DNA of 64,000 nt from Geothrix sp. Lineage in GTDB: Bacteria; Acidobacteriota; Holophagae; Holophagales; Holophagaceae. How positions within the stretch are numbered: the stretch's first letter is position 1; every line of letters begins with the position of its first letter. Of the stretch, positions 1-64,000 are shown piece after piece. The stretch covers positions 1 through 64,000 of the forward strand of contig JAUXSE010000036.1 of assembly GCA_030681515.1 (NCBI GenBank), in the 5' to 3' direction. The notes below the pieces were generated by a model. It ran no database searches. It worked only from the letters and a program-made list of their open reading frames with translations, and had not been told where the DNA came from. The position numbers and the translations under genes are program-made.

Positions 1-228
1 CCCCGTGTCATGCACCCGCACCACGTTCGGATGCTCCACCCGGGCCTGGAGCCGCGCCTCCAGCAGCAGGCGGTCGGCCTCCCTCGGATCGCCGCTCCGC
101 ACGAACTTCACCGCCACGGGCCGCTCCAGCCCCGCGTCCCAAGCCCGGTGGACCTCGCCCATGCCCCCGATCCCGAGAACGCCTTTCAGCGTGACGCGGC
201 CATCCAGAGGGGTGAGCAGCAGGCTCAT
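1..228 (-). CDS. Serine/threonine protein kinase, N-terminal part (runs off the window)
   Basis: The 76 visible residues are the start of a eukaryotic-type (Hanks) Ser/Thr kinase. A glycine-rich loop (GIGGMGEV) at about residues 19-26 is followed by the ATP-anchoring lysine in the stretch PVAVKFV. The rest of the catalytic domain lies beyond position 1. The ATG at 228-226 overlaps the TGA of the upstream MocR-type regulator (ATGA), so the two genes are translationally coupled. By family knowledge it phosphorylates Ser/Thr on unknown targets. The N-lobe motif makes the family fairly certain; the C-terminal sensor or repeat part is unknown. Confidence 0.8.
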   Translation of the reverse strand, partial: MSLLLTPLDGRVTLKGVLGIGGMGEVHRAWDAGLERPVAVKFVRSGDPREADRLLLEARLQARVEHPNVVRVHDTG

Positions 229-1613
229 CGGTCCTCCAATAGGGCGGTCTTCATGCGCAGCGCAACCTCTTCCAGATCGGCTTCCGGATAATTCGAGAAG
301 CCCAGGCGCAGGGCCTGCACGGGCCCGCCGTCGAAGGCGAAGCGCCGGCCCGGCTGGAAGGCGACCCCGTGTTCCAGGGCCCGGGCGGCCCAGCGATCCA
401 CGTCCACGCCCTCCCTCACCTGCGCCCAGAGGGCGAGGCCGCCCTCGGGAATCTGGAACGACAGATGCTCGCCGAGGGATCGCTCCAGGGCGCGGCAAAG
501 CACATCGCGCCGGGTCCGGTAGGTCCGCTGCATGCGGTTGAGGTGGCGGTGGATGGCGCCGTCATCCAGGAGCTCGGCGAAGGCCCGCTCCAGGACCATG
601 TCCCCCTGGCGATCCAGGGCCTGGCGCAGGGCCCGGAGGCGGGCGATGAGCGGGGCGGGCCCGTGCACATAGCCCAGGCGGAGGTTGGGGCTGAAGATCT
701 TGCTGAGGGTCCCCACATGGACGACGACCCCGGCGCGATCCTCCGCCGCCAGGGGGGGCCGGCGTTGCCCCTCGAACAGGAATTCGCTGTCCTGATCGTT
801 CTCGATCACCGCGAAACGATGGGTTTCGGCCAGGGCCATCAGGCGCTCACGCCGTTCCGGGGAGAGCTGGACCAGCGTCGGGTACTGGCGCAGGGGGGTG
901 ACGAACACGGCCCGCAGACGCTCGGACTGGGCCAGCTGGTCCAGGGCCGCGACCCGGAGGCCATCCTGGTCCAGGGGCACCGGCAGACAGCGCGCCCCGG
1001 CCCGGGCGAAGGCCTCCCAGGCGGCGGGCTGGCCCAGGGCCTCCACGGCCACGGCGTCCCCGGGGGCGAGCAGGGCCTGCGCCACCAGGAACAGGGCCAT
1101 CTGGCTCCCCCGGGTCACCAGGATGGTCTCCGGGGAGGCCAGGATGCCCCGGGCATCCCGCAGCATCCGGGCCAGGGAATCCCGCAGCATGGGGTGGCCC
1201 TGGGGATCCTCCAGTACCAGATTCTGCTGGCGGTTCAGCACCAGGGCCCGGCGATAGGCCCGGGCCAGCTCCGCCCCCGGGAGCAGCCGGGGATCCGGAA
1301 GGCCGCTGGCGACCTTCAGGAGACTCGGAGACCCCTTGCGCACCTCCGCCTCGACCCCCGGGGACAGGTCGAAGCCCATGGAGGACGCCGGTTCAAGGGG
1401 TTCCAAGGTCTCCTTTTCCCCGGGAATCCGCGTGGGCGGGTGGGGCGCGACCACGCTGCCTTCGCCCGGCGTGCTGACGACCCAGCCTTCCGCCTGCAGC
1501 TCGTGGTAGGCGGCCATCACCGTGTTCCGGCTGACCCCCAGGCGGACCCCGAGGACCCGGTACCCGGGCAACGGATCCCCTGGTTTCATCCGGCTGCGAT
1601 GAATCTCGTGCAT
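225..1613 (-). CDS. MocR/PdxR-type GntR-family regulator with aminotransferase-like domain
   Basis: An N-terminal winged-helix of GntR type (LGVSRNTVMAAYHEL) is joined to a class-I aminotransferase-like domain from about residue 110. This is the MocR/PdxR architecture, in which PLP or its adducts act as effector. The annotated ATG at 1613 cuts off the first helix of the DNA-binding domain. Upstream in frame, codons 1691-1614 still encode family-like residues (EPVYLQIAHAL), but there is no ATG, GTG or TTG before the stop at 1721-1719. A CTG at 1691-1689 is the best candidate for the true start. The gene overlaps the kinase gene by ATGA. An inverted TTGACC...GGTCAA (1709-1739) sits just upstream and could be an operator. 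Confidence 0.85.
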   Translation of the reverse strand: MHEIHRSRMKPGDPLPGYRVLGVRLGVSRNTVMAAYHELQAEGWVVSTPGEGSVVAPHPPTRIPGEKETLEPLEPASSMGFDLSPGVEAEVRKGSPSLLKVASGLPDPRLLPGAELARAYRRALVLNRQQNLVLEDPQGHPMLRDSLARMLRDARGILASPETILVTRGSQMALFLVAQALLAPGDAVAVEALGQPAAWEAFARAGARCLPVPLDQDGLRVAALDQLAQSERLRAVFVTPLRQYPTLVQLSPERRERLMALAETHRFAVIENDQDSEFLFEGQRRPPLAAEDRAGVVVHVGTLSKIFSPNLRLGYVHGPAPLIARLRALRQALDRQGDMVLERAFAELLDDGAIHRHLNRMQRTYRTRRDVLCRALERSLGEHLSFQIPEGGLALWAQVREGVDVDRWAARALEHGVAFQPGRRFAFDGGPVQALRLGFSNYPEADLEEVALRMKTALLEDR

Positions 1614-1708
1614 GAGCGCGTGGGCGATCTGGAGATAGACCGGCTCCCGGCTCTTGGGATCGAGAAAGAGGTTGGGCGTCTTGGTGCTCAGGTGGGGCTC
1701 CGGAGGGG

Positions 1709-1739
1709 TTGACCCAGTCTAGGTCGTCCACCCGGTCAA
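1709..1739. promoter_or_regulatory. Inverted repeat upstream of the MocR-type regulator
   Basis: TTGACC at 1709-1714 and GGTCAA at 1734-1739 form a 6-bp inverted repeat with a 19-bp spacer. It lies between the regulator (leftward) and the Ig-repeat lipoprotein gene (rightward). It could be an operator or a -35 box on either strand; no good -10 box sits at the expected distance, so its role is uncertain. Confidence 0.3.
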
Positions 1740-1876
1740 AGGAAACGGTGTTGGGACCGGGACCGGCGGGCTGGGGCCGAGAACCCGATGGGGATGGCCC
1801 AGCCCCTTTTCCTAAAGCGGCCCTATCACCCCTTCAAGGCAGTCCCCAACCTTGCAAGGACACCCTGGAGATCCCC

Positions 1877-3517
1877 ATGCCCAGCACCCATTCCCCCTCC
1901 CCCTCGCCCGCCTCGCGGTGGATCCGGCCCCTTCGGGCCCCGGTCGCCTCCCTCCTGACGATCCTGGTGATGGCCTGTGGAGGTGGAGGAGGCGGTTCCA
2001 CCCCGACCCCACCGCCACCGCCGCCGTCCGCGCCATCCCTGACCTCCATCACCCTGGCGCCCTCGGGGCCCACCCTCAATGTCGGCGCCTCCGTGGATCT
2101 TCAGGCCACAGGCCGCTTCTCCGATGGCACCACGGTCACGCCCTACGACATAGAGGTGACCTGGACCTCCAGCGCCCCTGGGACGGCTTCCGTGTCCGCC
2201 AGTGGCCTGGTGAACGGGGTCGCGGCGGGCACAGCCACCGTCACCGCCGCCAAGGGCTCCATCCAGGGTTCGGCCACGGTGACCGTCATCGCCTCCACCG
2301 TCATCCTCACCTCCATCACCCTCAACCCAGCCGCAGGCGTCACCCTGAATGTGGGGCAGACAGCGGATTTCACCGCCACTGCCAATTGGTCCAATGGCAC
2401 CAGCACCACTCCTTACGATTCCAGCGTCACCTGGACCACCAACCTTCCCAACGTGGCCACGGTGAACTCAGCGGGGGTCGTCACGGCCGTCGCTGCGGGA
2501 GCGGCCATCCTCACGGCCAATGCCAACGGCCTCAACACCACAGCCGCCATCACCGTGAGCGCCTCGGGTCCCATCCTCACGTCCATCACCCTCACCCCGA
2601 CGAGCAGCACCCTGAGCATTGGGCAGACCGTGGACATTACCTCGGCCGCGAATTGGTCCAACGGCACCAGCACCACACCTTACGATTCCTATCTGACCTG
2701 GATCAGTTCCGCGCCTTCCGTGGCCACCGTGAACGCGGGCGGCGTGGTGACTGCCGTTGCCGCCGGAACCGCGACCATCACCGCGAGCCTGGGCGGCGTG
2801 TCCCGCACGGCTGCCATCACCGTGAGCGCCAGCCCCGCAGCCGTCCTGACTGGCATCACTATGCTCCAGTCCACAAGCTCGCTGCAGGTGGGCCAGACAA
2901 CCGGCATTGCCGTGATGGCCCACTGGTCCGATGGCACCACGACCAGCCCCTACACCACGGGAGTCACCTGGGTTTCCTCCAACTCCGCAGTCGCCACCGC
3001 CACCCCGAGCGCCACCGGGTGCACCGTCACGGCGGTTTCGGCCGGGACCGTCAACATCACGGCCACCGCCAGCGGATACACTGCCACCGCCGGCTTCGGA
3101 GTCGCTGCCTCAACGCCCACCTTTGACGCCCGTCTTGTGGGAAGTTGGAACTTTGTAGACGCCATCGGCGAGTACGGCAGCTTCTATACCTTCAACGCCA
3201 ACGGCACCTTCACCTATTCCCTCATCTACATCAACCGGAGCAGTTGCATCTACTACTCCCGGATTGTGGCCTCTCACCAGGGCACGTTCAGCACCCAGGG
3301 ATCCCTCGACAACCCCGCCTCCGCGGGCCAGATCATCTTCAACTGCACATCCCATTTCACCGACTACACCAATTGCGCGGGCAGCATCAGCCGCCTTCCC
3401 TGGAACGGAGCCAACCCCCACTTCCATTGGGCGGCTTTCATCAACGCCACCACCCTGGCCACCAATCACTCGGATGATTTCCAGGCGACGGGCACCCTGA
3501 ACCACGCCAAGCAGTAG
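1877..3517 (+). CDS. Lipoprotein with four bacterial Ig-like (BIG2-type) repeats
   Basis: A predicted surface or periplasmic lipoprotein of 546 residues. The start at 1877 has GGAG six bases upstream and gives a signal peptide ending in the lipobox LVMAC, followed by a Gly run and a Pro-rich linker. Four repeats of about 90 residues follow, each opening with LTSITL-like sequence, containing W(S/T)(N/D)GT and TPY, and closing with VAAGTA-type strands and TVSA/TVTV; this is the BIG2/invasin-like Ig pattern. Repeats 2 and 3 are the most alike, pointing to recent internal duplication. The last ~135 residues form a different domain with several Cys and aromatic residues (GSWNFVD, NGTFTY) resembling lipocalin-like extracellular domains. 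Function unknown; adhesion or scaffolding is a guess. Confidence 0.8.
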   Translation: MPSTHSPSPSPASRWIRPLRAPVASLLTILVMACGGGGGGSTPTPPPPPPSAPSLTSITLAPSGPTLNVGASVDLQATGRFSDGTTVTPYDIEVTWTSSAPGTASVSASGLVNGVAAGTATVTAAKGSIQGSATVTVIASTVILTSITLNPAAGVTLNVGQTADFTATANWSNGTSTTPYDSSVTWTTNLPNVATVNSAGVVTAVAAGAAILTANANGLNTTAAITVSASGPILTSITLTPTSSTLSIGQTVDITSAANWSNGTSTTPYDSYLTWISSAPSVATVNAGGVVTAVAAGTATITASLGGVSRTAAITVSASPAAVLTGITMLQSTSSLQVGQTTGIAVMAHWSDGTTTSPYTTGVTWVSSNSAVATATPSATGCTVTAVSAGTVNITATASGYTATAGFGVAASTPTFDARLVGSWNFVDAIGEYGSFYTFNANGTFTYSLIYINRSSCIYYSRIVASHQGTFSTQGSLDNPASAGQIIFNCTSHFTDYTNCAGSISRLPWNGANPHFHWAAFINATTLATNHSDDFQATGTLNHAKQ

Positions 3518-3564
3518 GGACCCTGCCTTCACCCGGATCAAGACCCGGCCCGGTTGACAGAACG

Positions 3565-3588
3565 CCGCCCTCCTCGCGGAGGGCGGCA
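3565..3588. terminator. Hairpin between convergent genes (possible bidirectional terminator)
   Basis: A perfect 10-bp stem (GCCGCCCTCC / GGAGGGCGGC) with a TCGC loop lies between the lipoprotein stop and the stop of the convergent cytochrome gene. No T-run follows on either strand, so it is terminator-like but not a textbook intrinsic terminator. Confidence 0.55.
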
Positions 3589-3605
3589 TCAGTCTTCCAG
3601 GCGGG

Positions 3606-4994
3606 TCAGTCGTCGTCGCTTCCGCTGGCCCGGGTCTTCCACTGGAACCGGTGGGGCCACTTGGCCTGCTGGGGATCCTTGAACCCGGTGTGGCAGACAT
3701 TGCAGGCGGAAGCCTGATTGTCGCCCGCCGCGGTGTGCTTGTGGGCCCATTCCGACGCGTCCTTGACGCGGTTGGAATCGTGGCAGGCCGCGCAGCTCCC
3801 GATGGACTTGGACCCGCCCGTGTACTGGATGGCCTGGGCGTTGTCCGAGGCCTGGGACGTGGGCACCATGGCGTGGGCGCTTCCGTGACAGGCGGAGCAG
3901 TAGAGGTTGCCGTGGCCCCGCGCATTCCGGAAGAGCGCCATCCCGGTGTCCACCCCGGCCACGCCGCTGTGACAGGTCACGCACTTGGGTTCCTGGGCCC
4001 AGGGGATCCGGGTGCCGGACTTGATCGTATTGGCCACGTTGGCCATGTCGCCATGGCAGGCCATGCAGTTCCCGTCCGCGGCGGTGTGGGCCAGACTCCG
4101 GCTGCACCTGGTGGTGGCGCCGGGATGACAGTCGTAGCAGGCCGCGCCGCGCGTCGCGTGGGATCCATGGATCGCCTGGGAGAGATACATCCCCGAAGTG
4201 CCCGGGCCGGTGGTCCCCAGGACGGGGCTTCCGTGGCAGCTGGCGCAGAGCACGGGCCGGTTGGCGAAGAGCCGGGTGCCGTGGGCCGTGTCGTGCTGCC
4301 TGAGCACCTCGTTCAGGGCATCCTTGCCGTGGCATTTGGCGCAGTTGATCTCATCCGAGGTGGGTACGGTGGCGGTGGTCTTCGCGAGCACCCTTCCCGA
4401 GGCGTCCTTCACCGTGATCTCGCCCACCTGGTAGGGGTTCCACACGCCCTGATCATTGATGGGCGTCACGGGGATGCCCGAGGCCAGGAAGTGATCTTCC
4501 TTGGCCAGCATGGTGCCCGACAGGCCGTTGTGCACGGTGGGGTCGTCCAGGTTCAGCCCCTGGTCCAGGGGAAGTGTCTCGCCGAACAGCTTCTGCGCGT
4601 ACACCCAGAACTGGCCGTAGCTGCCCTTGTTGGAGGATCGGGTGTTGCCGAGGATGCGGTAGCTCACCGTGAGCCCCGAGGTGACGGGCTGGGGCGGATT
4701 GCCCCGCTTCACCACCTGGGCCACCACCGTGTTGTAGGGGGGAAGGATCACGGCCGCGTCATAGCTCGGATTCAGGCAGTGCATGCCGAGGTCGTTCCAG
4801 GCCAGCACCACATAGCCGGAGGATCCCGTGCCGTTGGGCAGATCCTTTCTTGCCGGGAGCTCCGGAACGGTTCCCGCCGCGGAAGAGGCGGCTGGTGCGG
4901 CGGGTTTGGACCCGCTGCCACAGGCGAAAACCAGGCCTGCCAGCATCAGGATGGCTGCGAAAGCAGCGAGGCGAGGGCGGAGAATCCTGCGCAT
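3606..4994 (-). CDS. Octahaem c-type cytochrome lipoprotein
   Basis: The 462-residue protein carries eight CXXCH haem-binding motifs in its C-terminal ~300 residues (CAKCH, CASCH, CYDCH, CMACH, CVTCH, CSACH, CAACH, CNVCH). The start at 4994 is preferred over the in-frame ATG at 5021 because GGGAGG lies just upstream and it gives a compact signal peptide with lipobox LVFAC, so the mature protein should be lipid-anchored. The N-terminal ~170 residues contain a haem-free domain with WNDLGMHC, seen in multihaem cytochromes of metal-reducing bacteria. A role in periplasmic or outer-membrane electron transfer, possibly to extracellular acceptors, is inferred. No oxidoreductase partner is adjacent. 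Confidence 0.88.
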   Translation of the reverse strand: MRRILRPRLAAFAAILMLAGLVFACGSGSKPAAPAASSAAGTVPELPARKDLPNGTGSSGYVVLAWNDLGMHCLNPSYDAAVILPPYNTVVAQVVKRGNPPQPVTSGLTVSYRILGNTRSSNKGSYGQFWVYAQKLFGETLPLDQGLNLDDPTVHNGLSGTMLAKEDHFLASGIPVTPINDQGVWNPYQVGEITVKDASGRVLAKTTATVPTSDEINCAKCHGKDALNEVLRQHDTAHGTRLFANRPVLCASCHGSPVLGTTGPGTSGMYLSQAIHGSHATRGAACYDCHPGATTRCSRSLAHTAADGNCMACHGDMANVANTIKSGTRIPWAQEPKCVTCHSGVAGVDTGMALFRNARGHGNLYCSACHGSAHAMVPTSQASDNAQAIQYTGGSKSIGSCAACHDSNRVKDASEWAHKHTAAGDNQASACNVCHTGFKDPQQAKWPHRFQWKTRASGSDDD

Positions 4995-5059
4995 GGGGCC
5001 TCCCGTGGAGAAGTGGCGCATGGAATGGATGACGCCCGAAGGATGGTGTCAATGTCACG

Positions 5060-5110
5060 ACAGCGCCATGATATTTAAGTAATTTATTTTTATATAATTA
5101 GATGTATTTA
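5060..5110. promoter_or_regulatory. AT-rich divergent promoter region
   Basis: About 50 bases of very AT-rich DNA, in strong contrast to the GC-rich surroundings, lie between the cytochrome gene (leftward) and the zinc-ribbon gene (rightward). A TATAAT box is at 5093-5098 on the + strand, and TATAAA-like sequence reads toward the cytochrome gene on the - strand. -35 boxes are not convincing. Confidence 0.4.
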
Positions 5111-5197
5111 CCTAGCGTTGATCCCTTCGGTCTATGGATCGGCAGAACCGGGGATCGTGGTGTTCCAGGCCTCTCGGAACCAGGGGCCCAGCCCTGC

Positions 5198-5203
5198 TAA
5201 TCT
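5198..5203 (+). promoter_or_regulatory. -10 box for a possible leaderless transcript
   Basis: TAATCT is separated from the ATG at 5210 by only six bases and there is no Shine-Dalgarno sequence, so transcription would start at or next to the start codon. The -35 region is weak. Confidence 0.4.
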
Positions 5204-5209
5204 GAAGCC

Positions 5210-5632
5210 ATGACAAAGATCTACTACGCTGGCCAGGATGTGGACGCGCCCTGCGGGCGCTGTGGCGGCGAGACGCGCCATCAGGTCTTGACCGCGTCCG
5301 ATGGGGTGCCCGATCGGCTCATCTGCGGGAACTGCCGCTCGGTCCACAAGTTCCGCGTGGCCAGGCCCGAACCCCTGCCCCGCGCCCCGCGCATTCCCGC
5401 CGCGGCCAAGGCGGGCGGCCCCCGGCCCGGTTCGCTGATCAACCAGTTCCAGCAGGCGCTGGCCCAGGAGCAGGGCGGCGCCCAGGCCCAACGCTACAGC
5501 GTGGCCGAGCGGTGGGAAGAAGGCGCCTGGATGGACCACCCCAGCTTCGGCCTGGGTCGCATCCAGCGGAGGATGGGCAAGAAGGTGGATGTGCTGTTCA
5601 AGGATGGGCTCAAAACCCTGGTCAGCGCATGA
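5210..5632 (+). CDS. Zinc-ribbon protein with PcrA/CarD-like C-terminal motif
   Basis: A 140-residue cytoplasmic protein of unknown function. Two CXXC pairs at about residues 15-18 and 39-42 form a probable zinc ribbon. A Pro/Ala/Gly-rich linker leads to a C-terminal motif, HPSFGLGRI...VLFKDGLKTL, which resembles the Tudor-like tail of PcrA/UvrD helicases and related RNA-polymerase-binding modules. Its TGA overlaps the ATG of the following exonuclease gene (ATGA), so the two are coupled; a nucleic-acid role is plausible. No Shine-Dalgarno is visible; see the -10 box at 5198. The CXXC pairs and tail motif are seen directly; the link to transcription or repair is inference. Confidence 0.7.
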   Translation: MTKIYYAGQDVDAPCGRCGGETRHQVLTASDGVPDRLICGNCRSVHKFRVARPEPLPRAPRIPAAAKAGGPRPGSLINQFQQALAQEQGGAQAQRYSVAERWEEGAWMDHPSFGLGRIQRRMGKKVDVLFKDGLKTLVSA

Positions 5633-6267
5633 CGCAGACGCCTCTCCTCGAATCCACCTCCCCCGCCCTGCGGGAGTTGCGGTTCGCGGTGCTGGATCTG
5701 GAGACCACGGGCGGCAGCCCCAAGGCCCGCTGGGGCAAGGACGGGCGCTTCCTCCAGCCTTCGGAGATCACGGAGGTCGGCCTGGTGCGCCTTTCCGGCC
5801 TGGTGGTGGAGGAGCGGTGGTCGAGCCTGGCGGCCATCCAGGGCTTTCTTCCCGAGGAGATCCAGCGGCTCACGGGCATCAGCCTGCCCATGCTGGCGGG
5901 CGCGCCCCCCTGGGAGCAGGTGGCCCTGAAGCTGGCGCCCAAACTCGAAGGCCGCGTCTGGGTGGCCCACCACGCCCCCTACGACGGCAGCTTCCTCAAG
6001 GCCTGGCTGCCCGAGGGCGTCTGGCACCGCCACCGCCTCATCTGCACCCGCCTGCTGGCCAAGAAGCTCATCCCCGAACTGCCCCGGCGCAGCCTGGCCG
6101 AGCTGTGCGAGTTCCTCGGCATCACCAACACCCGGGCCCACCGCGCCCTCCAGGACGCCGAAGCCACCGCCGAAGCCCTTCAGCGCCTCCTCCAGCGCGC
6201 CGAGGATCAGGGCTTGGATGGGGAAGCCTTCCTGGCCCTGGGTGAAGTGCCCTGGAACAAGGTGTAG
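5629..6267 (+). CDS. DnaQ-like (DEDD) 3'-5' exonuclease
   Basis: A 212-residue exonuclease of the DEDDh class, like the proofreading epsilon subunit of DNA polymerase III. Visible motifs are ExoI (LDLETTGG, about residues 20-27), ExoII (VAHHAPYDGSFL, about 113-124) and ExoIII (AHRALQDAEAT, H-x4-D, near 165). The ATG overlaps the TGA of the upstream zinc-ribbon gene. It lacks an extended C-terminal polymerase-binding region, so it could be epsilon or a stand-alone repair exonuclease; the sequence does not decide. Confidence 0.85.
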   Translation: MTQTPLLESTSPALRELRFAVLDLETTGGSPKARWGKDGRFLQPSEITEVGLVRLSGLVVEERWSSLAAIQGFLPEEIQRLTGISLPMLAGAPPWEQVALKLAPKLEGRVWVAHHAPYDGSFLKAWLPEGVWHRHRLICTRLLAKKLIPELPRRSLAELCEFLGITNTRAHRALQDAEATAEALQRLLQRAEDQGLDGEAFLALGEVPWNKV

Positions 6268-6271
6268 CCCC

Positions 6272-6303
6272 GCCGACAGCTGATAGCTGATAGCTGACAG
6301 CCC
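6272..6303 (+). repeat. Period-7 repeat (AGCTGAT type), locus 1
   Basis: Three to four heptamer units (AGCTGAT, AGCTGAT, AGCTGAC) follow the exonuclease stop. They belong to the same family as the longer arrays at 7271, 9475 and 47469. Only one orientation is present here. Confidence 0.7.
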
Positions 6304-6309
6304 CCAGCG

Positions 6310-6315
6310 TAAGCT
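6310..6315 (+). promoter_or_regulatory. -10 box for a possible leaderless transcript
   Basis: TAAGCT is followed after seven bases by the ATG at 6323, with no Shine-Dalgarno between. It lies immediately downstream of a heptamer array. Confidence 0.4.
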
Positions 6316-6322
6316 GGACCCC

Positions 6323-6892
6323 ATGGATCTCGCCCGCTTCCTCGAACTCGTCCGCACCCAGGGCTGGCAGGGCTGGTCCCTGTGGGCGGTGCTGCTGGCC
6401 CAGGCCCTGCTGTGGGTGGGACTGGTGCGCCTGCACCTCTCCCTGGAGCGGGAGGAGGCCTCCTGGGAGGAATGCATCGGCAAGATCCGCTCGGCCTTCC
6501 TGCGCAAGGTGAACGGCGAGGAGGAGATCCAGGAACTGAAGGTCCACCGCTACGCGCCCCTGGTGGACCAGCTGCTGGCCCTGCACTTCGCCGAGGAGAA
6601 GAGCGACCGCTTCGACCGCTGGCTGCTGATGCGCTGGAAGGTGAAGGAGGGCCTGCGCCCCTACTGGATCCGCTGGGGCTACCTGCTCATCGCCTTCGGG
6701 GCCGTGGTGTGGTACCTCCAGGGCCTGCGTCTGGACATCGGCACCGATGTCCTCAAGCGCACCCCCGTGGACCCGCGCCTGCTCTGGGTCTGGCTCGGCT
6801 ACGCCATGGTCCTGGCCTGGAAGATCGTGCGCCTCCACGGCAGCCTCGAACGCGTCCAGCGCAGCCTGCTGCTGCCGAGGCGGGATGAGTGA
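6323..6892 (+). CDS. Hypothetical two-TM membrane protein
   Basis: A 189-residue protein not assigned to a named family. One hydrophobic segment near residues 17-36 (LWAVLLAQALLWVGLV) and another near 117-134 (GYLLIAFGAVVWYLQGL) flank a charged cytoplasmic-type region rich in Glu, Arg and Lys. A third, weaker hydrophobic stretch near 155-165 (LLWVWLGYAMVLAW) may also enter the membrane. The TGA overlaps the ATG of the YraN-like gene (TGATG), so the two are co-translated. Its place between a DNA exonuclease and a YraN protein gives no clear function. Confidence 0.65.
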   Translation: MDLARFLELVRTQGWQGWSLWAVLLAQALLWVGLVRLHLSLEREEASWEECIGKIRSAFLRKVNGEEEIQELKVHRYAPLVDQLLALHFAEEKSDRFDRWLLMRWKVKEGLRPYWIRWGYLLIAFGAVVWYLQGLRLDIGTDVLKRTPVDPRLLWVWLGYAMVLAWKIVRLHGSLERVQRSLLLPRRDE

Positions 6893-7272
6893 TGCGATCC
6901 CGGCGCGGTGAGGCGGCCCGCCGCCTTGGGCTTCGCGCCGAGCGGCTGACGCTGTGGCTGCTTTGGGCCCGGGGCTGGGATCTGGTGGCCTGGCGGCAGA
7001 AGCTGGGCCGCTGGGAGCTGGATCTGCTGCTGAGCCGCGGGCCGGAGCTGCGCCTGCTGGAAGTGAAGGCCCGGCGGCCCGGCGCCTGGGTGGGCGCCGA
7101 CACGGCCCTGGAGCCCGAGCAGCGCCTGCGCCTCCAGCGGGCCCTGCGCGCCTGGCTGGACCGGGTGCCTTGGCCGGGTTCCGTCAGCTTCCAGCGCGTG
7201 AGCTGGTCCGGCTGGCGCTGCCGCTTCCATCCGCCCGAGCGGTGGGATGGACTGAAGGTGATCAGGGAATAG
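6892..7272 (+). CDS. UPF0102/YraN-family endonuclease-like protein
   Basis: The 126-residue product has the YraN layout: an N-terminal helix with a Gly/Arg-rich start (RRGEAARRLGLRAERL), then W-x-L-x11-ELDLLLSR and LRLLEVKARRPG, a PD-(D/E)XK-like core with E-x-D...E-V-K. The family is related to restriction-type nucleases; its physiological role in bacteria is unsettled. The start at 6892 overlaps the preceding stop. Confidence 0.75.
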   Translation: MRSRRGEAARRLGLRAERLTLWLLWARGWDLVAWRQKLGRWELDLLLSRGPELRLLEVKARRPGAWVGADTALEPEQRLRLQRALRAWLDRVPWPGSVSFQRVSWSGWRCRFHPPERWDGLKVIRE

Positions 7273-7329
7273 CTATCAACCGGACCGACAACCGATAGCC
7301 GATAGCTGATAGCCGATAGCTGATAGCCC
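7271..7329 (+). repeat. Period-7 repeat (YGATAGC type), locus 2
   Basis: A short AGCTATC unit is followed by a run of heptamers CGATAGC/TGATAGC (about five units) just before the sigma-54-type promoter of flhA. The AGCTATC unit is the reverse complement of the later units, giving weak dyad symmetry. Confidence 0.75.
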
Positions 7330-7331
7330 AA

Positions 7332-7348
7332 CTGGCACAAGCCTCGCC
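7332..7348 (+). promoter_or_regulatory. Sigma-54-type promoter before flhA
   Basis: A perfect -24 element TGGCAC (GG at 7334-7335) is followed after exactly ten bases by GC (7346-7347), the GG-N10-GC signature of RpoN promoters. Transcription would start near 7359, about ten bases before the flhA ATG. Confidence 0.6.
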
Positions 7349-7369
7349 CCGCCCACTCCGGGTGTCGGT

Positions 7370-9469
7370 ATGTTGACCTTTCTGGACCGTCTGCTTCCAT
7401 ATATGGGCCGCCTGGCCAAGCGGTCGGATCTGGCTGCGCCCGTCTTCGTGATGATCGTGCTGGTGGTGATGGTGCTGCCCCTGCCGGCCTTCATGCTGGA
7501 TCTGCTCATCGTCCTGAACATCACCATCAGCCTGCTGATCCTGATGGTGGGCATGTATGTGCCCCGGCCCAAGGAATTCAGCTCCTACCCCTCGGTGCTG
7601 CTGGTGGTGACGCTTTTCCGTCTGGCCATCAATGTGGCCACCACCCGGCGGATTCTGCTCTTTGGCGGGGAACAGGGGGCGGACGCCGCGGGCCACATGG
7701 TGAAGGCCTTCGGCCAGTTCGTGGTGGGGGGCAGCTACGTCATCGGCCTGGTGGTCTTCCTGATCCTGCTGGCCATCCAGTTCCTGGTGATCAACCATGG
7801 CGCCGGCCGCATCGCCGAAGTGACCGCGCGTTTCACCCTGGATGCCCTGCCCGGCAAGCAGATGGCCATAGATGCCGATCTGAACGCGGGCTACATAGAC
7901 GAGCAGGAGGCCCGGAAGCGCCGCAAGGATCTGCAGGAGGAGGCCGGGTTCTACGGGGCCATGGACGGCGCCGTGAAGTTCACCCAGCGGGACTCCGTGG
8001 CGGCCCTGATCATCCTGGCGGTCAACATCGTGGCGGGCATCATCCTGGGCGTGGTGCGCTACAACCTGCCGGTAATGCAGGCGCTGGAGGTCTACACCCT
8101 GCTCACCGTGGGTGACGGCCTGGTGACGGTGATCCCCAGCCTGCTCATCAGCGTGGGTGGCGCCATCCTCACCACCCGCAGCGGGAGCGACGCCACCGGC
8201 CTGGGCAGCCAGGTGCTCAGCCAGATGGGCGCCGACCCCCGGCCCCTGGCCATCGCGGCCTCGGTGCTGTTCCTGTTCGGGGCCGTGCCCGGCCTGCCCA
8301 TCTTCCCCTTCTGGGTGATGGCCGCCATCTTCGGCGTCATGGCCTACGCGGCCTGGAAACTGCCCACGGAAGCCCCCGCCCTCGCGGCGGATCTCGCCGC
8401 CGCCGAAAAGGCCAAGGCCGCCGCCGGGGATGGCGGCGACAAGGTCGAAGGCCTGTTGAAGATAGACCCCCTGGGCCTGGAGGTGGGCTACAGCCTCATC
8501 CCCCTGCTGGATGTGAACCAGGGCGGCACCGTGCTGGAGCGCATCAAGGCCGTGCGGCGCCAGATGGCCCAGGAGCTGGGCATCGTGGTGCCCCCCGTGC
8601 GCATCCGCGACAACCTGCAACTCCCCCCGCACACCTACCGCATCCTGCTCCGGGGCGAGGAGATCGCCCGCGCCGAGTTGCAACCCGCCCAGTTCCTGGC
8701 CATGAATCCCGGCACGGCCACCGAGGATCTGGCCGGCACCCCCACCTCGGAACCCGCCTTCGGCCTGCCCGCCTTCTGGATCCCCGATGCCCAGCGGGAC
8801 CGGGCCCAGATGCTGGGCTACACCGTGGTGGAGCCGGCCACGGTGCTGACCACCCATCTCTCCGAGCTCATCAAGCAGCACGCGCCCGACCTGCTGGGCC
8901 GGCCCGAGGTCCAGCACCTGCTGGACACCCTCAAGGACACCACGCCGCGGCTGGTGGACGACCTCATCCCCAACGTCATCAGCGTGACCACCCTGCAGAA
9001 GGTGCTGCACAACCTCCTGCGGGAGCGGGTGCCCGTGCGGGACCTGGGGCGCATCCTCGAAGCCACCGCCGATGCCGCCACCATGACCAAGGACATCGGC
9101 TTCATCACCGAATACGTCCGCCAGGCCATGGGGCGGGTGCTCACCAGCCCCCATCTGTCCGAGAGCGGGGATCTGGGCGTGCTCGTGCTCGATCCCCAGA
9201 TCGAGCAGACCCTCCAGGGCGGCATCGAGCAGACGGATCGGGGGAGCTTCCTGGCCCTGGAGCCCGGTCGCACCCAGGAACTGCTCACCCGCATCGCCAA
9301 CGGCATCGCGGCCCTGCTGCCCGGCGCCCAGCCGGTGCTGCTGACCAACCCCGTGGTGCGCCCCCACCTGCGCCGCCTGCTCGAACGGGCCCTGCCCCAC
9401 CTCGTGGTGCTGAGCCACAGCGAGGTCCCCATGGATGTTCGTGTCGTAAACCTCGGAACCGTTTCATGA
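7370..9469 (+). CDS. flhA: Flagellar biosynthesis protein FlhA
   Basis: The 699-residue product is full length for FlhA, the nonameric inner-membrane export-gate component of the flagellar type III secretion system. About eight membrane segments fill the first ~325 residues, with the conserved cytoplasmic FHIPEP region in between (residues ~145-200, including GKQMAIDADLNAGYIDEQEARKRR). The C-terminal ~350 residues form the cytoplasmic ring that docks chaperone-substrate complexes. flhF and flhG follow in the same direction after a heptamer array, the order common in polar flagellates. Confidence 0.95.
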   Translation: MLTFLDRLLPYMGRLAKRSDLAAPVFVMIVLVVMVLPLPAFMLDLLIVLNITISLLILMVGMYVPRPKEFSSYPSVLLVVTLFRLAINVATTRRILLFGGEQGADAAGHMVKAFGQFVVGGSYVIGLVVFLILLAIQFLVINHGAGRIAEVTARFTLDALPGKQMAIDADLNAGYIDEQEARKRRKDLQEEAGFYGAMDGAVKFTQRDSVAALIILAVNIVAGIILGVVRYNLPVMQALEVYTLLTVGDGLVTVIPSLLISVGGAILTTRSGSDATGLGSQVLSQMGADPRPLAIAASVLFLFGAVPGLPIFPFWVMAAIFGVMAYAAWKLPTEAPALAADLAAAEKAKAAAGDGGDKVEGLLKIDPLGLEVGYSLIPLLDVNQGGTVLERIKAVRRQMAQELGIVVPPVRIRDNLQLPPHTYRILLRGEEIARAELQPAQFLAMNPGTATEDLAGTPTSEPAFGLPAFWIPDAQRDRAQMLGYTVVEPATVLTTHLSELIKQHAPDLLGRPEVQHLLDTLKDTTPRLVDDLIPNVISVTTLQKVLHNLLRERVPVRDLGRILEATADAATMTKDIGFITEYVRQAMGRVLTSPHLSESGDLGVLVLDPQIEQTLQGGIEQTDRGSFLALEPGRTQELLTRIANGIAALLPGAQPVLLTNPVVRPHLRRLLERALPHLVVLSHSEVPMDVRVVNLGTVS

Positions 9470-9474
9470 GATGG

Positions 9475-9585
9475 GCTATCAGCCATCAGCTATCAGCTAT
9501 CAGCTCAAAAAGCTGTGGGCGGCATTCCTGGCTGATAGCTGACAGCCGACAGCCGATAGCCGATTCCCGAAAGCTGAGAGCTGAC
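9475..9585. repeat. Period-7 inverted array, locus 3 (flhA-flhF gap)
   Basis: Four CTATCAG-type heptamers (9475-9504) are followed by a 25-base centre and then about eight reverse-complement heptamers of the CTGATAG/CCGATAG type (9530-9585). The array fills almost all of the flhA-flhF gap and could fold into a long hairpin. The last unit overlaps the region just before the flhF ATG, so no clear Shine-Dalgarno is left for flhF. Confidence 0.8.
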
Positions 9586-9587
9586 CT

Positions 9588-10883
9588 ATGCGCGTGAAGA
9601 CCTTCGAAGCCGGTTCCATGCAGGACGCCCTGGACGTCGTGAAGAAGGAGATGGGCGAGGAGGCCTTCATCCTGTCCACCCGCACCCGGCGCCGCCCCGC
9701 GGCCCTGGGGCTGAGGGAGGAATCCGTCATCGAGGTCACGGCCGCCGTGGACGAGGCCCAGAGCCAGGTCCAGGCCGGTATCCCGCCCTTGGCATCGGGC
9801 GCGCCTCCCCTCACCTACGGCCTTCGCGCCCCCCTGGACGCCCCGCCCCGGCACGCCCGCCAACCGGCCCCACCCGCGGCACCCCCCGCCCCGCCCATGG
9901 ATCTCCAGCCCCTCCGCCGCGAGTTGCTGGAGATCAAGGGCGCGGTGGCCGCGCTCAAGGACAACGATCAGCGCAACACCTCGATCCTGAAGGAGCTGGA
10001 TCAGATGAAGGCGCTGCTCAGCCGCATCCAGCGCCAGGGCATGCCTCCCGCCCAGCTCCACCTGCCGCCGAGCCTGCTGGAACTGTACGGCGACCTCGTC
10101 GCCAACGATGTGGAACCCCTCATCGCCCTGCGCCTCTGCGAGCATGCCCAGCGCGCCCTGACCGATCAGGATGGCGATGGCACCGCCGGAGCCGTGGATC
10201 CCGAGCGGGCCAGGCTGTTCCTGCGCCGCGTCATCGCGGATTTCATCCCCGTGGCGCCGCCCATCCAGCTCGAACCCGGCAAGGTGCGCGTAGCCGCGCT
10301 GGTGGGGCCCACGGGCGTGGGCAAGACCACCACCCTGGCCAAGCTGGCGGCCTATGCCCAGATCCATCTGAAGCAGAAGGTGGCCCTGATCACCCTGGAT
10401 ACCTACCGCATGGCGGCGGTGGACCAGCTCCAGCAGTACGCGCAGATCCTCCAGGTGCCCATGCACGTGGCCCTCACGGTGGAGGATCTGCGCGGCGCCC
10501 TCCGCTTCTACCAGGACCGCGCCCTGGTGCTCATTGACACGCCCGGCCACAGCCCCAAGGACACGGAAACCCTCCATCAGTTGCGGGGCCTCCTGGATGA
10601 GCTGCCGGACGTGGAGACGCACCTGGTGCTATCGGCCACCACCAAGCCGAGGGACCTGACCGAGATTGCCCTGCGCTACGAACCGCTGCATCCCACGCGC
10701 CTGCTCTTCACCAAGCTCGACGAGACCTCCACCTACGGGCCCATCCTCAGCACCCTGGCGCGCGTCAAGCGGCCCCTCAGCTACCTCGGCACGGGCCAGG
10801 AAGTGCCGGATGCCCTGGAACTGGCCACCAGCCGCCGGGTGGCCGACCTCATCCTCCCCGCCACCCAGAAGGAGGCCGAATGA
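9588..10883 (+). CDS. flhF: Flagellar placement GTPase FlhF
   Basis: A 431-residue SRP-family GTPase. The N-terminal basic domain (MRVKTFEAGSMQDALDVVK...ILSTR) is typical of FlhF, followed by a Pro-rich linker and a helical N domain. The GTPase domain has G1 GPTGVGKTTT at ~239-248, DTYRMAAVDQL at ~270, DTPGHSPKD at ~316 and TKLDE at ~375. FlhF marks the flagellar pole and recruits early basal-body parts; its partner flhG overlaps its stop codon by ATGA. Confidence 0.93.
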   Translation: MRVKTFEAGSMQDALDVVKKEMGEEAFILSTRTRRRPAALGLREESVIEVTAAVDEAQSQVQAGIPPLASGAPPLTYGLRAPLDAPPRHARQPAPPAAPPAPPMDLQPLRRELLEIKGAVAALKDNDQRNTSILKELDQMKALLSRIQRQGMPPAQLHLPPSLLELYGDLVANDVEPLIALRLCEHAQRALTDQDGDGTAGAVDPERARLFLRRVIADFIPVAPPIQLEPGKVRVAALVGPTGVGKTTTLAKLAAYAQIHLKQKVALITLDTYRMAAVDQLQQYAQILQVPMHVALTVEDLRGALRFYQDRALVLIDTPGHSPKDTETLHQLRGLLDELPDVETHLVLSATTKPRDLTEIALRYEPLHPTRLLFTKLDETSTYGPILSTLARVKRPLSYLGTGQEVPDALELATSRRVADLILPATQKEAE

Positions 10884-11749
10884 GCAGCGATCAGGCATCC
10901 CGGCTCCGCAGCATGGCCCAGGGACTGCGCCCCGAAGCGCCCCTTTTCGCGGCCCGCGTGCTGGCCATCACGTCCGGCAAGGGCGGGGTCGGCAAGACCA
11001 ACGTCGTGGCTGGCCTGGCCCTGTCCCTGGCCCAGCTGGGCCAGCGCGTGGTGGTCATGGACGCCGATTTCGGCCTGGCGAACCTGGACATCCTGCTGGG
11101 CCTTTCGCCGAAGTACACGCTGGAGCATGTGCTGCGCGGCGAGAAGGTGCTGGAGGAGATCCTGCTCGATGGCCCCATGGGCGTGCGCATCATCCCCGCC
11201 AGCAGCGGCATCCAGGAGCTCACCCATCTCGACACCGTGAGCGAGATGCGGCTGGTGCAGGGGCTCCAGCGGGTAGCGGAAACCGCGGACTGGCTGCTCA
11301 TTGACACGGCCGCGGGCATCCACGATTCGGTGCTGAAGCTCCTCATGGCGGCCCAGGAGGTGATCCTGGTGACCACCCCCGAACCCACGAGCCTGGTGGA
11401 TGCCTATGCCATGGTGAAGGTGCTGCACCTGCGCGAGGCCTCCAAACCGGTGTGGCTGCTGGTGAACAACGGCCAGAGCATGGACGAGGCCCAGGAGACC
11501 GTGGACCAGTTGCAGGCCGCCACGGAGCGGTTTCTCGGCAAACAGCTCAAGGTGCTGGGCCTGATCCCCAACGATCCCCACATCCTGCAGGCGGTGCGCC
11601 AGCAGCGGGGCGTGGTGGATCTCTTCCCCCGAAGCCCGGCCTCCCTCGCCTTCCGGGCCCTCGCCCGTCAATTGCTGGGGCAAGTATCCTTGCAGCCCGA
11701 CGGGTTTGCGTCATTCTGGAGGCAGCTCGCCTCCGATGAACCTCAATAG
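10880..11749 (+). CDS. flhG: Flagellar number regulator FlhG (MinD-like ATPase)
   Basis: A 289-residue ParA/MinD-type ATPase with a deviant Walker A at residues ~31-39 (SGKGGVGKTN), VMDADFGLANLDILLGL (~55-72) and a C-terminal helix suited to membrane binding. FlhG (also called FleN or YlxH) stimulates FlhF and limits flagellar number. It overlaps flhF and is followed after eight bases by fliA. Confidence 0.92.
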   Translation: MSSDQASRLRSMAQGLRPEAPLFAARVLAITSGKGGVGKTNVVAGLALSLAQLGQRVVVMDADFGLANLDILLGLSPKYTLEHVLRGEKVLEEILLDGPMGVRIIPASSGIQELTHLDTVSEMRLVQGLQRVAETADWLLIDTAAGIHDSVLKLLMAAQEVILVTTPEPTSLVDAYAMVKVLHLREASKPVWLLVNNGQSMDEAQETVDQLQAATERFLGKQLKVLGLIPNDPHILQAVRQQRGVVDLFPRSPASLAFRALARQLLGQVSLQPDGFASFWRQLASDEPQ

Positions 11750-11757
11750 GATCCAGG

Positions 11758-12690
11758 ATGCCCCCGACCCCGGACCAGCCCGCCGATCCCGGCCTGCCCT
11801 TCAGCGGCGAGGCGCTTCGGACCGTGGAGGCGGCGCCCGCGGCGCTCCGCCCCTGGGCGGCCCTGGCCGCGGCCAAGGCCTATGGAAAGGCCTCGTCCGC
11901 CCTCCCCGCGCCTCCGCTCCCGGTTCCCCCCGTGCCCCCTGCGCCGGCCGCGGCCTCCACGGAACCGCCGGAACCCTTCGACCGCGAGAACCGCGAGCAG
12001 ATCATCAAGGACTACGTGCCCCTGGTGAAGTTCGTGGCTCACCGCATCGCCTCGCGCCTGCCCTCGCACGTGGAGCTGGACGATCTCATCAACAGCGGCA
12101 TCCTCGGCCTCATGGACGCCATCGAGAAGTTCGAGCCCGCCCGCAACATCAAGTTCAAGACCTATGCCGAACTCCGGGTCAAGGGCGCCATCCTCGACGG
12201 CCTCAGGGAACTGGACTGGGTGCCCCGCAGCCTGCGCCGCAAGAAGAAGGATATCGAGGGCGCCTACCACGTGCTCGAACAGCAGTTCGGACGGGCGGCC
12301 ACGGACGAGCAGGTCGCCGTCCATCTCGGCATCCCCCTCGAAGAACTGCACAAGAACCTGGACGACCTGAAGGGCGTGACCCTCGGCACCTTCGTCGAGG
12401 TGGGCGAGGATGGCGAAGGCGAAAGCCTCATCAGCTTCGTGCCGGACCCGGACGCGGAGGATCCCAGCCAGACCTTCCAGGCCTCGGAGATCAAGGAGAT
12501 CCTCCGCGATGCCATGGACGTGCTGCCCAAGAAGGAGAAATTCGTGGTCCAGCTCTACTACTTCGACGAGCTGACCATGAAGGAGATCGGGACCCTCCTG
12601 AACATCACCGAATCCCGGGTATCCCAATTGCATACCAAGGCCATGCTGCGACTCCGGGGCAAGCTCCTGGAGAAGCACATCGAAGGGTAA
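11758..12690 (+). CDS. fliA: Flagellar sigma factor FliA (sigma-28)
   Basis: The 310-residue product has region 2 (IIKDYVPLVKFVAHRIA...KFKTYAELRVKGAILDGLRELDWVPRS) from about residue 81 and region 4 (PKKEKFVVQLYYFDELTMKEIG...TESRVSQLHTKAM) near the C-terminus, both typical of FliA/WhiG-class sigma factors. It should direct late flagellar promoters. An oddity is a ~75-residue Pro/Ala-rich N-terminal extension before region 2; usual FliA proteins are ~240 residues. No flgM anti-sigma gene is in the window. Confidence 0.92.
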   Translation: MPPTPDQPADPGLPFSGEALRTVEAAPAALRPWAALAAAKAYGKASSALPAPPLPVPPVPPAPAAASTEPPEPFDRENREQIIKDYVPLVKFVAHRIASRLPSHVELDDLINSGILGLMDAIEKFEPARNIKFKTYAELRVKGAILDGLRELDWVPRSLRRKKKDIEGAYHVLEQQFGRAATDEQVAVHLGIPLEELHKNLDDLKGVTLGTFVEVGEDGEGESLISFVPDPDAEDPSQTFQASEIKEILRDAMDVLPKKEKFVVQLYYFDELTMKEIGTLLNITESRVSQLHTKAMLRLRGKLLEKHIEG

Positions 12691-12693
12691 TCC

Positions 12694-13710
12694 ATGGCCA
12701 AGATCCTGAGCCAAGAGGAAGTAGACGCGCTACTTAAGTCCCACACCAAGCCCGCCGGAAAGGCCTCGGGCGCGGGAGGATGGGATCGGGGTGCGCCGCC
12801 CGCCCAGGCAAAAAAAGCCCAGGTCCAGCGGAAGGTCACCCTCTACAATTTCCGCCGTCCCGACCGCGTGAGCCGGGAGCAGATGCGGTCGCTCCACTTC
12901 ATGCACGACCGCTTCGCCCGGAACTTTTCCAGCTCCCTCAGCGCCTACCTCCGGACCATCACCGAAGTGAACCTGGTGAGCGTGGAGCAGCTCAGCTACC
13001 AGGAATTCCTGCTTTCCGTGCCCGATCCCACCTGCTTCAACGCCATCTCCATCAAGCCCCTGGAAGGCGCGCTGGCCCTGGAGGTGAACCCCACCCTGGT
13101 GTTTCCCATCATTGACAAGATGCTGGGTGGTCCCGGCGAACCGCTGAAGAACCTGCGGACCATGACGGACATCGAACAAAGCATCTTCGACGGCATCCTC
13201 AAACTGCTGCTCGAGGATCTGCGCGAAGCCTGGCGCGGCATCGTGGATCTGGACTTCCGCATCCAGGCCCGGGAGACCAGCCCCCAGCTCATCCAGATCG
13301 TGGCTCCCAACGAGGTGGTGCTGCTGGTGGTCTTCGAAGTGAAGATGGGGCCCGTCAGCGGCATGATCAACCTGGCCATCCCGAGCATCATCCTCGAACC
13401 CATCGCCACCAAGTTCGACCAGGAGATGTTCACGGGCTACAAGAAGTCCTCCACCTTCGAGGAGGCCCGCCTGCTCATGGCCAGCCTCAAGCGCTGCTCC
13501 ATGGAGGCCGCCGCCGAGATCCACGGCACCAAACTCCGCATGGAGGAAGTGCTTCAGCTGAAGGCGGGCGACCTGATCCCGCTGACCAAGCGGTTCGACG
13601 CCGAACTGGATCTGTGCGTGGACGGAATGCCCCGCTTCATGGGCCTGGTGGCCCTGAACCCCAACGGAAAACGCGTCTTCCAAGTGACCGGCAGCCGGTC
13701 GGAGGGATGA
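12694..13710 (+). CDS. fliM: Flagellar motor switch protein FliM
   Basis: A 338-residue C-ring protein. The extreme N-terminus has the CheY-P-binding motif (ILSQEEVDALL, residues 4-14), followed by a linker, the CheC-like middle domain that contacts FliG, and a C-terminal SpoA domain. It binds phospho-CheY and switches rotation direction. It starts three bases after the fliA stop and is followed after three bases by the FliN/FliY-type gene. Confidence 0.93.
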   Translation: MAKILSQEEVDALLKSHTKPAGKASGAGGWDRGAPPAQAKKAQVQRKVTLYNFRRPDRVSREQMRSLHFMHDRFARNFSSSLSAYLRTITEVNLVSVEQLSYQEFLLSVPDPTCFNAISIKPLEGALALEVNPTLVFPIIDKMLGGPGEPLKNLRTMTDIEQSIFDGILKLLLEDLREAWRGIVDLDFRIQARETSPQLIQIVAPNEVVLLVVFEVKMGPVSGMINLAIPSIILEPIATKFDQEMFTGYKKSSTFEEARLLMASLKRCSMEAAAEIHGTKLRMEEVLQLKAGDLIPLTKRFDAELDLCVDGMPRFMGLVALNPNGKRVFQVTGSRSEG

Positions 13711-13713
13711 ATC

Positions 13714-14622
13714 ATGGATGCCCGGGATACTGAATTCTTCCAGAAGGCCGGCGGCGCTTTCGCCGAAAGCATGGCGTCCGTGTTCTCCATGCTCACGGGC
13801 CGCGAGTTCCAGATGACATCCACCCCGGGCGGGCTGCTGGACCCACCCGCCATCGCCGCCCTGCACGAAGCCACCGCGATCCTCGTCAAGGCCAACTACC
13901 AGAAGGGCCTGAGCGGCCCCCTCTTCTTCGTCCTTCCCCTCAAGGAGGGCACCATGCTGGTGGACCTCATGCTGGGCGGCGAAGGCGCCCCCGCCGAGGA
14001 CCTGGTGGGAGATTCCAAGGACGCCCTGGCCGAGACCTTCAACCAGGTCATGGGCAGCGCCAACCAGACCCTATCGGATCTGGCCGGCGAAACCTTCGCC
14101 ATCGCCCATGTGGAGATCCTCGCCGTGGCGCCTGAAGCGGCCGCCTTCGCGGAGCACCTGGGCCCGGGGACCTTCCAGGACATCCCCCTGCCCGCCAGCC
14201 AGGACACCCTGAACACCACCATCCACCTGCTCTTTCCCGATCTCCTGCTCCAGCAGCTCAAGCGCAAACTCGGTCTGGTGGAGGAGCCCGCGGTGCCCCA
14301 TCCGGTGGCCGCCCCGGCGCCCACCCGCCAGGCACCGCTCGCCTCCGGCCCCATGCCCGATGCCGGCAATCTGGATCTCCTGCTGGATATCCAGCTGCCG
14401 GTGGTGGTTCGCATGGGCCAGACCGATATGCAGATGGGCGAACTGCTGAAGCTCACCCCGGGCTCCATCCTGGAACTCAACCGCAGCGCGGATGCGCCCG
14501 TGGAGCTGCTGGTCAATGGCAAGCTCATCGCCAAGGGCGAGGTCGTGGTGGTGGATGGCAACTTCGCCTTCCGGATCACCGAGATTGATAGCCGCGCCGC
14601 CAGGATCCGCAGCCTGGGGTAA
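13714..14622 (+). CDS. fliN: Flagellar switch protein FliN/FliY-type
   Basis: The last ~80 residues (LDLLLDIQLPVVVRMGQTDMQMGELLKL...NGKLIAKGEVVVVDGNFAFRITEI) are a classic FliN SpoA domain. The product is 302 residues, far longer than E. coli FliN (~137), because it carries a CheC/FliY-like N-terminal domain (GGEGAPAEDLV...ALAETFNQVMGSANQTLSDL) and a Pro-rich linker. It therefore resembles FliY of Firmicutes and spirochaetes. Whether the CheC-like part has CheY-P phosphatase activity is not known. It is the last gene of flagellar block I. Confidence 0.88.
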   Translation: MDARDTEFFQKAGGAFAESMASVFSMLTGREFQMTSTPGGLLDPPAIAALHEATAILVKANYQKGLSGPLFFVLPLKEGTMLVDLMLGGEGAPAEDLVGDSKDALAETFNQVMGSANQTLSDLAGETFAIAHVEILAVAPEAAAFAEHLGPGTFQDIPLPASQDTLNTTIHLLFPDLLLQQLKRKLGLVEEPAVPHPVAAPAPTRQAPLASGPMPDAGNLDLLLDIQLPVVVRMGQTDMQMGELLKLTPGSILELNRSADAPVELLVNGKLIAKGEVVVVDGNFAFRITEIDSRAARIRSLG

Positions 14623-14692
14623 TGCTCTCCGGGCGGAGGCTCCGACTCCGCGACGAAGGAATGGCAGAAAGATACCTGGGTCTGCTTGCGAT

Positions 14693-14738
14693 GGTTCAAA
14701 AACGAACTAACATGAGTGTCAGAGGTCAAAAATGAACC
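14693..14738. promoter_or_regulatory. Twin operator-like repeats at the antitoxin start
   Basis: Two related 16-bp imperfect palindromes, at 14693-14708 (GGTTCAAAAACGAACT) and 14723-14738 (AGGTCAAAAATGAACC), are spaced 30 bp apart, about three helical turns. The second covers the ribosome-binding site and start codon of the MbcA-like antitoxin gene. The layout fits autoregulation by the antitoxin-toxin complex. Confidence 0.55.
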
Positions 14739-15169
14739 GCCAGGTTCCACTCAACATCATGCCCCTCGGACGCCTCCCCCTTGATCGAGGGCCCGGGCCG
14801 GATGGGGAACACCTCTCGGGCCCCGGCATCCGGGCCTTCTTCAACATCGCGCAGGAATGGGCGCTCTCGGTCGAAGAGCAGTTGGCCCTCCTGGGACTCG
14901 GCAGCCGATCCACCCTGTTCTCCTGGAAGCGGGCGCAGGATGCCAGACTGGACCGGGACCAGCTGGAGCGCATCTCCCACATCCTGGGCATCTACAAGGC
15001 CCTGCGGATCCTCCTCCCGTCCGGCGAATCGGCCCAGGCCTGGGTCAAGAAGCCCAATGACGCCCCGCTGTTCGAGGGCCGCCCTGCCCTGGAGCGCATG
15101 AGCCAGGGCATCCTGGGCCTCTACCTGGTCAGGAACTACCTCGACGCGCAGCGCGGGGGCTGGGCGTGA
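14732..15169 (+). CDS. MbcA/ParS/Xre-type antitoxin (DUF2384)
   Basis: A 145-residue antitoxin. The N-terminal half is an Xre-like helix-turn-helix region (SVEEQLALLGLGSRSTLFSWKRA). The C-terminal half matches the MbcA/ParS toxin-binding domain, with APLFEGRPALERMSQG and a closing YLDAQRGGW. AGAGG lies six bases before the ATG. The stop overlaps the GTG start of the RES-domain toxin gene, as expected for a coupled toxin-antitoxin pair. It neutralises the toxin and probably represses its own promoter through the repeats at 14693-14738. Confidence 0.85.
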   Translation: MNRQVPLNIMPLGRLPLDRGPGPDGEHLSGPGIRAFFNIAQEWALSVEEQLALLGLGSRSTLFSWKRAQDARLDRDQLERISHILGIYKALRILLPSGESAQAWVKKPNDAPLFEGRPALERMSQGILGLYLVRNYLDAQRGGWA

Positions 15170-15819
15170 AATCGGTCTCCTTCGACAAGGCCCCGATCTG
15201 GCGGGTCATCGCATCCCGGCACCCGCCCATTGACCTCTTCGAAAGCGTGGCTTCAGCGGAGGAATTCGACGCGCTCTACGAACTGGAGGCGCTCTTCAGC
15301 CCGCAGTACGCGGAAAGCACCCTGCTCCCGTCCCTGCCCCGCAGTGAATGGGTCTTCGGGCCCGGGGCGGGCTACATCATGGCCCCGTTCATCTACCGCA
15401 CGCCGACCCGATTCTCGAACGGATCCTTCGGGATCTACTACGCGGGTCTGGACGAACTCACGGCCATCAAGGAGGTGGCGTTCCACCGGGCGGCCTTCAT
15501 GGCGGCCACCCGCGAAGGCCCCATGGCCCTGGAGCAACTGATCCTCCGGGCCAGGATCGCCTGCGACCTGGTGGACATCCGTGCTGAGCAGATCGCGCAC
15601 CCGGAGTGGTACAGCCCTTCCGTGAGCGACTACCCCGATCCCCAGTCCCTTGGCCTTGACCTCTGGCAGAAGGGGGGCGATGGACTGGCCTTTGCCAGCG
15701 TCCGGCACCCCGGAGGGGAGTGCGTGGGGATCTTCCGCCCGAAAGTCATCTCCGGCTGCCGTCAGTCGAGGCCCATCCACTACCTTTGGGACGGCAGGAA
15801 AATCGCAAGCTGGGCCTGA
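15166..15819 (+). CDS. RES-domain toxin (NAD+-consuming)
   Basis: A 217-residue RES protein. Recognisable residues are the early Arg in IWRVIAS, Arg in TPTRFSNG, the Tyr and Glu of GIYYAGLDELTAIKEVAFHR, and Ser in FASVRHPGG. Family members such as MbcT and ParT degrade or modify NAD+ or transfer ADP-ribose, halting growth. It starts at GTG 15166, overlapping the antitoxin stop. The pair sits between the flagellar block and glmS, a typical isolated chromosomal module. Confidence 0.85.
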   Translation: MKSVSFDKAPIWRVIASRHPPIDLFESVASAEEFDALYELEALFSPQYAESTLLPSLPRSEWVFGPGAGYIMAPFIYRTPTRFSNGSFGIYYAGLDELTAIKEVAFHRAAFMAATREGPMALEQLILRARIACDLVDIRAEQIAHPEWYSPSVSDYPDPQSLGLDLWQKGGDGLAFASVRHPGGECVGIFRPKVISGCRQSRPIHYLWDGRKIASWA

Positions 15820-15855
15820 AGGAACCCCACCACAGGGCGGGTGCGGTTCACCCCA

Positions 15856-15884
15856 TTGGATCCAGGCCCCCACCCCGCTAAGTT
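15856..15884 (+). promoter_or_regulatory. Sigma-70-type promoter of glmS
   Basis: TTGGAT (15856-15861) and TAAGTT (15879-15884) are separated by exactly 17 bases. Transcription would begin about 18 bases before the glmS ATG, so there is no room for a glmS ribozyme. Confidence 0.45.
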
Positions 15885-15908
15885 GGGAACAGCAATCGGG
15901 GGTCATCC

Positions 15909-17741
15909 ATGTGCGGAATCGTCGGATACATCGGACAACAGGGCGCCGCGAACATCCTGGTGAACGGGCTGCGAAGCCTGGAATACCGGGGCTACGACAG
16001 CGCGGGGGTGGCCCTTTCCTCCGGATCAGGCGAGTTCAACATCATCCGGGCCTCCGGCAAGCTGGCCAACCTAGCCAGCAAGGTGGATCTGTCCGATCCG
16101 ACCCCGCTTGGCATCGGCCACACGCGCTGGGCCACCCACGGCCGGCCCACGGAGGAGAACGCCCACCCGCACCGCAGCGCGGACGGCCAGGTGGTGGCCG
16201 TCCACAACGGCATCTTCGAGAACTTCCTGGAGCTGCGCGCGGAGCTGATGGCCGCCGGGGAGACCTTCCGGTCCGAGACCGACACCGAGTGCTTCCCCGT
16301 GATGGTCTCCCATCTGATGAAACAGGGACGGTCCTTCTCCGAGGCCTTCCGCGAAGCCGTGGGCCGCATGAAGGGCATCTACGCCCTGGCCTGCCTGCAC
16401 GCCACGGACCCCGGCCGCATCCTGGCCGCCCGCAGCGGCCCGCCCATGGTGCTGGGCCTGGGCGAGGGCGAGACCTTCCTGGCTTCGGATGTGGTGCCCC
16501 TGCTGCCCCACACCCGCCGCGTCATCTTCCTGGAGGACGGCGATCTCGTGGAGCTCACCCGGGGGGGCGCCCGGATCTCCCGCATGGATGGATCTGAAGT
16601 CCAGCGGCCGGTCCAGACCATCCCCTACGATCCCGTGGCAGCGGAAAAGGGGGGCTACAAACACTTCATGCAGAAAGAGATCTTCGAGCAGCCCCAGGCC
16701 CTGTCGAACACGCTGCTGAACCGGCTTCCGCTGGATGGTGAACCCATCCCCCTGGATCTGCCCTTCACCGATCAGGAGCTCGCGGGCCTGACCCGCATCC
16801 ACATCGTGGCCTGCGGCACCAGCTGGCACGCCGGCCTCGTGGGCAAGTTCCTCATCGAGCAGCTGAGCCGCGTGGCGGTGGAAGTGGATTACGCCAGCGA
16901 ATACCGCTACCGCGAACCGGTGATCCAGCCGGGCACGCTCATCATCGGCATCACCCAGAGCGGCGAGACCGCCGACACCCTGGCCGCCATGAAGGAGGCC
17001 GCCGCTCGCGGCGCCCGCACCCTGGCCATCTGCAACGTCATGGGCTCCACGGCCACCCGGCAGTGCGAGGCCACGATCTTCACGAACGCCGGACCGGAGA
17101 TCGGCGTGGCCTCCACCAAGGCCTTCACCACCCAGCTGGCAGTGCTCACCCTGCTGGCCCTCAAGCTCGGCGAGGCCAAGGGCACCGTGAATCCCCAGCT
17201 CAAGGCGGAACTGCTGCAGGGCCTGCGCGAGCTCCCCGCGCACCTGGAGCGGCTGAACAGCCTGGAGCCGAAGATCATCCAGTGGGCCCACCGCTGGAAG
17301 GAGGCCAAGGATTTCCTGTACCTGGGCCGCGGCCCCTGCTACCCCATCGCCCTGGAAGGCGCGCTGAAGCTGAAGGAGATCTCCTACATCCACGCCGAGG
17401 GCTACCCCGCCGGCGAGATGAAGCATGGTCCCATCGCCCTCATTGACCAGGCCCTGCCCGTGGTGGCCCTCATGCCCCGGGACGCGCACCGGGACAAGAC
17501 CCTCAGCAACCTCCAGGAGGCCGCTGCCCGCGATGGGCGCATCCTGGCCCTGGTCACCGAAGGGGATACGGGGCTGGCCAGCATCGCCGAGGATGTCCTG
17601 GAACTGCCCGCGGTCCACCCCTGGCTGGCGCCCATCGTCTATGTCGTCCCCCTGCAGCTGCTGGCCTACCACATCGCCGTCCTGCGCGGCTGCGACGTGG
17701 ATCAGCCGAGGAATCTGGCGAAATCCGTGACGGTGGAGTAG
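15909..17741 (+). CDS. glmS: Glutamine-fructose-6-phosphate aminotransferase GlmS
   Basis: The 610-residue enzyme has the standard length and layout. The N-terminal nucleophile Cys2 (MCGIVGY) begins the glutaminase domain, with EYRGYDSAG and GHTRWATHG motifs. Two SIS domains follow (CGTSWHAG, SGETADTL, ALEGALKLKEISYIHAEGYPAGEMKHGP), ending with LAKSVTVE. It makes glucosamine-6-phosphate for peptidoglycan and LPS. A second, longer GlmS-like gene is at 36264-38723. Confidence 0.95.
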   Translation: MCGIVGYIGQQGAANILVNGLRSLEYRGYDSAGVALSSGSGEFNIIRASGKLANLASKVDLSDPTPLGIGHTRWATHGRPTEENAHPHRSADGQVVAVHNGIFENFLELRAELMAAGETFRSETDTECFPVMVSHLMKQGRSFSEAFREAVGRMKGIYALACLHATDPGRILAARSGPPMVLGLGEGETFLASDVVPLLPHTRRVIFLEDGDLVELTRGGARISRMDGSEVQRPVQTIPYDPVAAEKGGYKHFMQKEIFEQPQALSNTLLNRLPLDGEPIPLDLPFTDQELAGLTRIHIVACGTSWHAGLVGKFLIEQLSRVAVEVDYASEYRYREPVIQPGTLIIGITQSGETADTLAAMKEAAARGARTLAICNVMGSTATRQCEATIFTNAGPEIGVASTKAFTTQLAVLTLLALKLGEAKGTVNPQLKAELLQGLRELPAHLERLNSLEPKIIQWAHRWKEAKDFLYLGRGPCYPIALEGALKLKEISYIHAEGYPAGEMKHGPIALIDQALPVVALMPRDAHRDKTLSNLQEAAARDGRILALVTEGDTGLASIAEDVLELPAVHPWLAPIVYVVPLQLLAYHIAVLRGCDVDQPRNLAKSVTVE

Positions 17742-17751
17742 ACCGGGTTTC

Positions 17752-17768
17752 GAATTTCCAGGAAATTC
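17752..17768 (+). terminator. Weak hairpin after glmS
   Basis: GAATTTC and GAAATTC form a 7-bp inverted repeat with a CAG loop. It is AT-rich and has no T-run after it, so terminator function is doubtful. Confidence 0.25.
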
Positions 17769-17834
17769 ACGGCAGATCCCCTTATCCGGACCTACCCTCA
17801 GCGCGGACCCTCGTCCCTTTGGATGGAGGCCGCC

Positions 17835-17951
17835 ATGGCCGCCCACTTCCTCCGCCGCCACGGGCCCGCGCATGCCTCATCCCTGGATTGGCTGCTCATC
17901 CTGGCTGGCGCCCTGCTCGCCTGGCTTTTCTGGCCGGTTTCGCACCCCTGA
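17835..17951 (+). CDS. Small single-TM protein A of a tandem pair
   Basis: A 38-codon reading frame preceded by GGAGG five bases before the ATG. The peptide begins with a His/Arg-rich segment and has one hydrophobic helix, DWLLILAGALLAWLFW, at residues 18-33. The next gene (18040-18180) encodes a similar peptide with the same ribosome-binding context (GGAGGCNGCC before ATGGCC) and the same D-W-L-L opening of its helix. Two such frames in tandem make chance unlikely. Function unknown; possibly a small membrane regulator or stress peptide. Confidence 0.55.
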   Translation: MAAHFLRRHGPAHASSLDWLLILAGALLAWLFWPVSHP

Positions 17952-18039
17952 GGATCCGACGTGCCCCGATTTCCGGGCGCCAGCCCCTGCTCCGGCCCAT
18001 CCTTGAAGCGGACAGATGTCCCCAGGAAGGGAGGCTGCC

Positions 18040-18180
18040 ATGGCCACCCACCATCCTTTCCACCTCCATCCCCAGGTTCCGCTGCGCCGCTTCACCCTGG
18101 AGCATCCCTACGCCGCGGACTGGCTCCTGCTGACGGTCGGCACCGTGGCAGCCCTTCTGCTCTGGTTCTGGAATTCCTAG
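18040..18180 (+). CDS. Small single-TM protein B of a tandem pair
   Basis: A 46-codon reading frame with GGGAGG five bases before the ATG. A His-rich N-terminus (MATHHPFHLHP) is followed by a helix DWLLLTVGTVAALLLWFW at residues ~27-44. It aligns with small protein A over the hydrophobic part (D-W-L-L-x3-G-x3-A-x-L-x-W), so the two look like paralogues. It ends about 80 bases before tRNA-Val. Confidence 0.55.
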   Translation: MATHHPFHLHPQVPLRRFTLEHPYAADWLLLTVGTVAALLLWFWNS

Positions 18181-18218
18181 GGGCCTGTCCAGGCCGCGGA
18201 CCGCACCGCCCGGAAGGC

Positions 18219-18246
18219 TCGACAGGCGCCCCCGTTCCGCTAGAAT
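18219..18246 (+). promoter_or_regulatory. Promoter of tRNA-Val
   Basis: TCGACA (18219-18224) and TAGAAT (18241-18246) are 16 bases apart. The tRNA begins 13 bases after the -10 box. Confidence 0.5.
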
Positions 18247-18258
18247 GGAGCTTCGCAC

Positions 18259-18333
<75 letters not shown>

Positions 18334-18335
18334 CC

Positions 18336-18360
18336 AAAGGCCGCTCTTGCGGCCTTTTTT
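18336..18360 (+). terminator. Intrinsic terminator of tRNA-Val
   Basis: A 9-bp stem AAAGGCCGC/GCGGCCTTT with a TCTT loop runs into TTTTTT. The same terminator recurs at 18598-18622 as part of an 80-bp direct repeat. Confidence 0.85.
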
Positions 18361-18597
18361 CTGTGCCCAATCGGGCGGTCTCGGACCGCCGAGAAAGTCC
18401 GGCGGGCAGGTAGGGCCCGACGGAGGCCCTCCAGTGGAGGGCCGGAGGCGATCAGGCCCGTGCCCAGCCGGACGCATGGTTCGAGACCGCCCGCGCCACC
18501 ATCCGACCGAAGCGTAGCGAAGGGAGGATAGGACCGCATCGCCGCAGGCGATGACGGCCCCGGAGGGGCGAGGGGCGAAGCCCCGAGTCAACCCACC

Positions 18598-18622
18598 AAA
18601 GGCCGCTCTTGCGGCCTTTTTT
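18598..18622 (+). terminator. Duplicated copy of the tRNA-Val terminator
   Basis: The same AAAGGCCGC-TCTT-GCGGCC stem with T-run as at 18336, carried within the second copy of the 80-bp repeat. No gene that would need it lies directly upstream. Confidence 0.7.
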
Positions 18623-18864
18623 CTGTACCCAATCGGGCGGTCTCGGACCGCCGAGAAAGTCCGGCGGGCAGGCTGATTCGGGCCTCCGGCCCTCACCCCT
18701 TCGGGGCCGCCATCGCCTTTGGCGATGCGGTCCTATCCTCCTTCCGCTCCGCTTCAGTCGGATGGTGGGCCCGCTCCGGGCTCGGGGCCCGTGGATGGTC
18801 ATTGACCGCAACAATCGGGTTGGAAACCGGGGCATCTGGACTCACCCTCTGCCAGGGGGCCCGC

Positions 18865-19713
18865 ATGTCGAAAAGCGACTACAGCCGAGTGGAGCAGGCC
18901 ATCCGGTTTCTCGGTGATCACCTGGTAGCGCAGCCAGGCCTGGTGGAAGTGGCCGAAGAGATCGGTCTCAGCGAGTTCCATTTCCATCGTCTTTTCCAGC
19001 GATGGGCGGGCGTGAGTCCCAAACGGTTCCTGCAGTACCTGACACTGGAAGAAGCCAAACGCATGCTTTCCGAATCCCGCAGCCTCCTCGACGTGAGCCA
19101 TGCCCTCGGCCTCTCGGGTTCCAGCCGCCTGCACGATCTCTTCCTCAGCCTGGAATGCATGACTCCGGGGGAGTACAAGGCGCGGGCCGAAGGACTCACC
19201 GTGCGTTGGGGTGTGGAAGACACACCCTTCGGGCCCGCCCTCTTCGCGGCGATGGACCGCGGCTTGTGCCACCTGGCCTTCCTCCGGGAGGATGGCCCCG
19301 AGGGCGCCTTCGAGGAACTTCGCGCGCGCTGGCCCGGGGCCCGCCTGGAGGCTTCGCCGACCTGCATCCGCGGCTATGCGGAAGGGCTCCGCGAACGCAT
19401 GAGGGGAAAACCCGGCCAACCCCTCAGCCTCGTGCTGAAGGGTACTCCCTTCCAGCTCCGCACCTGGGAGGCCCTGCTTCAGGTTCCCGCGGGCCAGGCC
19501 ATCAGCTATCAGGGGTTGGCGCAGCTGTCCGGATCCGCCGGCGCCTTCCGGGCGGTGGGAGGCGCCCTCGGCCAGAACCCGATCGCGTGGCTCATCCCCT
19601 GCCATCGTGTCATCCAGTCCACCGGCGCCATCGGCCAGTACCATTGGGGCGCCCCGCGAAAGCAGGCCATGCTGGCTTTTGAGCAAGCCCATCGGCACAC
19701 CGGAGAGCGGTAG
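18865..19713 (+). CDS. AraC-type HTH fused to methylated-DNA-protein-cysteine methyltransferase (Ada-like)
   Basis: A 282-residue bifunctional protein. Residues ~1-100 are an AraC-family double HTH (VEQAIRFLGDHL...HFHRLFQRWAGVSPKRFLQYL). Residues ~190-280 are the O6-alkylguanine alkyltransferase domain with active-site LIPCHRV and RAVGGALGQNPIAW. Compared with E. coli Ada, the N-terminal zinc/phosphotriester domain is missing. It should remove methyl groups from guanine and may act as a transcription factor. The start at 18865 is preferred over upstream TTG codons, although its ribosome-binding site is weak. Confidence 0.88.
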   Translation: MSKSDYSRVEQAIRFLGDHLVAQPGLVEVAEEIGLSEFHFHRLFQRWAGVSPKRFLQYLTLEEAKRMLSESRSLLDVSHALGLSGSSRLHDLFLSLECMTPGEYKARAEGLTVRWGVEDTPFGPALFAAMDRGLCHLAFLREDGPEGAFEELRARWPGARLEASPTCIRGYAEGLRERMRGKPGQPLSLVLKGTPFQLRTWEALLQVPAGQAISYQGLAQLSGSAGAFRAVGGALGQNPIAWLIPCHRVIQSTGAIGQYHWGAPRKQAMLAFEQAHRHTGER

Positions 19714-19730
19714 TCCCGCGGAAGGCGGCG

Positions 19731-20378
19731 CTACGAACCAGGCGTGGGAGTGGTCGTGGGCTGTCCTGGCCGCCACGCTTCTGCCAACCGCGAAGGCCGG
19801 AGTTTTCCGCCCAGCCCGAAGAAATCGCAGAAGCTCATGATCAAGGGATTCCACAGTTCCGGATCAATGTAGTCCCCCGCCCTCTCCATCATCAGGCGTT
19901 CCTCGATGTGTACCCTGAGCACCCGGGTTTCAATGGCCACGAGGGGGCTTTCGTCGCCACCGACCCCGCGGATACCCAGCACCTTGGCCTCCAGGTGCAC
20001 AGGACACTCCAGGATTCTCGGAGGAGCCACGATCTCCGAGGGAACCGGCGTCAAGCCCGCCGCTTCAAACTTCCGCGGTTCATGGCGGTACCCCATTCTG
20101 GCCTTGTAGGGAGGAACCGGATCGCTGCCGGTGAGAAGGGCCAGGCGATCCACCGCTCCGACGAGATCCTGCGAGGGCAGGTTGAGCACGCACTCGCCAT
20201 GACGGGCCAGGTTCTCCACCGTTCTCGAAGCCGTGCTCAAGCCCAGGACACAGAACTCGCCCAGCCACCAGACCGATGACATGGGAGCCACGTTGGGGGT
20301 TCCATCGGGATTCAGCGTGCTGATCAGGACCACCGGTGTGCCGAAGTACAGCATTTTGGGACGGACGACCTTGTGCAT
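19731..20378 (-). CDS. Flavin reductase-like (FMN-binding split-barrel) protein
   Basis: The 215-residue product matches the flavin reductase-like/DIM6 family: TPVVLISTLNPDGTPNVAPMSS near the start, GLSTASRTVENLA and ECVLNLPS for FMN and substrate contacts, and a long C-terminal tail. Such proteins bind FMN and often reduce flavin with NAD(P)H, or act as oxidoreductases of unknown substrate. GGAG lies eight bases before the ATG at 20378. It is convergent with the methyltransferase gene. Confidence 0.8.
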   Translation of the reverse strand: MHKVVRPKMLYFGTPVVLISTLNPDGTPNVAPMSSVWWLGEFCVLGLSTASRTVENLARHGECVLNLPSQDLVGAVDRLALLTGSDPVPPYKARMGYRHEPRKFEAAGLTPVPSEIVAPPRILECPVHLEAKVLGIRGVGGDESPLVAIETRVLRVHIEERLMMERAGDYIDPELWNPLIMSFCDFFGLGGKLRPSRLAEAWRPGQPTTTPTPGS

Positions 20379-20491
20379 CAGCAGACTCCAGGCGCGGCAT
20401 GGGCGAGACCCCGCCCGCTCGTGAGGATCCCTTTCCAGCCCGCCCAAGGCGACCCGGTTCTTGCGGCCAATCCAACCCTCAGCCAGGTCCG

Positions 20492-20699
20492 CTAGTGGCG
20501 CGTCCCCGAAGTGTCTTGAATGTTTTCGGCACTCCGAGACGCGCCACTTGCCGGGGGTTCGGGGGCGCGGCATGGCGCCCCCGAGGGGTGACAGCTCGAA
20601 AAGCATGGCTTTTCGGGCGCCAAAGGGGGCTTGCCCCCATGGAAGTGCGACATCCCCAGCAAAAAGTTAATTCAAGGAACTTAGGGGATGTCGCACTAG
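20492..20699. mobile_element. MITE-like element, 208 bp, with structured inverted ends
   Basis: The element begins CTAGTGGCG and ends CGCACTAG. Its outer 30 bases, read inward from each end, match at 23 of 30 positions. Each end also forms its own hairpin: AGTGGCGCGTC (20494-20504) with GACGCGCCACT (20538-20548), and AGTGCGACATCCCC (20644-20657) with GGGGATGTCGCACT (20684-20697). The stem bases differ between ends but stay paired, while the loop start (TCCCC-n-AAGT-nn-CTTGAAT) is conserved. Three further perfect hairpins lie between (20559-20584, 20597-20615, 20625-20638). No transposase is encoded. Its right edge supplies the TAG stop of the Omp85 gene. Confidence 0.6.
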
Positions 20700-23600
20700 A
20701 ACTGGAACCCGGCGGAAATGAGCAGGCTCTTCAGCTGGGTGTCCTGCTCGTCCTGAGTGCGGGGACGGCCCAGGATGCGCTTCCAGTCGGCGGCGTACTC
20801 GAGCTTGAGGGGGAAGCCCAGCTTGAGGATCAGGCCCAAGCCCAGGGTGGTGCGCAGGGGCGGGAAGGGCGAAACGGCCCCCGCCTCGGGGCGCAGGCTG
20901 CGGTAGACCTGCCCCGAATCCACGAATACTTCGGCCCACAGGCTCTGCATGCCGAATAGGGGGAAGCGGTATTCGAGGTTCACCACGGCGAGCGCCTGGC
21001 CGCCGAGGGGGATGGCCTGGAGCAGCAGGTTGCCGCTGGCGTCGGTCCGTCTCACCTCCCCCAGCATGTCCGGCTCCACGCCCCGCACGGTGAAGGAACC
21101 GCCTCCGAAGAACCGCTCGGACAGGGGCAGATCCTCGGCGGACTGGGCGGTGGGGCGCGCCAGTCCAAGCCGGACGCTGGCCATCACCACGCCGTTTTCT
21201 GCGTGAAAGCCCACGGGCCAATTCCACTGGTGGCGCAGATCCAGCTTCACGAAGCTGCTGTTGGCCGAGGTTCCCAGCATCTGGTTCGCCAGTTCCAGGC
21301 GCCCCAGGAAGAAGGTCCCCTGGGTGGGATCGTAGGGCCGGTCCCGCCGGTCCACGGCCACTTGCAGGTAGGGGGCTGAAATGACGCTGCGGGGGGGCGT
21401 CCGGGCGATGAGGAAAAGATCCTGATCCAGGATCAGTGGCACGCCGCTGCTATCGGTGTTGGCGGCCACCTCCACCCGTTCGAAGCGGTAGCCGAACCGC
21501 ACCGTCTGCACGGGGCTGATCTTCCATTCGAGGCTGGGCGTGAGGCGCCGGCGCCGGGCGAAGAAGGCGGCCTGGGCCTCCTCGATGTAGGCGCCCTCCA
21601 TGCGGAAGCGCGTGCGGGGGGCCAGCCAGGAGTCCAGGGAGCCCGGCATGAACCAGGGGTCGGTGTAGGTGACGCTGTAGCTGTCCACGGACCGCTTGAT
21701 ATCGCCCGTGGGGAAGGCCCGCCGCAGGGCGGGGCTGTCGAGGGTCTGGTCGCCCGCGCGAAGGCCGAAATCCACCACGCGTCCCATCCCGCCCACATTC
21801 AGCCGTTGTGCGTTCAGCCCGAAGTGGTAGCCCTGGGTCTTGTCGTAGCCGAAGGCCTCCGTGAACACCCATGGGCTGCGTTCCTGTAGACGGAGGGCCA
21901 GGTCGCCGCGCTGCCAGGGCTGTTTCTCCTGCCCGGAAAGATCCTTCAGCGTGAGCAGGTCCACCCGCTGGAAGGCCCCCAGGCCACCCAACTGGATCTG
22001 GCCCTCGTCGAGTTTCGCCGGATCCAGCGCGGAACCCGGCGCCACGGCGAATTCGCGGAGCACGGCCTCCGCCCGGGTCCGGTCACTGCCCTGCACCACG
22101 AGGCGGCGGGTCCGGTCCAGGGGCTGCGAGGGCACCTGGATCCGGACGATGGTCTGGATCTCGTCATCCTCAAAAGCCAACTTCACCTGCGGATGGGCGG
22201 CGCCCAGGGAGGACAGGCGATGCCGCAGATCCGACACCACCAGGGCCAGGTCATTCCGGACGAGGGGCAGCGCGGGTTTGAAGCTGAGGCGGGCACCCTG
22301 GGGGGTCGTTTCAAGCGTTCCCTCGACCCCTTGCAACGGGCGATCCGAACGGTATCGCAACGTCCCCGGCACGGAAACGGGATGGTCCGCCAGGGCCAGC
22401 AACAGGCTCTGGGCCAGCCCTTCCCTGGGGAAATCCGGCTCCTGGGGGAGTTCCAGCGCCAACGCGTCCAGGAAGCGGCGACGGCCCTCCCGGATGATGA
22501 GGCGCACGTCCACGGATCCGTCCTTGGCCGTGTCCACCCGGCGCCGGATGCGCACCTCTGGAAACCCCCGTTGCAGGTAGATGGCCGTAACGCGATCCTC
22601 CAGGCTTTTCACCGCCTCGGTCTTCGCGTGGGGCGGCAGCAGCAGGAACCGCCTGGGAAGGGTGGCGGCGGCTCGAAGCTCCTCCTCGGAGATTTCGTGA
22701 TTCCCCTCGAAACGCACCGTCCCGAGGGTTCTCCGGAGCCCACGATCCACGGTGTAGGTTAGGGTCACGGCTTCGGGCCGTTCGGCGGTTCCGGCGGTCA
22801 CTTCCCGGATGTGCGAAACCCGCGCTTCGGGGTAGCCCTGGTCGCGGAAGTAGGCGGTGATGCGGCCGTCGCCTTCATCCAGCAGGCTCGGGGAGTACCG
22901 CTCCGCCCGCGCCAGGGGCACGAATTCCGACAGGCGCGGCTGGGCCCACAGCCAACCGAACCAGCCCAGGCCCTTGGCCTTCAGATCCACCTTGGGGCCG
23001 GGCCGCACCTCCAGGATCAGGACATCTTCCGCATCCGGGGCAGGCGCCAGGCGGACGAAGCCCTCCAGCCGCTTGTTCTTCACGAGCCGTTGGCGCAGGC
23101 GGCGCTGGGCCTCGCGCAGGATCGTGGGCGTCCAGAGCGATTTCCCCGGCTGGAGGCCCGCCACCTTCAGCAGAACCTCCCGGGTATAGGGCGCCGTGTC
23201 CCCTTCGATCCGGATCTCCCGGATGAGGGCCGGAACCCCCAGCGACAGCAGGAATCGGAGGCGCCGTCCGCCTTGTTCCAGCACAGGCTCCACTCGGGCC
23301 CGGGGATAGCCCGCCTCCCTCAACCGCTGCTCGGCGGCCTCCTTGAGGGCCTCCAGGCGCTGGATCCCCAGGCGCTGTCCCTTGCGCAGTTCAGGAAGCA
23401 GGGTTTTACGGAGAACCCCTGGCACCGGGTCCCCCACCCAGTGCCATGAGTCCACGGGCGGAAGGGGTTCCAGGCGCACCCGGGCCTGGCCATCCGCATC
23501 AAGCCTCCCTTCCACCGAACGGAAACGATCCACCAGGCGGACCGCCGCCAGGGCCCGCTGGAAGGCCGCCTCGTCCACGGCCTGGCCCGCCCTCAAGCCC

Positions 23601-23743
23601 AGGGCCGCCGAGGCGAAACGCCGATCATCCGGATCTCCACCCTCGATCTGGATGGCCGTCAGCGTGCGCGGGGACACGGGCTCCTGGGCCCCGGCCGAAA
23701 CCAGGGCCAGGAAGCCATACCCCAACGCGGCACGGAGACGCAC
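20696..23743 (-). CDS. Omp85/BamA-family outer-membrane assembly protein, extended
   Basis: A 1015-residue outer-membrane protein, longer than E. coli BamA (~800). A signal peptide (ALGYGFLALVSAGAQ) is followed by several POTRA-like units over about residues 27-600 (for example IREIRIEGD, LGTVRFEGNHEISEEEL, TRRLVVQGSDRT). A C-terminal barrel carries the Omp85 motif RFFGGGSFTVRGV near residue 874 and ends in Phe (GFQF), the outer-membrane targeting signal. It may be the main BamA, or a TamA-like paralogue; the extra POTRAs leave this open. The gene starts four bases after the STAS gene stop. Confidence 0.85.
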   Translation of the reverse strand: MRLRAALGYGFLALVSAGAQEPVSPRTLTAIQIEGGDPDDRRFASAALGLRAGQAVDEAAFQRALAAVRLVDRFRSVEGRLDADGQARVRLEPLPPVDSWHWVGDPVPGVLRKTLLPELRKGQRLGIQRLEALKEAAEQRLREAGYPRARVEPVLEQGGRRLRFLLSLGVPALIREIRIEGDTAPYTREVLLKVAGLQPGKSLWTPTILREAQRRLRQRLVKNKRLEGFVRLAPAPDAEDVLILEVRPGPKVDLKAKGLGWFGWLWAQPRLSEFVPLARAERYSPSLLDEGDGRITAYFRDQGYPEARVSHIREVTAGTAERPEAVTLTYTVDRGLRRTLGTVRFEGNHEISEEELRAAATLPRRFLLLPPHAKTEAVKSLEDRVTAIYLQRGFPEVRIRRRVDTAKDGSVDVRLIIREGRRRFLDALALELPQEPDFPREGLAQSLLLALADHPVSVPGTLRYRSDRPLQGVEGTLETTPQGARLSFKPALPLVRNDLALVVSDLRHRLSSLGAAHPQVKLAFEDDEIQTIVRIQVPSQPLDRTRRLVVQGSDRTRAEAVLREFAVAPGSALDPAKLDEGQIQLGGLGAFQRVDLLTLKDLSGQEKQPWQRGDLALRLQERSPWVFTEAFGYDKTQGYHFGLNAQRLNVGGMGRVVDFGLRAGDQTLDSPALRRAFPTGDIKRSVDSYSVTYTDPWFMPGSLDSWLAPRTRFRMEGAYIEEAQAAFFARRRRLTPSLEWKISPVQTVRFGYRFERVEVAANTDSSGVPLILDQDLFLIARTPPRSVISAPYLQVAVDRRDRPYDPTQGTFFLGRLELANQMLGTSANSSFVKLDLRHQWNWPVGFHAENGVVMASVRLGLARPTAQSAEDLPLSERFFGGGSFTVRGVEPDMLGEVRRTDASGNLLLQAIPLGGQALAVVNLEYRFPLFGMQSLWAEVFVDSGQVYRSLRPEAGAVSPFPPLRTTLGLGLILKLGFPLKLEYAADWKRILGRPRTQDEQDTQLKSLLISAGFQF

Positions 23744-23747
23744 CGCG

Positions 23748-24083
23748 CTAGAAGCCCGCGAGGGCCTCCTCTTCGGTGTCCTTCACTTCGAAGACGGAAT
23801 GCAGGCTGGTCATCTTGATGAGGCTGAAGATCTTAGAGCTCATGCCGCAGATCCGCAGTTCGCCGCCCTTCCCCTTGATGGAGGTGTAGCAGCCCACCAG
23901 CTCACCCACACCCGAGGAGTCCAGGTAGCTCACCTTGCTGAAGTTGATGACGATCTTGCGGGCGCCGTTCATCAGAGAGGTACGAACCGCCTCGCCCAGC
24001 TCCTGGTCGCCATCTCCCAGGGTGATCTTGCCTTCGGGGTAGAGGATCAACACATCGTTGTGCTTGCGCGTGTTCAGAATCAT
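23748..24083 (-). CDS. STAS-domain anti-sigma factor antagonist
   Basis: A 111-residue single STAS domain like SpoIIAA/RsbV: KITLGDGDQELGEAV, then the phosphorylation-site motif VSYLDSSGVGELVG with the conserved Ser near residue 56. Partner anti-sigma kinases phosphorylate this Ser to control binding. GAGG lies five bases before ATG 24083. It is followed after four bases by the Omp85 gene, an unusual pairing; no anti-sigma kinase is in the window. Confidence 0.87.
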   Translation of the reverse strand: MILNTRKHNDVLILYPEGKITLGDGDQELGEAVRTSLMNGARKIVINFSKVSYLDSSGVGELVGCYTSIKGKGGELRICGMSSKIFSLIKMTSLHSVFEVKDTEEEALAGF

Positions 24084-24163
24084 GGGGACCTCGGAGTGAG
24101 CGGCCAGTGTAGCAAAGGAGCCCCAGTCCAGTGCAAGGTCGGCCGGGGGGTGCCCAGTTGGGA

Positions 24164-24180
24164 CCGGCACGGGCTCTGCA
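24164..24180 (+). promoter_or_regulatory. Sigma-54-type promoter of flgB
   Basis: GG at 24166-24167 (within CCGGCACG) and GC at 24178-24179 (within CTGCA) are separated by exactly ten bases, matching the RpoN -24/-12 consensus closely. It lies about 40 bases before the flgB ATG. Confidence 0.65.
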
Positions 24181-24229
24181 TCCCTTCCCGGGAGGCCGGG
24201 GTCACCCGGTCCAATCTGCAGGGTGCGCC

Positions 24230-24646
24230 ATGTTCGACCTCACCAGCGGCAATGGGATGATCCAGACCATGGATCGAGGCCTGACGCTGGCTTCCCGGCG
24301 CCAGGCCCTGATCGCCTCCAACCTGGCGAACCTGGACACGCCGGGCTACAAGACCCGCGACTTCAGCTTCGAGGGGGCCATGAAGTCGGCCTTGTCTGGG
24401 CAAACATCGCCCACTTCCCTGCGGACCACCCACCCCATGCACCTCCAGGGCAGCCCCAGCGGTTCCCTTCCGCCCACCACGGACGCCCTGCAGCCCCTCG
24501 CCGAACGCAACGACGGCAACGACGTGAGCCTGGACCGGGAGAACATGCTGCTGGCCCGCACCCAGTCCACCTACCAGACCGCCTCCACCTTCATGCAGGT
24601 GGAGCTCCGCAAACTCTACGCCCTCATCCGCGAAGGGAGCCGGTAG
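24230..24646 (+). CDS. flgB: Flagellar basal-body rod protein FlgB
   Basis: A 138-residue proximal rod protein with the N-terminal heptad-like rod signature (ASRRQALIASNLANLDTPGYKTRDFSF) and a matching C-terminal helix (LARTQSTYQTASTFMQVELRKL). It assembles above the MS ring with FlgC and FliE. It heads flagellar block II behind a sigma-54-type promoter; flgC starts two bases after its stop. Confidence 0.93.
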   Translation: MFDLTSGNGMIQTMDRGLTLASRRQALIASNLANLDTPGYKTRDFSFEGAMKSALSGQTSPTSLRTTHPMHLQGSPSGSLPPTTDALQPLAERNDGNDVSLDRENMLLARTQSTYQTASTFMQVELRKLYALIREGSR

Positions 24647-24648
24647 CC

Positions 24649-25068
24649 ATGAGCATCCCCAGGATCCTCGATATCGCCAGCACCGGCATGGCCGCCCAGC
24701 GCCTCCGGGTGCAGCTCATCGCCTCCAACATCGCCAACAGCGAAACCACTCGAACCAAGGAGGGTGGTCCCTTCCGGCGCAAGGAGGCGATCTTCCAGTC
24801 CCAGGACATGGGGTTCTCGGGAGCCCTGGCCAACGCCGGTGTCCGGGTCGCCTCCATCCGCACCAGCCAGGAACCCTTCATCACCCGTTTCGAGCCCGGC
24901 CATCCCGATGCGGATGCCGACGGCGTGGTGAGCTACCCCAACGTCAATCCCGTGGAGGAGATGGTGAACCTCACCGAGGCCAGCCGGGCCTACGAAGCCA
25001 ACATCGCCGTGGTCCGGGCCGCCAAGGCCATGGCCGCCTCTGCCCTGGAGATCCTCCGCGTGCAGTAG
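24649..25068 (+). CDS. flgC: Flagellar basal-body rod protein FlgC
   Basis: A 139-residue rod protein. The N-terminus has AAQRLRVQLIASNIANSETTRT. The C-terminus has the ANVNPVEEM-type sequence YPNVNPVEEMVNLTEASRAYEANIAVV, diagnostic for FlgC. It forms the proximal rod together with FlgB. Confidence 0.93.
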   Translation: MSIPRILDIASTGMAAQRLRVQLIASNIANSETTRTKEGGPFRRKEAIFQSQDMGFSGALANAGVRVASIRTSQEPFITRFEPGHPDADADGVVSYPNVNPVEEMVNLTEASRAYEANIAVVRAAKAMAASALEILRVQ

Positions 25069-25155
25069 GGTTCTGTCCGGCCTGTCGGATTTTCGACTTG
25101 CCCCTGGCCCGCCCCCGACCGATCGTGTGAAAGACCTTTCCCCCGAGTTGACCCC

Positions 25156-25476
25156 ATGGACCCACTTCAGAACACCCCCCAGCTGCTCCCGATCACCCCC
25201 ATCTCCGGAGCCTCGAAACCGGGCCAGGGCGGCGGCGCTCCGGGCGCCGAAGGGGAGCTGGCCTTCGGCGATCTTCTCAAGCAGGCCCTTCAGGAAGTGA
25301 ACCAGGCCTCGGCCCAGGCCGAGGGAGAGGCACGGAACTTGATGACAGGGGAGAGTGCAGACATGCACACGGCCATGCTGGCTGTCCAGAAGGCCGATCT
25401 AAGCTTCCAGATGATGATGGCCGTGCGATCCAAGCTGATCGACGCCTACCGCGAGGTCATGCGCATGCCGATGTAG
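25156..25476 (+). CDS. fliE: Flagellar hook-basal body protein FliE
   Basis: The 106-residue product fits FliE, the adaptor between MS ring and rod. The C-terminal region MHTAMLAVQKADLSFQMMMAVRSKLIDAYREVMRM is the conserved part. Its codon pair ATC-GAC at 25438 is one of only two RTCGAY hexamers noticed in the window. Confidence 0.9.
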   Translation: MDPLQNTPQLLPITPISGASKPGQGGGAPGAEGELAFGDLLKQALQEVNQASAQAEGEARNLMTGESADMHTAMLAVQKADLSFQMMMAVRSKLIDAYREVMRMPM

Positions 25477-25525
25477 CGCGGGCCGAGCTTCCCGGCGCGG
25501 CCTCACCCCTGACTGAGGAACGCCT

Positions 25526-27214
25526 ATGGCCGGGGAAACGAACCTCGCTGAACAACTGACCAGCGCCTTCAAGGGCATGAGCGCCACCCAGCGCGTCATG
25601 GTGGCCGCCATTTCCATGACAGTGCTTCTGGCCCTGGGTGGCCTCGGCATCTGGGCCGGCCAGGAATCGAAGGGCATCCTCGCGGCCAATGTCTCCCCCC
25701 AGGAGGCCAGTTCCATCGTGGCCCAGCTGGACAAGATGCAGGTGCCCTACGAGCTCAGCTCGGACCAGCGCACCATCCTCGTGCCCGAAAGCAGGGTGGG
25801 CGCCCTGCGCCTCAAGTTCGCCGGAGAAGGCACGCTGACGGGCGACAAGCTGGGTTTCGAGAAACTCGAGAACGCCGGTCTCGGCACCACCGATTTCTCC
25901 CAGAAGGTGATCCACCGCCGGGCCATGGAGGCCCAGCTGGCCAAGACCATCATGAGCCTCCAGCAGGTCTCCGAGGCCACGGTCCACATCACGCCGTCCA
26001 ACGACAGCCCCTTCCTCACGGACAAGGAGGACGCCAAGGCCAGCGTGCTGCTCAAGCTGCGGGGCGCCCGCATGCTTCCCGACGAGAACACCCAGGCCAT
26101 CGTGAACCTGGTGGCCGCCAGCGTCGAGGGACTGAAGCCCGAGCAGGTGGTGATCATTGATCAGTACAGCCGCATCCTGTCCCGCACGGGCCGCGATCCC
26201 ATGGTGGGCGCCAGCGATTCCCAGAAGAAGGTCGCCCGCGAAGAGGAGGATCACCTGGTGCGCCGGGTCACCGAGATGCTCGAGCCCGTCGTGGGCATCG
26301 GCAAGGTGCGCGCCACGGCCCACGTGGACCTGGACTTCGACAAGGTGAAGATCAACGAGGAGAAGTACGATCCCCAGGGCCAGGTGGAGCGCAGCGTCCA
26401 GCAGAAGGACGAAAAGGCCCAGAAGCGCGACGCGGACGCCGGGGTTCCGGGCACCGCCAGCAACGTGGCTCCGGCGGCCGACGGAGCCTCCGCCAGCCTC
26501 ACGGAGAACTCCGAGAAGAAGGAGACCACCACCAACTACGAGATCAGCAAGACTGTGCGCACCACTGATCAGGCCACCGGATCCGTGAAGCGCGTGACCC
26601 TGGCGGTGATCGTGGACCACATCAACTCCTGGGAAAAGGATCCAAAGGGAGAGCCCCTCCTGAAGCAGACGCCCCGCACCGCGGATGAACTGAAGAAGAT
26701 CCGCGACCAGGTGGCCGCCGCCGTCGGGTTCCAGCCCAAGCGCGGCGACGAGCTCACCGTGGAGAACATGGCCTTCGCCACGCTCCAGGTGAATCCCAAG
26801 GAAGAGGCCGAGGCCAGGAGCGCCGAGAAATGGGCCCTGGCTTACAAGTTCCTTCCTGGCTTGATCTACGGAATCATCGGCCTCGCGGTGTTCTTCATGC
26901 TCGTCCTCCCCATGCTCCGGCGCATGTCCGCCGCCATCAACCGGCCCGCGCCCATGCGCGTGGCCAGCGCCGAAGGCGGCGAGGCGGGGATGGCCGGCGC
27001 CGGTGGCGGAGCCTCGCGCAAACAGGTCCAGGTGAAGTCCATGTCCGAGATCGAGGCCGAGATCGAGGCGGAATTGAATGCCGATGCCGCCTTCAGCGCC
27101 CCCGAAGCCCGGCGCCGCGAGCTCATCAAGCGGCGTCTCCAGGAGGGCTCGCACGAGGATCCGGAGACCATCGCCTCGCTGGTGCGGTCCTGGCTCCTTG
27201 AAGAAGGGAGGTAG
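25526..27214 (+). CDS. fliF: Flagellar MS-ring protein FliF
   Basis: The 562-residue protein has a first membrane helix at ~25-45 (MVAAISMTVLLALGGLGIWAG), ring-building motifs (QGELARTI-like MEAQLAKTIMSLQQVSEATVHI at ~135-155), a disordered periplasmic loop near 290-330, and a second helix at ~440-465 (LIYGIIGLAVFFMLVLPML). The cytoplasmic tail (DPETIASLVRSWLLEEG) is the FliG-binding segment. fliG starts three bases after its stop. Confidence 0.95.
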   Translation: MAGETNLAEQLTSAFKGMSATQRVMVAAISMTVLLALGGLGIWAGQESKGILAANVSPQEASSIVAQLDKMQVPYELSSDQRTILVPESRVGALRLKFAGEGTLTGDKLGFEKLENAGLGTTDFSQKVIHRRAMEAQLAKTIMSLQQVSEATVHITPSNDSPFLTDKEDAKASVLLKLRGARMLPDENTQAIVNLVAASVEGLKPEQVVIIDQYSRILSRTGRDPMVGASDSQKKVAREEEDHLVRRVTEMLEPVVGIGKVRATAHVDLDFDKVKINEEKYDPQGQVERSVQQKDEKAQKRDADAGVPGTASNVAPAADGASASLTENSEKKETTTNYEISKTVRTTDQATGSVKRVTLAVIVDHINSWEKDPKGEPLLKQTPRTADELKKIRDQVAAAVGFQPKRGDELTVENMAFATLQVNPKEEAEARSAEKWALAYKFLPGLIYGIIGLAVFFMLVLPMLRRMSAAINRPAPMRVASAEGGEAGMAGAGGGASRKQVQVKSMSEIEAEIEAELNADAAFSAPEARRRELIKRRLQEGSHEDPETIASLVRSWLLEEGR

Positions 27215-27217
27215 GCC

Positions 27218-28222
27218 ATGGCCAAGCTCAGTGGAGCCCAGAAGGCCGCCGTCCTCATGGTCACCCTCGGGGACGAGACCGCCGCGAACATCTTCAAGTA
27301 CCTCGAAGAGGACGAGATCCAGTCCATTTCCCGGGAGATCGCCCTCACCAAGCATGTGCAGCCCGAGGTGGCGGAGGAGGTCATGGAAGAGTTCCATACC
27401 ATGACTCAGGCCCGCAGCTACATCAGCCAGGGCGGCATCGAGTACGCCAAGAAGCTGCTCATCAAGTCCGTGGGCCCCGAGGTGGCGCGCAAGATCATAG
27501 ACCGCCTCGTGAAGGCCCTGGAATCCAGCGCCGGCTTCACCAGCCTCGAACGCGCCAACCCCCAGCAGCTGTCCAAGTTCATCCAGAACGAGCATCCCCA
27601 GACCATCGCCCTGATCCTGGCCCACCTGAACGCCTCCCAGGCCGCGGAGCTCATCTCCAGCCTGCCCGAGGCCCTGCGCAGCGATGTGGCCATGCGCATG
27701 GCCAGCCTGCAGGAGATCAGCCCCGAAGTGGTGCGGCGCATCAGCCTCATCCTCGAACAGAAGCTGGAGGCCCTGGGCTCCTTCGCGACGGAAGCCTACG
27801 GCGGCGTCCGCGCCGTGGCCGAGCTCTTCAACCGCATGGAGCGCAATGTCGGCCGCACGGTGCTCGAAAAGATCGAAACCGAGAACCCCCAGCTGGCCGC
27901 CAGCATCCGCGATCTGATGTTCGTGTTCGACGACATCCTGCTCATTGATGACAACGGCATCACCGAGATCCTCAAGCGCGCGGACAAGAAGACGCTCACC
28001 ATCGCCCTCAAGGGCACCAGCGAGGAGCTTCAGAACCAGTTCTTCCGCAACATGTCCAGCCGCGCCGTGGAGCTCATGAAGGAAGAGATGGAGTTCATGG
28101 GCCCCGTGAAGCTGAAGGATGTCGAGAAGTCCCAGCATGAGATCGTGGAGATCGTCCGCCAGCTGGAGGAGGAAGGCGTCATCAGCATCGGCGGCGGGGG
28201 GGGGGAGGACTATGTCTCCTGA
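27218..28222 (+). CDS. fliG: Flagellar motor switch protein FliG
   Basis: The 334-residue rotor protein has an N-terminal FliF-binding domain (SGAQKAAVLMVTLGDETAANIFKYL), the EHPQTIALIL motif in the middle domain, and the charged C-terminal torque helix (VFDDILLIDDNGITEILKRADKKTL) that contacts the stator. It ends in an acidic tail after a poly-Gly stretch coded by a run of Gs (near 28192-28206), a possible slippage site. Confidence 0.95.
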   Translation: MAKLSGAQKAAVLMVTLGDETAANIFKYLEEDEIQSISREIALTKHVQPEVAEEVMEEFHTMTQARSYISQGGIEYAKKLLIKSVGPEVARKIIDRLVKALESSAGFTSLERANPQQLSKFIQNEHPQTIALILAHLNASQAAELISSLPEALRSDVAMRMASLQEISPEVVRRISLILEQKLEALGSFATEAYGGVRAVAELFNRMERNVGRTVLEKIETENPQLAASIRDLMFVFDDILLIDDNGITEILKRADKKTLTIALKGTSEELQNQFFRNMSSRAVELMKEEMEFMGPVKLKDVEKSQHEIVEIVRQLEEEGVISIGGGGGEDYVS

Positions 28223-28228
28223 TATCCC

Positions 28229-28993
28229 ATGGCCCGCATCGCGACATCCCGGGGCGCTGCCATGAGCTCCAGGGGCTTCATCCGCGCCGAAGACCTCCAT
28301 GACACCCCCTTGGAGGCCTTCCCGTACTTCCCGGTGGACACTCGGCCCACCCACGGCGGGTTCGACGATGGCCCTGGCTCGGTGGCTTCCGATCTGGACG
28401 ATGGCGAAGCGTCCCAGATCCCCATCGAGCAGCGCCTCGTGGACCGGCTCCAGGAGGCGGAGCAGCAGGCGCAGGAGATCGCCCGCCGGGCGTACGAAGA
28501 GGGGTTTTCCTCGGGTGAGACCGAAGGCCGCGCCTTCGGCGAAAGCCAGTACAAGGCCTACACGCAGCGTCTGGAGGAACATCTGGTGGAGTTGGCCTCC
28601 ACGTCCCTGATCCTGCGGGAAGCCCTGAACGAAGAGCTGGTGGCACTCGCCCTCGCCGTGGGGGAGCACCTCGCGGTCCAGCAGATCGAGCAGTCGCCCG
28701 GCGCCGTGCGGGCCCTCATGGAACGCATCCTCGAAGAACTGCCCTTCCCCCTGCCCCGGGGGCGGCGAGAGGGCGAGATGCCCCTGCAGGTCTTCCTGAA
28801 TCCGGCGGATCTGGAACAGCTCGGTGATCACTTCATCGGCCAGGCGGGCCTCGCGCTCCTGGCCGACGGCAGCCTGTCCCGCGGCAGCCTCCGGATCGAG
28901 GCCCCCCAGGGCATTCTCATCGGCACCCTGGAACGCCGGCGGGAGCGCATGACGCAACTCATCCTGAAGATGCGGGAGGGCGAGGCCCCATGA
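28229..28993 (+). CDS. fliH: Flagellar assembly protein FliH
   Basis: The 254-residue product lies at the FliH position between fliG and fliI. It has a Glu/Gln-rich coiled-coil stretch (RLVDRLQEAEQQAQEIARRAYEEGFSSGETEGRAFGE) containing the Gly-spaced repeats typical of FliH, then a FliI-binding C-terminal domain. It regulates the FliI ATPase. Two starts are possible, 28229 and 28262; neither has a clear ribosome-binding site. Confidence 0.85.
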   Translation: MARIATSRGAAMSSRGFIRAEDLHDTPLEAFPYFPVDTRPTHGGFDDGPGSVASDLDDGEASQIPIEQRLVDRLQEAEQQAQEIARRAYEEGFSSGETEGRAFGESQYKAYTQRLEEHLVELASTSLILREALNEELVALALAVGEHLAVQQIEQSPGAVRALMERILEELPFPLPRGRREGEMPLQVFLNPADLEQLGDHFIGQAGLALLADGSLSRGSLRIEAPQGILIGTLERRRERMTQLILKMREGEAP

Positions 28994-30351
28994 GCACCCT
29001 GCTGGATCCGGCCCTCCTCGCGGCCCGCCTGCGCGGGCTGCCCAAGGGGGACTGGATGGGCCGGGTCACGAAGGTCGTCGGCCTGGTAGTGGAGTCCACG
29101 GGACCGGACTGTTCCGTGGGCGAACAGATGCTCATCCACGGCGCGGACGCCGCCGGACTGCCGCGCCTCATCCACGCGGAAGTGGTCGGCTTCGCGGGGC
29201 AGCGCGTGCTGCTCATGCCCATCGAGGAGACCGAGGGCATCCGCCCGGGCCTATGGGTGGAAGGCACGGGGCACCAGTCCGAACTGCCCCTGTCCGGGAC
29301 CTTGCTGGGCCGGGTGATTGACCCCCTGGGGCGGCCCCTGGATGGCGGCCCGCCCATCGAGGCCACGGCCCACCTGCCCCTCCAGGGGCCGCCGCCCAAC
29401 CCCATGCGGCGGAAGCGCATTGATCAGGTGCTGTCCACCGGCGTGCGCGCCATTGACGGCCTGCTCACCATGGGCAAGGGCCAGCGGGTGGGCATCTTCT
29501 CCGGATCCGGCGTGGGCAAATCCACCCTGCTGGGCATGGTGGCGAGGAACACCTCCGCCGAGGTGAACGTGATCACGCTGGTGGGCGAGCGCGGCCGGGA
29601 GCTTCGCGAGTTCATCGAGAACGACCTGGGCGAAGAGGGCCTCCGCCGCAGCGTGGTCGTCGTCTCCACCAGCGACCAGAGCCCGCTGATGCGGCTCCGT
29701 TGCGCCATGGCGGGCACCACGGTAGCCGAATACTTCATGCGCCAGGGCAAGGACGTGCTGCTCATGATGGACAGCGTCACCCGCTTCGCCATGGCCCAGC
29801 GCGAGGTGGGTCTCAGCGCCGGAGAACCCCCCAGCTCCCGCGGCTACACGCCCTCGGTCTTCGCGCTCCTGCCGCGGCTCATGGAACGGGCCGGCACCTT
29901 CGAAGGCATGGGCTCCATCACCGGCATCTACACGGTGCTGGTGGAGGGCGACGACATGAACGAGCCCATCAGCGACGCCGTGCGCGGCATCCTGGACGGC
30001 CATGTGGTGCTCTCGCGCAAGCTGGGTTCGAAGAACCACTTCCCCGCCATTGACGTGCTCGCCAGCCTGTCGCGCCTCTTCAGCGCCCTGGCGCCGCCGG
30101 AGCAGAAGCAATTGGCCAGCAAGCTGCGGGACCTGATGGCCACCTACCAGGACGCGGAGGATCTGATCCAGATCGGCGCCTACACGAAAGGGTCCAGCAC
30201 CGCCATTGACCAGGCCATCCAGTTCCAGCCCGCCATCCAGTCCTTCCTCCGCCAGGCGACGGCGGAGGGCTCGGATCACCGCCAGGCCATGCTGGCCATG
30301 GGCCAGATCTTCGGCATTGATCTGGCGCCGTTCCTTAAGGCCAAAAGCTGA
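28990..30351 (+). CDS. fliI: Flagellum-specific ATPase FliI
   Basis: A 453-residue F1-like export ATPase. Walker A is GSGVGKST at ~173-180, with the nearby LVGERGRELREFIE and Walker B VLLMMDSVTRFA near 257. Family residues VFALLPRLMERAG follow. It energises unloading of export substrates with FliH and FliJ. The ATG overlaps the fliH stop (ATGA), and its stop overlaps the fliJ start. Confidence 0.95.
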   Translation: MSTLLDPALLAARLRGLPKGDWMGRVTKVVGLVVESTGPDCSVGEQMLIHGADAAGLPRLIHAEVVGFAGQRVLLMPIEETEGIRPGLWVEGTGHQSELPLSGTLLGRVIDPLGRPLDGGPPIEATAHLPLQGPPPNPMRRKRIDQVLSTGVRAIDGLLTMGKGQRVGIFSGSGVGKSTLLGMVARNTSAEVNVITLVGERGRELREFIENDLGEEGLRRSVVVVSTSDQSPLMRLRCAMAGTTVAEYFMRQGKDVLLMMDSVTRFAMAQREVGLSAGEPPSSRGYTPSVFALLPRLMERAGTFEGMGSITGIYTVLVEGDDMNEPISDAVRGILDGHVVLSRKLGSKNHFPAIDVLASLSRLFSALAPPEQKQLASKLRDLMATYQDAEDLIQIGAYTKGSSTAIDQAIQFQPAIQSFLRQATAEGSDHRQAMLAMGQIFGIDLAPFLKAKS

Positions 30352-30800
30352 TGGCCGCCCGGTTCCGCTTCCGCCTCGAACCCGTGCGCAAGCTGCGGGA
30401 GGCCCTGGAGCGCGAAGCGGAACGCACCCTGGCCCGGGCCTTCCAGGCGGAGCGGGAGGTCCGCGAGTACCTCGATGGCCTCGCCGGACAACGCCTGTCC
30501 ATCTTCGAATCCCGCCACCTTGCCGCGGGCCAGATCCTCGACCTGGAGCTCTGGCGGGCCGGCGAGCGGTACCTGGTGGTCCTGGAGCGACGCCAGCTCG
30601 AAGGCTACGAACGCCTCCGGGTGGCCTCCGCCCAGGTCGCCGCCGCGCGGGAAGCCCTGGCCCTGGCCCACAGGAATCATCTGATGCTCCTCCGCCTCAA
30701 GGAACGCCGGGCGCTTCAGCACGCGAAGGAGCAGCAGCTTCGCGAGGCCCTGGAGATGGATGAGCTGGCCATCCTCCGCCACCACCGCCAAAGCGCCTAA
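30351..30800 (+). CDS. fliJ: Flagellar export protein FliJ
   Basis: A 149-residue, almost fully helical, charged protein (FRLEPVRKLREALEREAER...) between fliI and the MotE-like gene. Size, coiled-coil character and position identify it as FliJ, the central stalk of the export ATPase; sequence conservation in this family is low. Confidence 0.82.
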   Translation: MAARFRFRLEPVRKLREALEREAERTLARAFQAEREVREYLDGLAGQRLSIFESRHLAAGQILDLELWRAGERYLVVLERRQLEGYERLRVASAQVAAAREALALAHRNHLMLLRLKERRALQHAKEQQLREALEMDELAILRHHRQSA

Positions 30801-30815
30801 ATTTCAGGAGGCCCC

Positions 30816-31358
30816 ATGAACGCCCGCTACCTGCTCTGGATATCGGCACCCGTCGCGCTGTCCGCGGGCGTCCTCTGGCTTTCGGCCCAGGAACCGAAGG
30901 GGGAGAACAAGGCCGCCGCCGAGGGCGTGAAGGTCGCCGAGCTGGCCGCCCAGCTCCAGACCCGCGAAAAGGCCATGGCCCAGAAGGAGGCGGATCTCCG
31001 TCAGCTGGAGCAGCGCCTCACTACCCTCCAGACCACCCTGGACAAGGATCGCGGTGACCTGGCGGCCCGGGAAAAGGCCGTCCAGGAGGCCCTGGCGAAG
31101 CTGGAGAACCTGAAGGTCCGGCCCGTCATTGATCCGCAGATCATCCGCACCTACGAGGCCATGGAACCCGCCGCCGGGGCCCAGGCCATGAAGGAGCTCG
31201 CGGGCCAGAACATGGACGTCGCCGTGGCCCTGCTGGCGGGCATGGCTCCGAAAAAAGCCGCCAAGCTGATGGATCAGCTGGCCCCCCTGGACGCCAAGCT
31301 GGCGGGGCGGCTGTCCGAGCGGGTGGGGCTTTCAAAACCGAAGGATCCCGCCCCTTAG
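30816..31358 (+). CDS. MotE-like periplasmic/membrane-anchored flagellar protein
   Basis: A 180-residue protein with an N-terminal membrane anchor (YLLWISAPVALSAGVLWLSA), a long coiled coil (residues ~40-105) and a C-terminal MgtE-N-like domain (YEAMEPAAGAQAMKELAGQNMDVAVALLAGMAPKKAAKLMDQL). This architecture and its place between fliJ and fliK match MotE-type proteins, which help the stator component MotC or other motor parts. No mot genes are in the window. AGGAGG lies before the ATG. Confidence 0.78.
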   Translation: MNARYLLWISAPVALSAGVLWLSAQEPKGENKAAAEGVKVAELAAQLQTREKAMAQKEADLRQLEQRLTTLQTTLDKDRGDLAAREKAVQEALAKLENLKVRPVIDPQIIRTYEAMEPAAGAQAMKELAGQNMDVAVALLAGMAPKKAAKLMDQLAPLDAKLAGRLSERVGLSKPKDPAP

Positions 31359-31438
31359 ATAGCGCGTTTCTGCCCAATGGCCACGGCACGGTCCTGGCGC
31401 AGGGAACCCATCCGGATGCTCCGGACGCGAGGTTCCCC

Positions 31439-32719
31439 ATGCTCCCCACGGGCACAGCGGCAGTCATGGCGGTTGCCGACCGTCCGGTGGCGGAGCGCCC
31501 TGAAGCCAAGGAACCCGAGGCCCCGGAGGGCCAGTTCGCCGGCCTCATGGCCCGCTGGATCCAGCCTCCCACGGAGTCCAAGGCGCCGGAGAAGGCCCAG
31601 CCCGCCCCGGAGGAATCCGGAACCCGGCGCCCTTCCGTCTCCATGGAGACGCCCGAAACCCCTTCTCCGGCCCCGGAGGCGCCGCTTTCCGGTGAGGCTG
31701 GACCCGCCGCCAAGCCGGGATCGCCCCCGATGCCGGCTGCTCCGCCCTCAGTCCCTGCCCCCTCAGCCCAGGTTTCCCCGGCCGCCACCAACCTTGGCCC
31801 GGTGACGCTCCCGGCGACCCCCGGTACTCCTGATCCATCCTGGATCCGCGTCCAGGGTCCACCGCAGGCCGCAGCCCCGCCTGCAACCGGGTTCGCAGAG
31901 GGCGTCCCCGGCATGGAAAGCCCTCGTCTGGACCCAGTGCCATCGCAGGCACCCGTCGTGGTCCAGGCATCCGTCGTGGCCCAGGCACCCGTGGCCCAGG
32001 CAGGCCTTGCCGAAGGCCCCCCCAGGATCGGGGAGAAGGCCCCGACCGGCCTTCCCGCCCCGAGCAGCCTTCCGGCCCCGACCCCCGACCCGGTGCTCGA
32101 CGCCGATCCCGGCGATCCGGAAACCGCCACACCCCTTCCCATGCCCCCGGCCGCGGAAAGCCTTCCCGGGGCCGCGGACCCCGCACGGGTCCCCGCATCC
32201 CCGCCCCTGCACGCCGATGGCAACGCCATGGCCGCGATCAGCGCCCTCCCCCGGGCCTCGGCCCAATTCGCGGCCGCCACTCCGGTGGTTCCCCCCGCGA
32301 CGGCCGCGCCGCCCCCCCCCACCGCCCCGGTGGCCCAGGTGGAAGGCGGATTGCGCTGGATGCTGAAGGGCGGCTCCCAGGAGGCGCGTCTCCAGTTGCA
32401 TCCCGAATCCCTCGGCCGGGTCACCATTCATCTCCGGGTCGAGGGCGGTGAAGTCCATGCCCGCCTCTGGATCACGGAACCCGCCTCGGTGCAGGCCATC
32501 CAGGAAGGGCGGCCCCTCCTGGAGCTTTCCCTGAAGGAGCAGGGACTCCAGCTGGGCAGTTTCGATCTCCAACAGGGCCACCGCCCCTTCCAGGAGGCGC
32601 CCTCCCCCCCCGTGTTCCGGGAGTCCGTCGAGCCGAAGGGGGCCTCTGCCCGGCAAGAAGCACCCGCGATGCCCGCGCCTTCCCTGCTGAACTCGCACCA
32701 CATCGAGATCTACGCCTGA
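31439..32719 (+). CDS. fliK: Flagellar hook-length control protein FliK
   Basis: A 426-residue product with a long Pro/Ala-rich disordered ruler region and a conserved C-terminal domain (EARLQLHPESLGRVTIHLRVEGGEVHARLWITEPASVQAIQEG) near residues 315-375. FliK measures the hook and switches export specificity through FlhB. The reading frame stays open upstream of the ATG at 31439 to about 31358, with no ATG, GTG or TTG, so the exact N-terminus is uncertain. Confidence 0.88.
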   Translation: MLPTGTAAVMAVADRPVAERPEAKEPEAPEGQFAGLMARWIQPPTESKAPEKAQPAPEESGTRRPSVSMETPETPSPAPEAPLSGEAGPAAKPGSPPMPAAPPSVPAPSAQVSPAATNLGPVTLPATPGTPDPSWIRVQGPPQAAAPPATGFAEGVPGMESPRLDPVPSQAPVVVQASVVAQAPVAQAGLAEGPPRIGEKAPTGLPAPSSLPAPTPDPVLDADPGDPETATPLPMPPAAESLPGAADPARVPASPPLHADGNAMAAISALPRASAQFAAATPVVPPATAAPPPPTAPVAQVEGGLRWMLKGGSQEARLQLHPESLGRVTIHLRVEGGEVHARLWITEPASVQAIQEGRPLLELSLKEQGLQLGSFDLQQGHRPFQEAPSPPVFRESVEPKGASARQEAPAMPAPSLLNSHHIEIYA

Positions 32720-32737
32720 CCGGCACAGTTCCTGTAG
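32720..32737 (+). promoter_or_regulatory. Weak sigma-54-like sequence before flgD
   Basis: CCGGCACA (GG at 32722-32723) is followed after ten bases by GT instead of GC. It resembles the flgB promoter (CCGGCACG...CTG) but lacks the conserved -12 C, so it may be inactive or weak. Confidence 0.25.
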
Positions 32738-32757
32738 TCCCATCCCTGGAGGTCCCC

Positions 32758-33408
32758 ATGGAAACCGGCATGATCAGCACCGCCATCACCGCCACCCCCC
32801 AGACCAAAACGGCCAGTAATACGTTGGACAAGGACGGCTTCCTCAAGCTGCTGGTGGAGCAGCTCAAGAACCAGGATCCGACCGCCCCCCAGGACTCGGA
32901 CAAGATGGTGGAACAGCTCACCTCCTTCTCCAGCCTGGAGGAGTCCCAGAAGACCAACGCCCTGCTCCTGGGATTGCAGACCCAGACGGCGGGCCTCTTC
33001 CAGGCCCAGACCGCAGGCCTGGTGGGCCGGAACGTGAAGGTGGACGGTTCGGGATTCAACCTGAAGTCCGGGTCCGCCACCATGAACATCGAACTGGCAG
33101 CGGCCGCGGACGTGACCCTCACCGTCAAGGATGCCAACGGCAATGTCATCGCCACCCTGCCCCAGGGCCACCTGGCCCGCGGCACGACGGCGCTGACCTG
33201 GGACGGCCTGGATTCCAGCGGAAACCCCGTGCCTGACGGCGCCTACAAGGTGGAGGTCACCGCCAGCGGCGATGACGGCAAGGCCGTGCCGTTCCGCACC
33301 AGCCTGACCATGAAGGTGGACGCCGTGACCTTCAGGGATGGCGGCATCTACCTGGCCTCCGGAGGCAACATCTTCTCCCTGGCCGATGTCCTCGAAATCA
33401 CCGCCTGA
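32758..33408 (+). CDS. flgD: Flagellar hook-capping protein FlgD
   Basis: A 216-residue hook cap. The N-terminal signature LDKDGFLKLLVEQLKNQDPTAPQDSDKMVEQL is diagnostic. The C-terminal half has the FlgD Ig/tudor-like fold (GHLARGTTALTWDGLDSSGNPVPDGAYKVEV). It guides hook subunit polymerisation. TGGAGG lies before the ATG; flgE follows after 28 bases. Confidence 0.93.
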   Translation: METGMISTAITATPQTKTASNTLDKDGFLKLLVEQLKNQDPTAPQDSDKMVEQLTSFSSLEESQKTNALLLGLQTQTAGLFQAQTAGLVGRNVKVDGSGFNLKSGSATMNIELAAAADVTLTVKDANGNVIATLPQGHLARGTTALTWDGLDSSGNPVPDGAYKVEVTASGDDGKAVPFRTSLTMKVDAVTFRDGGIYLASGGNIFSLADVLEITA

Positions 33409-33436
33409 ACCCGATCCCAGACCCCAGGAGAACCCC

Positions 33437-34711
33437 ATGAGCCTCTACTCCGCCTTCTATTCCGGCCTCTCTGGCCTGTCCACCAACGCCAACGCGCTGA
33501 ACGTGATCGGCAACAACCTGTCGAACATCAACACGATCGGCTTCAAGGGCTCGTCCACGACCTTCCGGGACATCTTCAGCACGAGCCTCGGGGGCGTCTC
33601 CACCCAGGGGAACGGCAATCCCATCCAGTTCGGCCTGGGCGTGCAGACCAACAGCGTGAGCCAGGACTTTTCGCAATCCTCCTTCCAGGGCACGGGCAAC
33701 GCCCTCGACATGGCCATCCAGGGCAACGGGTTCTTCACCCTCCAGACCTCCGATGGCCGCCAGGTCTTCACCCGGGCCGGCAACTTCACCCGCAACAACG
33801 GGGGCTACCTCGTCGCCAGCGATGGTTCCTCCGTCATGGGCTGGAACCGCGACCCGGTCACGGGAATCGTGAACACATCGGCCTCCCTGGCCCCGATCCG
33901 CATTGACGCGGGCACCACCGCCAGCGCCTTCGCCACCCAGAATGTCCGGCTGGGCATCAACCTGAATTCCGCAGCCCCCACCGGCGCCGCATCCGTATTG
34001 ACCACCCCGATCCAGGTCTACGACACCCAGGGCAACTCCCAGAACATCATCGTCACCTACACCAAGACCGGCGCGAACACCTGGGACTATGCCGCCTCGG
34101 TCGCTCCTCCCGCCGCCATCGGCGCTGGCGCGACGGGCACCCTGGTCTTCAGCACCTCCGGCACCCTCCTGAGCATCAATGGCGCGGCCCCCACCGCCGG
34201 GACCAACCCCGTCCTGTCCGGCATCAACTGGGGCAACGGCACGGCCATCCAGGACGTCAACTGGAACATCGTGAACCCCGATGGCTCCACCAACCTGACC
34301 CAGTTCTCGGCGGCCAGCAGCACCAGCAGCAGCTTCCAGGACGGCTACGGCGCCGGAACGCTCCGCGACCTGACCGTGGACCAGAACGGCATCCTCAGCG
34401 GCACCTTCACCAACGGCCAGGTGATCGCCCTCGCCCAGGTGGCCCTCTCCACCTTCAACAACATGAATGGCCTGGTCCAGACCGGCAACAACCACTGGGG
34501 CCAGACCCTGGCCTCGGGCTCGCCCACCATCGGCCTGGCCAACCAGGGCGGTCGCGGCGGCGTGCTCGGCTCCAACCTCGAACTGTCCAACGTGGACGTG
34601 GCGAGCGAGTTCACCAAGCTGATTCTGAGCCAGCGCGGCTACCAGGCGAACTCCCGCATCGTCACCACCACCGACGAGCTCCTTCAGGAAACCCTGAACC
34701 TCAAGCGGTGA
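33437..34711 (+). CDS. flgE: Flagellar hook protein FlgE
   Basis: A 424-residue hook subunit with N-terminal SGLSGLSTNANALNVIGNNLSNINTIGFKGS and C-terminal LELSNVDVASEFTKLILSQRGYQANSRIVTTTDELLQETLNL, the paired rod/hook helices. The middle carries the D1/D2 variable domains. It is the last gene of flagellar block II and is followed by a strong hairpin. Confidence 0.95.
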   Translation: MSLYSAFYSGLSGLSTNANALNVIGNNLSNINTIGFKGSSTTFRDIFSTSLGGVSTQGNGNPIQFGLGVQTNSVSQDFSQSSFQGTGNALDMAIQGNGFFTLQTSDGRQVFTRAGNFTRNNGGYLVASDGSSVMGWNRDPVTGIVNTSASLAPIRIDAGTTASAFATQNVRLGINLNSAAPTGAASVLTTPIQVYDTQGNSQNIIVTYTKTGANTWDYAASVAPPAAIGAGATGTLVFSTSGTLLSINGAAPTAGTNPVLSGINWGNGTAIQDVNWNIVNPDGSTNLTQFSAASSTSSSFQDGYGAGTLRDLTVDQNGILSGTFTNGQVIALAQVALSTFNNMNGLVQTGNNHWGQTLASGSPTIGLANQGGRGGVLGSNLELSNVDVASEFTKLILSQRGYQANSRIVTTTDELLQETLNLKR

Positions 34712-34724
34712 CGGGTTCTTTCCA

Positions 34725-34758
34725 CATGGCGCGCGGCCCAACCGGGCCGCGCGCCATG
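34725..34758 (+). terminator. Hairpin closing the flagellar operon
   Basis: A perfect 15-bp stem with an AACC loop (34725-34739 pairs with 34744-34758) lies 13 bases after the flgE stop. There is no T-run, but the stem strength and position make it the likely operon end or a processing barrier. Confidence 0.6.
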
Positions 34759-34805
34759 TACGGCGCTCCATAGGCGGGTACACTTGAGCCTTTGACTGAG
34801 GCCCC

Positions 34806-35912
34806 ATGTCCGACCAGGAACTGCAGCCCCTCGCGCCCCGCCGGAGAACCCGCCAGATCCGGGTGGGCAAGGTGCCGGTGGGCGGGGACGCGCCCATCTC
34901 CGTCCAAAGCATGACCAAGACGGACACCCGGGACGTGGAGGCCACGGTCAACCAGATCTACGCCTACGCCAACGCCGGCTGCGAGATCGTCCGCGTGAGC
35001 GTCCCCACCAAGAAGGCAGGCGAGGTCTTCCACGAGATCTGCGACCGGAGCCCCATCCCCGTGGTGGCGGACATCCACTTCGACTATCGCCTGGCCCTGG
35101 TGGCGGCCGATGGCGGCGCCGCCTGCCTGCGCATCAATCCCGGCAACATCGGCGGCCAGGAGCGCGTGAAGGCCGTGGTGGACAAGGCCGGGTCGAAGGG
35201 CATCCCCATCCGCATCGGCGTGAACGGCGGCAGCCTCGAAAAGGATCTGCTGGAGAAGTTCGGCACGGCCACGCCTGAGGCCATGGTGGAAAGCGCCCTG
35301 CGCCACATCGAGGTGCTGGAGCGCGAAGGCTTCCGCGATATCAAGATCAGCCTCAAGGCCAGCGATGTGATCCGCACCGTGCAGGCCTACCGCCTGCTGG
35401 CCCGGCAGGTGGACTACCCCTTCCACCTCGGCATCACCGAGGCGGGCACCCCCTTCGGCGGCACCATCCGGTCCAGTGTGGGCATGGGCATCCTCTTGGC
35501 CGAGGGCCTGGGCGACACCATCCGCGTCTCCCTCACGGGCGAGGGCGAAGACGAATGCCGCGTGGGCCACGAGATGCTGCGCTCCCTGGCCCTGCGCTCC
35601 GGCGGCTTCCGCATGGTGAGCTGCCCCAGCTGCGGCCGGGTGCAGATTGATCTCAACCGCGTGGCCAACGAGATCGAGGAAGGCCTCAAGCTGATCAACC
35701 ACGAGAACATCACCTACGCCGTCATGGGCTGCGTGGTGAACGGCCCCGGCGAGGCCAGGGACGCGGATCTCGGCGTGGCCGGCGGCGCAGGCGAGGGGCT
35801 CATCTACCGCAAGGGCGAGCTCATCCGGAGGGTGAAGGAAGAGGACCTCGTCCCCGCCTTCCTGGAGGAAGCTCGCAAGGTCAAGGCCGAGGCGGATGCG
35901 GCAAAGGTCTAG
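34806..35912 (+). CDS. ispG: 4-hydroxy-3-methylbut-2-enyl diphosphate synthase IspG (GcpE)
   Basis: A 368-residue iron-sulfur enzyme of the MEP isoprenoid pathway. Motifs include ISVQSMTKTDTRDV near the start, RINPGNIG, and the 4Fe-4S ligands SCPSCGR and GCVVNGPGEA with the final Glu. It converts MEcPP to HMBPP. A TACACT -10 box lies 34 bases upstream and GAGG precedes the ATG. yidD follows at once. Confidence 0.95.
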   Translation: MSDQELQPLAPRRRTRQIRVGKVPVGGDAPISVQSMTKTDTRDVEATVNQIYAYANAGCEIVRVSVPTKKAGEVFHEICDRSPIPVVADIHFDYRLALVAADGGAACLRINPGNIGGQERVKAVVDKAGSKGIPIRIGVNGGSLEKDLLEKFGTATPEAMVESALRHIEVLEREGFRDIKISLKASDVIRTVQAYRLLARQVDYPFHLGITEAGTPFGGTIRSSVGMGILLAEGLGDTIRVSLTGEGEDECRVGHEMLRSLALRSGGFRMVSCPSCGRVQIDLNRVANEIEEGLKLINHENITYAVMGCVVNGPGEARDADLGVAGGAGEGLIYRKGELIRRVKEEDLVPAFLEEARKVKAEADAAKV

Positions 35913-35913
35913 G

Positions 35914-36210
35914 ATGATCCCCTGGCTGCTGGCCCACCCCTTCGTGGCCATCGGGCTCTTCCTGGTGCTGGAGGCCCCCCTTCCCGTGCGGTTCCAGCCC
36001 ACCGCCTGGGTCTTCCGGGGCGCCATCCGGGCCTACCAGGCCATCCTGTCGAGCCACCTGCCCTCCCAGTGCAAGTTCACCCCCACCTGCAGCCACTACG
36101 GCCTGGGTTGCATCCAGAAGTACGGCACCCTCCGGGGCGGCCTGCTCACCACCTGGCGGCTGATCCGCTGCTCACCACTGACCCACGGCGGCATGGATCC
36201 GATTCCCTGA
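35914..36210 (+). CDS. yidD: Membrane protein insertion efficiency factor YidD
   Basis: A 98-residue YidD family member: AIRAYQAILSSHLPSQCKFTPTCSHYGLGCIQKYG, then GGLLTTWRLIRCSPLTHGG. The three Cys and the C-K-F-x-P-T-C-S pattern are diagnostic. An N-terminal hydrophobic helix anchors it. It assists YidC-dependent insertion. An alternative in-frame ATG lies at 35896. Confidence 0.9.
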   Translation: MIPWLLAHPFVAIGLFLVLEAPLPVRFQPTAWVFRGAIRAYQAILSSHLPSQCKFTPTCSHYGLGCIQKYGTLRGGLLTTWRLIRCSPLTHGGMDPIP

Positions 36211-36263
36211 CTCACTGTCCAAGCCGCGACCTTTCGCCCAAGATGGGACGAGGAGTTACCCCC

Positions 36264-38723
36264 GTGTGTGGAATCGTGTCGCTTTGCTATGGATCAGATG
36301 TTTCCGCCCTGGGGCGCGAGGCTGGTGAACTGCTCAAGCGGCTCGAGTACCGAGGCTATGACTCCACCGGGGCCGCCTTCATCGGCGACGATGGCGCCAT
36401 CAAGCTCCTGAAGAAGGTGGGCGCCCCCAGCCGCGTGGTGCCCGGGTTGGGCATTGACCGGCAGGCAGGCCAACGCTTCATCGGCCAGGTGCGCTGGGCC
36501 ACCTACGGCGCAGTCTCGGACATCAACAGCCAGCCCCACCACGTGCGCTGCAAGGTGGAGCTGGTGGGCGCCCACAATGGCAACATCTCCAATACCGACG
36601 CGCTGAAACCCGCCCTGACAGCCCAGGGCCATGTGGTCATCTCCGACAACGACGGCGAGATGATCACCCACCTGACCGAGGATGCCTACGCCGCCAATCG
36701 GGCGGATCCGGGGCCCGCGCTGGCCGCCTGTGGCCGCGCCTATGCGGCCGCCGGGCTGACGGGAGACATCCCCGACGGCGCCTTCCTCTTGATGGACGCC
36801 ACCCGCAAGGCCGACGCGCGGGCGGAGGGTTCGTACGCCGCGGCCTTCGCCGATCCCCGCGTGCCCGGCGTGGTGGCCGTCAAGTCCGGCTCCTCGCTCT
36901 ACGCGGGCATCGGTGGCGACGCCCACGGTGACTTCGTGGTGGTCTCCAGCGACCTGACCTCCGTGCTCTCCAAGACGCGGATGCTCATTCCGCTGTCCGA
37001 AGGCGAAGGGATCTGGTTCACCGAACGCGGATATCTGGTCTTCACGCTGGGCGGGGACCTCTCCTTCTCCATCCCCCGGACCAGGCGGTCCAAGCTCAAT
37101 GTGCGCGAAACGGGACTGCGCGCGCCGTTCCGCCATTTCATGGAACAGGAGATCGCGTCTTCTCCCGACAATCTGGACGAAGTGCTGCGGTACTACTTCC
37201 GGGCGCCCGGAACCGAAGGCCTCTTCGCCGCCTTCGAGGACCGCATGGACCTGTGCAAGGCCCTCCTGGGCAAGGTGCTGGCCCTCTACGAGGCGCCGGA
37301 CGAGGCCGCCCTGGCTTCGGCCTTCGAGGCCATCCTCGCAGATTCCGTCCACCGGGAGCTGGCCACCCGGGTGGAGCCCCACGCCGATGTGCTGCGTGCC
37401 CACCGGGGCCAGCCCGTTTCCGACGAACGGCAGCTCCTCGCCGACCTGGGACGCCTCCGACCGGAGACGCAGGAAACCCTGGCCCTCTTCGACCTGCTCT
37501 TCGTGTGGAAGAAGCGCCGCCGAGTGACCCGCCACCTCGCGGAGCTGGTGCAGGCCATCCGCGAGACCCAGAAGGTGGGCGGCCGCGTCTTCCTGGTGGC
37601 CTCCGGCACCTCGTACCACGCGGCCCTGGTGGCCGCCACCTTCTTCAACAACCTCTCGGGCGTGGCCGTGTTCCCCTGCAACCCGGGCATGTTCCGGTCC
37701 ATGTACCTGAACACGCTCCACCCGCAGGACCTGCTCATCGGCATCACCCAGTCCGGTGAAACCAAGGATCTGGTGGACATCTTCCAGGATGTGCGCACCC
37801 GCGTGCCCGGCTTGCGGCGCATCTCCCTCGTGAACAACGAGAACAGCCGCATCCCCCAGGAACTGTCCGAGTTCTACCTGCCCATCCTGTGCGGCCCCGA
37901 GATCGCCGTGGCGGCCACCAAGAGCTTCCTCAACCAGGTGGCCATCCTCTATGTGCTGGCGGCCTCCTTCTCGCTCACGGAACGCAAGATCGCCGCGAAC
38001 CTGGAGCGGGCGAAGGTGCTCATCGCGGAGACCCTCCGCACCTGCGAAGGGGATATCGAAGAGGCCGCCGAGCGCCTCTACCTCGAACCCTCGCTCCACA
38101 TCCTCGGCACCGGCCTCATCGGGCTGGCCCGGGAAGGCGCCCTCAAGATCCGCGAAGTGGTGCTCAACCACGCCGAAGGCTACGACGCCGCCGAGTTCAA
38201 GCACGGTCCCAACACCATCCTCGGGAAGAACACGCTGTTCTCCATCCAGGATCTGGCCGGGCTGCTGGAGGTCTACGAGCAGCGCCGGGACGGGCGTCCC
38301 TTCGCCGGGGGGATCGAATCCCTGAAGGCCTGGCCGGAGCTAGTGGAGACGCGCTTCTCCAACTACCCCCTGCTCTTCCTGTGCCCCAGCGAGGAGCGGG
38401 ACATCCGCATCACCATCAGCCAGATCCACACCCACAAGATCCGCGGCGCCGATATCCTGCTCATCGCCGAAAAACAGCCGGAACTGGCCCGGGCCGTGGC
38501 CGGGAAGCCCATGGGCCAGGACCGCTACTGGTCGAAGTACCTGGAGGTGCCCTTCAGCGGGGATCCGAATCTCTTCGTCTTCACCGCCGCCGTGACCCTG
38601 CAACGCCTGGCCTTCCGCATGTCGGTGCTGAAGATGGAGTACCTCGACCGGTTGGGTGTGTCCGACCACGGGGTCCACCCGGACGCCCCCAAGAACGTAT
38701 CGAAGTCCATCACCGTGGATTAA
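36264..38723 (+). CDS. Long GlmS-like glutamine amidotransferase/SIS-domain protein
   Basis: An 819-residue paralogue of GlmS (usual length ~610). The GTG at 36264 is chosen because it puts the catalytic Cys at position 2 (MCGIVSLCYG) and has GAGGAG upstream. The glutaminase domain (EYRGYDSTGAA, GQVRWATYG) is followed by an extra helical region of roughly 150-200 residues (~280-460), then two SIS domains (SGTSYHAA, SGETKDLVD, EGALKIREVVLNHAEGYDAAEFKHGP) and the GlmS-like end KSITVD. Nearly all catalytic features seem present, so an aminotransferase acting on a sugar phosphate is likely. The substrate may differ from fructose-6-phosphate. It should not be taken for a second ordinary glmS. Confidence 0.85.
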   Translation: MCGIVSLCYGSDVSALGREAGELLKRLEYRGYDSTGAAFIGDDGAIKLLKKVGAPSRVVPGLGIDRQAGQRFIGQVRWATYGAVSDINSQPHHVRCKVELVGAHNGNISNTDALKPALTAQGHVVISDNDGEMITHLTEDAYAANRADPGPALAACGRAYAAAGLTGDIPDGAFLLMDATRKADARAEGSYAAAFADPRVPGVVAVKSGSSLYAGIGGDAHGDFVVVSSDLTSVLSKTRMLIPLSEGEGIWFTERGYLVFTLGGDLSFSIPRTRRSKLNVRETGLRAPFRHFMEQEIASSPDNLDEVLRYYFRAPGTEGLFAAFEDRMDLCKALLGKVLALYEAPDEAALASAFEAILADSVHRELATRVEPHADVLRAHRGQPVSDERQLLADLGRLRPETQETLALFDLLFVWKKRRRVTRHLAELVQAIRETQKVGGRVFLVASGTSYHAALVAATFFNNLSGVAVFPCNPGMFRSMYLNTLHPQDLLIGITQSGETKDLVDIFQDVRTRVPGLRRISLVNNENSRIPQELSEFYLPILCGPEIAVAATKSFLNQVAILYVLAASFSLTERKIAANLERAKVLIAETLRTCEGDIEEAAERLYLEPSLHILGTGLIGLAREGALKIREVVLNHAEGYDAAEFKHGPNTILGKNTLFSIQDLAGLLEVYEQRRDGRPFAGGIESLKAWPELVETRFSNYPLLFLCPSEERDIRITISQIHTHKIRGADILLIAEKQPELARAVAGKPMGQDRYWSKYLEVPFSGDPNLFVFTAAVTLQRLAFRMSVLKMEYLDRLGVSDHGVHPDAPKNVSKSITVD

Positions 38724-38785
38724 AAAGAATGGAATCAAGAACATGCTAAATATTGATTGCAGTTATAAGAAAATCTGACCTTTTT

Positions 38786-38794
38786 AGTATGATA
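38786..38794 (+). promoter_or_regulatory. AT-rich promoter before the di-iron repair gene
   Basis: An unusually AT-rich stretch (38722-38800) holds a TATGAT -10-like box about 70 bases before the ATG at 38861. No convincing -35 box, FNR or NsrR site could be recognised by eye. Confidence 0.3.
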
Positions 38795-38860
38795 AGTGAT
38801 CCTTCTCACCCGACCCGTGACCCATCCTGGTTCCCGGGACCCGTTCCCTTCGGAGGCTCC

Positions 38861-39577
38861 ATGACCATTGATCTCGACACCAAGGTGGGCGATCTCGTCC
38901 TGGCCTGGCCCCAGGCCATGCGCTACCTGGAGAGCCAGGGCGTGGACTATTGTTGCGGCGGCCACCGGTCGCTCCGGGAGGCCTGCCAGGTGGCCGGGTG
39001 CGCACCTCAGGCCATCCTCGCCGGCCTGGCCGAGATAGAGGCCCCCGCGGCCGGAGCCCCTTCGCCCCAGTCCTGGATGGACGCCTCCCTGACGGACCTC
39101 ATGGCCCACATCGAATCCACCCACCACGCCTACCTGCGGACGGAGCTGCCCAGGCTGGAAACCCTGCTCCAAAAGGTGCTCGGCGCCCACGGCGAGAACC
39201 ACCCCGAGCTCGACAAGGTACTCGACCTCTTCCAGGCCCTGTCCTCGGATCTGATGCCGCACCTCATGAAGGAAGAACAGATCCTCTACCCCTACATCCG
39301 GCAGATGGAGGCGGGGCAGCCCGCCCAGGCCTGCTTCGCCACCGTGCAGGGCCCCATCCGGGTCATGGAATCGGAACACGAGGCCGTGGGCGCCATGCTC
39401 GCGGGCCTCCGCGCCCACACGAACGAATACACAACCCCCGCCGACGGCTGCGCCACCTTCCGCGCCCTCTACCTCGGCCTGAAGGAACTGGAGGCCGACA
39501 CCCACCTCCACATCTTCCTGGAGAACCAGATCCTCCATCCGAGGGCGAAGCAGCTGGAGGCCCTGATCCAGGCCTGA
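38861..39577 (+). CDS. Iron-sulfur cluster repair di-iron protein (Ric/YtfE/ScdA family)
   Basis: A 238-residue protein. The N-terminal DUF542 domain has VDYCCGGHRSLREAC. A C-terminal haemerythrin-like four-helix bundle carries the iron ligands (HIESTHHAYLRTELPRLE, HGENHPEL, HLMKEEQILYPYI, ESEHEAVG, DTHLHIFLENQILHPRA). Family members repair Fe-S clusters after nitric oxide or oxidative damage. CGGAGG precedes the ATG. It stands alone behind an AT-rich promoter, which fits stress control. Confidence 0.9.
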   Translation: MTIDLDTKVGDLVLAWPQAMRYLESQGVDYCCGGHRSLREACQVAGCAPQAILAGLAEIEAPAAGAPSPQSWMDASLTDLMAHIESTHHAYLRTELPRLETLLQKVLGAHGENHPELDKVLDLFQALSSDLMPHLMKEEQILYPYIRQMEAGQPAQACFATVQGPIRVMESEHEAVGAMLAGLRAHTNEYTTPADGCATFRALYLGLKELEADTHLHIFLENQILHPRAKQLEALIQA

Positions 39578-39675
39578 ACCTGGGGTGGATCAGTGCGCGT
39601 CCTGCACACTCCAGCGGTCCGTGCAGCCATGGCTTTCCACGACCGCTGCTAGTTTGAATAGCATGGGGAGGTGGC

Positions 39676-40422
39676 GTGGCCAACTGGAGAGACACCCGAT
39701 TCGGCGGGATTGTGATGGCGGTCTGGGCCCTTGCGACCGTGCCCATGACCGTGATGGCGATCCTCTTGGCCGTTCCCTTCCTGGGCCGGCGCCGCGCGTT
39801 CTTCACCATGGGCCCGCTGTTCGCCAAAGGCATGGCCTGGTTCTGCCACATCCCCTTCACCCTGCATGGCTGGGAGCAGATGCCTGAAGACATCCGCGAG
39901 GGCCGGCAGCCGGTGATCTTCATGTCGAACCATGAAAGCCTGATGGATCCGCCCTATCTGATTGCCGCCCTGCCCGTGTCCGCCGTCTACCTCGCCAAGC
40001 AGGAACTGAAGTACATGCCCTTCATCGGCTGGGCGTGCTGGGCCGCAGGCGTGATCTTCATTGATCGCGGTGACCGGGAACGTGCCGTCCGCAGCATCCA
40101 TGATGCGGCCCTGCAGATCCGGGGCGGCAAGAGTGTGGTGATCTTCCCCGAAGGGACGCGCAGCCGAACGGGCCAGATGCTCCCTTTCAAGAAAGGCGGC
40201 TTTGCACTGGCCCTGGATGCGGGCGTGCCCGTCGTTCCCATGGCCACCGTGGGCGGGTTCCAGACCCTGCCCCCCGATGGGCTGAAGTTCAAACCCGGGC
40301 GATACATCCTTCATGTGGGAGAGCCCGTGCATCCCTCCGATCACCCCGACCGTGATTCCCTCCTGAAGGAAGTGCAACGCCGCATCGAGCTCCTGGTGGC
40401 CGAGGCTCGCAAAGGCTCCTAG
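39676..40422 (+). CDS. 1-acyl-sn-glycerol-3-phosphate acyltransferase (PlsC family)
   Basis: A 248-residue membrane acyltransferase with the H-x4-D motif NHESLMD at about residue 86, FIDRG, and the FPEGTRS motif near 158. Two N-terminal hydrophobic helices anchor it. It makes phosphatidic acid for phospholipids. It starts at GTG 39676 with GGGGAGG six bases upstream and a TAGTTT -10 box at 39650-39655. Its TAG overlaps the stop of the convergent kinase gene. Confidence 0.88.
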   Translation: MANWRDTRFGGIVMAVWALATVPMTVMAILLAVPFLGRRRAFFTMGPLFAKGMAWFCHIPFTLHGWEQMPEDIREGRQPVIFMSNHESLMDPPYLIAALPVSAVYLAKQELKYMPFIGWACWAAGVIFIDRGDRERAVRSIHDAALQIRGGKSVVIFPEGTRSRTGQMLPFKKGGFALALDAGVPVVPMATVGGFQTLPPDGLKFKPGRYILHVGEPVHPSDHPDRDSLLKEVQRRIELLVAEARKGS

Positions 40423-42950
40423 CGGAACGCCGGATCCTGCCGGGCCACGCGGAGCTTGCCGGGATGGAACCGGTCCGCCAGTTCCACCATGGCCTGGGCG
40501 GCCGTGCGATCGCCAAGCCGCGCCACCATGCGCGCCATGAAATAGAGATTCACCGAGACCACCCGGCGCTCGTTGTGCTTCTTCGAGGCCAGGTCAAAGG
40601 CCGCCACTTTCTGGCGGAACGCCTCGAAGCGCGCCCGGGCGCCCGCGCCGTCCCCGGCCACGGCCTGCTTCACGCCCGCCAGCAGAACGGTGTTCGAGTG
40701 GTCCGGGGGCCAGGCGCCTTCGAGCTCCCTGAGGTAGGTTTCCGCGGAAGCCCGGTCGTTCCGGTCCCAGGCCGTGTACGCCATGAGGCTGCGGAGGACG
40801 TTGGAACCGGGAATCTCCCGCAGCCCGGCCCGCAGGCATGCCTCCGCCTCCTGGCTGCGCCCCATCCACAGCAGGGTGTCAGCCGCGGTGACATAGGCGT
40901 ATTCCGCCGAGGGGCGAAGGGCCAGAGCGCGGTTCGCATGCTGGAGCGCCGTGGGGAGTTCGCCATCGTTCTGGAGGAGCACGCCGAAGCGGTGGTGGGC
41001 CTGCCAGCCCTCCGGGAACAGTGTGAGGGACTTCTCGAAGTAGCGCCGGGAAGCCTGGTGGTTGTCCTCGCCCTCCAGCCCGGCGAAGACATCGGCGAGC
41101 ACGTCGTAGGCCTTGTGATCGGCGGGATCGAGGCGCACGGCCTGGAGCGCCGCGCGGCTGGACCCTTCCAGGTCACCCATCCGGAGGAGAATGGAGGCCA
41201 GCGCACGGTAGGCCTGGGAGGCGCTGGGATCCAGCGAGATCGCCTGTTCCGCGGCGGCCTTGCCCTGGCGCAGCAGGGCCTGGGCCTCGTCGTACCGGCC
41301 CTGGCCGAGCGCGGTGGTGGCACCGAGTTCCGCCAGGGTCCACGCATACTCCGCGCGGGCCGGAGCATAGTCGGGCTCCAACTCGATGGCCGATGCGAGC
41401 AGCGTGCTGGCCAGCCGCACGGAATCCTGGTTGCCATCCGTGATGACCTGGAGCGCCTTGGTGTAGAGTTCGCGGGTTCTTGGCAGCTTGGCCTGGGAAC
41501 GCGGAGCGCCCGGATCGCTGCCAAGCCCCATCTCCTGGGGCAGCTGCTGCTGAAGCTCGTCCTCGAGTTTCAGCAGATCCGCCACGGGCCGGTCCAGCTG
41601 GAACTGATGCAGGGTAGCGCCCCGGACCGCGTCCAGCACCCGCACGACCATGCGCAGCTGGCCACCCACCACCTGGTAGCTGCCCAGCACCAGCAGCTCG
41701 GCCTTGAGCTGGCGGCCCAGCTCACCGATGGCCTTCGGCGCCTGGCCAGGCGTATCACCCAGCTGGTGCATGACCTCCACTATGCGGAGCCGGTCCACCA
41801 CCGCCATGTCGTCCCGCCGCACCAGCCCGAAGGCCATGGCATCGGCAAAGCTGTTGCTCAGCCAGGCGTGCTCCGAGTCCGGTTGCAGCTGCTCCAGGGG
41901 CAGGATGGCCACCACCCGGCGGCCCTTGGTGAAGTCCTCCCGCGAAGCCCGGCGCGCCTCGCCCAGGCCGGTGCCGTCCATGCGCCGCGCCAGCCACAGG
42001 CCCAGGACGGACCCCAGGGCCAGCACCGCGCCGGCCGAACCTAGAATCCAGCGCCGGCGGCGGCGCGACGCCACCGGCCGGCTGAGGTGGGGCACCGCGG
42101 CCGTGGCGATGTCTTCGGAAAGCCCCGCGGCGAGCGCCTGAAGGTTCGGGAAACGGCCCTTCGGCCCCTTCGCCAGCAGGCGGTGGATGGTGTCCTGGAG
42201 CGTGCGGGAAAGATCGGGGCGGACTTCGGACAACGGCCTGGGTTCATCCCGGGTCACCGCGTAGAGGGTGTCCACCAGGCTGCCGCGAAGGAACGGATGC
42301 ACGGCTGTGGCCAGTTCGTAGAGGACGACACCCAGACTGAACTGGTCGGACTGGCCCGTGAGGGGCTGACCGTTGGCCTGTTCGGGGCTCATGTAGGCGG
42401 GCGTGCCCTGGCTGTACCCCGGCGCGGTGCGCTCCACGAGGGTCATGTGATGGGAGGTCTGTCCCTGCGGGAGGTCCTCGGCGCCCCGGCGGGCGATGCC
42501 GAAGTCGAGGATCTTCAACTGGCCCTCGTCCGTCAGCAGCAGGTTCTCCGGCTTGATGTCGCGGTGGACGATCCCTTTCTGGTGCGCATGGGACAGGGCC
42601 GAAGCCGCCTGCCGGGCCAGATCCCGCAGCGTGTCTCCATCCAGGGGCCGGCCCACCAGGGCCCGCAGGGTGCGTCCCTCCACCAGCTCCATCGCGATGT
42701 AGGGCGTTCCCTCCACCTCCCCGGCATCGTAGATGTGGGCGATGTTCGGGTGGTTCAGCTGGCAGGCCAGCTTGGCCTCGCCGATGAGGGCCTTCCGGCG
42801 CAGGTCGTCCGCGTCCTTCAGGATCTTGAGCGCCACCTCGCGTTCCAGCCGCAGGTCGAGCGCCCTCCAGACTTCGCCCATGGCCCCCTCCCCCAGACGG
42901 GAAAGCAGCCGGTACGAACCGAAATGGGGGGAATCGGGGGTCAAGCGCAT
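40419..42950 (-). CDS. Membrane Ser/Thr protein kinase with C-terminal TPR repeats
   Basis: An 843-residue protein. The kinase domain (~residues 12-270) has the Gly loop LGEGAMGEVW, VALKIL lysine, VHRDIKPEN catalytic loop, LDFGIA metal motif and TPAYMSPEQ activation segment. A basic stretch RRRRR leads into a membrane helix at ~300-320 (ILGSAGAVLALGSVLGLWLA). The outer part has a TolB-like region (RRVVAILPLEQL...LLVLGSYQVVGGQLRMVVRVLDA) and TPR-type repeats from about residue 480. Such kinases are common in Acidobacteriota and Myxococcota and may sense periplasmic signals. It is divergent from the sigma-54 activator gene with only 33 bp between the start codons. Confidence 0.9.
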   Translation of the reverse strand: MRLTPDSPHFGSYRLLSRLGEGAMGEVWRALDLRLEREVALKILKDADDLRRKALIGEAKLACQLNHPNIAHIYDAGEVEGTPYIAMELVEGRTLRALVGRPLDGDTLRDLARQAASALSHAHQKGIVHRDIKPENLLLTDEGQLKILDFGIARRGAEDLPQGQTSHHMTLVERTAPGYSQGTPAYMSPEQANGQPLTGQSDQFSLGVVLYELATAVHPFLRGSLVDTLYAVTRDEPRPLSEVRPDLSRTLQDTIHRLLAKGPKGRFPNLQALAAGLSEDIATAAVPHLSRPVASRRRRRWILGSAGAVLALGSVLGLWLARRMDGTGLGEARRASREDFTKGRRVVAILPLEQLQPDSEHAWLSNSFADAMAFGLVRRDDMAVVDRLRIVEVMHQLGDTPGQAPKAIGELGRQLKAELLVLGSYQVVGGQLRMVVRVLDAVRGATLHQFQLDRPVADLLKLEDELQQQLPQEMGLGSDPGAPRSQAKLPRTRELYTKALQVITDGNQDSVRLASTLLASAIELEPDYAPARAEYAWTLAELGATTALGQGRYDEAQALLRQGKAAAEQAISLDPSASQAYRALASILLRMGDLEGSSRAALQAVRLDPADHKAYDVLADVFAGLEGEDNHQASRRYFEKSLTLFPEGWQAHHRFGVLLQNDGELPTALQHANRALALRPSAEYAYVTAADTLLWMGRSQEAEACLRAGLREIPGSNVLRSLMAYTAWDRNDRASAETYLRELEGAWPPDHSNTVLLAGVKQAVAGDGAGARARFEAFRQKVAAFDLASKKHNERRVVSVNLYFMARMVARLGDRTAAQAMVELADRFHPGKLRVARQDPAFR

Positions 42951-42983
42951 CCTTTGAGCAGACCCTGGAAGTATACCTTTCGG

Positions 42984-44591
42984 ATGAGGGAACCGTTGAA
43001 TCCGCAGATCCCCCTTGACCCAACTCTCGAAATGCCGAGAATCAGGCCGGAGGTGCCCTTGCCCATTCCGGATCTCGATGCCGCGCTGACCGGAGCCCGC
43101 CTGGTCGAGGAGGCCGGCGCCCTGCTCACCTTCGGCGAGGATCCCGAGCGCATGGTGGCCCACGCGTTCGAGCGCCTTGGCCAGCTCGTGCCCTACGATC
43201 TCGCCACCGTGCTGCTGCGCGAGGGCGAGGGCCTGCGGGTGGCCTACGCCGTGGGGCCGCTGGCCACCCCCCAGCTGTCCGAGGCCCTCATTCCCGTGCG
43301 CGGCAACCCGCGCCTGCAGAACGCCCTCAAGGCCCGCTCGAAACCCGCCACCTTCGAGGAGGACGATCCCGGCGAGGACACCTTCCACGGCCTCCTCGAC
43401 ATGCCCCACGGGCACAGCTGCCTGGTGGCGCCCCTGCGCAGCCGCGGCGAGACCTTCGGCCTCATGACCCTGGATGCCATGGTCTGCCGCCAGTACCCGG
43501 AGAGCGTCCTCCACCACGTGGGCGTCTTCGCCTCGCTGTTGGCCCTGGGCCTCAAGCAGGCCGAGCACCTGGCGCGGCTCGCCGAACGGGAACGGAACCT
43601 GGCGGAGGAGGTCAGCTACTTCCGGGAGGTCCAGCGCCGGGACGTGCTGCAGGAGCCCCTGCGCGCCGAAAGCCCCGCCATGCGCGGCATCCTGGACCAG
43701 CTGCGCCAGGTGGCCGCCACCACCGCCACGGTGCTCATCACCGGCGAAACCGGCACGGGCAAGGAGAAGGTGGCGCAGACCCTCCACCACCTCTCGCCCC
43801 GCCGCGAGAAGCCCTTCATCAAGGTGAACTGCAGCGCCCTTCCGGCCACGCTCATCGAATCCGAGCTCTTCGGCCACGTGAAGGGCGCCTTCAGCGGCGC
43901 GGCATCGGCCCGCAAAGGGAGATTCGAACTGGCGGACGGCGGCACCCTCTTCCTGGACGAGATCGGCGACCTGCCCCTGGACCTCCAGCCCAAACTGCTG
44001 CGCGCCATCCAGGAAAAGGAGATTGATCCCCTCGGCAGCGAGAAGTCCCGCCGGGTGGACGTACGCCTGGTGGCCGCCACCCACGCGGATCTCGGGGCTG
44101 CCGTGGCCGGGGGCCGGTTCCGCGAGGATCTCTTCTACCGGCTCAGCGTCTTCCCCATCCACCTGCCGCCCCTGCGCGAACGGCCCGACGATATCGCCGC
44201 CCTGGCCGAGGGGTTCCTCGACCGCTTCGCCCGGGAGAACCGCCGCGCGCCCATCCACCTGCCGGAATCCGTGCGGGATCAGCTGGAGGCCTATGCCTGG
44301 CCCGGCAACGTGCGGGAACTGCATAATGTGCTGGAACGCGCCGCGATCCTCTCGGCGGGCCGGGAGCTTCGGCTCCCGCCGGGCGCCCTGCCCAGCCGCG
44401 GCGAAAAGACCGGCAAGCCCCCCACCTGGGAGGCCCAGGAACACGCCTACCTGGAGCGCCTGCTCCGCCATACCCACGGGAAGATCGCCGGCGCCAATGG
44501 CGCCGCCGCCCTGGCGGACATGGCCCCCTCCACCCTGCTTTCCCGCCTGGAGAAACTGGGACTTCAACCCAGGGACTTCCGCGAAGCGTGA
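42984..44591 (+). CDS. Sigma-54-dependent activator with GAF sensor domain
   Basis: A 535-residue enhancer-binding protein like FhlA/NorR. A GAF domain covers about residues 30-190. The AAA+ domain has Walker A GETGTGKEK, the sigma-54 contact loop written GAFSGA (Ser for the usual Thr of GAFTGA), Walker B FLDEIGD and the R-finger region (FREDLFYRLSVFPIHLPPLRER). A Fis-type HTH closes the protein (HTHGKIAGANGAAALADMAPSTLLSRLEKLGL). It has no receiver domain, so it is ligand-controlled. It may drive the sigma-54-type promoters seen before flhA and flgB or unrelated ones; the sequence does not decide. The start could also be 43032. Confidence 0.88.
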   Translation: MREPLNPQIPLDPTLEMPRIRPEVPLPIPDLDAALTGARLVEEAGALLTFGEDPERMVAHAFERLGQLVPYDLATVLLREGEGLRVAYAVGPLATPQLSEALIPVRGNPRLQNALKARSKPATFEEDDPGEDTFHGLLDMPHGHSCLVAPLRSRGETFGLMTLDAMVCRQYPESVLHHVGVFASLLALGLKQAEHLARLAERERNLAEEVSYFREVQRRDVLQEPLRAESPAMRGILDQLRQVAATTATVLITGETGTGKEKVAQTLHHLSPRREKPFIKVNCSALPATLIESELFGHVKGAFSGAASARKGRFELADGGTLFLDEIGDLPLDLQPKLLRAIQEKEIDPLGSEKSRRVDVRLVAATHADLGAAVAGGRFREDLFYRLSVFPIHLPPLRERPDDIAALAEGFLDRFARENRRAPIHLPESVRDQLEAYAWPGNVRELHNVLERAAILSAGRELRLPPGALPSRGEKTGKPPTWEAQEHAYLERLLRHTHGKIAGANGAAALADMAPSTLLSRLEKLGLQPRDFREA

Positions 44592-44619
44592 TAGTTTAGG
44601 GGCCGTTCTGGAGTGACAT

Positions 44620-45384
44620 ATGAGCGAGATCACCGGCCCCAACGAGGCGCTGCCCCCGGCCATCCAGCTGGACGAGCCGCCCCGGATCCCTCCGCCGCCT
44701 CAGGGTTTCTACCCGCCCCCCTCCGCGCCGGTCCTGCAGCCTGTTCCGTTCGAGGATCCGGAGGCATTCCCGGGCTTCTGGTCCCGCGTGGGGGGCATGT
44801 TCCGGATGGTGTTCAGCAACCCCCTGGAGATCTTCGACCGGGTGCCCGTCACCGAAGGCCTGGGCGCCCCCTGGCGCTTCCTGCTGCTGCTGTCCGCCCC
44901 GGTCTTCCTCATCATGGCCCTGGTCTTCTTCTTCGTGGGCATGGGCATCATGCTCGCGGCTCTCGAACAATCAGGAAAGGGCGACACCAAGGCCATCGCC
45001 GCGGTGATGCCCGTGATCTTCGGCGCCATCCTGCTGCTGATGCCGCTCTTCGCCTTCCTGGGCATGGTCATCGGCGGCGCCTTCAACCACTTCTTCCTCT
45101 GGATGTGGGGCGGCCTCAAACCCGGTGTCGGCACCCAGCAGAGCATCCGGGCGTACGGATACGCCTCCGCCTTCATCCAGCTCGGCGGCCTGGTCCCAAT
45201 CCTCGGCAGCCTGATCCAGATCGCCGGCCTGGTGGTCATCGGCATGGGCCTCGCCCGCATGCACAAGACCGATACCTGGCGCGGCGTCTGCGCGGTGCTG
45301 ACGCCCTTCTTCCTGCTCTGCTGCTGCCTGGTGCCCCTGCTCATCATGGCCGTCCCCGCCCTCGCGGCGCTGGGACACCGCTGA
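44620..45384 (+). CDS. Yip1-domain membrane protein
   Basis: A 254-residue protein with a Pro-rich cytoplasmic N-terminus (~70 residues), then about five hydrophobic helices. FWSRVGGMFRMVFSNPLEIFDRV and NHFFLWMWGG match bacterial YIP1-family proteins of unknown function. TGGAG lies before the ATG. A TAGTTT box lies at 44591-44596, overlapping the stop region of the upstream activator gene. Confidence 0.75.
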   Translation: MSEITGPNEALPPAIQLDEPPRIPPPPQGFYPPPSAPVLQPVPFEDPEAFPGFWSRVGGMFRMVFSNPLEIFDRVPVTEGLGAPWRFLLLLSAPVFLIMALVFFFVGMGIMLAALEQSGKGDTKAIAAVMPVIFGAILLLMPLFAFLGMVIGGAFNHFFLWMWGGLKPGVGTQQSIRAYGYASAFIQLGGLVPILGSLIQIAGLVVIGMGLARMHKTDTWRGVCAVLTPFFLLCCCLVPLLIMAVPALAALGHR

Positions 45385-45721
45385 ACCACCAGCTTTCCAT
45401 CATTCAAAGAGCTGCTAGTCACGGAAGACACGGAATTCCACGGAAGACACGGAAGGGGTCGTGGTCCTCGTCGCGCGGGCCCGCCTAATACCAAGTCGCG
45501 ATCAAAAATAGAGATCCACCACGGAGAGGGCACGGAGGCCTCCGTGCCCTCTCCGTCATGGGCCGGCCGGAGGCCGCTTCCGGCCAGGCCGGAAGTGATC
45601 CCGTGCTTTCGGGGCGAACGCCCATGCCCTTTCCCGTGCCTTCCGGCTTTTTCCCGTGTCTTCCGTGACCAGCCCTTTTTTGTGCCCGTTGTGCCCATTG
45701 CGGCCAATTCCCCTTTGGCTT
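45385..45721. repeat. Gene-free stretch with period-9 inverted arrays (CACGGAAGA type)
   Basis: About 340 bases without a supported gene. Nonamer-like units CACGGAAGA/CACGGAATT run from 45419 to 45456 and their reverse complement (CCGTGTCTTCCGTG) lies at 45653-45668. Between them is a perfect 36-bp palindrome at 45521-45556 made of ACGGAGAGGGCACGGAGG and its reverse complement. A TAATACCAAG-CGCG motif at 45487 recurs at 51779. T-runs near 45675 may serve as a terminator. Confidence 0.7.
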
Positions 45722-46393
45722 TCAGGTTGATGAAATCGCAGTTCCTCGGAGCCAGGCCTTCACCTCGGCCTCCACCTCTCCTGGCGCCACCACCCGGTGT
45801 ATGGCCCCCGCACCCAGGGCCGTGCCTTCGTCCCAGGTCTCGAAATGCCGAAACAGACGATCGGCGCCTTCATGGCCCAGAATCTCCGGCAGGCGCACGG
45901 TGCCGCCAAAGCCCGTGAGGATGCCGTGCTTCGCGGCAGGGTGGGCCAGGCGAAGGCCGCCTTTCCCGGTGTTCGGGTCCGCCCGCACGGCCCAGCGTTC
46001 CTGGCCGTGCAGGGCCAGGTCGCAGCCGCCGCCCATGGCCACGCCTGAGATCACCGTGAGGCTGCGCCACCCGGGCCAGAGCAGGTGGGCCATCACGCGC
46101 TGACCCCGCCGGGAGAAGGGCTCCGCGGACACGGGATCCAGGGTGCCCACCTCGGGAAGGTCCGCGCCCGCCGAGAAGTGGTGTCCCCGGCCGGTCATCC
46201 AGGCCGCGCCGCTGAGGGCCACCCGGCGGATGCCCGACCAGCGCAGTTCGATGAACAGCCGGTCCAGGGCCACCAGCAGGTCGCTGTGGAGGCGGTTCAG
46301 GCCGTCGCCGGAACGCAGGCCGATCCACGCCCAGTCCGCCTCGCGCCGCAGATCCAGGGAGGTTCGGCCCTTGTACCAGGTCTGCGGCGTCAT
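45722..46393 (-). CDS. Enoyl-CoA hydratase/isomerase family protein
   Basis: A 223-residue crotonase-fold protein. The first oxyanion-hole segment is GHHFSAGADLPEV and the second is ISGVAMGGGCDLALHG, both typical, followed by GLRLAHPAAKHGILTGFGGTVRLPEILG. GGAGG lies five bases before the ATG at 46393. Substrate not predictable; fatty acid or aromatic degradation are usual roles. Confidence 0.85.
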   Translation of the reverse strand: MTPQTWYKGRTSLDLRREADWAWIGLRSGDGLNRLHSDLLVALDRLFIELRWSGIRRVALSGAAWMTGRGHHFSAGADLPEVGTLDPVSAEPFSRRGQRVMAHLLWPGWRSLTVISGVAMGGGCDLALHGQERWAVRADPNTGKGGLRLAHPAAKHGILTGFGGTVRLPEILGHEGADRLFRHFETWDEGTALGAGAIHRVVAPGEVEAEVKAWLRGTAISST

Positions 46394-46469
46394 GAAAACC
46401 TCCACATCCCTGCGGGCACTGCATGAAGCGGTGGCGTGAGTTGGCGGAGCAACCAGGGCCACAAGACAA

Positions 46470-46572
46470 GTAGCCACAAAGAACACAAAGGGCACAAAGA
46501 AAAGCGGTGAGCCGGGCATCCCTGCGCCCCCTTTGTGTTCCTTGTGCCCTTTGTGGCCCATTCTTTTTTGTG
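46470..46572. repeat. Period-9 inverted array (CACAAAGRR type)
   Basis: Units CACAAAGAA-CACAAAGGG-CACAAAGAA (46475-46501) are followed by a 29-base centre and the reverse-complement units (46531-46558), so the whole could fold into a long hairpin. It fills the gap between the enoyl-CoA hydratase and miaA genes. Confidence 0.75.
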
Positions 46573-46580
46573 GTTACCCT

Positions 46581-47462
46581 TCATGCCAACCCCAGCCGAT
46601 GAAAAGCGATCCCTAGTGGCTCTGTATCTGGATCCCAGGTGGAAACCTCGGACAACTGATTGCGGAACCAGGTGGCCTGGCGCTTGGCGTAGGCCTGGGT
46701 CTCCTGCGTCACTCGGGCTTGGATGGCCCGGGGATCGCCGCCCGTCATCCAGGCCGCATAGCCCAGGGGCCGCAGCGCCATCAGATCCTCGGCATGGCCG
46801 GAGGCCACCAGCCGGGCCGCTTCCTCCGGCCACCCAGCCCGCACCTGCTCGGCCACCCTCGCCGCCACGCGATTCCGGCGGTGCTCTCGGCCGGGCGTGA
46901 CCACCAGGACGCGCCACCCCGCCGGAAGGCCCGTCTCCGGTCCGGATCGCAGGTCCGAGGGCGCCCGGCCCGTGGCCAGGTGCAGGGCCAGGGCCCGCTG
47001 CACGCGCGCCCTGTCGTTGGGATGAAGCTCCGAGGCCCGGGCTGGGTCCACGGCCGCCAGGTAGCGGTGGAGCACCGGCGTCCCGAGCCGCATATCCCAG
47101 CGCCGCACCCGGTCCACGAGGGACGGATCCACTTCCGGCATGGCGCTGAGCTGATCCCAGATGCCGCGCAGGTAGAGTCCCGATCCCGTCACCAGCACCG
47201 GTTCACGGCTGGCCGAGAGCCACTCCCGCGCCAGGGCACCGAAGGCCGCGGGGTTGGGCCGGGTCGAGAGGGGGAGCACGCCGTAGCCCACATGGGGAAC
47301 GCCGCCCTGCTCGGCCGTATCCGGCTGGCCGGTGCCGATGGCGAGACCCTGAATGGCCTGGTAGGGATCCCCATTGATCACGGTGCCCCCGAGGCGCCGG
47401 GCCACGGCCACGGCCACGGCAGATTTGCCGGAGGCCGTGGGTCCGAGGATCGCGATGGGCAT
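46581..47462 (-). CDS. miaA: tRNA dimethylallyltransferase MiaA
   Basis: A 293-residue enzyme that prenylates A37 of tRNAs reading UNN codons. It has the P-loop GPTASGKS at residues 7-14, GTVINGDPYQ (family usually DSMQ/DSRQ, so the substrate-binding Ser is replaced here by Pro), VTGSGLYLRG and HPNDRARVQRAL. It starts at 47462 inside the edge of a heptamer array, with no evident ribosome-binding site. Confidence 0.88.
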   Translation of the reverse strand: MPIAILGPTASGKSAVAVAVARRLGGTVINGDPYQAIQGLAIGTGQPDTAEQGGVPHVGYGVLPLSTRPNPAAFGALAREWLSASREPVLVTGSGLYLRGIWDQLSAMPEVDPSLVDRVRRWDMRLGTPVLHRYLAAVDPARASELHPNDRARVQRALALHLATGRAPSDLRSGPETGLPAGWRVLVVTPGREHRRNRVAARVAEQVRAGWPEEAARLVASGHAEDLMALRPLGYAAWMTGGDPRAIQARVTQETQAYAKRQATWFRNQLSEVSTWDPDTEPLGIAFHRLGLA

Positions 47463-47468
47463 GGGGTA

Positions 47469-47549
47469 GAAGCTATCAGCTATCAGCTGTCGGCTCTCGG
47501 CGAAGGCAGGGCTCGGCATTTGATGGCTGATAGCTGACAGCTGACAGCC
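47469..47549. repeat. Period-7 inverted array, locus 4
   Basis: Heptamers AGCTATC-AGCTATC-AGCTGTC-GGCTCTC (47471-47500) are followed by ~20 bases and the reverse-complement units TGATGGC-TGATAGC-TGACAGC-TGACAGC (47521-47548). This is the same family and inverted layout as the array between flhA and flhF. It lies in the divergent gap between miaA and the small secreted-protein gene. Confidence 0.8.
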
Positions 47550-47591
47550 CCCACCCGGGAACCTCGCCCCCCGTGGGCTCACTTCAACTCC

Positions 47592-47960
47592 ATGCGCACC
47601 CTGTTCTGCCTCTGTCTTGCCACCGGACTGCTGGCCGGGGAGCCCCCACAACCGGGCAGGAACCTGGCCTTTCTGTCGCGGATCCTCGCGGATCCGGAAG
47701 GTGGTTCCCGGCCCTGGAAAACGTTCCGGACGCCGGCGGAGTCGGGCTCCGCCGTGGTGGAGGTGGTGGGGGAACTCACCCGGGAGGAACTGCGCCAGGT
47801 GGCCTTCCAGGAATTCCTGGTCTGGTTCCGGATGGATCTCCAGCGCTTCTGGCTCAACCGTGGATCCGCGGCCTCCGCCGCCAGCTGGGCCTCGGCCACC
47901 CTGCCCGTGGACCGGTTCGGCGGGAACCCCGTGCCCCGCAACGTCCCGCTGGGCTTTTAG
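47592..47960 (+). CDS. Small exported hypothetical protein
   Basis: A 122-residue protein with a signal peptide (MRTLFCLCLATGLLAG). The mature part has no recognised domain; it contains SAVVEVVGELTREELRQVAFQEFLVWFRMDLQRFW and few Cys. Its TAG overlaps the TAA of the convergent gene at 47957. Function unknown. Confidence 0.6.
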   Translation: MRTLFCLCLATGLLAGEPPQPGRNLAFLSRILADPEGGSRPWKTFRTPAESGSAVVEVVGELTREELRQVAFQEFLVWFRMDLQRFWLNRGSAASAASWASATLPVDRFGGNPVPRNVPLGF

Positions 47961-48289
47961 CCGAGCAGCCTCGGCAACAGCTTCGCGGCCTGATCCCGGG
48001 CCAGACGGGCCGCGTCGAGGGCATGGCGGGCGGCCTCCTCGGGGGACTGCCTGGGCGTGAGCAGGGCTTCGAGCTGGCCCCGCAACCGGACGGTTTCGTC
48101 CTCGGGATCCGGCAGATGGCGCTGCGCGGCAACCTCGAAGACCACCAGGAAGCACTGGATGGCATCGCAGGCGGTGGTCACGATGGCGGCGCTGTGGCGA
48201 TGGTCCACCTCCAGTGCCAGGGCCGTCGCAAGGAAGCGGAGGCCATCCTCGAAGCGGGCCTGCGGCGAACCAGAGGGGCCGGCGCTCAT
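47957..48289 (-). CDS. Hypothetical helical (HEPN-like) protein
   Basis: A 110-residue, all-helical protein. The pattern ALEVDHRHSAAIVTTACDAIQCFLVVFEVAAQRHL resembles HEPN-type or similar nucleotidyltransferase-partner bundles, but the catalytic R-x4-6-H is not seen, so the assignment is weak. It overlaps purF by ATGA and so is co-translated with it. Confidence 0.55.
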   Translation of the reverse strand: MSAGPSGSPQARFEDGLRFLATALALEVDHRHSAAIVTTACDAIQCFLVVFEVAAQRHLPDPEDETVRLRGQLEALLTPRQSPEEAARHALDAARLARDQAAKLLPRLLG

Positions 48290-49662
48290 CGCCCGGGCGC
48301 CACCGGGTACTCGCCCGTGAAGCAGGCGTAGCAGAAGGCCGACCCCGGCTCTGGGCCGTCGTCGCCCATGCAGCCTTCGAGATCCTTCATGTGCAGGTAG
48401 CCGAGGGTGTCCGCTCCAACGAACTCGGTGATCTCCTTCAGGGACATGTAGGACGCGATGAGGTGCTGCCGCTTGGGCGTGTCAATCCCGTAGAAGCAGG
48501 AATGGGTGGTGGGCGGGCAGGCGATGCGCATGTGCACTTCCCTGGCGCCGGCCTCGCGCACCATCTGCACGATCTTCTTGCTGGTGGTGCCGCGCACGAT
48601 GCTGTCGTCCACCAGCACCACGCGCTGGCCCGCCAGCAGGTGGCGCACGGGATTCAGCTTCACCTTCACGCCGAAGCTGCGGATGGTCTGCCTGGGCTCG
48701 ATGAAGGTGCGGCCCACATAGTGGTTGCGGATGATGCCGAAATCGAAGGGGATGCCGGACTGTTCGGAGTAGCCCAGTGCCGCGCTCACGCCGCTGTCGG
48801 GCACGGGCACGACGAGATCGGCCTCCACCGGATGGCGCAGGGCCAGGCGCCGCCCCATCTCGCGGCGGGCCACCATCACGCTCTGGCCATAGACCAGGGA
48901 ATCCGGGCGGGCGAAATAGATGTGCTCGAAGACGCAGGGCCTGGGCTGGACTTTCGGCATGGGAAACCGGGACTGCATCTCCCCGCCCCCGCGGGACACC
49001 ACCATCATCTCGCCCGGTGCCACATCCCGCTCGTAGCGGGCGCCCACCAGATCGAAGGCGCAGGTCTCGGAGCTGAACACCGTGGTGCCGTTCATCTGCC
49101 CCATGGCCAGGGGCCGGAAACCGTGGGGATCCCGCGCCGCGATGAGGACGTCCTTCGTGAGGATCAGCAGCGAGTAGGCGCCCGTGGCCTCGCGAAGGGC
49201 CGCGACCACCGCGTCCTCCAGGCTGTCCGCCGGAGCCCGGTTGATGAGGGCCAGAAGCACCTCGCTATCGGAGGGGCTGGTGAAGGTATGCCCATCGCCG
49301 ATGAGCCGGGCCCGGAGTTCCTCGGTGTTGGTGAGGTTGCCATTGTGGCAAAGGGCCACCTGGCCGAAGCGGCCGTGGATGAGAAAGGGATGGGCGGCGG
49401 AGGCCACGTTGCCGCCGGTGGTGGAGTACCGGGTGTGGCCGATGGCCGCGTCGCCGGGCAGGGCATCCAGCACGGCCTCGGAGAATACATCGGCCACATA
49501 GCCCTGGGCCTTGTGCAGGTGCAGCCCATTCTCATCGCCCGAACAGATGCCGGCCGCCTCCTGCCCCCGGTGCTGGAGGGCGTACAGGCCCAGGTAGGTC
49601 TGGCGCGAGGCCTCCACCTGATGGCAGATCCCGAACACCCCGCATTCGTCCCTGAACGGCAT
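48286..49662 (-). CDS. purF: Amidophosphoribosyltransferase PurF
   Basis: The 458-residue enzyme catalyses the first step of purine synthesis (PRPP to phosphoribosylamine). The glutaminase nucleophile is Cys7 (RDECGVFGI), so only a short propeptide is present. Then come LQHRGQEAAGI and HTRYSTTGG, and in the PRTase domain VVPVPDSGVSAALGY and the PRPP loop VVLVDDSIVRGTT. C-terminal Cys residues (CPPTTHSCFYGID, EGCMGD, CYACFTGEY) suggest a 4Fe-4S cluster as in B. subtilis PurF. GGAGG precedes the ATG, with TATCCT as a -10 box. Confidence 0.95.
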   Translation of the reverse strand: MPFRDECGVFGICHQVEASRQTYLGLYALQHRGQEAAGICSGDENGLHLHKAQGYVADVFSEAVLDALPGDAAIGHTRYSTTGGNVASAAHPFLIHGRFGQVALCHNGNLTNTEELRARLIGDGHTFTSPSDSEVLLALINRAPADSLEDAVVAALREATGAYSLLILTKDVLIAARDPHGFRPLAMGQMNGTTVFSSETCAFDLVGARYERDVAPGEMMVVSRGGGEMQSRFPMPKVQPRPCVFEHIYFARPDSLVYGQSVMVARREMGRRLALRHPVEADLVVPVPDSGVSAALGYSEQSGIPFDFGIIRNHYVGRTFIEPRQTIRSFGVKVKLNPVRHLLAGQRVVLVDDSIVRGTTSKKIVQMVREAGAREVHMRIACPPTTHSCFYGIDTPKRQHLIASYMSLKEITEFVGADTLGYLHMKDLEGCMGDDGPEPGSAFCYACFTGEYPVAPGR

Positions 49663-49741
49663 GAACCCTCCGACCCTTCAGGATAACCTTCGGGAACCGG
49701 AACCCGTAGCCTCGGCATCCCTGTGACACCTTGGAGCCCTC

Positions 49742-50476
49742 ATGCATCTTTCCCCGTTGATTTTCCTGCTGGCCCTGCCCCTTCCTGCCAACGGCCTCGA
49801 CGACCTGCGCACGGCCCTCCAGAAATTCCAGGGTGCCGAGCCCGTGAAGGCCACCCTGGAGCACAGCTTCTGGCGCCAGACCATGGACGACAAGAAGCCC
49901 ATCGTGACTCAGGGCAGAATCTCGGCCCAGCTCGAGGACGGCCCCCAGGGCCTGAGGGTGAGCTGGTCGCGCCCGACCCTGCAACAGGCCATGAAGGAGC
50001 TGGCGGCCCAGGAGCGGGAACCCGATCGGACCGCCCCCACCAGGACGGCGCTCCGGAATGTGGATCCCGTCGAAGCCTCCGAGTCCCTGAACCACGCGGA
50101 GGCCCTGCTGCGGGACCTCGCCCAGGCCCAGGTCCAGGAGGAAAAGGCCGAGCCCTGGCAGGGCCGTCCCGCCAGACTCCTCGTGCTGAAGCTCGCGCCC
50201 AGGATCCCTGAGAGTCAGAAGAAATACCTCAAGGAACTGAAGGTGGAGGCCAGGGTGTGGATCGGTGCCGATGGGCTGCCCCTGGCCTTCTCCAGCAGCG
50301 TGGCCTACAAGGGCAGCCGCATGTTCATCAGCTTCGAGGGCGGCAACACCCAGGAGCTGCGGTTCGCCCCCATCGGCAACCGGCTCGTGGTGACCCACGC
50401 CACCAGCGAGGATCGCAATGCCGGGTTCGGGGCCTCGTCGCAGACGAAGAAGACCACGACCGTGACGGTGTTGTAG
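49742..50476 (+). CDS. Exported hypothetical protein
   Basis: A 244-residue protein with a signal peptide (SPLIFLLALPLPANG). The mature part is charged and mixed alpha/beta, with LEHSFWRQTMDDKKPIVTQGRISAQLED near the start and repeated strand-like segments (VWIGADGLPLAFSSSVAYKGSRMFISFEG) later. It resembles LolA-type outer-membrane lipoprotein carriers only loosely. TGGAG lies before the ATG. It is convergent with another exported-protein gene two bases downstream. Confidence 0.6.
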   Translation: MHLSPLIFLLALPLPANGLDDLRTALQKFQGAEPVKATLEHSFWRQTMDDKKPIVTQGRISAQLEDGPQGLRVSWSRPTLQQAMKELAAQEREPDRTAPTRTALRNVDPVEASESLNHAEALLRDLAQAQVQEEKAEPWQGRPARLLVLKLAPRIPESQKKYLKELKVEARVWIGADGLPLAFSSSVAYKGSRMFISFEGGNTQELRFAPIGNRLVVTHATSEDRNAGFGASSQTKKTTTVTVL

Positions 50477-50478
50477 AG

Positions 50479-51072
50479 CTACTGGGCCCTGATCCCCGAA
50501 GCGGCCTCGGCCTCCGCTTCCCGGGCCCAGGCCTGGAGGGTGCTGAGAAGGGTGGTGCCGGCCTCGGCGGGAGCCAGTCCGGCCGTGCGGTCCAGCCCTT
50601 CCAGGTGCAGTTCCACGCGGGCAACGTCCCCCTCCTCGAACCGGGCGCTGAAGTCGCAGAGCGCGAGCAGTTTCGGACCGATCTCGACCAGCACCGTGGA
50701 GGCGTGGATCCCCTTCGGCATGTCCAGGCTCCACACCGGCAGGCTGCGGGCGCCGAAGCGGAGGGAGATCGGTTCGGGCCGCGTCTGCGGCGCGGGGCCC
50801 GCCAGATAGAGCAGCCGTTCGGCGCGGCCCAGCAGCATGGCCTGCGCATAGGGCGTGCCCTCGGTGCGATCGGCCACCAGCCGCCAGCCGCCCATGCGGG
50901 GCTTCTGCACCTTGTTGTGGCTGCGGGTCCCGGCGGTGGACTGGAGCCGGAACCGGGTTTCCATCGGCTGCGGCTCGCCGCGCATCCACAGCTGCATCCG
51001 GTAGCGGAGCCCCTCCTGGGCGCGGAGCGGCAGCGAAAGGAGCAGGAGGGACAGGAGGATCAAGCGACGCAC
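50479..51072 (-). CDS. Exported hypothetical protein
   Basis: A 197-residue protein with a signal peptide (RRLILLSLLLLSLPLRAQ). The GTG at 51072 is favoured because AAAGGTGG precedes it by six bases; an ATG at 51108 is possible. The mature region (RYRMQLWMRGEPQPMETRF...) looks like a beta-rich periplasmic domain. It is divergent from the HAD-family gene by 66 bp. No family assigned. Confidence 0.6.
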   Translation of the reverse strand: MRRLILLSLLLLSLPLRAQEGLRYRMQLWMRGEPQPMETRFRLQSTAGTRSHNKVQKPRMGGWRLVADRTEGTPYAQAMLLGRAERLLYLAGPAPQTRPEPISLRFGARSLPVWSLDMPKGIHASTVLVEIGPKLLALCDFSARFEEGDVARVELHLEGLDRTAGLAPAEAGTTLLSTLQAWAREAEAEAASGIRAQ

Positions 51073-51138
51073 GAAGGACCACCTTTGCCTACGAGGATGC
51101 CATCCCATGCGATCCTGGGCCAGATACGGAGTGCCTGG

Positions 51139-51780
51139 ATGCCGATCTGCTTCGACCTGGATGGGACCTTGGGGCATTTCAGCTCCGGCTTCGTGCTGCT
51201 GCGCGAAGCCCTGGGCGGGCTCTGGGGCGTGGCGCCCACGGTGGAGGAACTGGGCCGCTGCGGCGGATCCACGGACTGGGAGATCGTGGACGAACTGCAC
51301 CGGATGCGGTTCGGACGAGGTCTGGACGAGGCCGGGTACGCCGCCTATGAATCCGCCTGCATCGCAAGGTTCCGGGAGGCCTTCGCCCCCGGGGCACAGG
51401 AAGCCGTGGGCTACGGCGGCGTCCTGGAGGCCATGCACCGCCTGGCCGCGACCCGCCGGGTGTGGCTGGTCTCCGGCAACGCCCCGGGCCTGCTGGCCTT
51501 CAAGGCCGGCCTCCTGGGCGTGGACCCGGCCATCCCCCGACTGGGCTCCCTGCCCCGCCACGACCGCGCGGATCTGCTGAAACGGGCCCTGCGCGGCTGC
51601 CCCGGCCCGCACCTCTACGTGGGCGACCGGCCCCATGACCTGGCGGCGGCCCAGGCCGCCGGCCTGCCCTTCCTGGGCATCGGCGCTGCCGTTCCCGGAG
51701 ACCACCCGAGCCTGTCGGAGGATGCCGAAGCCGAACATGTCGTTGCCACTGTGGAAGCAGCACTGAGCGGCCGGCACTAA
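51139..51780 (+). CDS. HAD-superfamily hydrolase
   Basis: A 213-residue phosphatase-like enzyme with motif I CFDLDGTLG at residues 4-12, motif II VWLVSGNAPG near residue 112, a conserved Lys in DLLKRALRG (near 150), and motif IV LYVGDRPHDLAAAQAAG. It resembles phosphoglycolate phosphatases. GGAG lies seven bases before the ATG. Substrate unknown. Confidence 0.82.
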   Translation: MPICFDLDGTLGHFSSGFVLLREALGGLWGVAPTVEELGRCGGSTDWEIVDELHRMRFGRGLDEAGYAAYESACIARFREAFAPGAQEAVGYGGVLEAMHRLAATRRVWLVSGNAPGLLAFKAGLLGVDPAIPRLGSLPRHDRADLLKRALRGCPGPHLYVGDRPHDLAAAQAAGLPFLGIGAAVPGDHPSLSEDAEAEHVVATVEAALSGRH

Positions 51781-51816
51781 TACCAAGGCGCGTTCCAAGC
51801 AAGATACAAACAGGTC

Positions 51817-52323
51817 TCAGCGCGTCCTGACCTCGAAATCATCCAGGAAGGCCGCCGTGCGCCGATCACCTTCCTTCCGCACGATGGCCTGGGCATGGTG
51901 CAGGCGGCCCCGGCGGACCACCACGATGCCTTCGATGCTTCCGCCGGTGGGCCCCTTGACCCTGTAGCGGAAGCCCGGCCCCTTTTCGGCGGACAGGTCC
52001 GTGCGCTGGATCGCGCCAAAGCGGTAGCCAAGGAAGTTCTGGTAGGTGGTCAGGATCTCCCGGGGGGTGGTTCCGCCCTTGTCTCCCGGCGGCAGGTTTC
52101 CCACGGAGACACTGAAGGTCTCGTCCAGCCGGCCCGGCGGGCTCATGGCCAGATCGAACCATTCCACCTCGCCGAAGGGCCCGGGATCCGTGTGGCGGTG
52201 CAGCTTGGGGGGCCCCGGGAAGGTGGCGGCGATGCCGAGGTTTTCGTTCTCGATCCGGCGCGGATCGTCCTTGCACCCCATCAGGGCGAGCAGGATCACC
52301 AGGCTCAGCACGACACGGGACAT
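51817..52323 (-). CDS. Small hypothetical lipoprotein
   Basis: A 168-residue lipoprotein: the lipobox LALMGC ends a short signal peptide. The mature part (ENENLGIAATFPGPPKLHRHTDPGPFGEVEWFDL) matches a pattern common to small periplasmic lipoproteins with an alpha/beta fold. It lies after the TlpA gene in the same direction. Confidence 0.65.
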   Translation of the reverse strand: MSRVVLSLVILLALMGCKDDPRRIENENLGIAATFPGPPKLHRHTDPGPFGEVEWFDLAMSPPGRLDETFSVSVGNLPPGDKGGTTPREILTTYQNFLGYRFGAIQRTDLSAEKGPGFRYRVKGPTGGSIEGIVVVRRGRLHHAQAIVRKEGDRRTAAFLDDFEVRTR

Positions 52324-52418
52324 GGATCCCCCTTGGCTTGTCATCGGACACCGGATCCAGGAAGTTGACTCACGGCGCGCCGGGCGTCCGATCCAGGGCA
52401 GGTAGCCCTGGCCCAGGC

Positions 52419-52976
52419 TCATCCGCCCTTCAGGGCTTCGTCCAGGGCCCGCTTCGCCATGCCTTCGCCGTAGCCGGACCAGCGCTGCACCAGCCGCCCC
52501 TGACGATCAATGACGAGGGTGGTCGGGATGCCGCGGATCTCGCCGAAGGCCTCCAGGCCCGTGGCCCCATCCGGCACGAAGGCCGTGAGGCCGAGCTGCG
52601 GATTCTGCGCCAGGAAGGGTTTCACATCCCCCCAGCCGCCGCGGTCCACGGAAATGGGCAGCACCACGTAGCGGTCGCCGCCGGCTTTCTGCAACTCCGC
52701 CACCTCCGGCAGCGACTTCCGGCAGGGTGGGCACCAGGTGGCCCACACATCCACCAGCACCACCTTGCCCTTGAAATCCGCCAGGGTGCGCCGGTTCCCC
52801 TCCGCATCCCGGAAGGCCACGCGGCTCACGTCCGTGCCACTCGAAGCCCCTTCCGGCCCGGCGCCGCCGAACATCCCCCGGACCACCACCACCCCGCCCA
52901 GCAGCAGGCCGCCACCCACCAGCACCGCTGCGGCGATCATGCGCCAACGGGATTCGGGAACATAGGAATCGGACAT
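52419..52976 (-). CDS. TlpA-family thiol:disulfide oxidoreductase
   Basis: A 185-residue protein with one N-terminal membrane helix (MIAAAVLVGGGLLLGGVVVV) and a periplasmic thioredoxin domain with the active site ATWCPPCRKSLPE near residues 80-92. Relatives such as TlpA and ResA reduce apocytochrome c or periplasmic thiols, fitting a cell that makes multihaem cytochromes. GGAG precedes the ATG. Its promoter region holds a heptamer array. Confidence 0.85.
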   Translation of the reverse strand: MSDSYVPESRWRMIAAAVLVGGGLLLGGVVVVRGMFGGAGPEGASSGTDVSRVAFRDAEGNRRTLADFKGKVVLVDVWATWCPPCRKSLPEVAELQKAGGDRYVVLPISVDRGGWGDVKPFLAQNPQLGLTAFVPDGATGLEAFGEIRGIPTTLVIDRQGRLVQRWSGYGEGMAKRALDEALKGG

Positions 52977-52993
52977 GGGGGCTCCTGGGTTCA

Positions 52994-53056
52994 GGCTTCG
53001 GGCTTCAGGCTTCAGGCTTCAGGCTTCAGGCTTCAGGCTTCAGGCTTCAGGCTTCA
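52994..53056. repeat. Tandem heptamer GGCTTCA array (nine units)
   Basis: Nine head-to-tail 7-bp units (one GGCTTCG, eight GGCTTCA) take up over half of the 116-bp gap between the divergent tlpA-like and rhodanese genes. Eight units are exact repeats, so copy number may vary by slippage. Confidence 0.9.
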
Positions 53057-53080
53057 GGGTACCGCTCCGGCGGGTCCCTT

Positions 53081-53086
53081 CATACT
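53081..53086 (+). promoter_or_regulatory. -10 box for a possible leaderless transcript
   Basis: CATACT lies six bases before the ATG at 53093 and no Shine-Dalgarno is present. The heptamer array ends 24 bases upstream, so a -35 box would fall close to its edge. Confidence 0.4.
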
Positions 53087-53092
53087 GTCGGA

Positions 53093-53944
53093 ATGCCTTT
53101 GATCTCTGTTCCCCGCCTTCGCGCCCGCCTCGCCTCGATCCGCCTGCTGGATGCCCGCCAGGGCGAGGCGGACTACGCGGCGGGCCATCTGCCTGGCGCC
53201 CTGCACGCGGATCTGGACCTTCACCTCAGCACGGCCGCGGATCCGGACCACGATCCAGCCGCCGGCGGCCGGCACCCCCTGCCCCCGGTGGCGCGCTTCG
53301 CGGCCCGGCTCGGCGCCTGGGGCATCACCCCGGAGACCGAGGTCGTGGCCTACGATGCCAGCGGCGGCGGCAACGCGGCGGCGCGGCTCTGGTGGATGCT
53401 GAGGGCCCTGGGCCACGAGCGGGTCTTCGTGCTCGATGGCGGGCTCCAGGCCGCGATTGGAGCCGGGTTGACACTGACTGTTGAAGGCCCCGCGGTGGTT
53501 CCCCGCCCGCCCTATCCTGCGGACCGCTGGGGCCTCCCCCTGGCGGATTCAGATGCCGTGGAAACGATCCGCCGCGATCCCGCCCGGCGGCTGCTGGACG
53601 TGCGCGCCGCCGAGCGCTGGCGGGGAGAAACGGAACCCTTCGATCCGGTCGCCGGCCACATCCCCGGCTCCCTGAACCTGCCCTGGAACGAGAATCTCCG
53701 CCCCGATGGCCACTTCAAATCGCCGGGGGCCCTGCGCACCCAGTACGAAGCCCTGCTGGGTGGCGCGCGGCCCGGAGCCCTCACCGTCCACTGTGGCAGC
53801 GGCGTCACCGCCTGCCACACCCTGCTGGCGCTGGAGATCGCCGGCCTGCCCGGCGCCGCGCTCTATGCCGGCAGCTGGAGCGAGTGGTGCCGCGGCGAAC
53901 GGGAGAAAAGCGGGCCCGCGCGTTCAGGCTACGGCTTGGGATAG
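53093..53944 (+). CDS. Two-domain sulfurtransferase (rhodanese)
   Basis: A 283-residue protein with tandem rhodanese domains. The N-terminal domain (LLDARQGEADYAAGHLPGALHADLD) is inactive in this family. The C-terminal domain has RLLDVRAAERW, GHIPGSLNLPW and the catalytic Cys in VHCGSGVTACH. Thiosulfate or 3-mercaptopyruvate are likely donors. The last 16 bases overlap the convergent NFACT gene. Confidence 0.88.
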   Translation: MPLISVPRLRARLASIRLLDARQGEADYAAGHLPGALHADLDLHLSTAADPDHDPAAGGRHPLPPVARFAARLGAWGITPETEVVAYDASGGGNAAARLWWMLRALGHERVFVLDGGLQAAIGAGLTLTVEGPAVVPRPPYPADRWGLPLADSDAVETIRRDPARRLLDVRAAERWRGETEPFDPVAGHIPGSLNLPWNENLRPDGHFKSPGALRTQYEALLGGARPGALTVHCGSGVTACHTLLALEIAGLPGAALYAGSWSEWCRGEREKSGPARSGYGLG

Positions 53945-55377
53945 ACGCGGAGGCCCGTCCACTTTTTAAGGATCACCTTGCCGGGGGCGAAGCCGCGGGG
54001 CTTGCTGATATCGGCGATGCGGGCGAAGTGGACTTCCACCTTGCCGCCGTCCCGGGCCTTGCTATGGTAGGCGGCCAGCTCGGCGGCGCGCTCGATCACG
54101 CTCCGCGGCAGGTCGCTGAGCCGATCGGGATTGCGGATCACCACATGGCTGCCCGCATGGCTCGCCACATGGAGCCAGAAGTCGAGATTGTCGGCCACCT
54201 TGAAGGTGAGCTGATCGTTTTCGGCGTCGCCCTTGCCGATGAGCACCTCGAAACCATCCACCATGACGCTGCGGAAGGCCGTGCCCTTGCCATCCCTGCG
54301 CTTTCCCTCACCGGCCTGCATCCGCTTGGTCCCTTTCTGCTTCGCCAGGGTCTGCCCCTTCGGTTGTCGCGCAGGCGGCGGTTCCGGCGCAAGGGATTCT
54401 CCCTCGGCCTCCATCCGCTGCACCCATGCGGAACGCTCCCGGGCCAGCTCGGCCTCTAGTTCCGAGACTCTCGCCAGCCCGCGCTCCGCCTTCTTGGCGA
54501 TCCTGTACCAGGCCTGCGCCGCATCCTCGACCGAGGTGCTTTCCGGCAGCGAAAGGCGGCTGCCGTCCAGCAGCACCGCCTCCCGGGTGGCCCCCTTCAG
54601 GCGATAGAGTTCCGCGGACAGGCGGCGGGCCTGGTCCTTCAACGGAAGCTGCGCCTCGTGCTTCCCCCGGTCCCGCGCCAGGGCCTGGGCCAGGCGATCC
54701 ATCCGCGCCGACTCGGCCTGCCGCCGGCGCTCCGCCGAGGCCTTGGCGGGCCCCAGGATCAAGGTTTCGGCCCGGCCTTCGGACCAGGCCCGATGCCGGG
54801 ACAAGAGATCGCCCTCGCCTTCCAGGACCTCGGCCTCCTCCCCCGCCAGCGCCGCTTCCAGCCGGTCTCCCCAGCGTTCGCGCCAGCGCTGGAAGGGCGG
54901 CGGATCCTCGCTGGGCTGCGGGGCGGCGGCCGGGAACGGGACACCCAGGCCCAGGCGGGGCAGCTGGGTGTCCAGGCCGTCCACCCGGATCCCGGGGCGC
55001 CCAGGAATGGCCTGGAAGGCGAGCCGCAGGGTCTCCAGGCGCCCCGTGATGGCCCGCCGCTGGAAGACGAGGCCCACCCACCGCTCGCGGGGATCCCCCT
55101 CCACGGCCCGCAGCCGGGCGCCCTGGAGCCAGGGGCCCCAGAGTTTCCCGCTGTCCTTCGCGGCCTCGGACTGAAGCCGCTTCCAGACCGGATGCTCCGT
55201 CGCCAGGAGCCAGAGCTCCGGCCTGGGCTGGAGCAGCAGCACCCAGCCTTCGGCGGACTTCCGGCCGGCCCAGCGCAGGCCCAGGGCCCTGCCCGAGGCC
55301 CAGACCGCCTCCACGGGCAGATCGCCCCGGTCCCGCAACCAGGCGCGGGTCAGGGCAAGCAGCAGCGGCGCGTCCAT
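53929..55377 (-). CDS. NFACT-family RNA-binding protein (RqcH-like)
   Basis: A 482-residue protein. The N-terminal NFACT-N-like domain is followed by a long coiled coil (~residues 230-330) and a C-terminal NFACT-R domain: VDGFEVLIGKGDAENDQLTFKVADNLDFWLHVASHAGSHVV, the most conserved part. Bacterial relatives (RqcH/FbpA) bind stalled 50S-peptidyl-tRNA complexes and add C-terminal Ala tails. The NFACT-N part is divergent, so activity is uncertain. Confidence 0.8.
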   Translation of the reverse strand: MDAPLLLALTRAWLRDRGDLPVEAVWASGRALGLRWAGRKSAEGWVLLLQPRPELWLLATEHPVWKRLQSEAAKDSGKLWGPWLQGARLRAVEGDPRERWVGLVFQRRAITGRLETLRLAFQAIPGRPGIRVDGLDTQLPRLGLGVPFPAAAPQPSEDPPPFQRWRERWGDRLEAALAGEEAEVLEGEGDLLSRHRAWSEGRAETLILGPAKASAERRRQAESARMDRLAQALARDRGKHEAQLPLKDQARRLSAELYRLKGATREAVLLDGSRLSLPESTSVEDAAQAWYRIAKKAERGLARVSELEAELARERSAWVQRMEAEGESLAPEPPPARQPKGQTLAKQKGTKRMQAGEGKRRDGKGTAFRSVMVDGFEVLIGKGDAENDQLTFKVADNLDFWLHVASHAGSHVVIRNPDRLSDLPRSVIERAAELAAYHSKARDGGKVEVHFARIADISKPRGFAPGKVILKKWTGLRVYPKP

Positions 55378-55529
55378 GGCTACCCGGCCCCCTGGCTCAC
55401 ATCCACTTCCCTTGTCGTTTTCCGATTCCAGCGGTCATGATGGGGCGTCCTCCCTGCCCCAGCATCCCATGGACGAGGCATCCGCCCGAGGGGCCCCGAA
55501 TTCAGGTCGTGGTCCGATCTTCTCGATGA

Positions 55530-56996
55530 ATGGAACCTATGACGAATGCGACGCCGAAGAGCCCCCAGCCTCTCCTGGTTCTCCTGGTGGATGACAACCC
55601 CATCCAGCTGAGCCTTCTGCGCCACCTCTTCCAGCGGCATGGCCACATGACCATCGAGGCCCGCAACGGCGCCGAGGGCCTGATCGTGCTGGCCACGGAG
55701 TACCCCGATGTGGTCGTGAGCGACTGCGTCATGCCCCTGCTGGATGGCTACCAGTTCTGCCGCCTCCTGAAGGATGACCGGGCCACCCGCCACCTGCCCG
55801 TGCTGCTGCTCACCGCCCAGGGGACGGGGCTCGCCCGGTTCTGGGCCAAGACCTGCGGGGCCGACCGGTTCCTGGTGAAGGGCCGGGATCTCGATCACGT
55901 GGTGGAGGTCGCCTCCGCGCTGGCGGAGCAGTCCTCGAAACCGCGCACCGCCCATGCCGTATCGCGGCTCGCCCAGGAGAACTTCGGCGTGGATGCCATC
56001 CAGCGGCGTCTCGCGCAGGCCCTTGAGCAGCGCCTGGTGGAGACGGCCCTGCGGGATTCCATCGCCCGGCTCTACACCGCCGACCACGACACGGCGCGCC
56101 TCTTCCGCGGCTTCATCGAGATCCTCCAGGAACTGGTGCTTCCCGGCGCCCTGCTGGTCGCCTACCTGGGCGAGGACGGCGTATGGTGCCACGGCGTCCA
56201 CGGCGCCTCGGCCAGCGAGGACGATCGCAGGGCCCTGGAGGCCGCCGTCGCCGGACCGGACCTCCTGAACATCCCCCCGGAGTGCCGCTGGCACCCGGCT
56301 TCGGACGACGATGAGCGGCGGCGGAGCATGCGCGATCCCGTGCTCCGCGTCCTCCCCGCCAACACCCCCGGATTCCCCACCATCGGCGTCCTGGCCTTCC
56401 TCACCGAGCGGCGGGCCGTCGAGGATTTCGAGCGGTTGTTCGAGATCGCCGCGGAGGAACTGGGGCGCCTGCTCAGCCTGGAGGACTCCCGCCTGCGGCT
56501 CTACCACCAGGCCATCCGGGATTCGCTGACGGGCCTGTTCAACCGGAAGCACATCCTCGACATGCTGGGCATGGAACTCGATCAGTGCGGGCGTTTCGGC
56601 CAGGGGCTGTCCATCATGCTGGTGGATCTCGACCACTTCAAGGCCGTCAACGACCGCTTCGGCCACGCCGTCGGCGACCAGGTGCTCAGCGTCATGGCCC
56701 AGCGCATGGTCTTCGGGCTCCGCAAGGTGGATCAGGTGGGACGCATCGGGGGGGAGGAGTTCCTGGCCTATTGCCCCCAGACCGATCTGGAGGGGGCCCG
56801 GGCCCTGGCGGATCGGCTCCGGGAGCAGGTCATCGTGGATCCCGTCCCGGGCCTCCCGGTGGCGGACCGCGTCACCCTGAGCATCGGTCTGGCCACCTGG
56901 CAGGGACCGGAGGATACCGCCGAGCGGCTGCTCTCCCGTGCCGACAAGGCCCTCTACCGGGCCAAGGCCGAAGGCCGGAACCGCGTCGTCGGCTGA
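55530..56996 (+). CDS. Response regulator with GGDEF (diguanylate cyclase) domain
   Basis: A 488-residue protein. The receiver domain (~18-135) has acidic DDN residues and the phosphoacceptor Asp in VVVSDCVMPLLDG. A GAF-like linker (~165-320) precedes the GGDEF domain with active-site GGEEF near residue 407 and an allosteric I-site RKVD five residues before it. It should make cyclic di-GMP and be product-inhibited. No kinase is adjacent. The start may be 55530 or 55539; both have weak ribosome-binding sites. Confidence 0.88.
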   Translation: MEPMTNATPKSPQPLLVLLVDDNPIQLSLLRHLFQRHGHMTIEARNGAEGLIVLATEYPDVVVSDCVMPLLDGYQFCRLLKDDRATRHLPVLLLTAQGTGLARFWAKTCGADRFLVKGRDLDHVVEVASALAEQSSKPRTAHAVSRLAQENFGVDAIQRRLAQALEQRLVETALRDSIARLYTADHDTARLFRGFIEILQELVLPGALLVAYLGEDGVWCHGVHGASASEDDRRALEAAVAGPDLLNIPPECRWHPASDDDERRRSMRDPVLRVLPANTPGFPTIGVLAFLTERRAVEDFERLFEIAAEELGRLLSLEDSRLRLYHQAIRDSLTGLFNRKHILDMLGMELDQCGRFGQGLSIMLVDLDHFKAVNDRFGHAVGDQVLSVMAQRMVFGLRKVDQVGRIGGEEFLAYCPQTDLEGARALADRLREQVIVDPVPGLPVADRVTLSIGLATWQGPEDTAERLLSRADKALYRAKAEGRNRVVG

Positions 56997-57012
56997 GCTT
57001 TTTTCTGAAACC

Positions 57013-57042
57013 TTGACAGTTCCGGGTGTGGGATTGCATGAT
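57013..57042 (+). promoter_or_regulatory. Sigma-70-type promoter of the DUF2339 gene
   Basis: A perfect -35 TTGACA (57013-57018) is followed after 18 bases by CATGAT (57037-57042). Confidence 0.5.
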
Positions 57043-57043
57043 T

Positions 57044-57061
57044 CCATACGCATCCGTATGG
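57044..57061. promoter_or_regulatory. Operator-like inverted repeat at the DUF2339 transcription start
   Basis: CCATACG and CGTATGG form a perfect 7-bp inverted repeat with a 4-base spacer right after the -10 box and seven bases before the ATG. It could be a repressor site or a 5' hairpin that hides the start codon. Confidence 0.45.
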
Positions 57062-57068
57062 AGTCTTC

Positions 57069-58916
57069 ATGGAACCCCAAGCTCCCCAGAGCCCGGTCGC
57101 CCCGCCCGATCTCGCTGAACGCGTGACCCGTCTGGAAGCCCAGGTCGCCTGGCTGCTCCAGCGACCGCAGGCCTCCACGCCCCCGGCACCAGCCCAGGCA
57201 CCGGCCCAGTCCCAGGCTCCAGCCCCTCCCTTGCCCCGCCCGGTCCCGCGCCCCGCGACGCCCCGCAAGGAAATCTCCCCGGTGGTCTGGATCGCGGGCA
57301 TCGGCGCCTCGATCTTCCTCTTCGGCGCCATCTTCTTCTTCCGCTGGGCCATCCAGCAGGGCTGGGTGGGCGCAGAGCTGCGCTTCGTCCTGGGCCTGCT
57401 GGTGGGCGGCGCCATCGCCGCCTTCGCCGGGAAGCTGATCCTGGGCCACAGCCGGGCCCTGGGCGTGGCCCTGCTGCTGGCGGGACTCGGCACCCTGCAG
57501 TTCACCTTCCGCGCCGGGGCCATGGAATACCACTTCTACGCCGCGCCGCTGGGCCTCGCGGCCACGGCCCTCTTCACGCTGCTGGCGGGCGGGCTCGCGG
57601 CCCGCGCGGGCAGCGGCGGGGCCCTCACGGTCTCCCTGGTATCGGGCCTCGCCGCGCCCCTGGTCTTCAGCCAGGGCGGCCATCACGAAGTGGCGCTGGC
57701 CATCTACCTCGCCGTGCTCATGGCCGGCACCCTGGCCGTGCCCTACCTCGCCCGCACCGGGGGCGCCTGGCACGGCGCCCGCTGGACGGCCCTCGTGGGG
57801 GTCTGGCTGCTGCTGATGCCCGCCTGCGCCGGGGTGCTGAAGGGCGACGCGGCCCTCCTGGGGATGCTGCTGGTCCTGCACCTGGTCCTCGCGGGCCTCT
57901 GGGCCTGGCTCCCGGGCACCGAGGAAATCCCCGCCACGCCCACGGTGCTCTGGCTCGTGGCCTCGATCCTGGCCACCACCTATGGCTGGCTGCTGTGGAA
58001 GCGGCTGGACCTGACGCCCGAGACCTTCGCCCTGCCCGTGATCCTGGTGGCCGCCCTCAACCTGGCCCTGGTGCAACCGCTGCGCCATCGCATGGAGAAC
58101 CGCCGTGCCGACTGGGGCCTGCTGGCCCTGGCGGCGGGCCACCTGGCCCTGGCCGTGCCGGTGGCCCTGGCCTGGCGCTGGGTGGGGCCCCTCTGGGGCG
58201 CCTTCGCCCTGGCTCTCGCCTGGGCCTCCCTCAAGGCCGAGGACAGCGACTTCGCCCAGGAGGCCACGGCCCTGCGCTGGCTCGCCGCGGCCCTGGCCCT
58301 GCTCACCACGCTGCGCTGGGCCTTCCATGGCCTGGACGGACTGTTCTGGCGCTCCGCCACGCTGACGCCCTTCCTCAACGCGGCCTTCGCCGAGGGGGCC
58401 CTGGCTTCCGCCGCTTGGTTCCTGCTGACCAAGGCAGTGAGGGGGGACCGCCCGGCTGACGCCTCCGCATCCCCCCTCGCCCCCGCGGACGGGTCGGGCC
58501 AGGCCCGCCCCGTCCGCCGCCGCGGCGACCCGCTCGGCGTGATCGCTTTCCTGGCCCTCCAGGTCACCGCCAACGTCACCCTGGCCTTCGAGGCGGCCCG
58601 GCTGGTGCAGTGGTTCCAGGCCCCGGGCCCCTACGGCTACGGGCCCTCCCGCGCGGCCTCCATCGCCATGACCCTGGTGTGGGCGCTGTCCGGCGCCTGG
58701 CAGTGGATGCTCGGCCTCGGGAAGCGCGAGGAGGGCCGCCGGGCGCTGATGATCGCGGGCTATGTCTGGATGGGCCTCGCCAGCTTCAAGCTCATCGTGT
58801 CGGATCTGGATCGCGCCGACACGCCCCTGCGCGCCCTGGCCTTTCTCGGCGTGGGCGGCATCGGCATGGCCGCGGCCATCCTGGCCAATCGCAAGCGCTC
58901 CGGGGAGCCGTCATGA
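57069..58916 (+). CDS. DUF2339 multi-spanning membrane protein
   Basis: A 615-residue inner-membrane protein. An N-terminal coiled coil (LAERVTRLEAQVAWLLQ) and a Pro/Ala-rich linker precede a helix (SPVVWIAGIGASIFLFGAIFFFRWAI) with the family WIAGIG-type start, then about 14 more hydrophobic segments. Function unknown. The following gene overlaps its stop by ATGA and encodes a DUF3999-like partner, a pairing known in other bacteria. Confidence 0.82.
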   Translation: MEPQAPQSPVAPPDLAERVTRLEAQVAWLLQRPQASTPPAPAQAPAQSQAPAPPLPRPVPRPATPRKEISPVVWIAGIGASIFLFGAIFFFRWAIQQGWVGAELRFVLGLLVGGAIAAFAGKLILGHSRALGVALLLAGLGTLQFTFRAGAMEYHFYAAPLGLAATALFTLLAGGLAARAGSGGALTVSLVSGLAAPLVFSQGGHHEVALAIYLAVLMAGTLAVPYLARTGGAWHGARWTALVGVWLLLMPACAGVLKGDAALLGMLLVLHLVLAGLWAWLPGTEEIPATPTVLWLVASILATTYGWLLWKRLDLTPETFALPVILVAALNLALVQPLRHRMENRRADWGLLALAAGHLALAVPVALAWRWVGPLWGAFALALAWASLKAEDSDFAQEATALRWLAAALALLTTLRWAFHGLDGLFWRSATLTPFLNAAFAEGALASAAWFLLTKAVRGDRPADASASPLAPADGSGQARPVRRRGDPLGVIAFLALQVTANVTLAFEAARLVQWFQAPGPYGYGPSRAASIAMTLVWALSGAWQWMLGLGKREEGRRALMIAGYVWMGLASFKLIVSDLDRADTPLRALAFLGVGGIGMAAAILANRKRSGEPS

Positions 58917-60127
58917 GCCGCGCCGGCGCCCTTTGCCTGGCCTCCAGCCTGCTTCTGATCAGCCTCGCCTGCTCCCGCGAAGACCGCGCCTCCCTGCACC
59001 GCCGGCCCATCTCGCCCACACCCGCCAGCGGCTGGGCGCGCCTGCCCCTGGATGCCGACGCCCAGCGCCAGGTGAAAGGCGCCTGGATCGGCGATGCCCC
59101 GGGCCGGAGCATCCCCTTCCTGGAGGCCCGCGAAGGCCTGTGGGAATCCCGTTCCCTGCCCCTGGAAATCCTCCTCACGGGCAAGGATTCCGAAGGCCGG
59201 TCCACGGCCGCCTTCTCGCTGAAGGTGCCCGAGGGCTGGCGGGTGGGGGAGCGCGAAACGCTGCGGCTGGATCTCGACCTCGAAGGCACGGCGCCCTGGG
59301 TGGTCCAGGTGAAGGCCGAGCGGGAGCGGGAGGGGGGCGGCTTCATCGCCTACGATCCCGTATCGCCCCTGCACCTCTACTATCTGACGCCCTCGGGCAG
59401 CCGCCACACCCTGGACCTGCCCTGGGACAGCCACCGCTACCGGCTCACGCTCCTCGCCTCCCAGGGCGCGGCGCCGCGGATCCGTGGCCTCTCGGTCCGC
59501 GCCGAGACCCGGCCCGAGGCCCTGGAAACCGAACTGGCCCTGGATGGAACGCTCATGCCCGAACCCGGCAAGCCCCGCACCTGGCGCCTCACGCTCCCGG
59601 ACACCGAGCGGGTGGTGGGCCTGGACCTGCTGCTGGCACCGCCGGTGGCACCCCTGCGGCCCGAGATCCACCTGGGCGAAAACACGGAAGAAAATCGCGG
59701 ATGGTCCTGCAACGATCTGGTGTGGAACCTGCCCGCCCTGAACACGAAGGCCAGCCGCATCGCCCTCGCACCCGTGCAGGCGAAGACCCTCACCCTCACC
59801 CTGCCCGAAGGCGCCACGCCCCTCAGCGTCCGCATCCTCGTGCGCCGCCAGACGCTGATCTTCCCGGCGGAGGCGGGGCAGGCCTACGCCCTGCACCTGG
59901 GCGGCGAGTCCAAGCGCGCCCCCGGCAGCCTGGGCGCCCTGCCAAGCATCCGCACCCTGGCCGCCACGGAACCCCTGACCCTCCGGGCCTCCGAACCCGA
60001 TGACCAGGGCATCCCCCATCGCGAAACCACGGATCAGCGCGCCAGGCCCTGGATGCCATGGGTGGCGGGGCTGGCGTTGCTGGTGCTGGGGGCAGTAGCG
60101 TGGCGGCTGTTCCGGCAGCCCGAGTAG
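58913..60127 (+). CDS. DUF3999-like membrane-anchored periplasmic protein
   Basis: A 404-residue protein. An N-terminal signal or lipobox (LLLISLAC) is followed by a beta-rich periplasmic domain with segments resembling DUF3999 (WARLPLDADAQRQVKGAWIGD, SRSLPLEILL) and a C-terminal membrane helix (WVAGLALLVLGAVAWRLF). It overlaps the DUF2339 gene, so the two likely form one complex. No catalytic motif is visible. Confidence 0.75.
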   Translation: MSRAGALCLASSLLLISLACSREDRASLHRRPISPTPASGWARLPLDADAQRQVKGAWIGDAPGRSIPFLEAREGLWESRSLPLEILLTGKDSEGRSTAAFSLKVPEGWRVGERETLRLDLDLEGTAPWVVQVKAEREREGGGFIAYDPVSPLHLYYLTPSGSRHTLDLPWDSHRYRLTLLASQGAAPRIRGLSVRAETRPEALETELALDGTLMPEPGKPRTWRLTLPDTERVVGLDLLLAPPVAPLRPEIHLGENTEENRGWSCNDLVWNLPALNTKASRIALAPVQAKTLTLTLPEGATPLSVRILVRRQTLIFPAEAGQAYALHLGGESKRAPGSLGALPSIRTLAATEPLTLRASEPDDQGIPHRETTDQRARPWMPWVAGLALLVLGAVAWRLFRQPE

Positions 60128-60982
60128 TCAGGGAACCTTCCCCCTCAACTGCACCAGCGCCACGGCCACAAGGATGACGGCCATGCCGAGGATCTCCCGC
60201 AGGCCGAAGGGCTCGTGCAGGATGAGGCTGCCCAGCAGGACCGCCACGATGGGATTCAGGTAGGCGTAGGTGCCCATCTTGGCGGGGGGCCAGGCCTTGG
60301 CGAGGTAGATGTAGGCGGAGAAGGCCAGCAGGGAGCCGAAGAGGATCAGGTAGGCGATGGCGTAGAGTGCCTTGGCGGTGATGGGCCCCCGCAGGAAGCC
60401 CCCCGAGAGCGGCGCCACGACGAGGCCGATGACCGCCGCCGTAAGCATCTGGATGCCCACGTTGGTGAGCAGGCCGCCGCCATGGACGAAGTGCTTGCCG
60501 TGGAGGGTGCCCCAGGCCCAGATGAGGGGCGCCGCCACCATGGCCGCCAACCCGCCCGCGTGGATGCGCAGGTCACCGCTGGGCCACACCAGCACGGCCA
60601 CGCCCGCGATGCCCAGGGTGATGCCCACCCAGCCTTTCGGGCCGAGGGGTTCCTTCGCCATGGAGAACACCGCCAGCCACAGGGGCACCAGCGCCGCGAG
60701 CACCGCCGCCAGCCCCGAAGGGAGGTGCAGTTCCGCGTAGGACACCAGGGCATTGGAACCGCCCAGCAGCAGGGCGCCCACCACCATGAGGTGCCCCGCT
60801 TCGCGCAGAGGCGGCCAGGATTCGCGGCGCAGCCTGCCAAGGCCCAGGGCGAGGACGGAGGCCACGGAGAACCGCGCCGCCACCATGCCGTAGGGCGTGA
60901 AGGATTCCAGTCCCAGGGCGATGGCGAAGTAGGTGGAACCCCACACCACGGCCACGGTGAGGTAGGCCAGCCAGGCGAGCAT
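60128..60982 (-). CDS. EamA-family drug/metabolite transporter
   Basis: A 284-residue inner-membrane transporter with about ten hydrophobic helices in two EamA repeats (YLTVAVVWGSTYFAIA..., AAPLIWAWGTLHGKH...). The WGSTY motif and the C-terminal YLNPIVAVLLG are typical. Substrate unknown. The ATG overlaps the stop of the ABM gene (TGATG); its stop is adjacent to that of the convergent DUF3999-like gene. Confidence 0.85.
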   Translation of the reverse strand: MLAWLAYLTVAVVWGSTYFAIALGLESFTPYGMVAARFSVASVLALGLGRLRRESWPPLREAGHLMVVGALLLGGSNALVSYAELHLPSGLAAVLAALVPLWLAVFSMAKEPLGPKGWVGITLGIAGVAVLVWPSGDLRIHAGGLAAMVAAPLIWAWGTLHGKHFVHGGGLLTNVGIQMLTAAVIGLVVAPLSGGFLRGPITAKALYAIAYLILFGSLLAFSAYIYLAKAWPPAKMGTYAYLNPIVAVLLGSLILHEPFGLREILGMAVILVAVALVQLRGKVP

Positions 60983-61320
60983 CAGCGCCTGCCCATGCTG
61001 GAATCGAGGCCGTACTCGCGCTCCACGCGGCAGATCCGGAGGTGGAAGGCGCCGTACCACTGATCGCGCCCCAGGCGCTGGGCCACTGCGTGCTCGGCGT
61101 TGGCCTTCCAATTCGCGATGGAGGCCTCGTCCCGCCAGTAGGACACGGTGATGCCAAAGCCCTGGGCATCCCGGGCGCTCTCCACGCCCAGGAAGCCCGG
61201 CTGCTCCCGGGCCAGTTCCACCATGCGTTCGGCCATGGCGCCATAGCCCTGGTCACCCTCGGTGCGCTGGCTGCTGAAGATCGCGGCGAGATACGGGGGG
61301 TCCGGGGTGGCCGCGATCAT
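60982..61320 (-). CDS. Antibiotic biosynthesis monooxygenase (ABM) domain protein
   Basis: A 112-residue ABM/YdhR-like ferredoxin-fold protein: YLAAIFSSQRTEGDQGYGAMAERMVELAREQPGFLGVESARD...ITVSYWRDEASIANWKANAEH. Members are small cofactor-free oxygenases or binding proteins. The gene overlaps the Lrp gene (ATGA) and the EamA gene, forming a three-gene operon. Confidence 0.82.
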   Translation of the reverse strand: MIAATPDPPYLAAIFSSQRTEGDQGYGAMAERMVELAREQPGFLGVESARDAQGFGITVSYWRDEASIANWKANAEHAVAQRLGRDQWYGAFHLRICRVEREYGLDSSMGRR

Positions 61321-61820
61321 TTCTTGGCCTTCTTGACCGGGCCTTCGATGGGGAAGGGGCTCGGACCGGCCTTCTCCCAGTGGGTTTCCAGCACCATGGT
61401 GGTGCGGGTGGTGACCATGAGCCCCAGGACGCGGATCCGGCGCAACCGCTCGGCGATGCCCGCGGGCGTATCCGCCACCACCTTCAGCAGCAGGGCGTCC
61501 TCCCCGGCGATGGTATGGGCCTCCAGGATGTCCGGCTCCTCTTCGAGCGCCTTGATGAAGCGCTGCTCGATGGCCTCGTTGTTGTCCTTGTAGCGCACGG
61601 CCACGAAGGCCACCGTGGACTTGTTCACGGCCGCCGGGGTCACCCGGGCCGCGTAGCCCCCCAGCACGCCATCCGCCTCCAGACGCTTCACGCGATCAAT
61701 GACCGTGGGCCGGCTCACGCCCAGACGCTCGGCCAGCTCCGCGTGGCTCATGCGGCCATCCTTCTGGAGCAGGGCCACCAGGCGGCGGTTCAGATCATCT
61801 TCCATCAGCAGCTTCGCCAT
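61317..61820 (-). CDS. Lrp/AsnC-family transcriptional regulator
   Basis: A 167-residue regulator with an N-terminal HTH (LNRRLVALLQKDGRMSHAELAERLGVSRPTVIDRVKRLEADG) and a C-terminal RAM domain (AFVAVRYKDNN...ILEAHTIAGEDALLLKVVA). It probably controls the downstream ABM and EamA genes in response to an amino acid or similar ligand. The divergent kdsA gene is 117 bp away. Confidence 0.88.
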   Translation of the reverse strand: MAKLLMEDDLNRRLVALLQKDGRMSHAELAERLGVSRPTVIDRVKRLEADGVLGGYAARVTPAAVNKSTVAFVAVRYKDNNEAIEQRFIKALEEEPDILEAHTIAGEDALLLKVVADTPAGIAERLRRIRVLGLMVTTRTTMVLETHWEKAGPSPFPIEGPVKKAKK

Positions 61821-61937
61821 GAGGGGCTCCGGACAAAAGGGGATGGGCCGTGAGTAGACATTATGACAGTGAATTCAACCGTCTGGATGACAACCCGTCA
61901 AGTGCCTTTGGGGCGCTAAACTGAAGAGGAGGTAGCC

Positions 61938-62768
61938 ATGGACTTCACCCGACCCTTCACGGACCAGAGCTTCTTTCTCATCGCGGGCCCCTGCGTCATC
62001 GAAAGCCGGGAGCACGCGCACCTGATGGCGTCGAGCCTGCGGGATCTGGCCGAGGCCCGGGGCATCCCCTTCATCTACAAATCCAGCTTCGACAAGGCCA
62101 ACCGCACCAGCGGCGGCAGCCACCGCGGGCCGGGCATGGAAGGCGGATTGGATATCCTCGCCGAGGTGCGCAGCCGCTACGGCGTGCCGGTGCTCACGGA
62201 TGTGCACGAAAGCGATCAGTGCGCCCCCGCGGCCCAGGCCGTGGACGTGCTCCAGATCCCCGCCTTCCTCTGCCGGCAGACGGACCTGCTCGTGGCCGCG
62301 GCCGCCACCGGCCGCACCGTGAACCTGAAGAAGGGCCAGTTCCTCGCGCCCTGGGATCTCAAGCACGGCGTGGAGAAGCTGCAGGCCGTCCCCGGTCACG
62401 GCCCCGTGTGGGTGACCGAGCGCGGTTCCACCTTCGGCTACGGCAACCTGGTGGTGGATTTCCAGAGCTTCCCCCACCTGCGGAAGACCGGCTGCCCGGT
62501 GATCTTCGACGCCACCCACAGCGTGCAGAAACCCGGCGCCCTGGGCGCCACCACCGGCGGGGCCCGGGAAATGATCCCCACCCTGGCCCGGGCCGCGGCC
62601 ACCTGCGTGGACGGCTTCTTTTTCGAAGTGCACGACTGCCCGGAGAAGGCCCACAGCGACGGCCCCAACGCCATGCGGATCGAGCAGTTCGGCGATCTGC
62701 TGGATGAGCTGCTGGTGCTCTGGCGGGCCGGCCGCGCCGCGGCGCTGCGGGATGCCGCCAGCAAGTAG
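61938..62768 (+). CDS. kdsA: 2-dehydro-3-deoxyphosphooctonate aldolase KdsA
   Basis: A 276-residue KDO-8-phosphate synthase of LPS synthesis. The N-terminal AGPCVIES carries Cys19 in the position used as metal ligand in the metal-dependent class (A. aeolicus type); E. coli-type enzymes have Asn. Other motifs are KSSFDKANRTS, VLTDVH, KKGQFLAPWD, FDATHSVQKPG and EVHDCPEKAHSDGPNAM. GAGGAGG precedes the ATG, and a TAAACT box lies at 61916-61921. Confidence 0.95.
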   Translation: MDFTRPFTDQSFFLIAGPCVIESREHAHLMASSLRDLAEARGIPFIYKSSFDKANRTSGGSHRGPGMEGGLDILAEVRSRYGVPVLTDVHESDQCAPAAQAVDVLQIPAFLCRQTDLLVAAAATGRTVNLKKGQFLAPWDLKHGVEKLQAVPGHGPVWVTERGSTFGYGNLVVDFQSFPHLRKTGCPVIFDATHSVQKPGALGATTGGAREMIPTLARAAATCVDGFFFEVHDCPEKAHSDGPNAMRIEQFGDLLDELLVLWRAGRAAALRDAASK

Positions 62769-62779
62769 GGGGGACCGTG

Positions 62780-63352
62780 ATGGCGGACGCGATCAAGGCT
62801 GGCCGTGGCCTGGAGCTGCGCCCGTTGAGGCTGCGCGAGGCCAAGGCCCTGTTCGCCCTGGTGGACGCCAACCGCGACCGGCTGCGCCGCTGGCTGCCCT
62901 GGCCCGACGCCAACCTGACCGTGCTGGATTCCCGCGCCTACATCCTATGGGTCCGCGCCCAGGCGCGTCTCGGGGCCGCCCTCTCCTTCGGCCTGTGGTG
63001 GAAGGGCAGCCTCGTGGGCGTGGCGGGCTTCGTGTGGATCGACGCCGCCAACCGCAGCGCCGCCATCGGCTATTGGCTGGCCGGGGAGGCCGAGGGTCAG
63101 GGCCTGATGACCGCCGCCGTGTCGGCGCTGCTCCGCCACGGCTTCCGCACCCTGAAGCTCAACCGCATCGAGATCCGCGCCGGTGTTCGCAACCGCCGCA
63201 GCCGCGCCATCCCCGAGCGCCTGGGCTTCCGCCACGAAGGCACCCTGCGCCAGGCCGAGCGCCTGGCGGACCGCTACGTGGACCACGCGGTGTACGGGCT
63301 GCTGGCCGAGGAGTGGCGGCATCGGCAAACCGGCAGCCCGCCCATCCAGTAG
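62780..63352 (+). CDS. GNAT-family N-acetyltransferase (RimJ/RimL-like)
   Basis: A 190-residue acetyltransferase: LRPLRLREAKALFALVDANRDRLRRWLPWPD, then AAIGYWLAGEAEGQGLMTAAVSALLRHGF (acetyl-CoA binding) and KLNRIEIRAGVRNRRSRAIPERLGFRHEG. This fits ribosomal-protein Ser acetyltransferases and relatives. It carries the second ATC-GAC pair (63038) noticed in the window. Confidence 0.88.
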   Translation: MADAIKAGRGLELRPLRLREAKALFALVDANRDRLRRWLPWPDANLTVLDSRAYILWVRAQARLGAALSFGLWWKGSLVGVAGFVWIDAANRSAAIGYWLAGEAEGQGLMTAAVSALLRHGFRTLKLNRIEIRAGVRNRRSRAIPERLGFRHEGTLRQAERLADRYVDHAVYGLLAEEWRHRQTGSPPIQ

Positions 63353-63353
63353 C

Positions 63354-63566
63354 CCCGCCAACGAACTGTTCCTCGACGTGGGCGCCATCGTCGAAGTGCC
63401 CCCGGGCGAGGGCGCCTTCCTCGGCCCGCGCCTGAGGGTGGGCTGGGCCTTCCACCCAAGCTGGGCCCTCAGCCTGGAGGGCGAGCATCTCGAGCGCCCC
63501 TTCTCCCCCGGCCTGAGCGTCCGCCGCCGCAGCAGCCTCGGCCTGGTCCTCACCGCCCGGTTTTGA
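63354..63566 (+). pseudogene. C-terminal fragment of an outer-membrane beta-barrel protein
   Basis: About 70 codons directly after the GNAT stop encode a typical last part of a barrel: alternating strands (LFLDVGAIVEVPPG, RLRVGWAFHPSWALSLEGEHLE, SSLGLVLTARF) ending in the terminal Phe outer-membrane signal. There is no signal peptide and no good start codon; a GTG at 63378 would leave only 62 residues. It looks like the remnant of a larger gene. Confidence 0.45.
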
Positions 63567-63581
63567 CGACCGGACGCTGTC

Positions 63582-64000
63582 CTACTCCACCCCCGCCGCG
63601 TAGGTCAGGTTCAGCAGGGCCATGGCGCGGGTGACCTTCCCCACGCTGTTCTTGGTGGTGTCGGTGTAGGGGATGCCCCGGCGGTCCAGGGCTTCGTAGT
63701 CGAAGTTGCCATCGCCGCTGAGGTCGAAGCAGAGGGCGCCGTCCTTGATCCAGTCCGTATGGATCTGGTAGCCCGGCGCGGGCACGGCGCTGACGATGAC
63801 ATCGGCCACGCGGATGAAGCCTTCGAGGTGGTCCTTGTTCGTGTTCGCGTGGCACAGGATCGGCGTCGCCTTGAGGTTGGCCACCATGGCGGTGAGGGGG
63901 CGCCCGATGCGCAGGCTGTCGTTGATCACCAGCACGGTCTTGCCCGCCAGCCAGCCCTCGCCGAAGCCCCGCTTCAGCGTCTTGACCATGGCCCGCGCCG
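63582..64000 (-). CDS. FolD/MTD1-like methylenetetrahydrofolate dehydrogenase, C-terminal part (partial)
   Basis: The visible 139 residues are an NAD(P)-binding domain of the tetrahydrofolate dehydrogenase/cyclohydrolase family: GKTVLVINDSLRIGRPLTAMVANLKATPI, ADVIVSAVPAPGY, KDGALCFDLS and GKVTRAMALLNL. The pattern (VIN-x-S-x-x-x-GRPL, no PGGVGPMT motif) is closer to yeast MTD1-type monofunctional NAD-dependent dehydrogenases than to standard bifunctional FolD. The N-terminal part lies beyond the window. Confidence 0.75.
   Translation of the reverse strand, partial: ARAMVKTLKRGFGEGWLAGKTVLVINDSLRIGRPLTAMVANLKATPILCHANTNKDHLEGFIRVADVIVSAVPAPGYQIHTDWIKDGALCFDLSGDGNFDYEALDRRGIPYTDTTKNSVGKVTRAMALLNLTYAAGVE

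Follow-up and report, generated by a model that had tools for sequence, protein, structure and literature searches.

The 208 bp at positions 20492-20699 of the window, the whole 64,000-nt stretch of Geothrix DNA analysed here, probably (at about 0.8) represent a non-autonomous Geothrix MITE of the IS630 (Tc1/mariner) type, 202 bp in length, which would have entered the TA of a pre-existing CTAG and duplicated that TA. Sequence comparison established that the element is multi-copy with precise boundaries, that its sites occur empty with a single CTAG, that tandem copies share a CTAG, and that the ends of several subfamilies are common to IS630 elements. The preliminary description had proposed a MITE-like, non-autonomous 208-bp element moved in trans, and this proposal is supported by the multiple copies, the lack of a transposase of its own and the IS630 ends in congeners. 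As it is short, multi-copy and without an internal transposase gene, and appears RUP-like in mechanism, the element is best filed as an IS630-type MITE. Our literature search found no paper on this element family.

Boundaries, copies and insertion sites

The stretch 20492-20699 forms a discrete element with inverted matching ends, each of which carries its own hairpin. The two ends (20492-20521 and 20670-20699) are 77% complementary, in agreement with the 23 of 30 positions reported earlier to match when both are read inward. The element proper, GTG...CAC, occupies 20495-20696 (202 bp) with a TA on either side; these limits were derived by aligning 6 near copies and 26 members of the family, and from the empty sites and the variation of the outer bases. 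The left TA of the target duplication (20493-20494) lies inside the CTAG at 20492-20495, and the right TA (20697-20698) inside the CTAG at 20696-20699, where it belongs to the TAG stop codon of the host gene, read on the minus strand. This gene is an open reading frame of 1015 aa on the minus strand (20696-23743), which the preliminary description named Omp85. The left (20495-20521, plus strand) and right (20670-20696, minus strand) terminal inverted repeats were matched against each other, with CTAG counted in the 23/30, and follow the consensus CTAGTG-N10-KAARTDNCTKGAWY.

The left terminal hairpin (20494-20548) has an 11-bp outer stem (20494-20504/20538-20548). It is followed by core hairpin 2 (20559-20584), with a perfect 10-bp stem (20559-20568/20575-20584) detected by inverted-repeat search and covariation, and by the conserved box GGGGTGACAGC (20585-20595, plus strand), which hardly varies among 32 cores taken from Acidobacteriota, Omnitrophota, Margulisbacteria and UBA9089. 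Core hairpin 3 (20594-20618; 11-bp stem 20594-20604/20608-20618) is very variable in sequence and still paired. The conserved box GCGCCAAAGGGGGC-TT-GCCCCCATGG (20618-20643, plus strand) was recognised by conservation among cores and includes hairpin 4, GGGGGC-TT-GCCCCC (20626-20639). The right terminal hairpin (20644-20697) has a perfect 14-bp stem (20644-20657/20684-20697). Three inner hairpins had been described as perfect; this is correct for two of them, but the third, hairpin 3, has one mismatch in the window copy.

In the own genome (3.2 Mb, 66 contigs), the search returned 6 copies of the window subfamily with 83-100% identity and more than 12 diverged copies, and a covariance model of the core gave 22 matches. 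Several contigs of this genome end inside the element, which is expected because it is a repeat. Matches at E < 1e-7 were present in 26 of 47 genomes of the genus. The preliminary description had named a single copy without homologues, or ends not conserved elsewhere, as contrary to its proposal; instead, copies are multiple (about 22 in the own genome) and their ends are conserved at other loci. The subfamilies are 30-40% different and retain the length (mostly 203-208 bp), the ends and the layout; several carry optional inserts, namely a 36-nt hairpin near the right side or about 70 nt inside hairpin 2. The copies of one young subfamily (L009, L010 and the contig ends C10, C46 and C48) are 98-100% identical, which suggests recent movement. 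L009 and L010 have a left flank in common over 194 bp (193 identical) and different right flanks, and contig C17 ends there; this is likely an assembly join through the repeat, or recombination.

Empty sites were searched by joining the two flanks of an insertion with a single CTAG and querying the result against the genus. Such sites were found for four insertions: L002 in L104; L005 in L107, L109 and L117; L006 in L103; and L011 in its own paralogue L102. The empty sites that the preliminary description had proposed to look for in relatives thus exist, and each reads a single CTAG where the occupied site has CTAG-element-CTAG. Tandem copies occur as two pairs in G048 (L154 and L155), and the members of each pair have one CTAG in common. 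Among 75 unique full-length insertions, counted manually after excluding one row whose end was misplaced, 60 have CTAG on both sides; the remainder deviate at the outer base in 13 instances and at the base within the element in 2, a pattern that fits duplication of TA in a preferred CTAG. The TA target duplication of an IS630-type MITE is accordingly supported both by the empty sites and by the outer and inner variation.

The TAG stop codon of the Omp85 gene is at 20696-20698. G054 and G016 end the same gene at the same CTAG without the element, and most other relatives end it with TGA. It follows from the CTAG stop in these two genomes and the empty sites that the stop preceded the insertion and was regenerated by it. 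The earlier statement that the right end of the element supplies this TAG is thus correct as to the stop codon, but the codon is part of the target and pre-existing. CTAG is strongly avoided in the window: base composition predicts 188 sites, and 16 are present. At 34 of 47 insertions, at least one long open frame ends exactly at the element's TAG (both in 12), and 8 of the 14 window CTAG sites outside the element coincide with the end of an open frame of 100 codons or more, on one strand or on both. Because about half of the ordinary CTAG sites in the window also end long frames, the concentration of insertions at stop codons needs no extra explanation. Judged by flank sequence, members of different subfamilies seem to have inserted independently at one orthologous gene end in two genomes (L005 and L042); the L042 insertion used TTAG, which is present in the relatives L110 and L114.

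In the proposed mechanism, an IS630 transposase supplied in trans would act on the inverted repeats and excise the element, which would then be pasted into a TA, preferentially within CTAG. CTAG is a rare, strongly avoided sequence in this genome, and many of the sites that are left are gene stops, sometimes those of two convergent genes at once. Since CTAG would be regenerated on both sides, both genes would keep their stop and the insertion would be nearly neutral. This insertion rule, in which entry at the TA within CTAG restores the stop of one or two genes, would provide a simple reason for harmless build-up at gene ends.

Conserved fold and cross-phylum core

Compared with dinucleotide shuffles, both strands of the element show much stronger folding (z = -7.2 and -8.6; 0 of 200 shuffles). 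Covariation was assessed using 26 members and 43 pairs in 6 counted helices, with hairpin 3 counted as two. Pairing was kept in 96.9% of the cells despite the stem differences between copies, compared with only 38-51% when the partners were slid by 1-3 columns. In 17 of the 43 pairs both sides had changed, in line with the earlier remark that the stems differ yet stay paired, and double-changed cells numbered 77 versus about 20 in column shuffles, which leave the relatedness among members in place. The compensatory changes were spread over both terminal hairpins (6 of 10 pairs changed on both sides in helix 1 on the left, and 5 of 11 in helix 6 on the right) and hairpin 3 (helices 3 and 4), and over several subfamilies, for example L036 and L041. 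At the level of the aligned sequences, these data demonstrate a conserved helix set with three regions kept by compensatory change.

Folding was seen for the MITE ends (z -1.7 to -7.1) but not for those of the IS630 partners (z about 0), so it is the MITE that contributes the second arm of each terminal hairpin. No T run follows the terminal hairpins, and intrinsic termination is therefore an unlikely role. Translation and intrinsic termination were both considered less likely than a structural role, and the fold would most likely act structurally, in transposition or in shielding the flanking messages. With less confidence, the hairpins and the core may be kept because they help the element to multiply or persist, in which case the terminal hairpins and core would act as a folded single strand, either DNA or transcript.

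MITEs are usually viewed as passive deletion derivatives that have only their ends in common with a transposon. Here, the interior is better conserved than the ends; compensatory change maintains it, and it is found again in unrelated phyla in another insertion context. This makes a testable case for some MITEs carrying a functional folded module. IS630 elements were not seen to contain the core, so the element is not a simple deletion derivative.

The core of about 100 bp, GGGGTGACAGC-hairpin-GCGCCAGAGGGGC-loop-GCCCCTATGG, or with ambiguity GGGGTRACAGC-hairpin-GCGCCAKAGGGGC-loop-GCCCCTWTGG, recurs in conserved form not only in other Acidobacteriota but also in Omnitrophota, Margulisbacteria and UBA9089. 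When 84,980 genomes were scanned once with the pattern GGGGTGACAGC-N16-28-GCGCCARAGGGG, 90 stretches were returned, mostly from Holophagaceae; outside this family, many Omnitrophota had matches, Velamenicoccus archaeovorus among them, as did UBA9089, a single Marinamargulisbacteria and a single Myxococcales contig. The similarity extends well past the pattern and also covers the last hairpin, the TATGG and, ahead of the first box, a hairpin rich in G. The covariance model (E up to 1e-5) matched 35 of 193 Omnitrophota genomes, some with 10-15 copies, and 16 of 297 Acidobacteriota genomes from three families. In another Acidobacteriota family (L350-L353 and L356), the arrangement matches that of the Geothrix element, namely CTAG or a variant, hairpin, core, hairpin and CTAG, but the stems are completely different. 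Omnitrophota copies of the core are typically found immediately downstream of tRNA genes, and therefore the core is not tied to IS630-type ends. At several of these loci it is followed by a partial copy (17-55 bp) of the tRNA 3' end, which sometimes carries a small hairpin in the T loop; some loci, such as L233, have no nearby tRNA.

Cores near tRNA genes, mostly downstream of them, were noted in Omnitrophota and Marinamargulisbacteria at L217, L228, L229, L231, L244, L245, L247 and L261, and further at L267, L299, L316, L327, L332, L334 and L337; at L245, the core is tandem and close to the tRNA gene. In UBA9089, shortened cores form tandem arrays (L266, 5940-6193; L318; L326) spaced by a TTGCTGACA..TGTCAGC-like hairpin, and the genome with these arrays has 14 core matches. 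The copy at L255, on the Myxococcales MAG contig JAUXRI010000177.1, is almost identical to a Geothrix subfamily, which may be due to horizontal transfer or mis-binning.

A search of Rfam 15 at a permissive threshold gave only a chance match to HOTTIP_3 (E 0.22, far under the gathering score), and in ten related loci scanned at the gathering threshold the sole matches were tRNA, RNase P and a group I intron, with no family matching the core. The phage and viral contigs searched for the element contained no match. Plasmid matches were short, covering mainly the last hairpin in Pseudomonas pPFS and single GC-rich hairpins in Streptomyces and Agrobacterium, and the genes beside the Streptomyces match had no Pfam match. 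Since the plasmid matches are short and phage or viral matches were none, a reading of the core as an oriT is unsupported.

Putative mobilising transposase

A REP- or IS200-type enzyme had been suggested as the mobiliser, and this suggestion did not hold. The own genome (99.5% complete) has no match to the Y1 transposase (PF01797), which is also absent in 23 of the 25 genus genomes of the first screen, including 9 of the 10 element carriers there; of the two genomes with it, one carries the element. The end-matched transposase that was found belongs instead to the IS630 family (DDE, TA duplication).

The inverted-repeat pattern led to a contig end in G015, where an end is followed by a reading frame resembling an IS630-type C-terminus. 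An independent search with PF13358 identified related IS630-family elements in G013, G015, G016 and G056. The locus L159 in G056 is a complete IS630 element, with CTAGTG(A/T)AGGCCG(C/T)CAGAAATAC at both ends and a transposase of 378 aa (NCBIfam transpos_IS630, E 4.8e-75); IS630 transposases with MITE-like ends are thus present at L159 (complete, both ends), L161 and L162. In L159, a passenger GxxExxY gene (PD-(D/E)XK superfamily) lies at 710-1159 between the transposase and one end, and in L162, near 1354, the terminal CTAG of the element itself holds the TAG at which the IS630 transposase frame stops.

For four of the five MITE ends tested, the four IS630 ends ranked first among 34,574 windows of 31 nt, and the best match (26/31) was given by L348, a MITE of a sister genus. 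The left end of the window copy matches the known IS630 ends at 17 of 31 positions, against 18 by chance, which is no better than background, so the filing of this copy as IS630-type rests on the other subfamilies. Terminal inverted repeats common to transposase-bearing IS630 elements were thus found for the family, with the ends of the window subfamily too diverged for a direct demonstration. An end-matched IS630 element was not found in the own assembly, although the near-identical copies point to recent movement. The sole IS630 element of this genome, L156, was rejected as the partner; its ends, AACATAGCGTC, do not match the element. Further matches of the terminal-repeat pattern (L144, L145, L146 and L149) were also set aside, being single unpaired or degenerate ends with no transposase recognised in the stretch viewed.

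For the studied IS630 member ISY100, the target is almost exclusively TA, which becomes duplicated (PMC2170065). The putative partner resembles ISY100/IS630 in its same-family DDE transposase, TA duplication and imperfect inverted repeats of comparable length (PMC2170065). Unlike IS630 insertion sequences, the Geothrix element encodes nothing, and the partner ends are without a terminal hairpin.

Alternative readings and known repeats

A MITE with a true 4-bp duplication of CTAG/YTAR, moved by an IS5- or IS701-like DDE transposase, is improbable. All the empty sites and the 60 of 75 insertions between two CTAGs are compatible with duplication of CTAG, which is a palindrome, and the two insertions flanked by GTAG/GTAG are better explained by a 4-bp duplication; the exceptions mostly favour duplication of TA only. 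MITEPsy1 of Pseudomonas syringae is a precedent, as it targets CTAG or YTAA with a 4-nt duplication (PMC3189936). It resembles the Geothrix element as a small MITE entering CTAG (PMC3189936), but it is 100 nt long, has ends probably of the IS5 family and duplicates 4 nt. Variation affects the outer bases in 13 cases and the inner ones in 2, the GTAG/CTAG, TTAG/CTAG and ATAG/CTAA cases would each require extra mutations, and at the TTAG case (L042) the relatives' gene end, apparently orthologous by its flanks, already reads TTTAG. The match of element ends to IS630 elements also argues against this reading. It is very unlikely that the hairpins are a non-mobile regulatory pair of the host, stabilising the 3' ends of mRNAs between convergent genes. 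The hairpins do start right at stop codons and many copies lie at gene ends; however, the target choice explains this position, because about half of the ordinary CTAG sites in the window end long frames, and the insertion polymorphism between species, the tandem nesting and the near-identical young copies indicate mobility, with the examined sites empty in the relatives compared.

The reading as a REP/BIME-like or IS200/IS605-type single-strand element, with the 5' CTAG hairpins as REP-like units for a Y1 (RAYT) transposase, is largely refuted and has almost no probability left. The tetranucleotide at the foot of both ends and the covarying stems resemble REPs with a GT(A/G)G head, and REP/BIME with RAYT likewise have inverted hairpins and an extragenic position (PMC2817692). 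However, the tetranucleotide is CTAG (on both sides in 60/75 insertions) instead of GT(A/G)G, the unit is fixed at 200 bp with a long core, the long symmetrical inverted repeats extend into the loops, and the Y1 enzyme is missing as described above, whereas the transposase that does have matching ends is from another family. It is a tentative possibility, compatible with the IS630-type MITE, that the core is primarily a conserved RNA or ssDNA structure rather than a transposon, travelling as a passenger of several unrelated mobile systems: the IS630-type MITE in Acidobacteriota and tRNA-adjacent elements in Omnitrophota and others. In its favour, the core is nearly invariant across phyla while the terminal arms vary by lineage, some Omnitrophota genomes have up to 15 copies, and these copies typically lie 3' of tRNA genes, several with the 17-55 bp duplicates of the tRNA 3' end; against it, the core has no Rfam match, and the IS630 explanation for the movement of the Geothrix copies is left uncontradicted. 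The core might, on a similarly speculative footing, belong to an undescribed cross-phylum family of structured mobile modules, in which a core of about 100 bp with variable self-paired arms would act as folded RNA or ssDNA with lineage-specific mobilisers. These would be IS630-type ends at CTAG in Acidobacteriota and tRNA 3'-end integration in Omnitrophota, Margulisbacteria and others.

The Caulobacter/Brucella intergenic repeats (CIR) resemble the IS630-type MITE described here in having two long hairpin arms with a linker, a terminal TA and a conserved structure (PMC2229807). They are, however, listed without a terminal inverted repeat between the ends and with no transposase assigned; the likeness is in shape only. 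The repeat unit of pneumococcus (RUP) is an accepted IS630-type MITE mobilised by IS630-Spn1, and like the Geothrix element it is a short intergenic repeat with IS630-like ends and a TA target (PMC2229807). The covarying end hairpins and the cross-phylum core set the element apart from RUP, and the core deserves follow-up: RUP is 107 bp, whereas the Geothrix element, at 202 bp, has two ends that each fold on themselves, three hairpins between them and a core common to other phyla.
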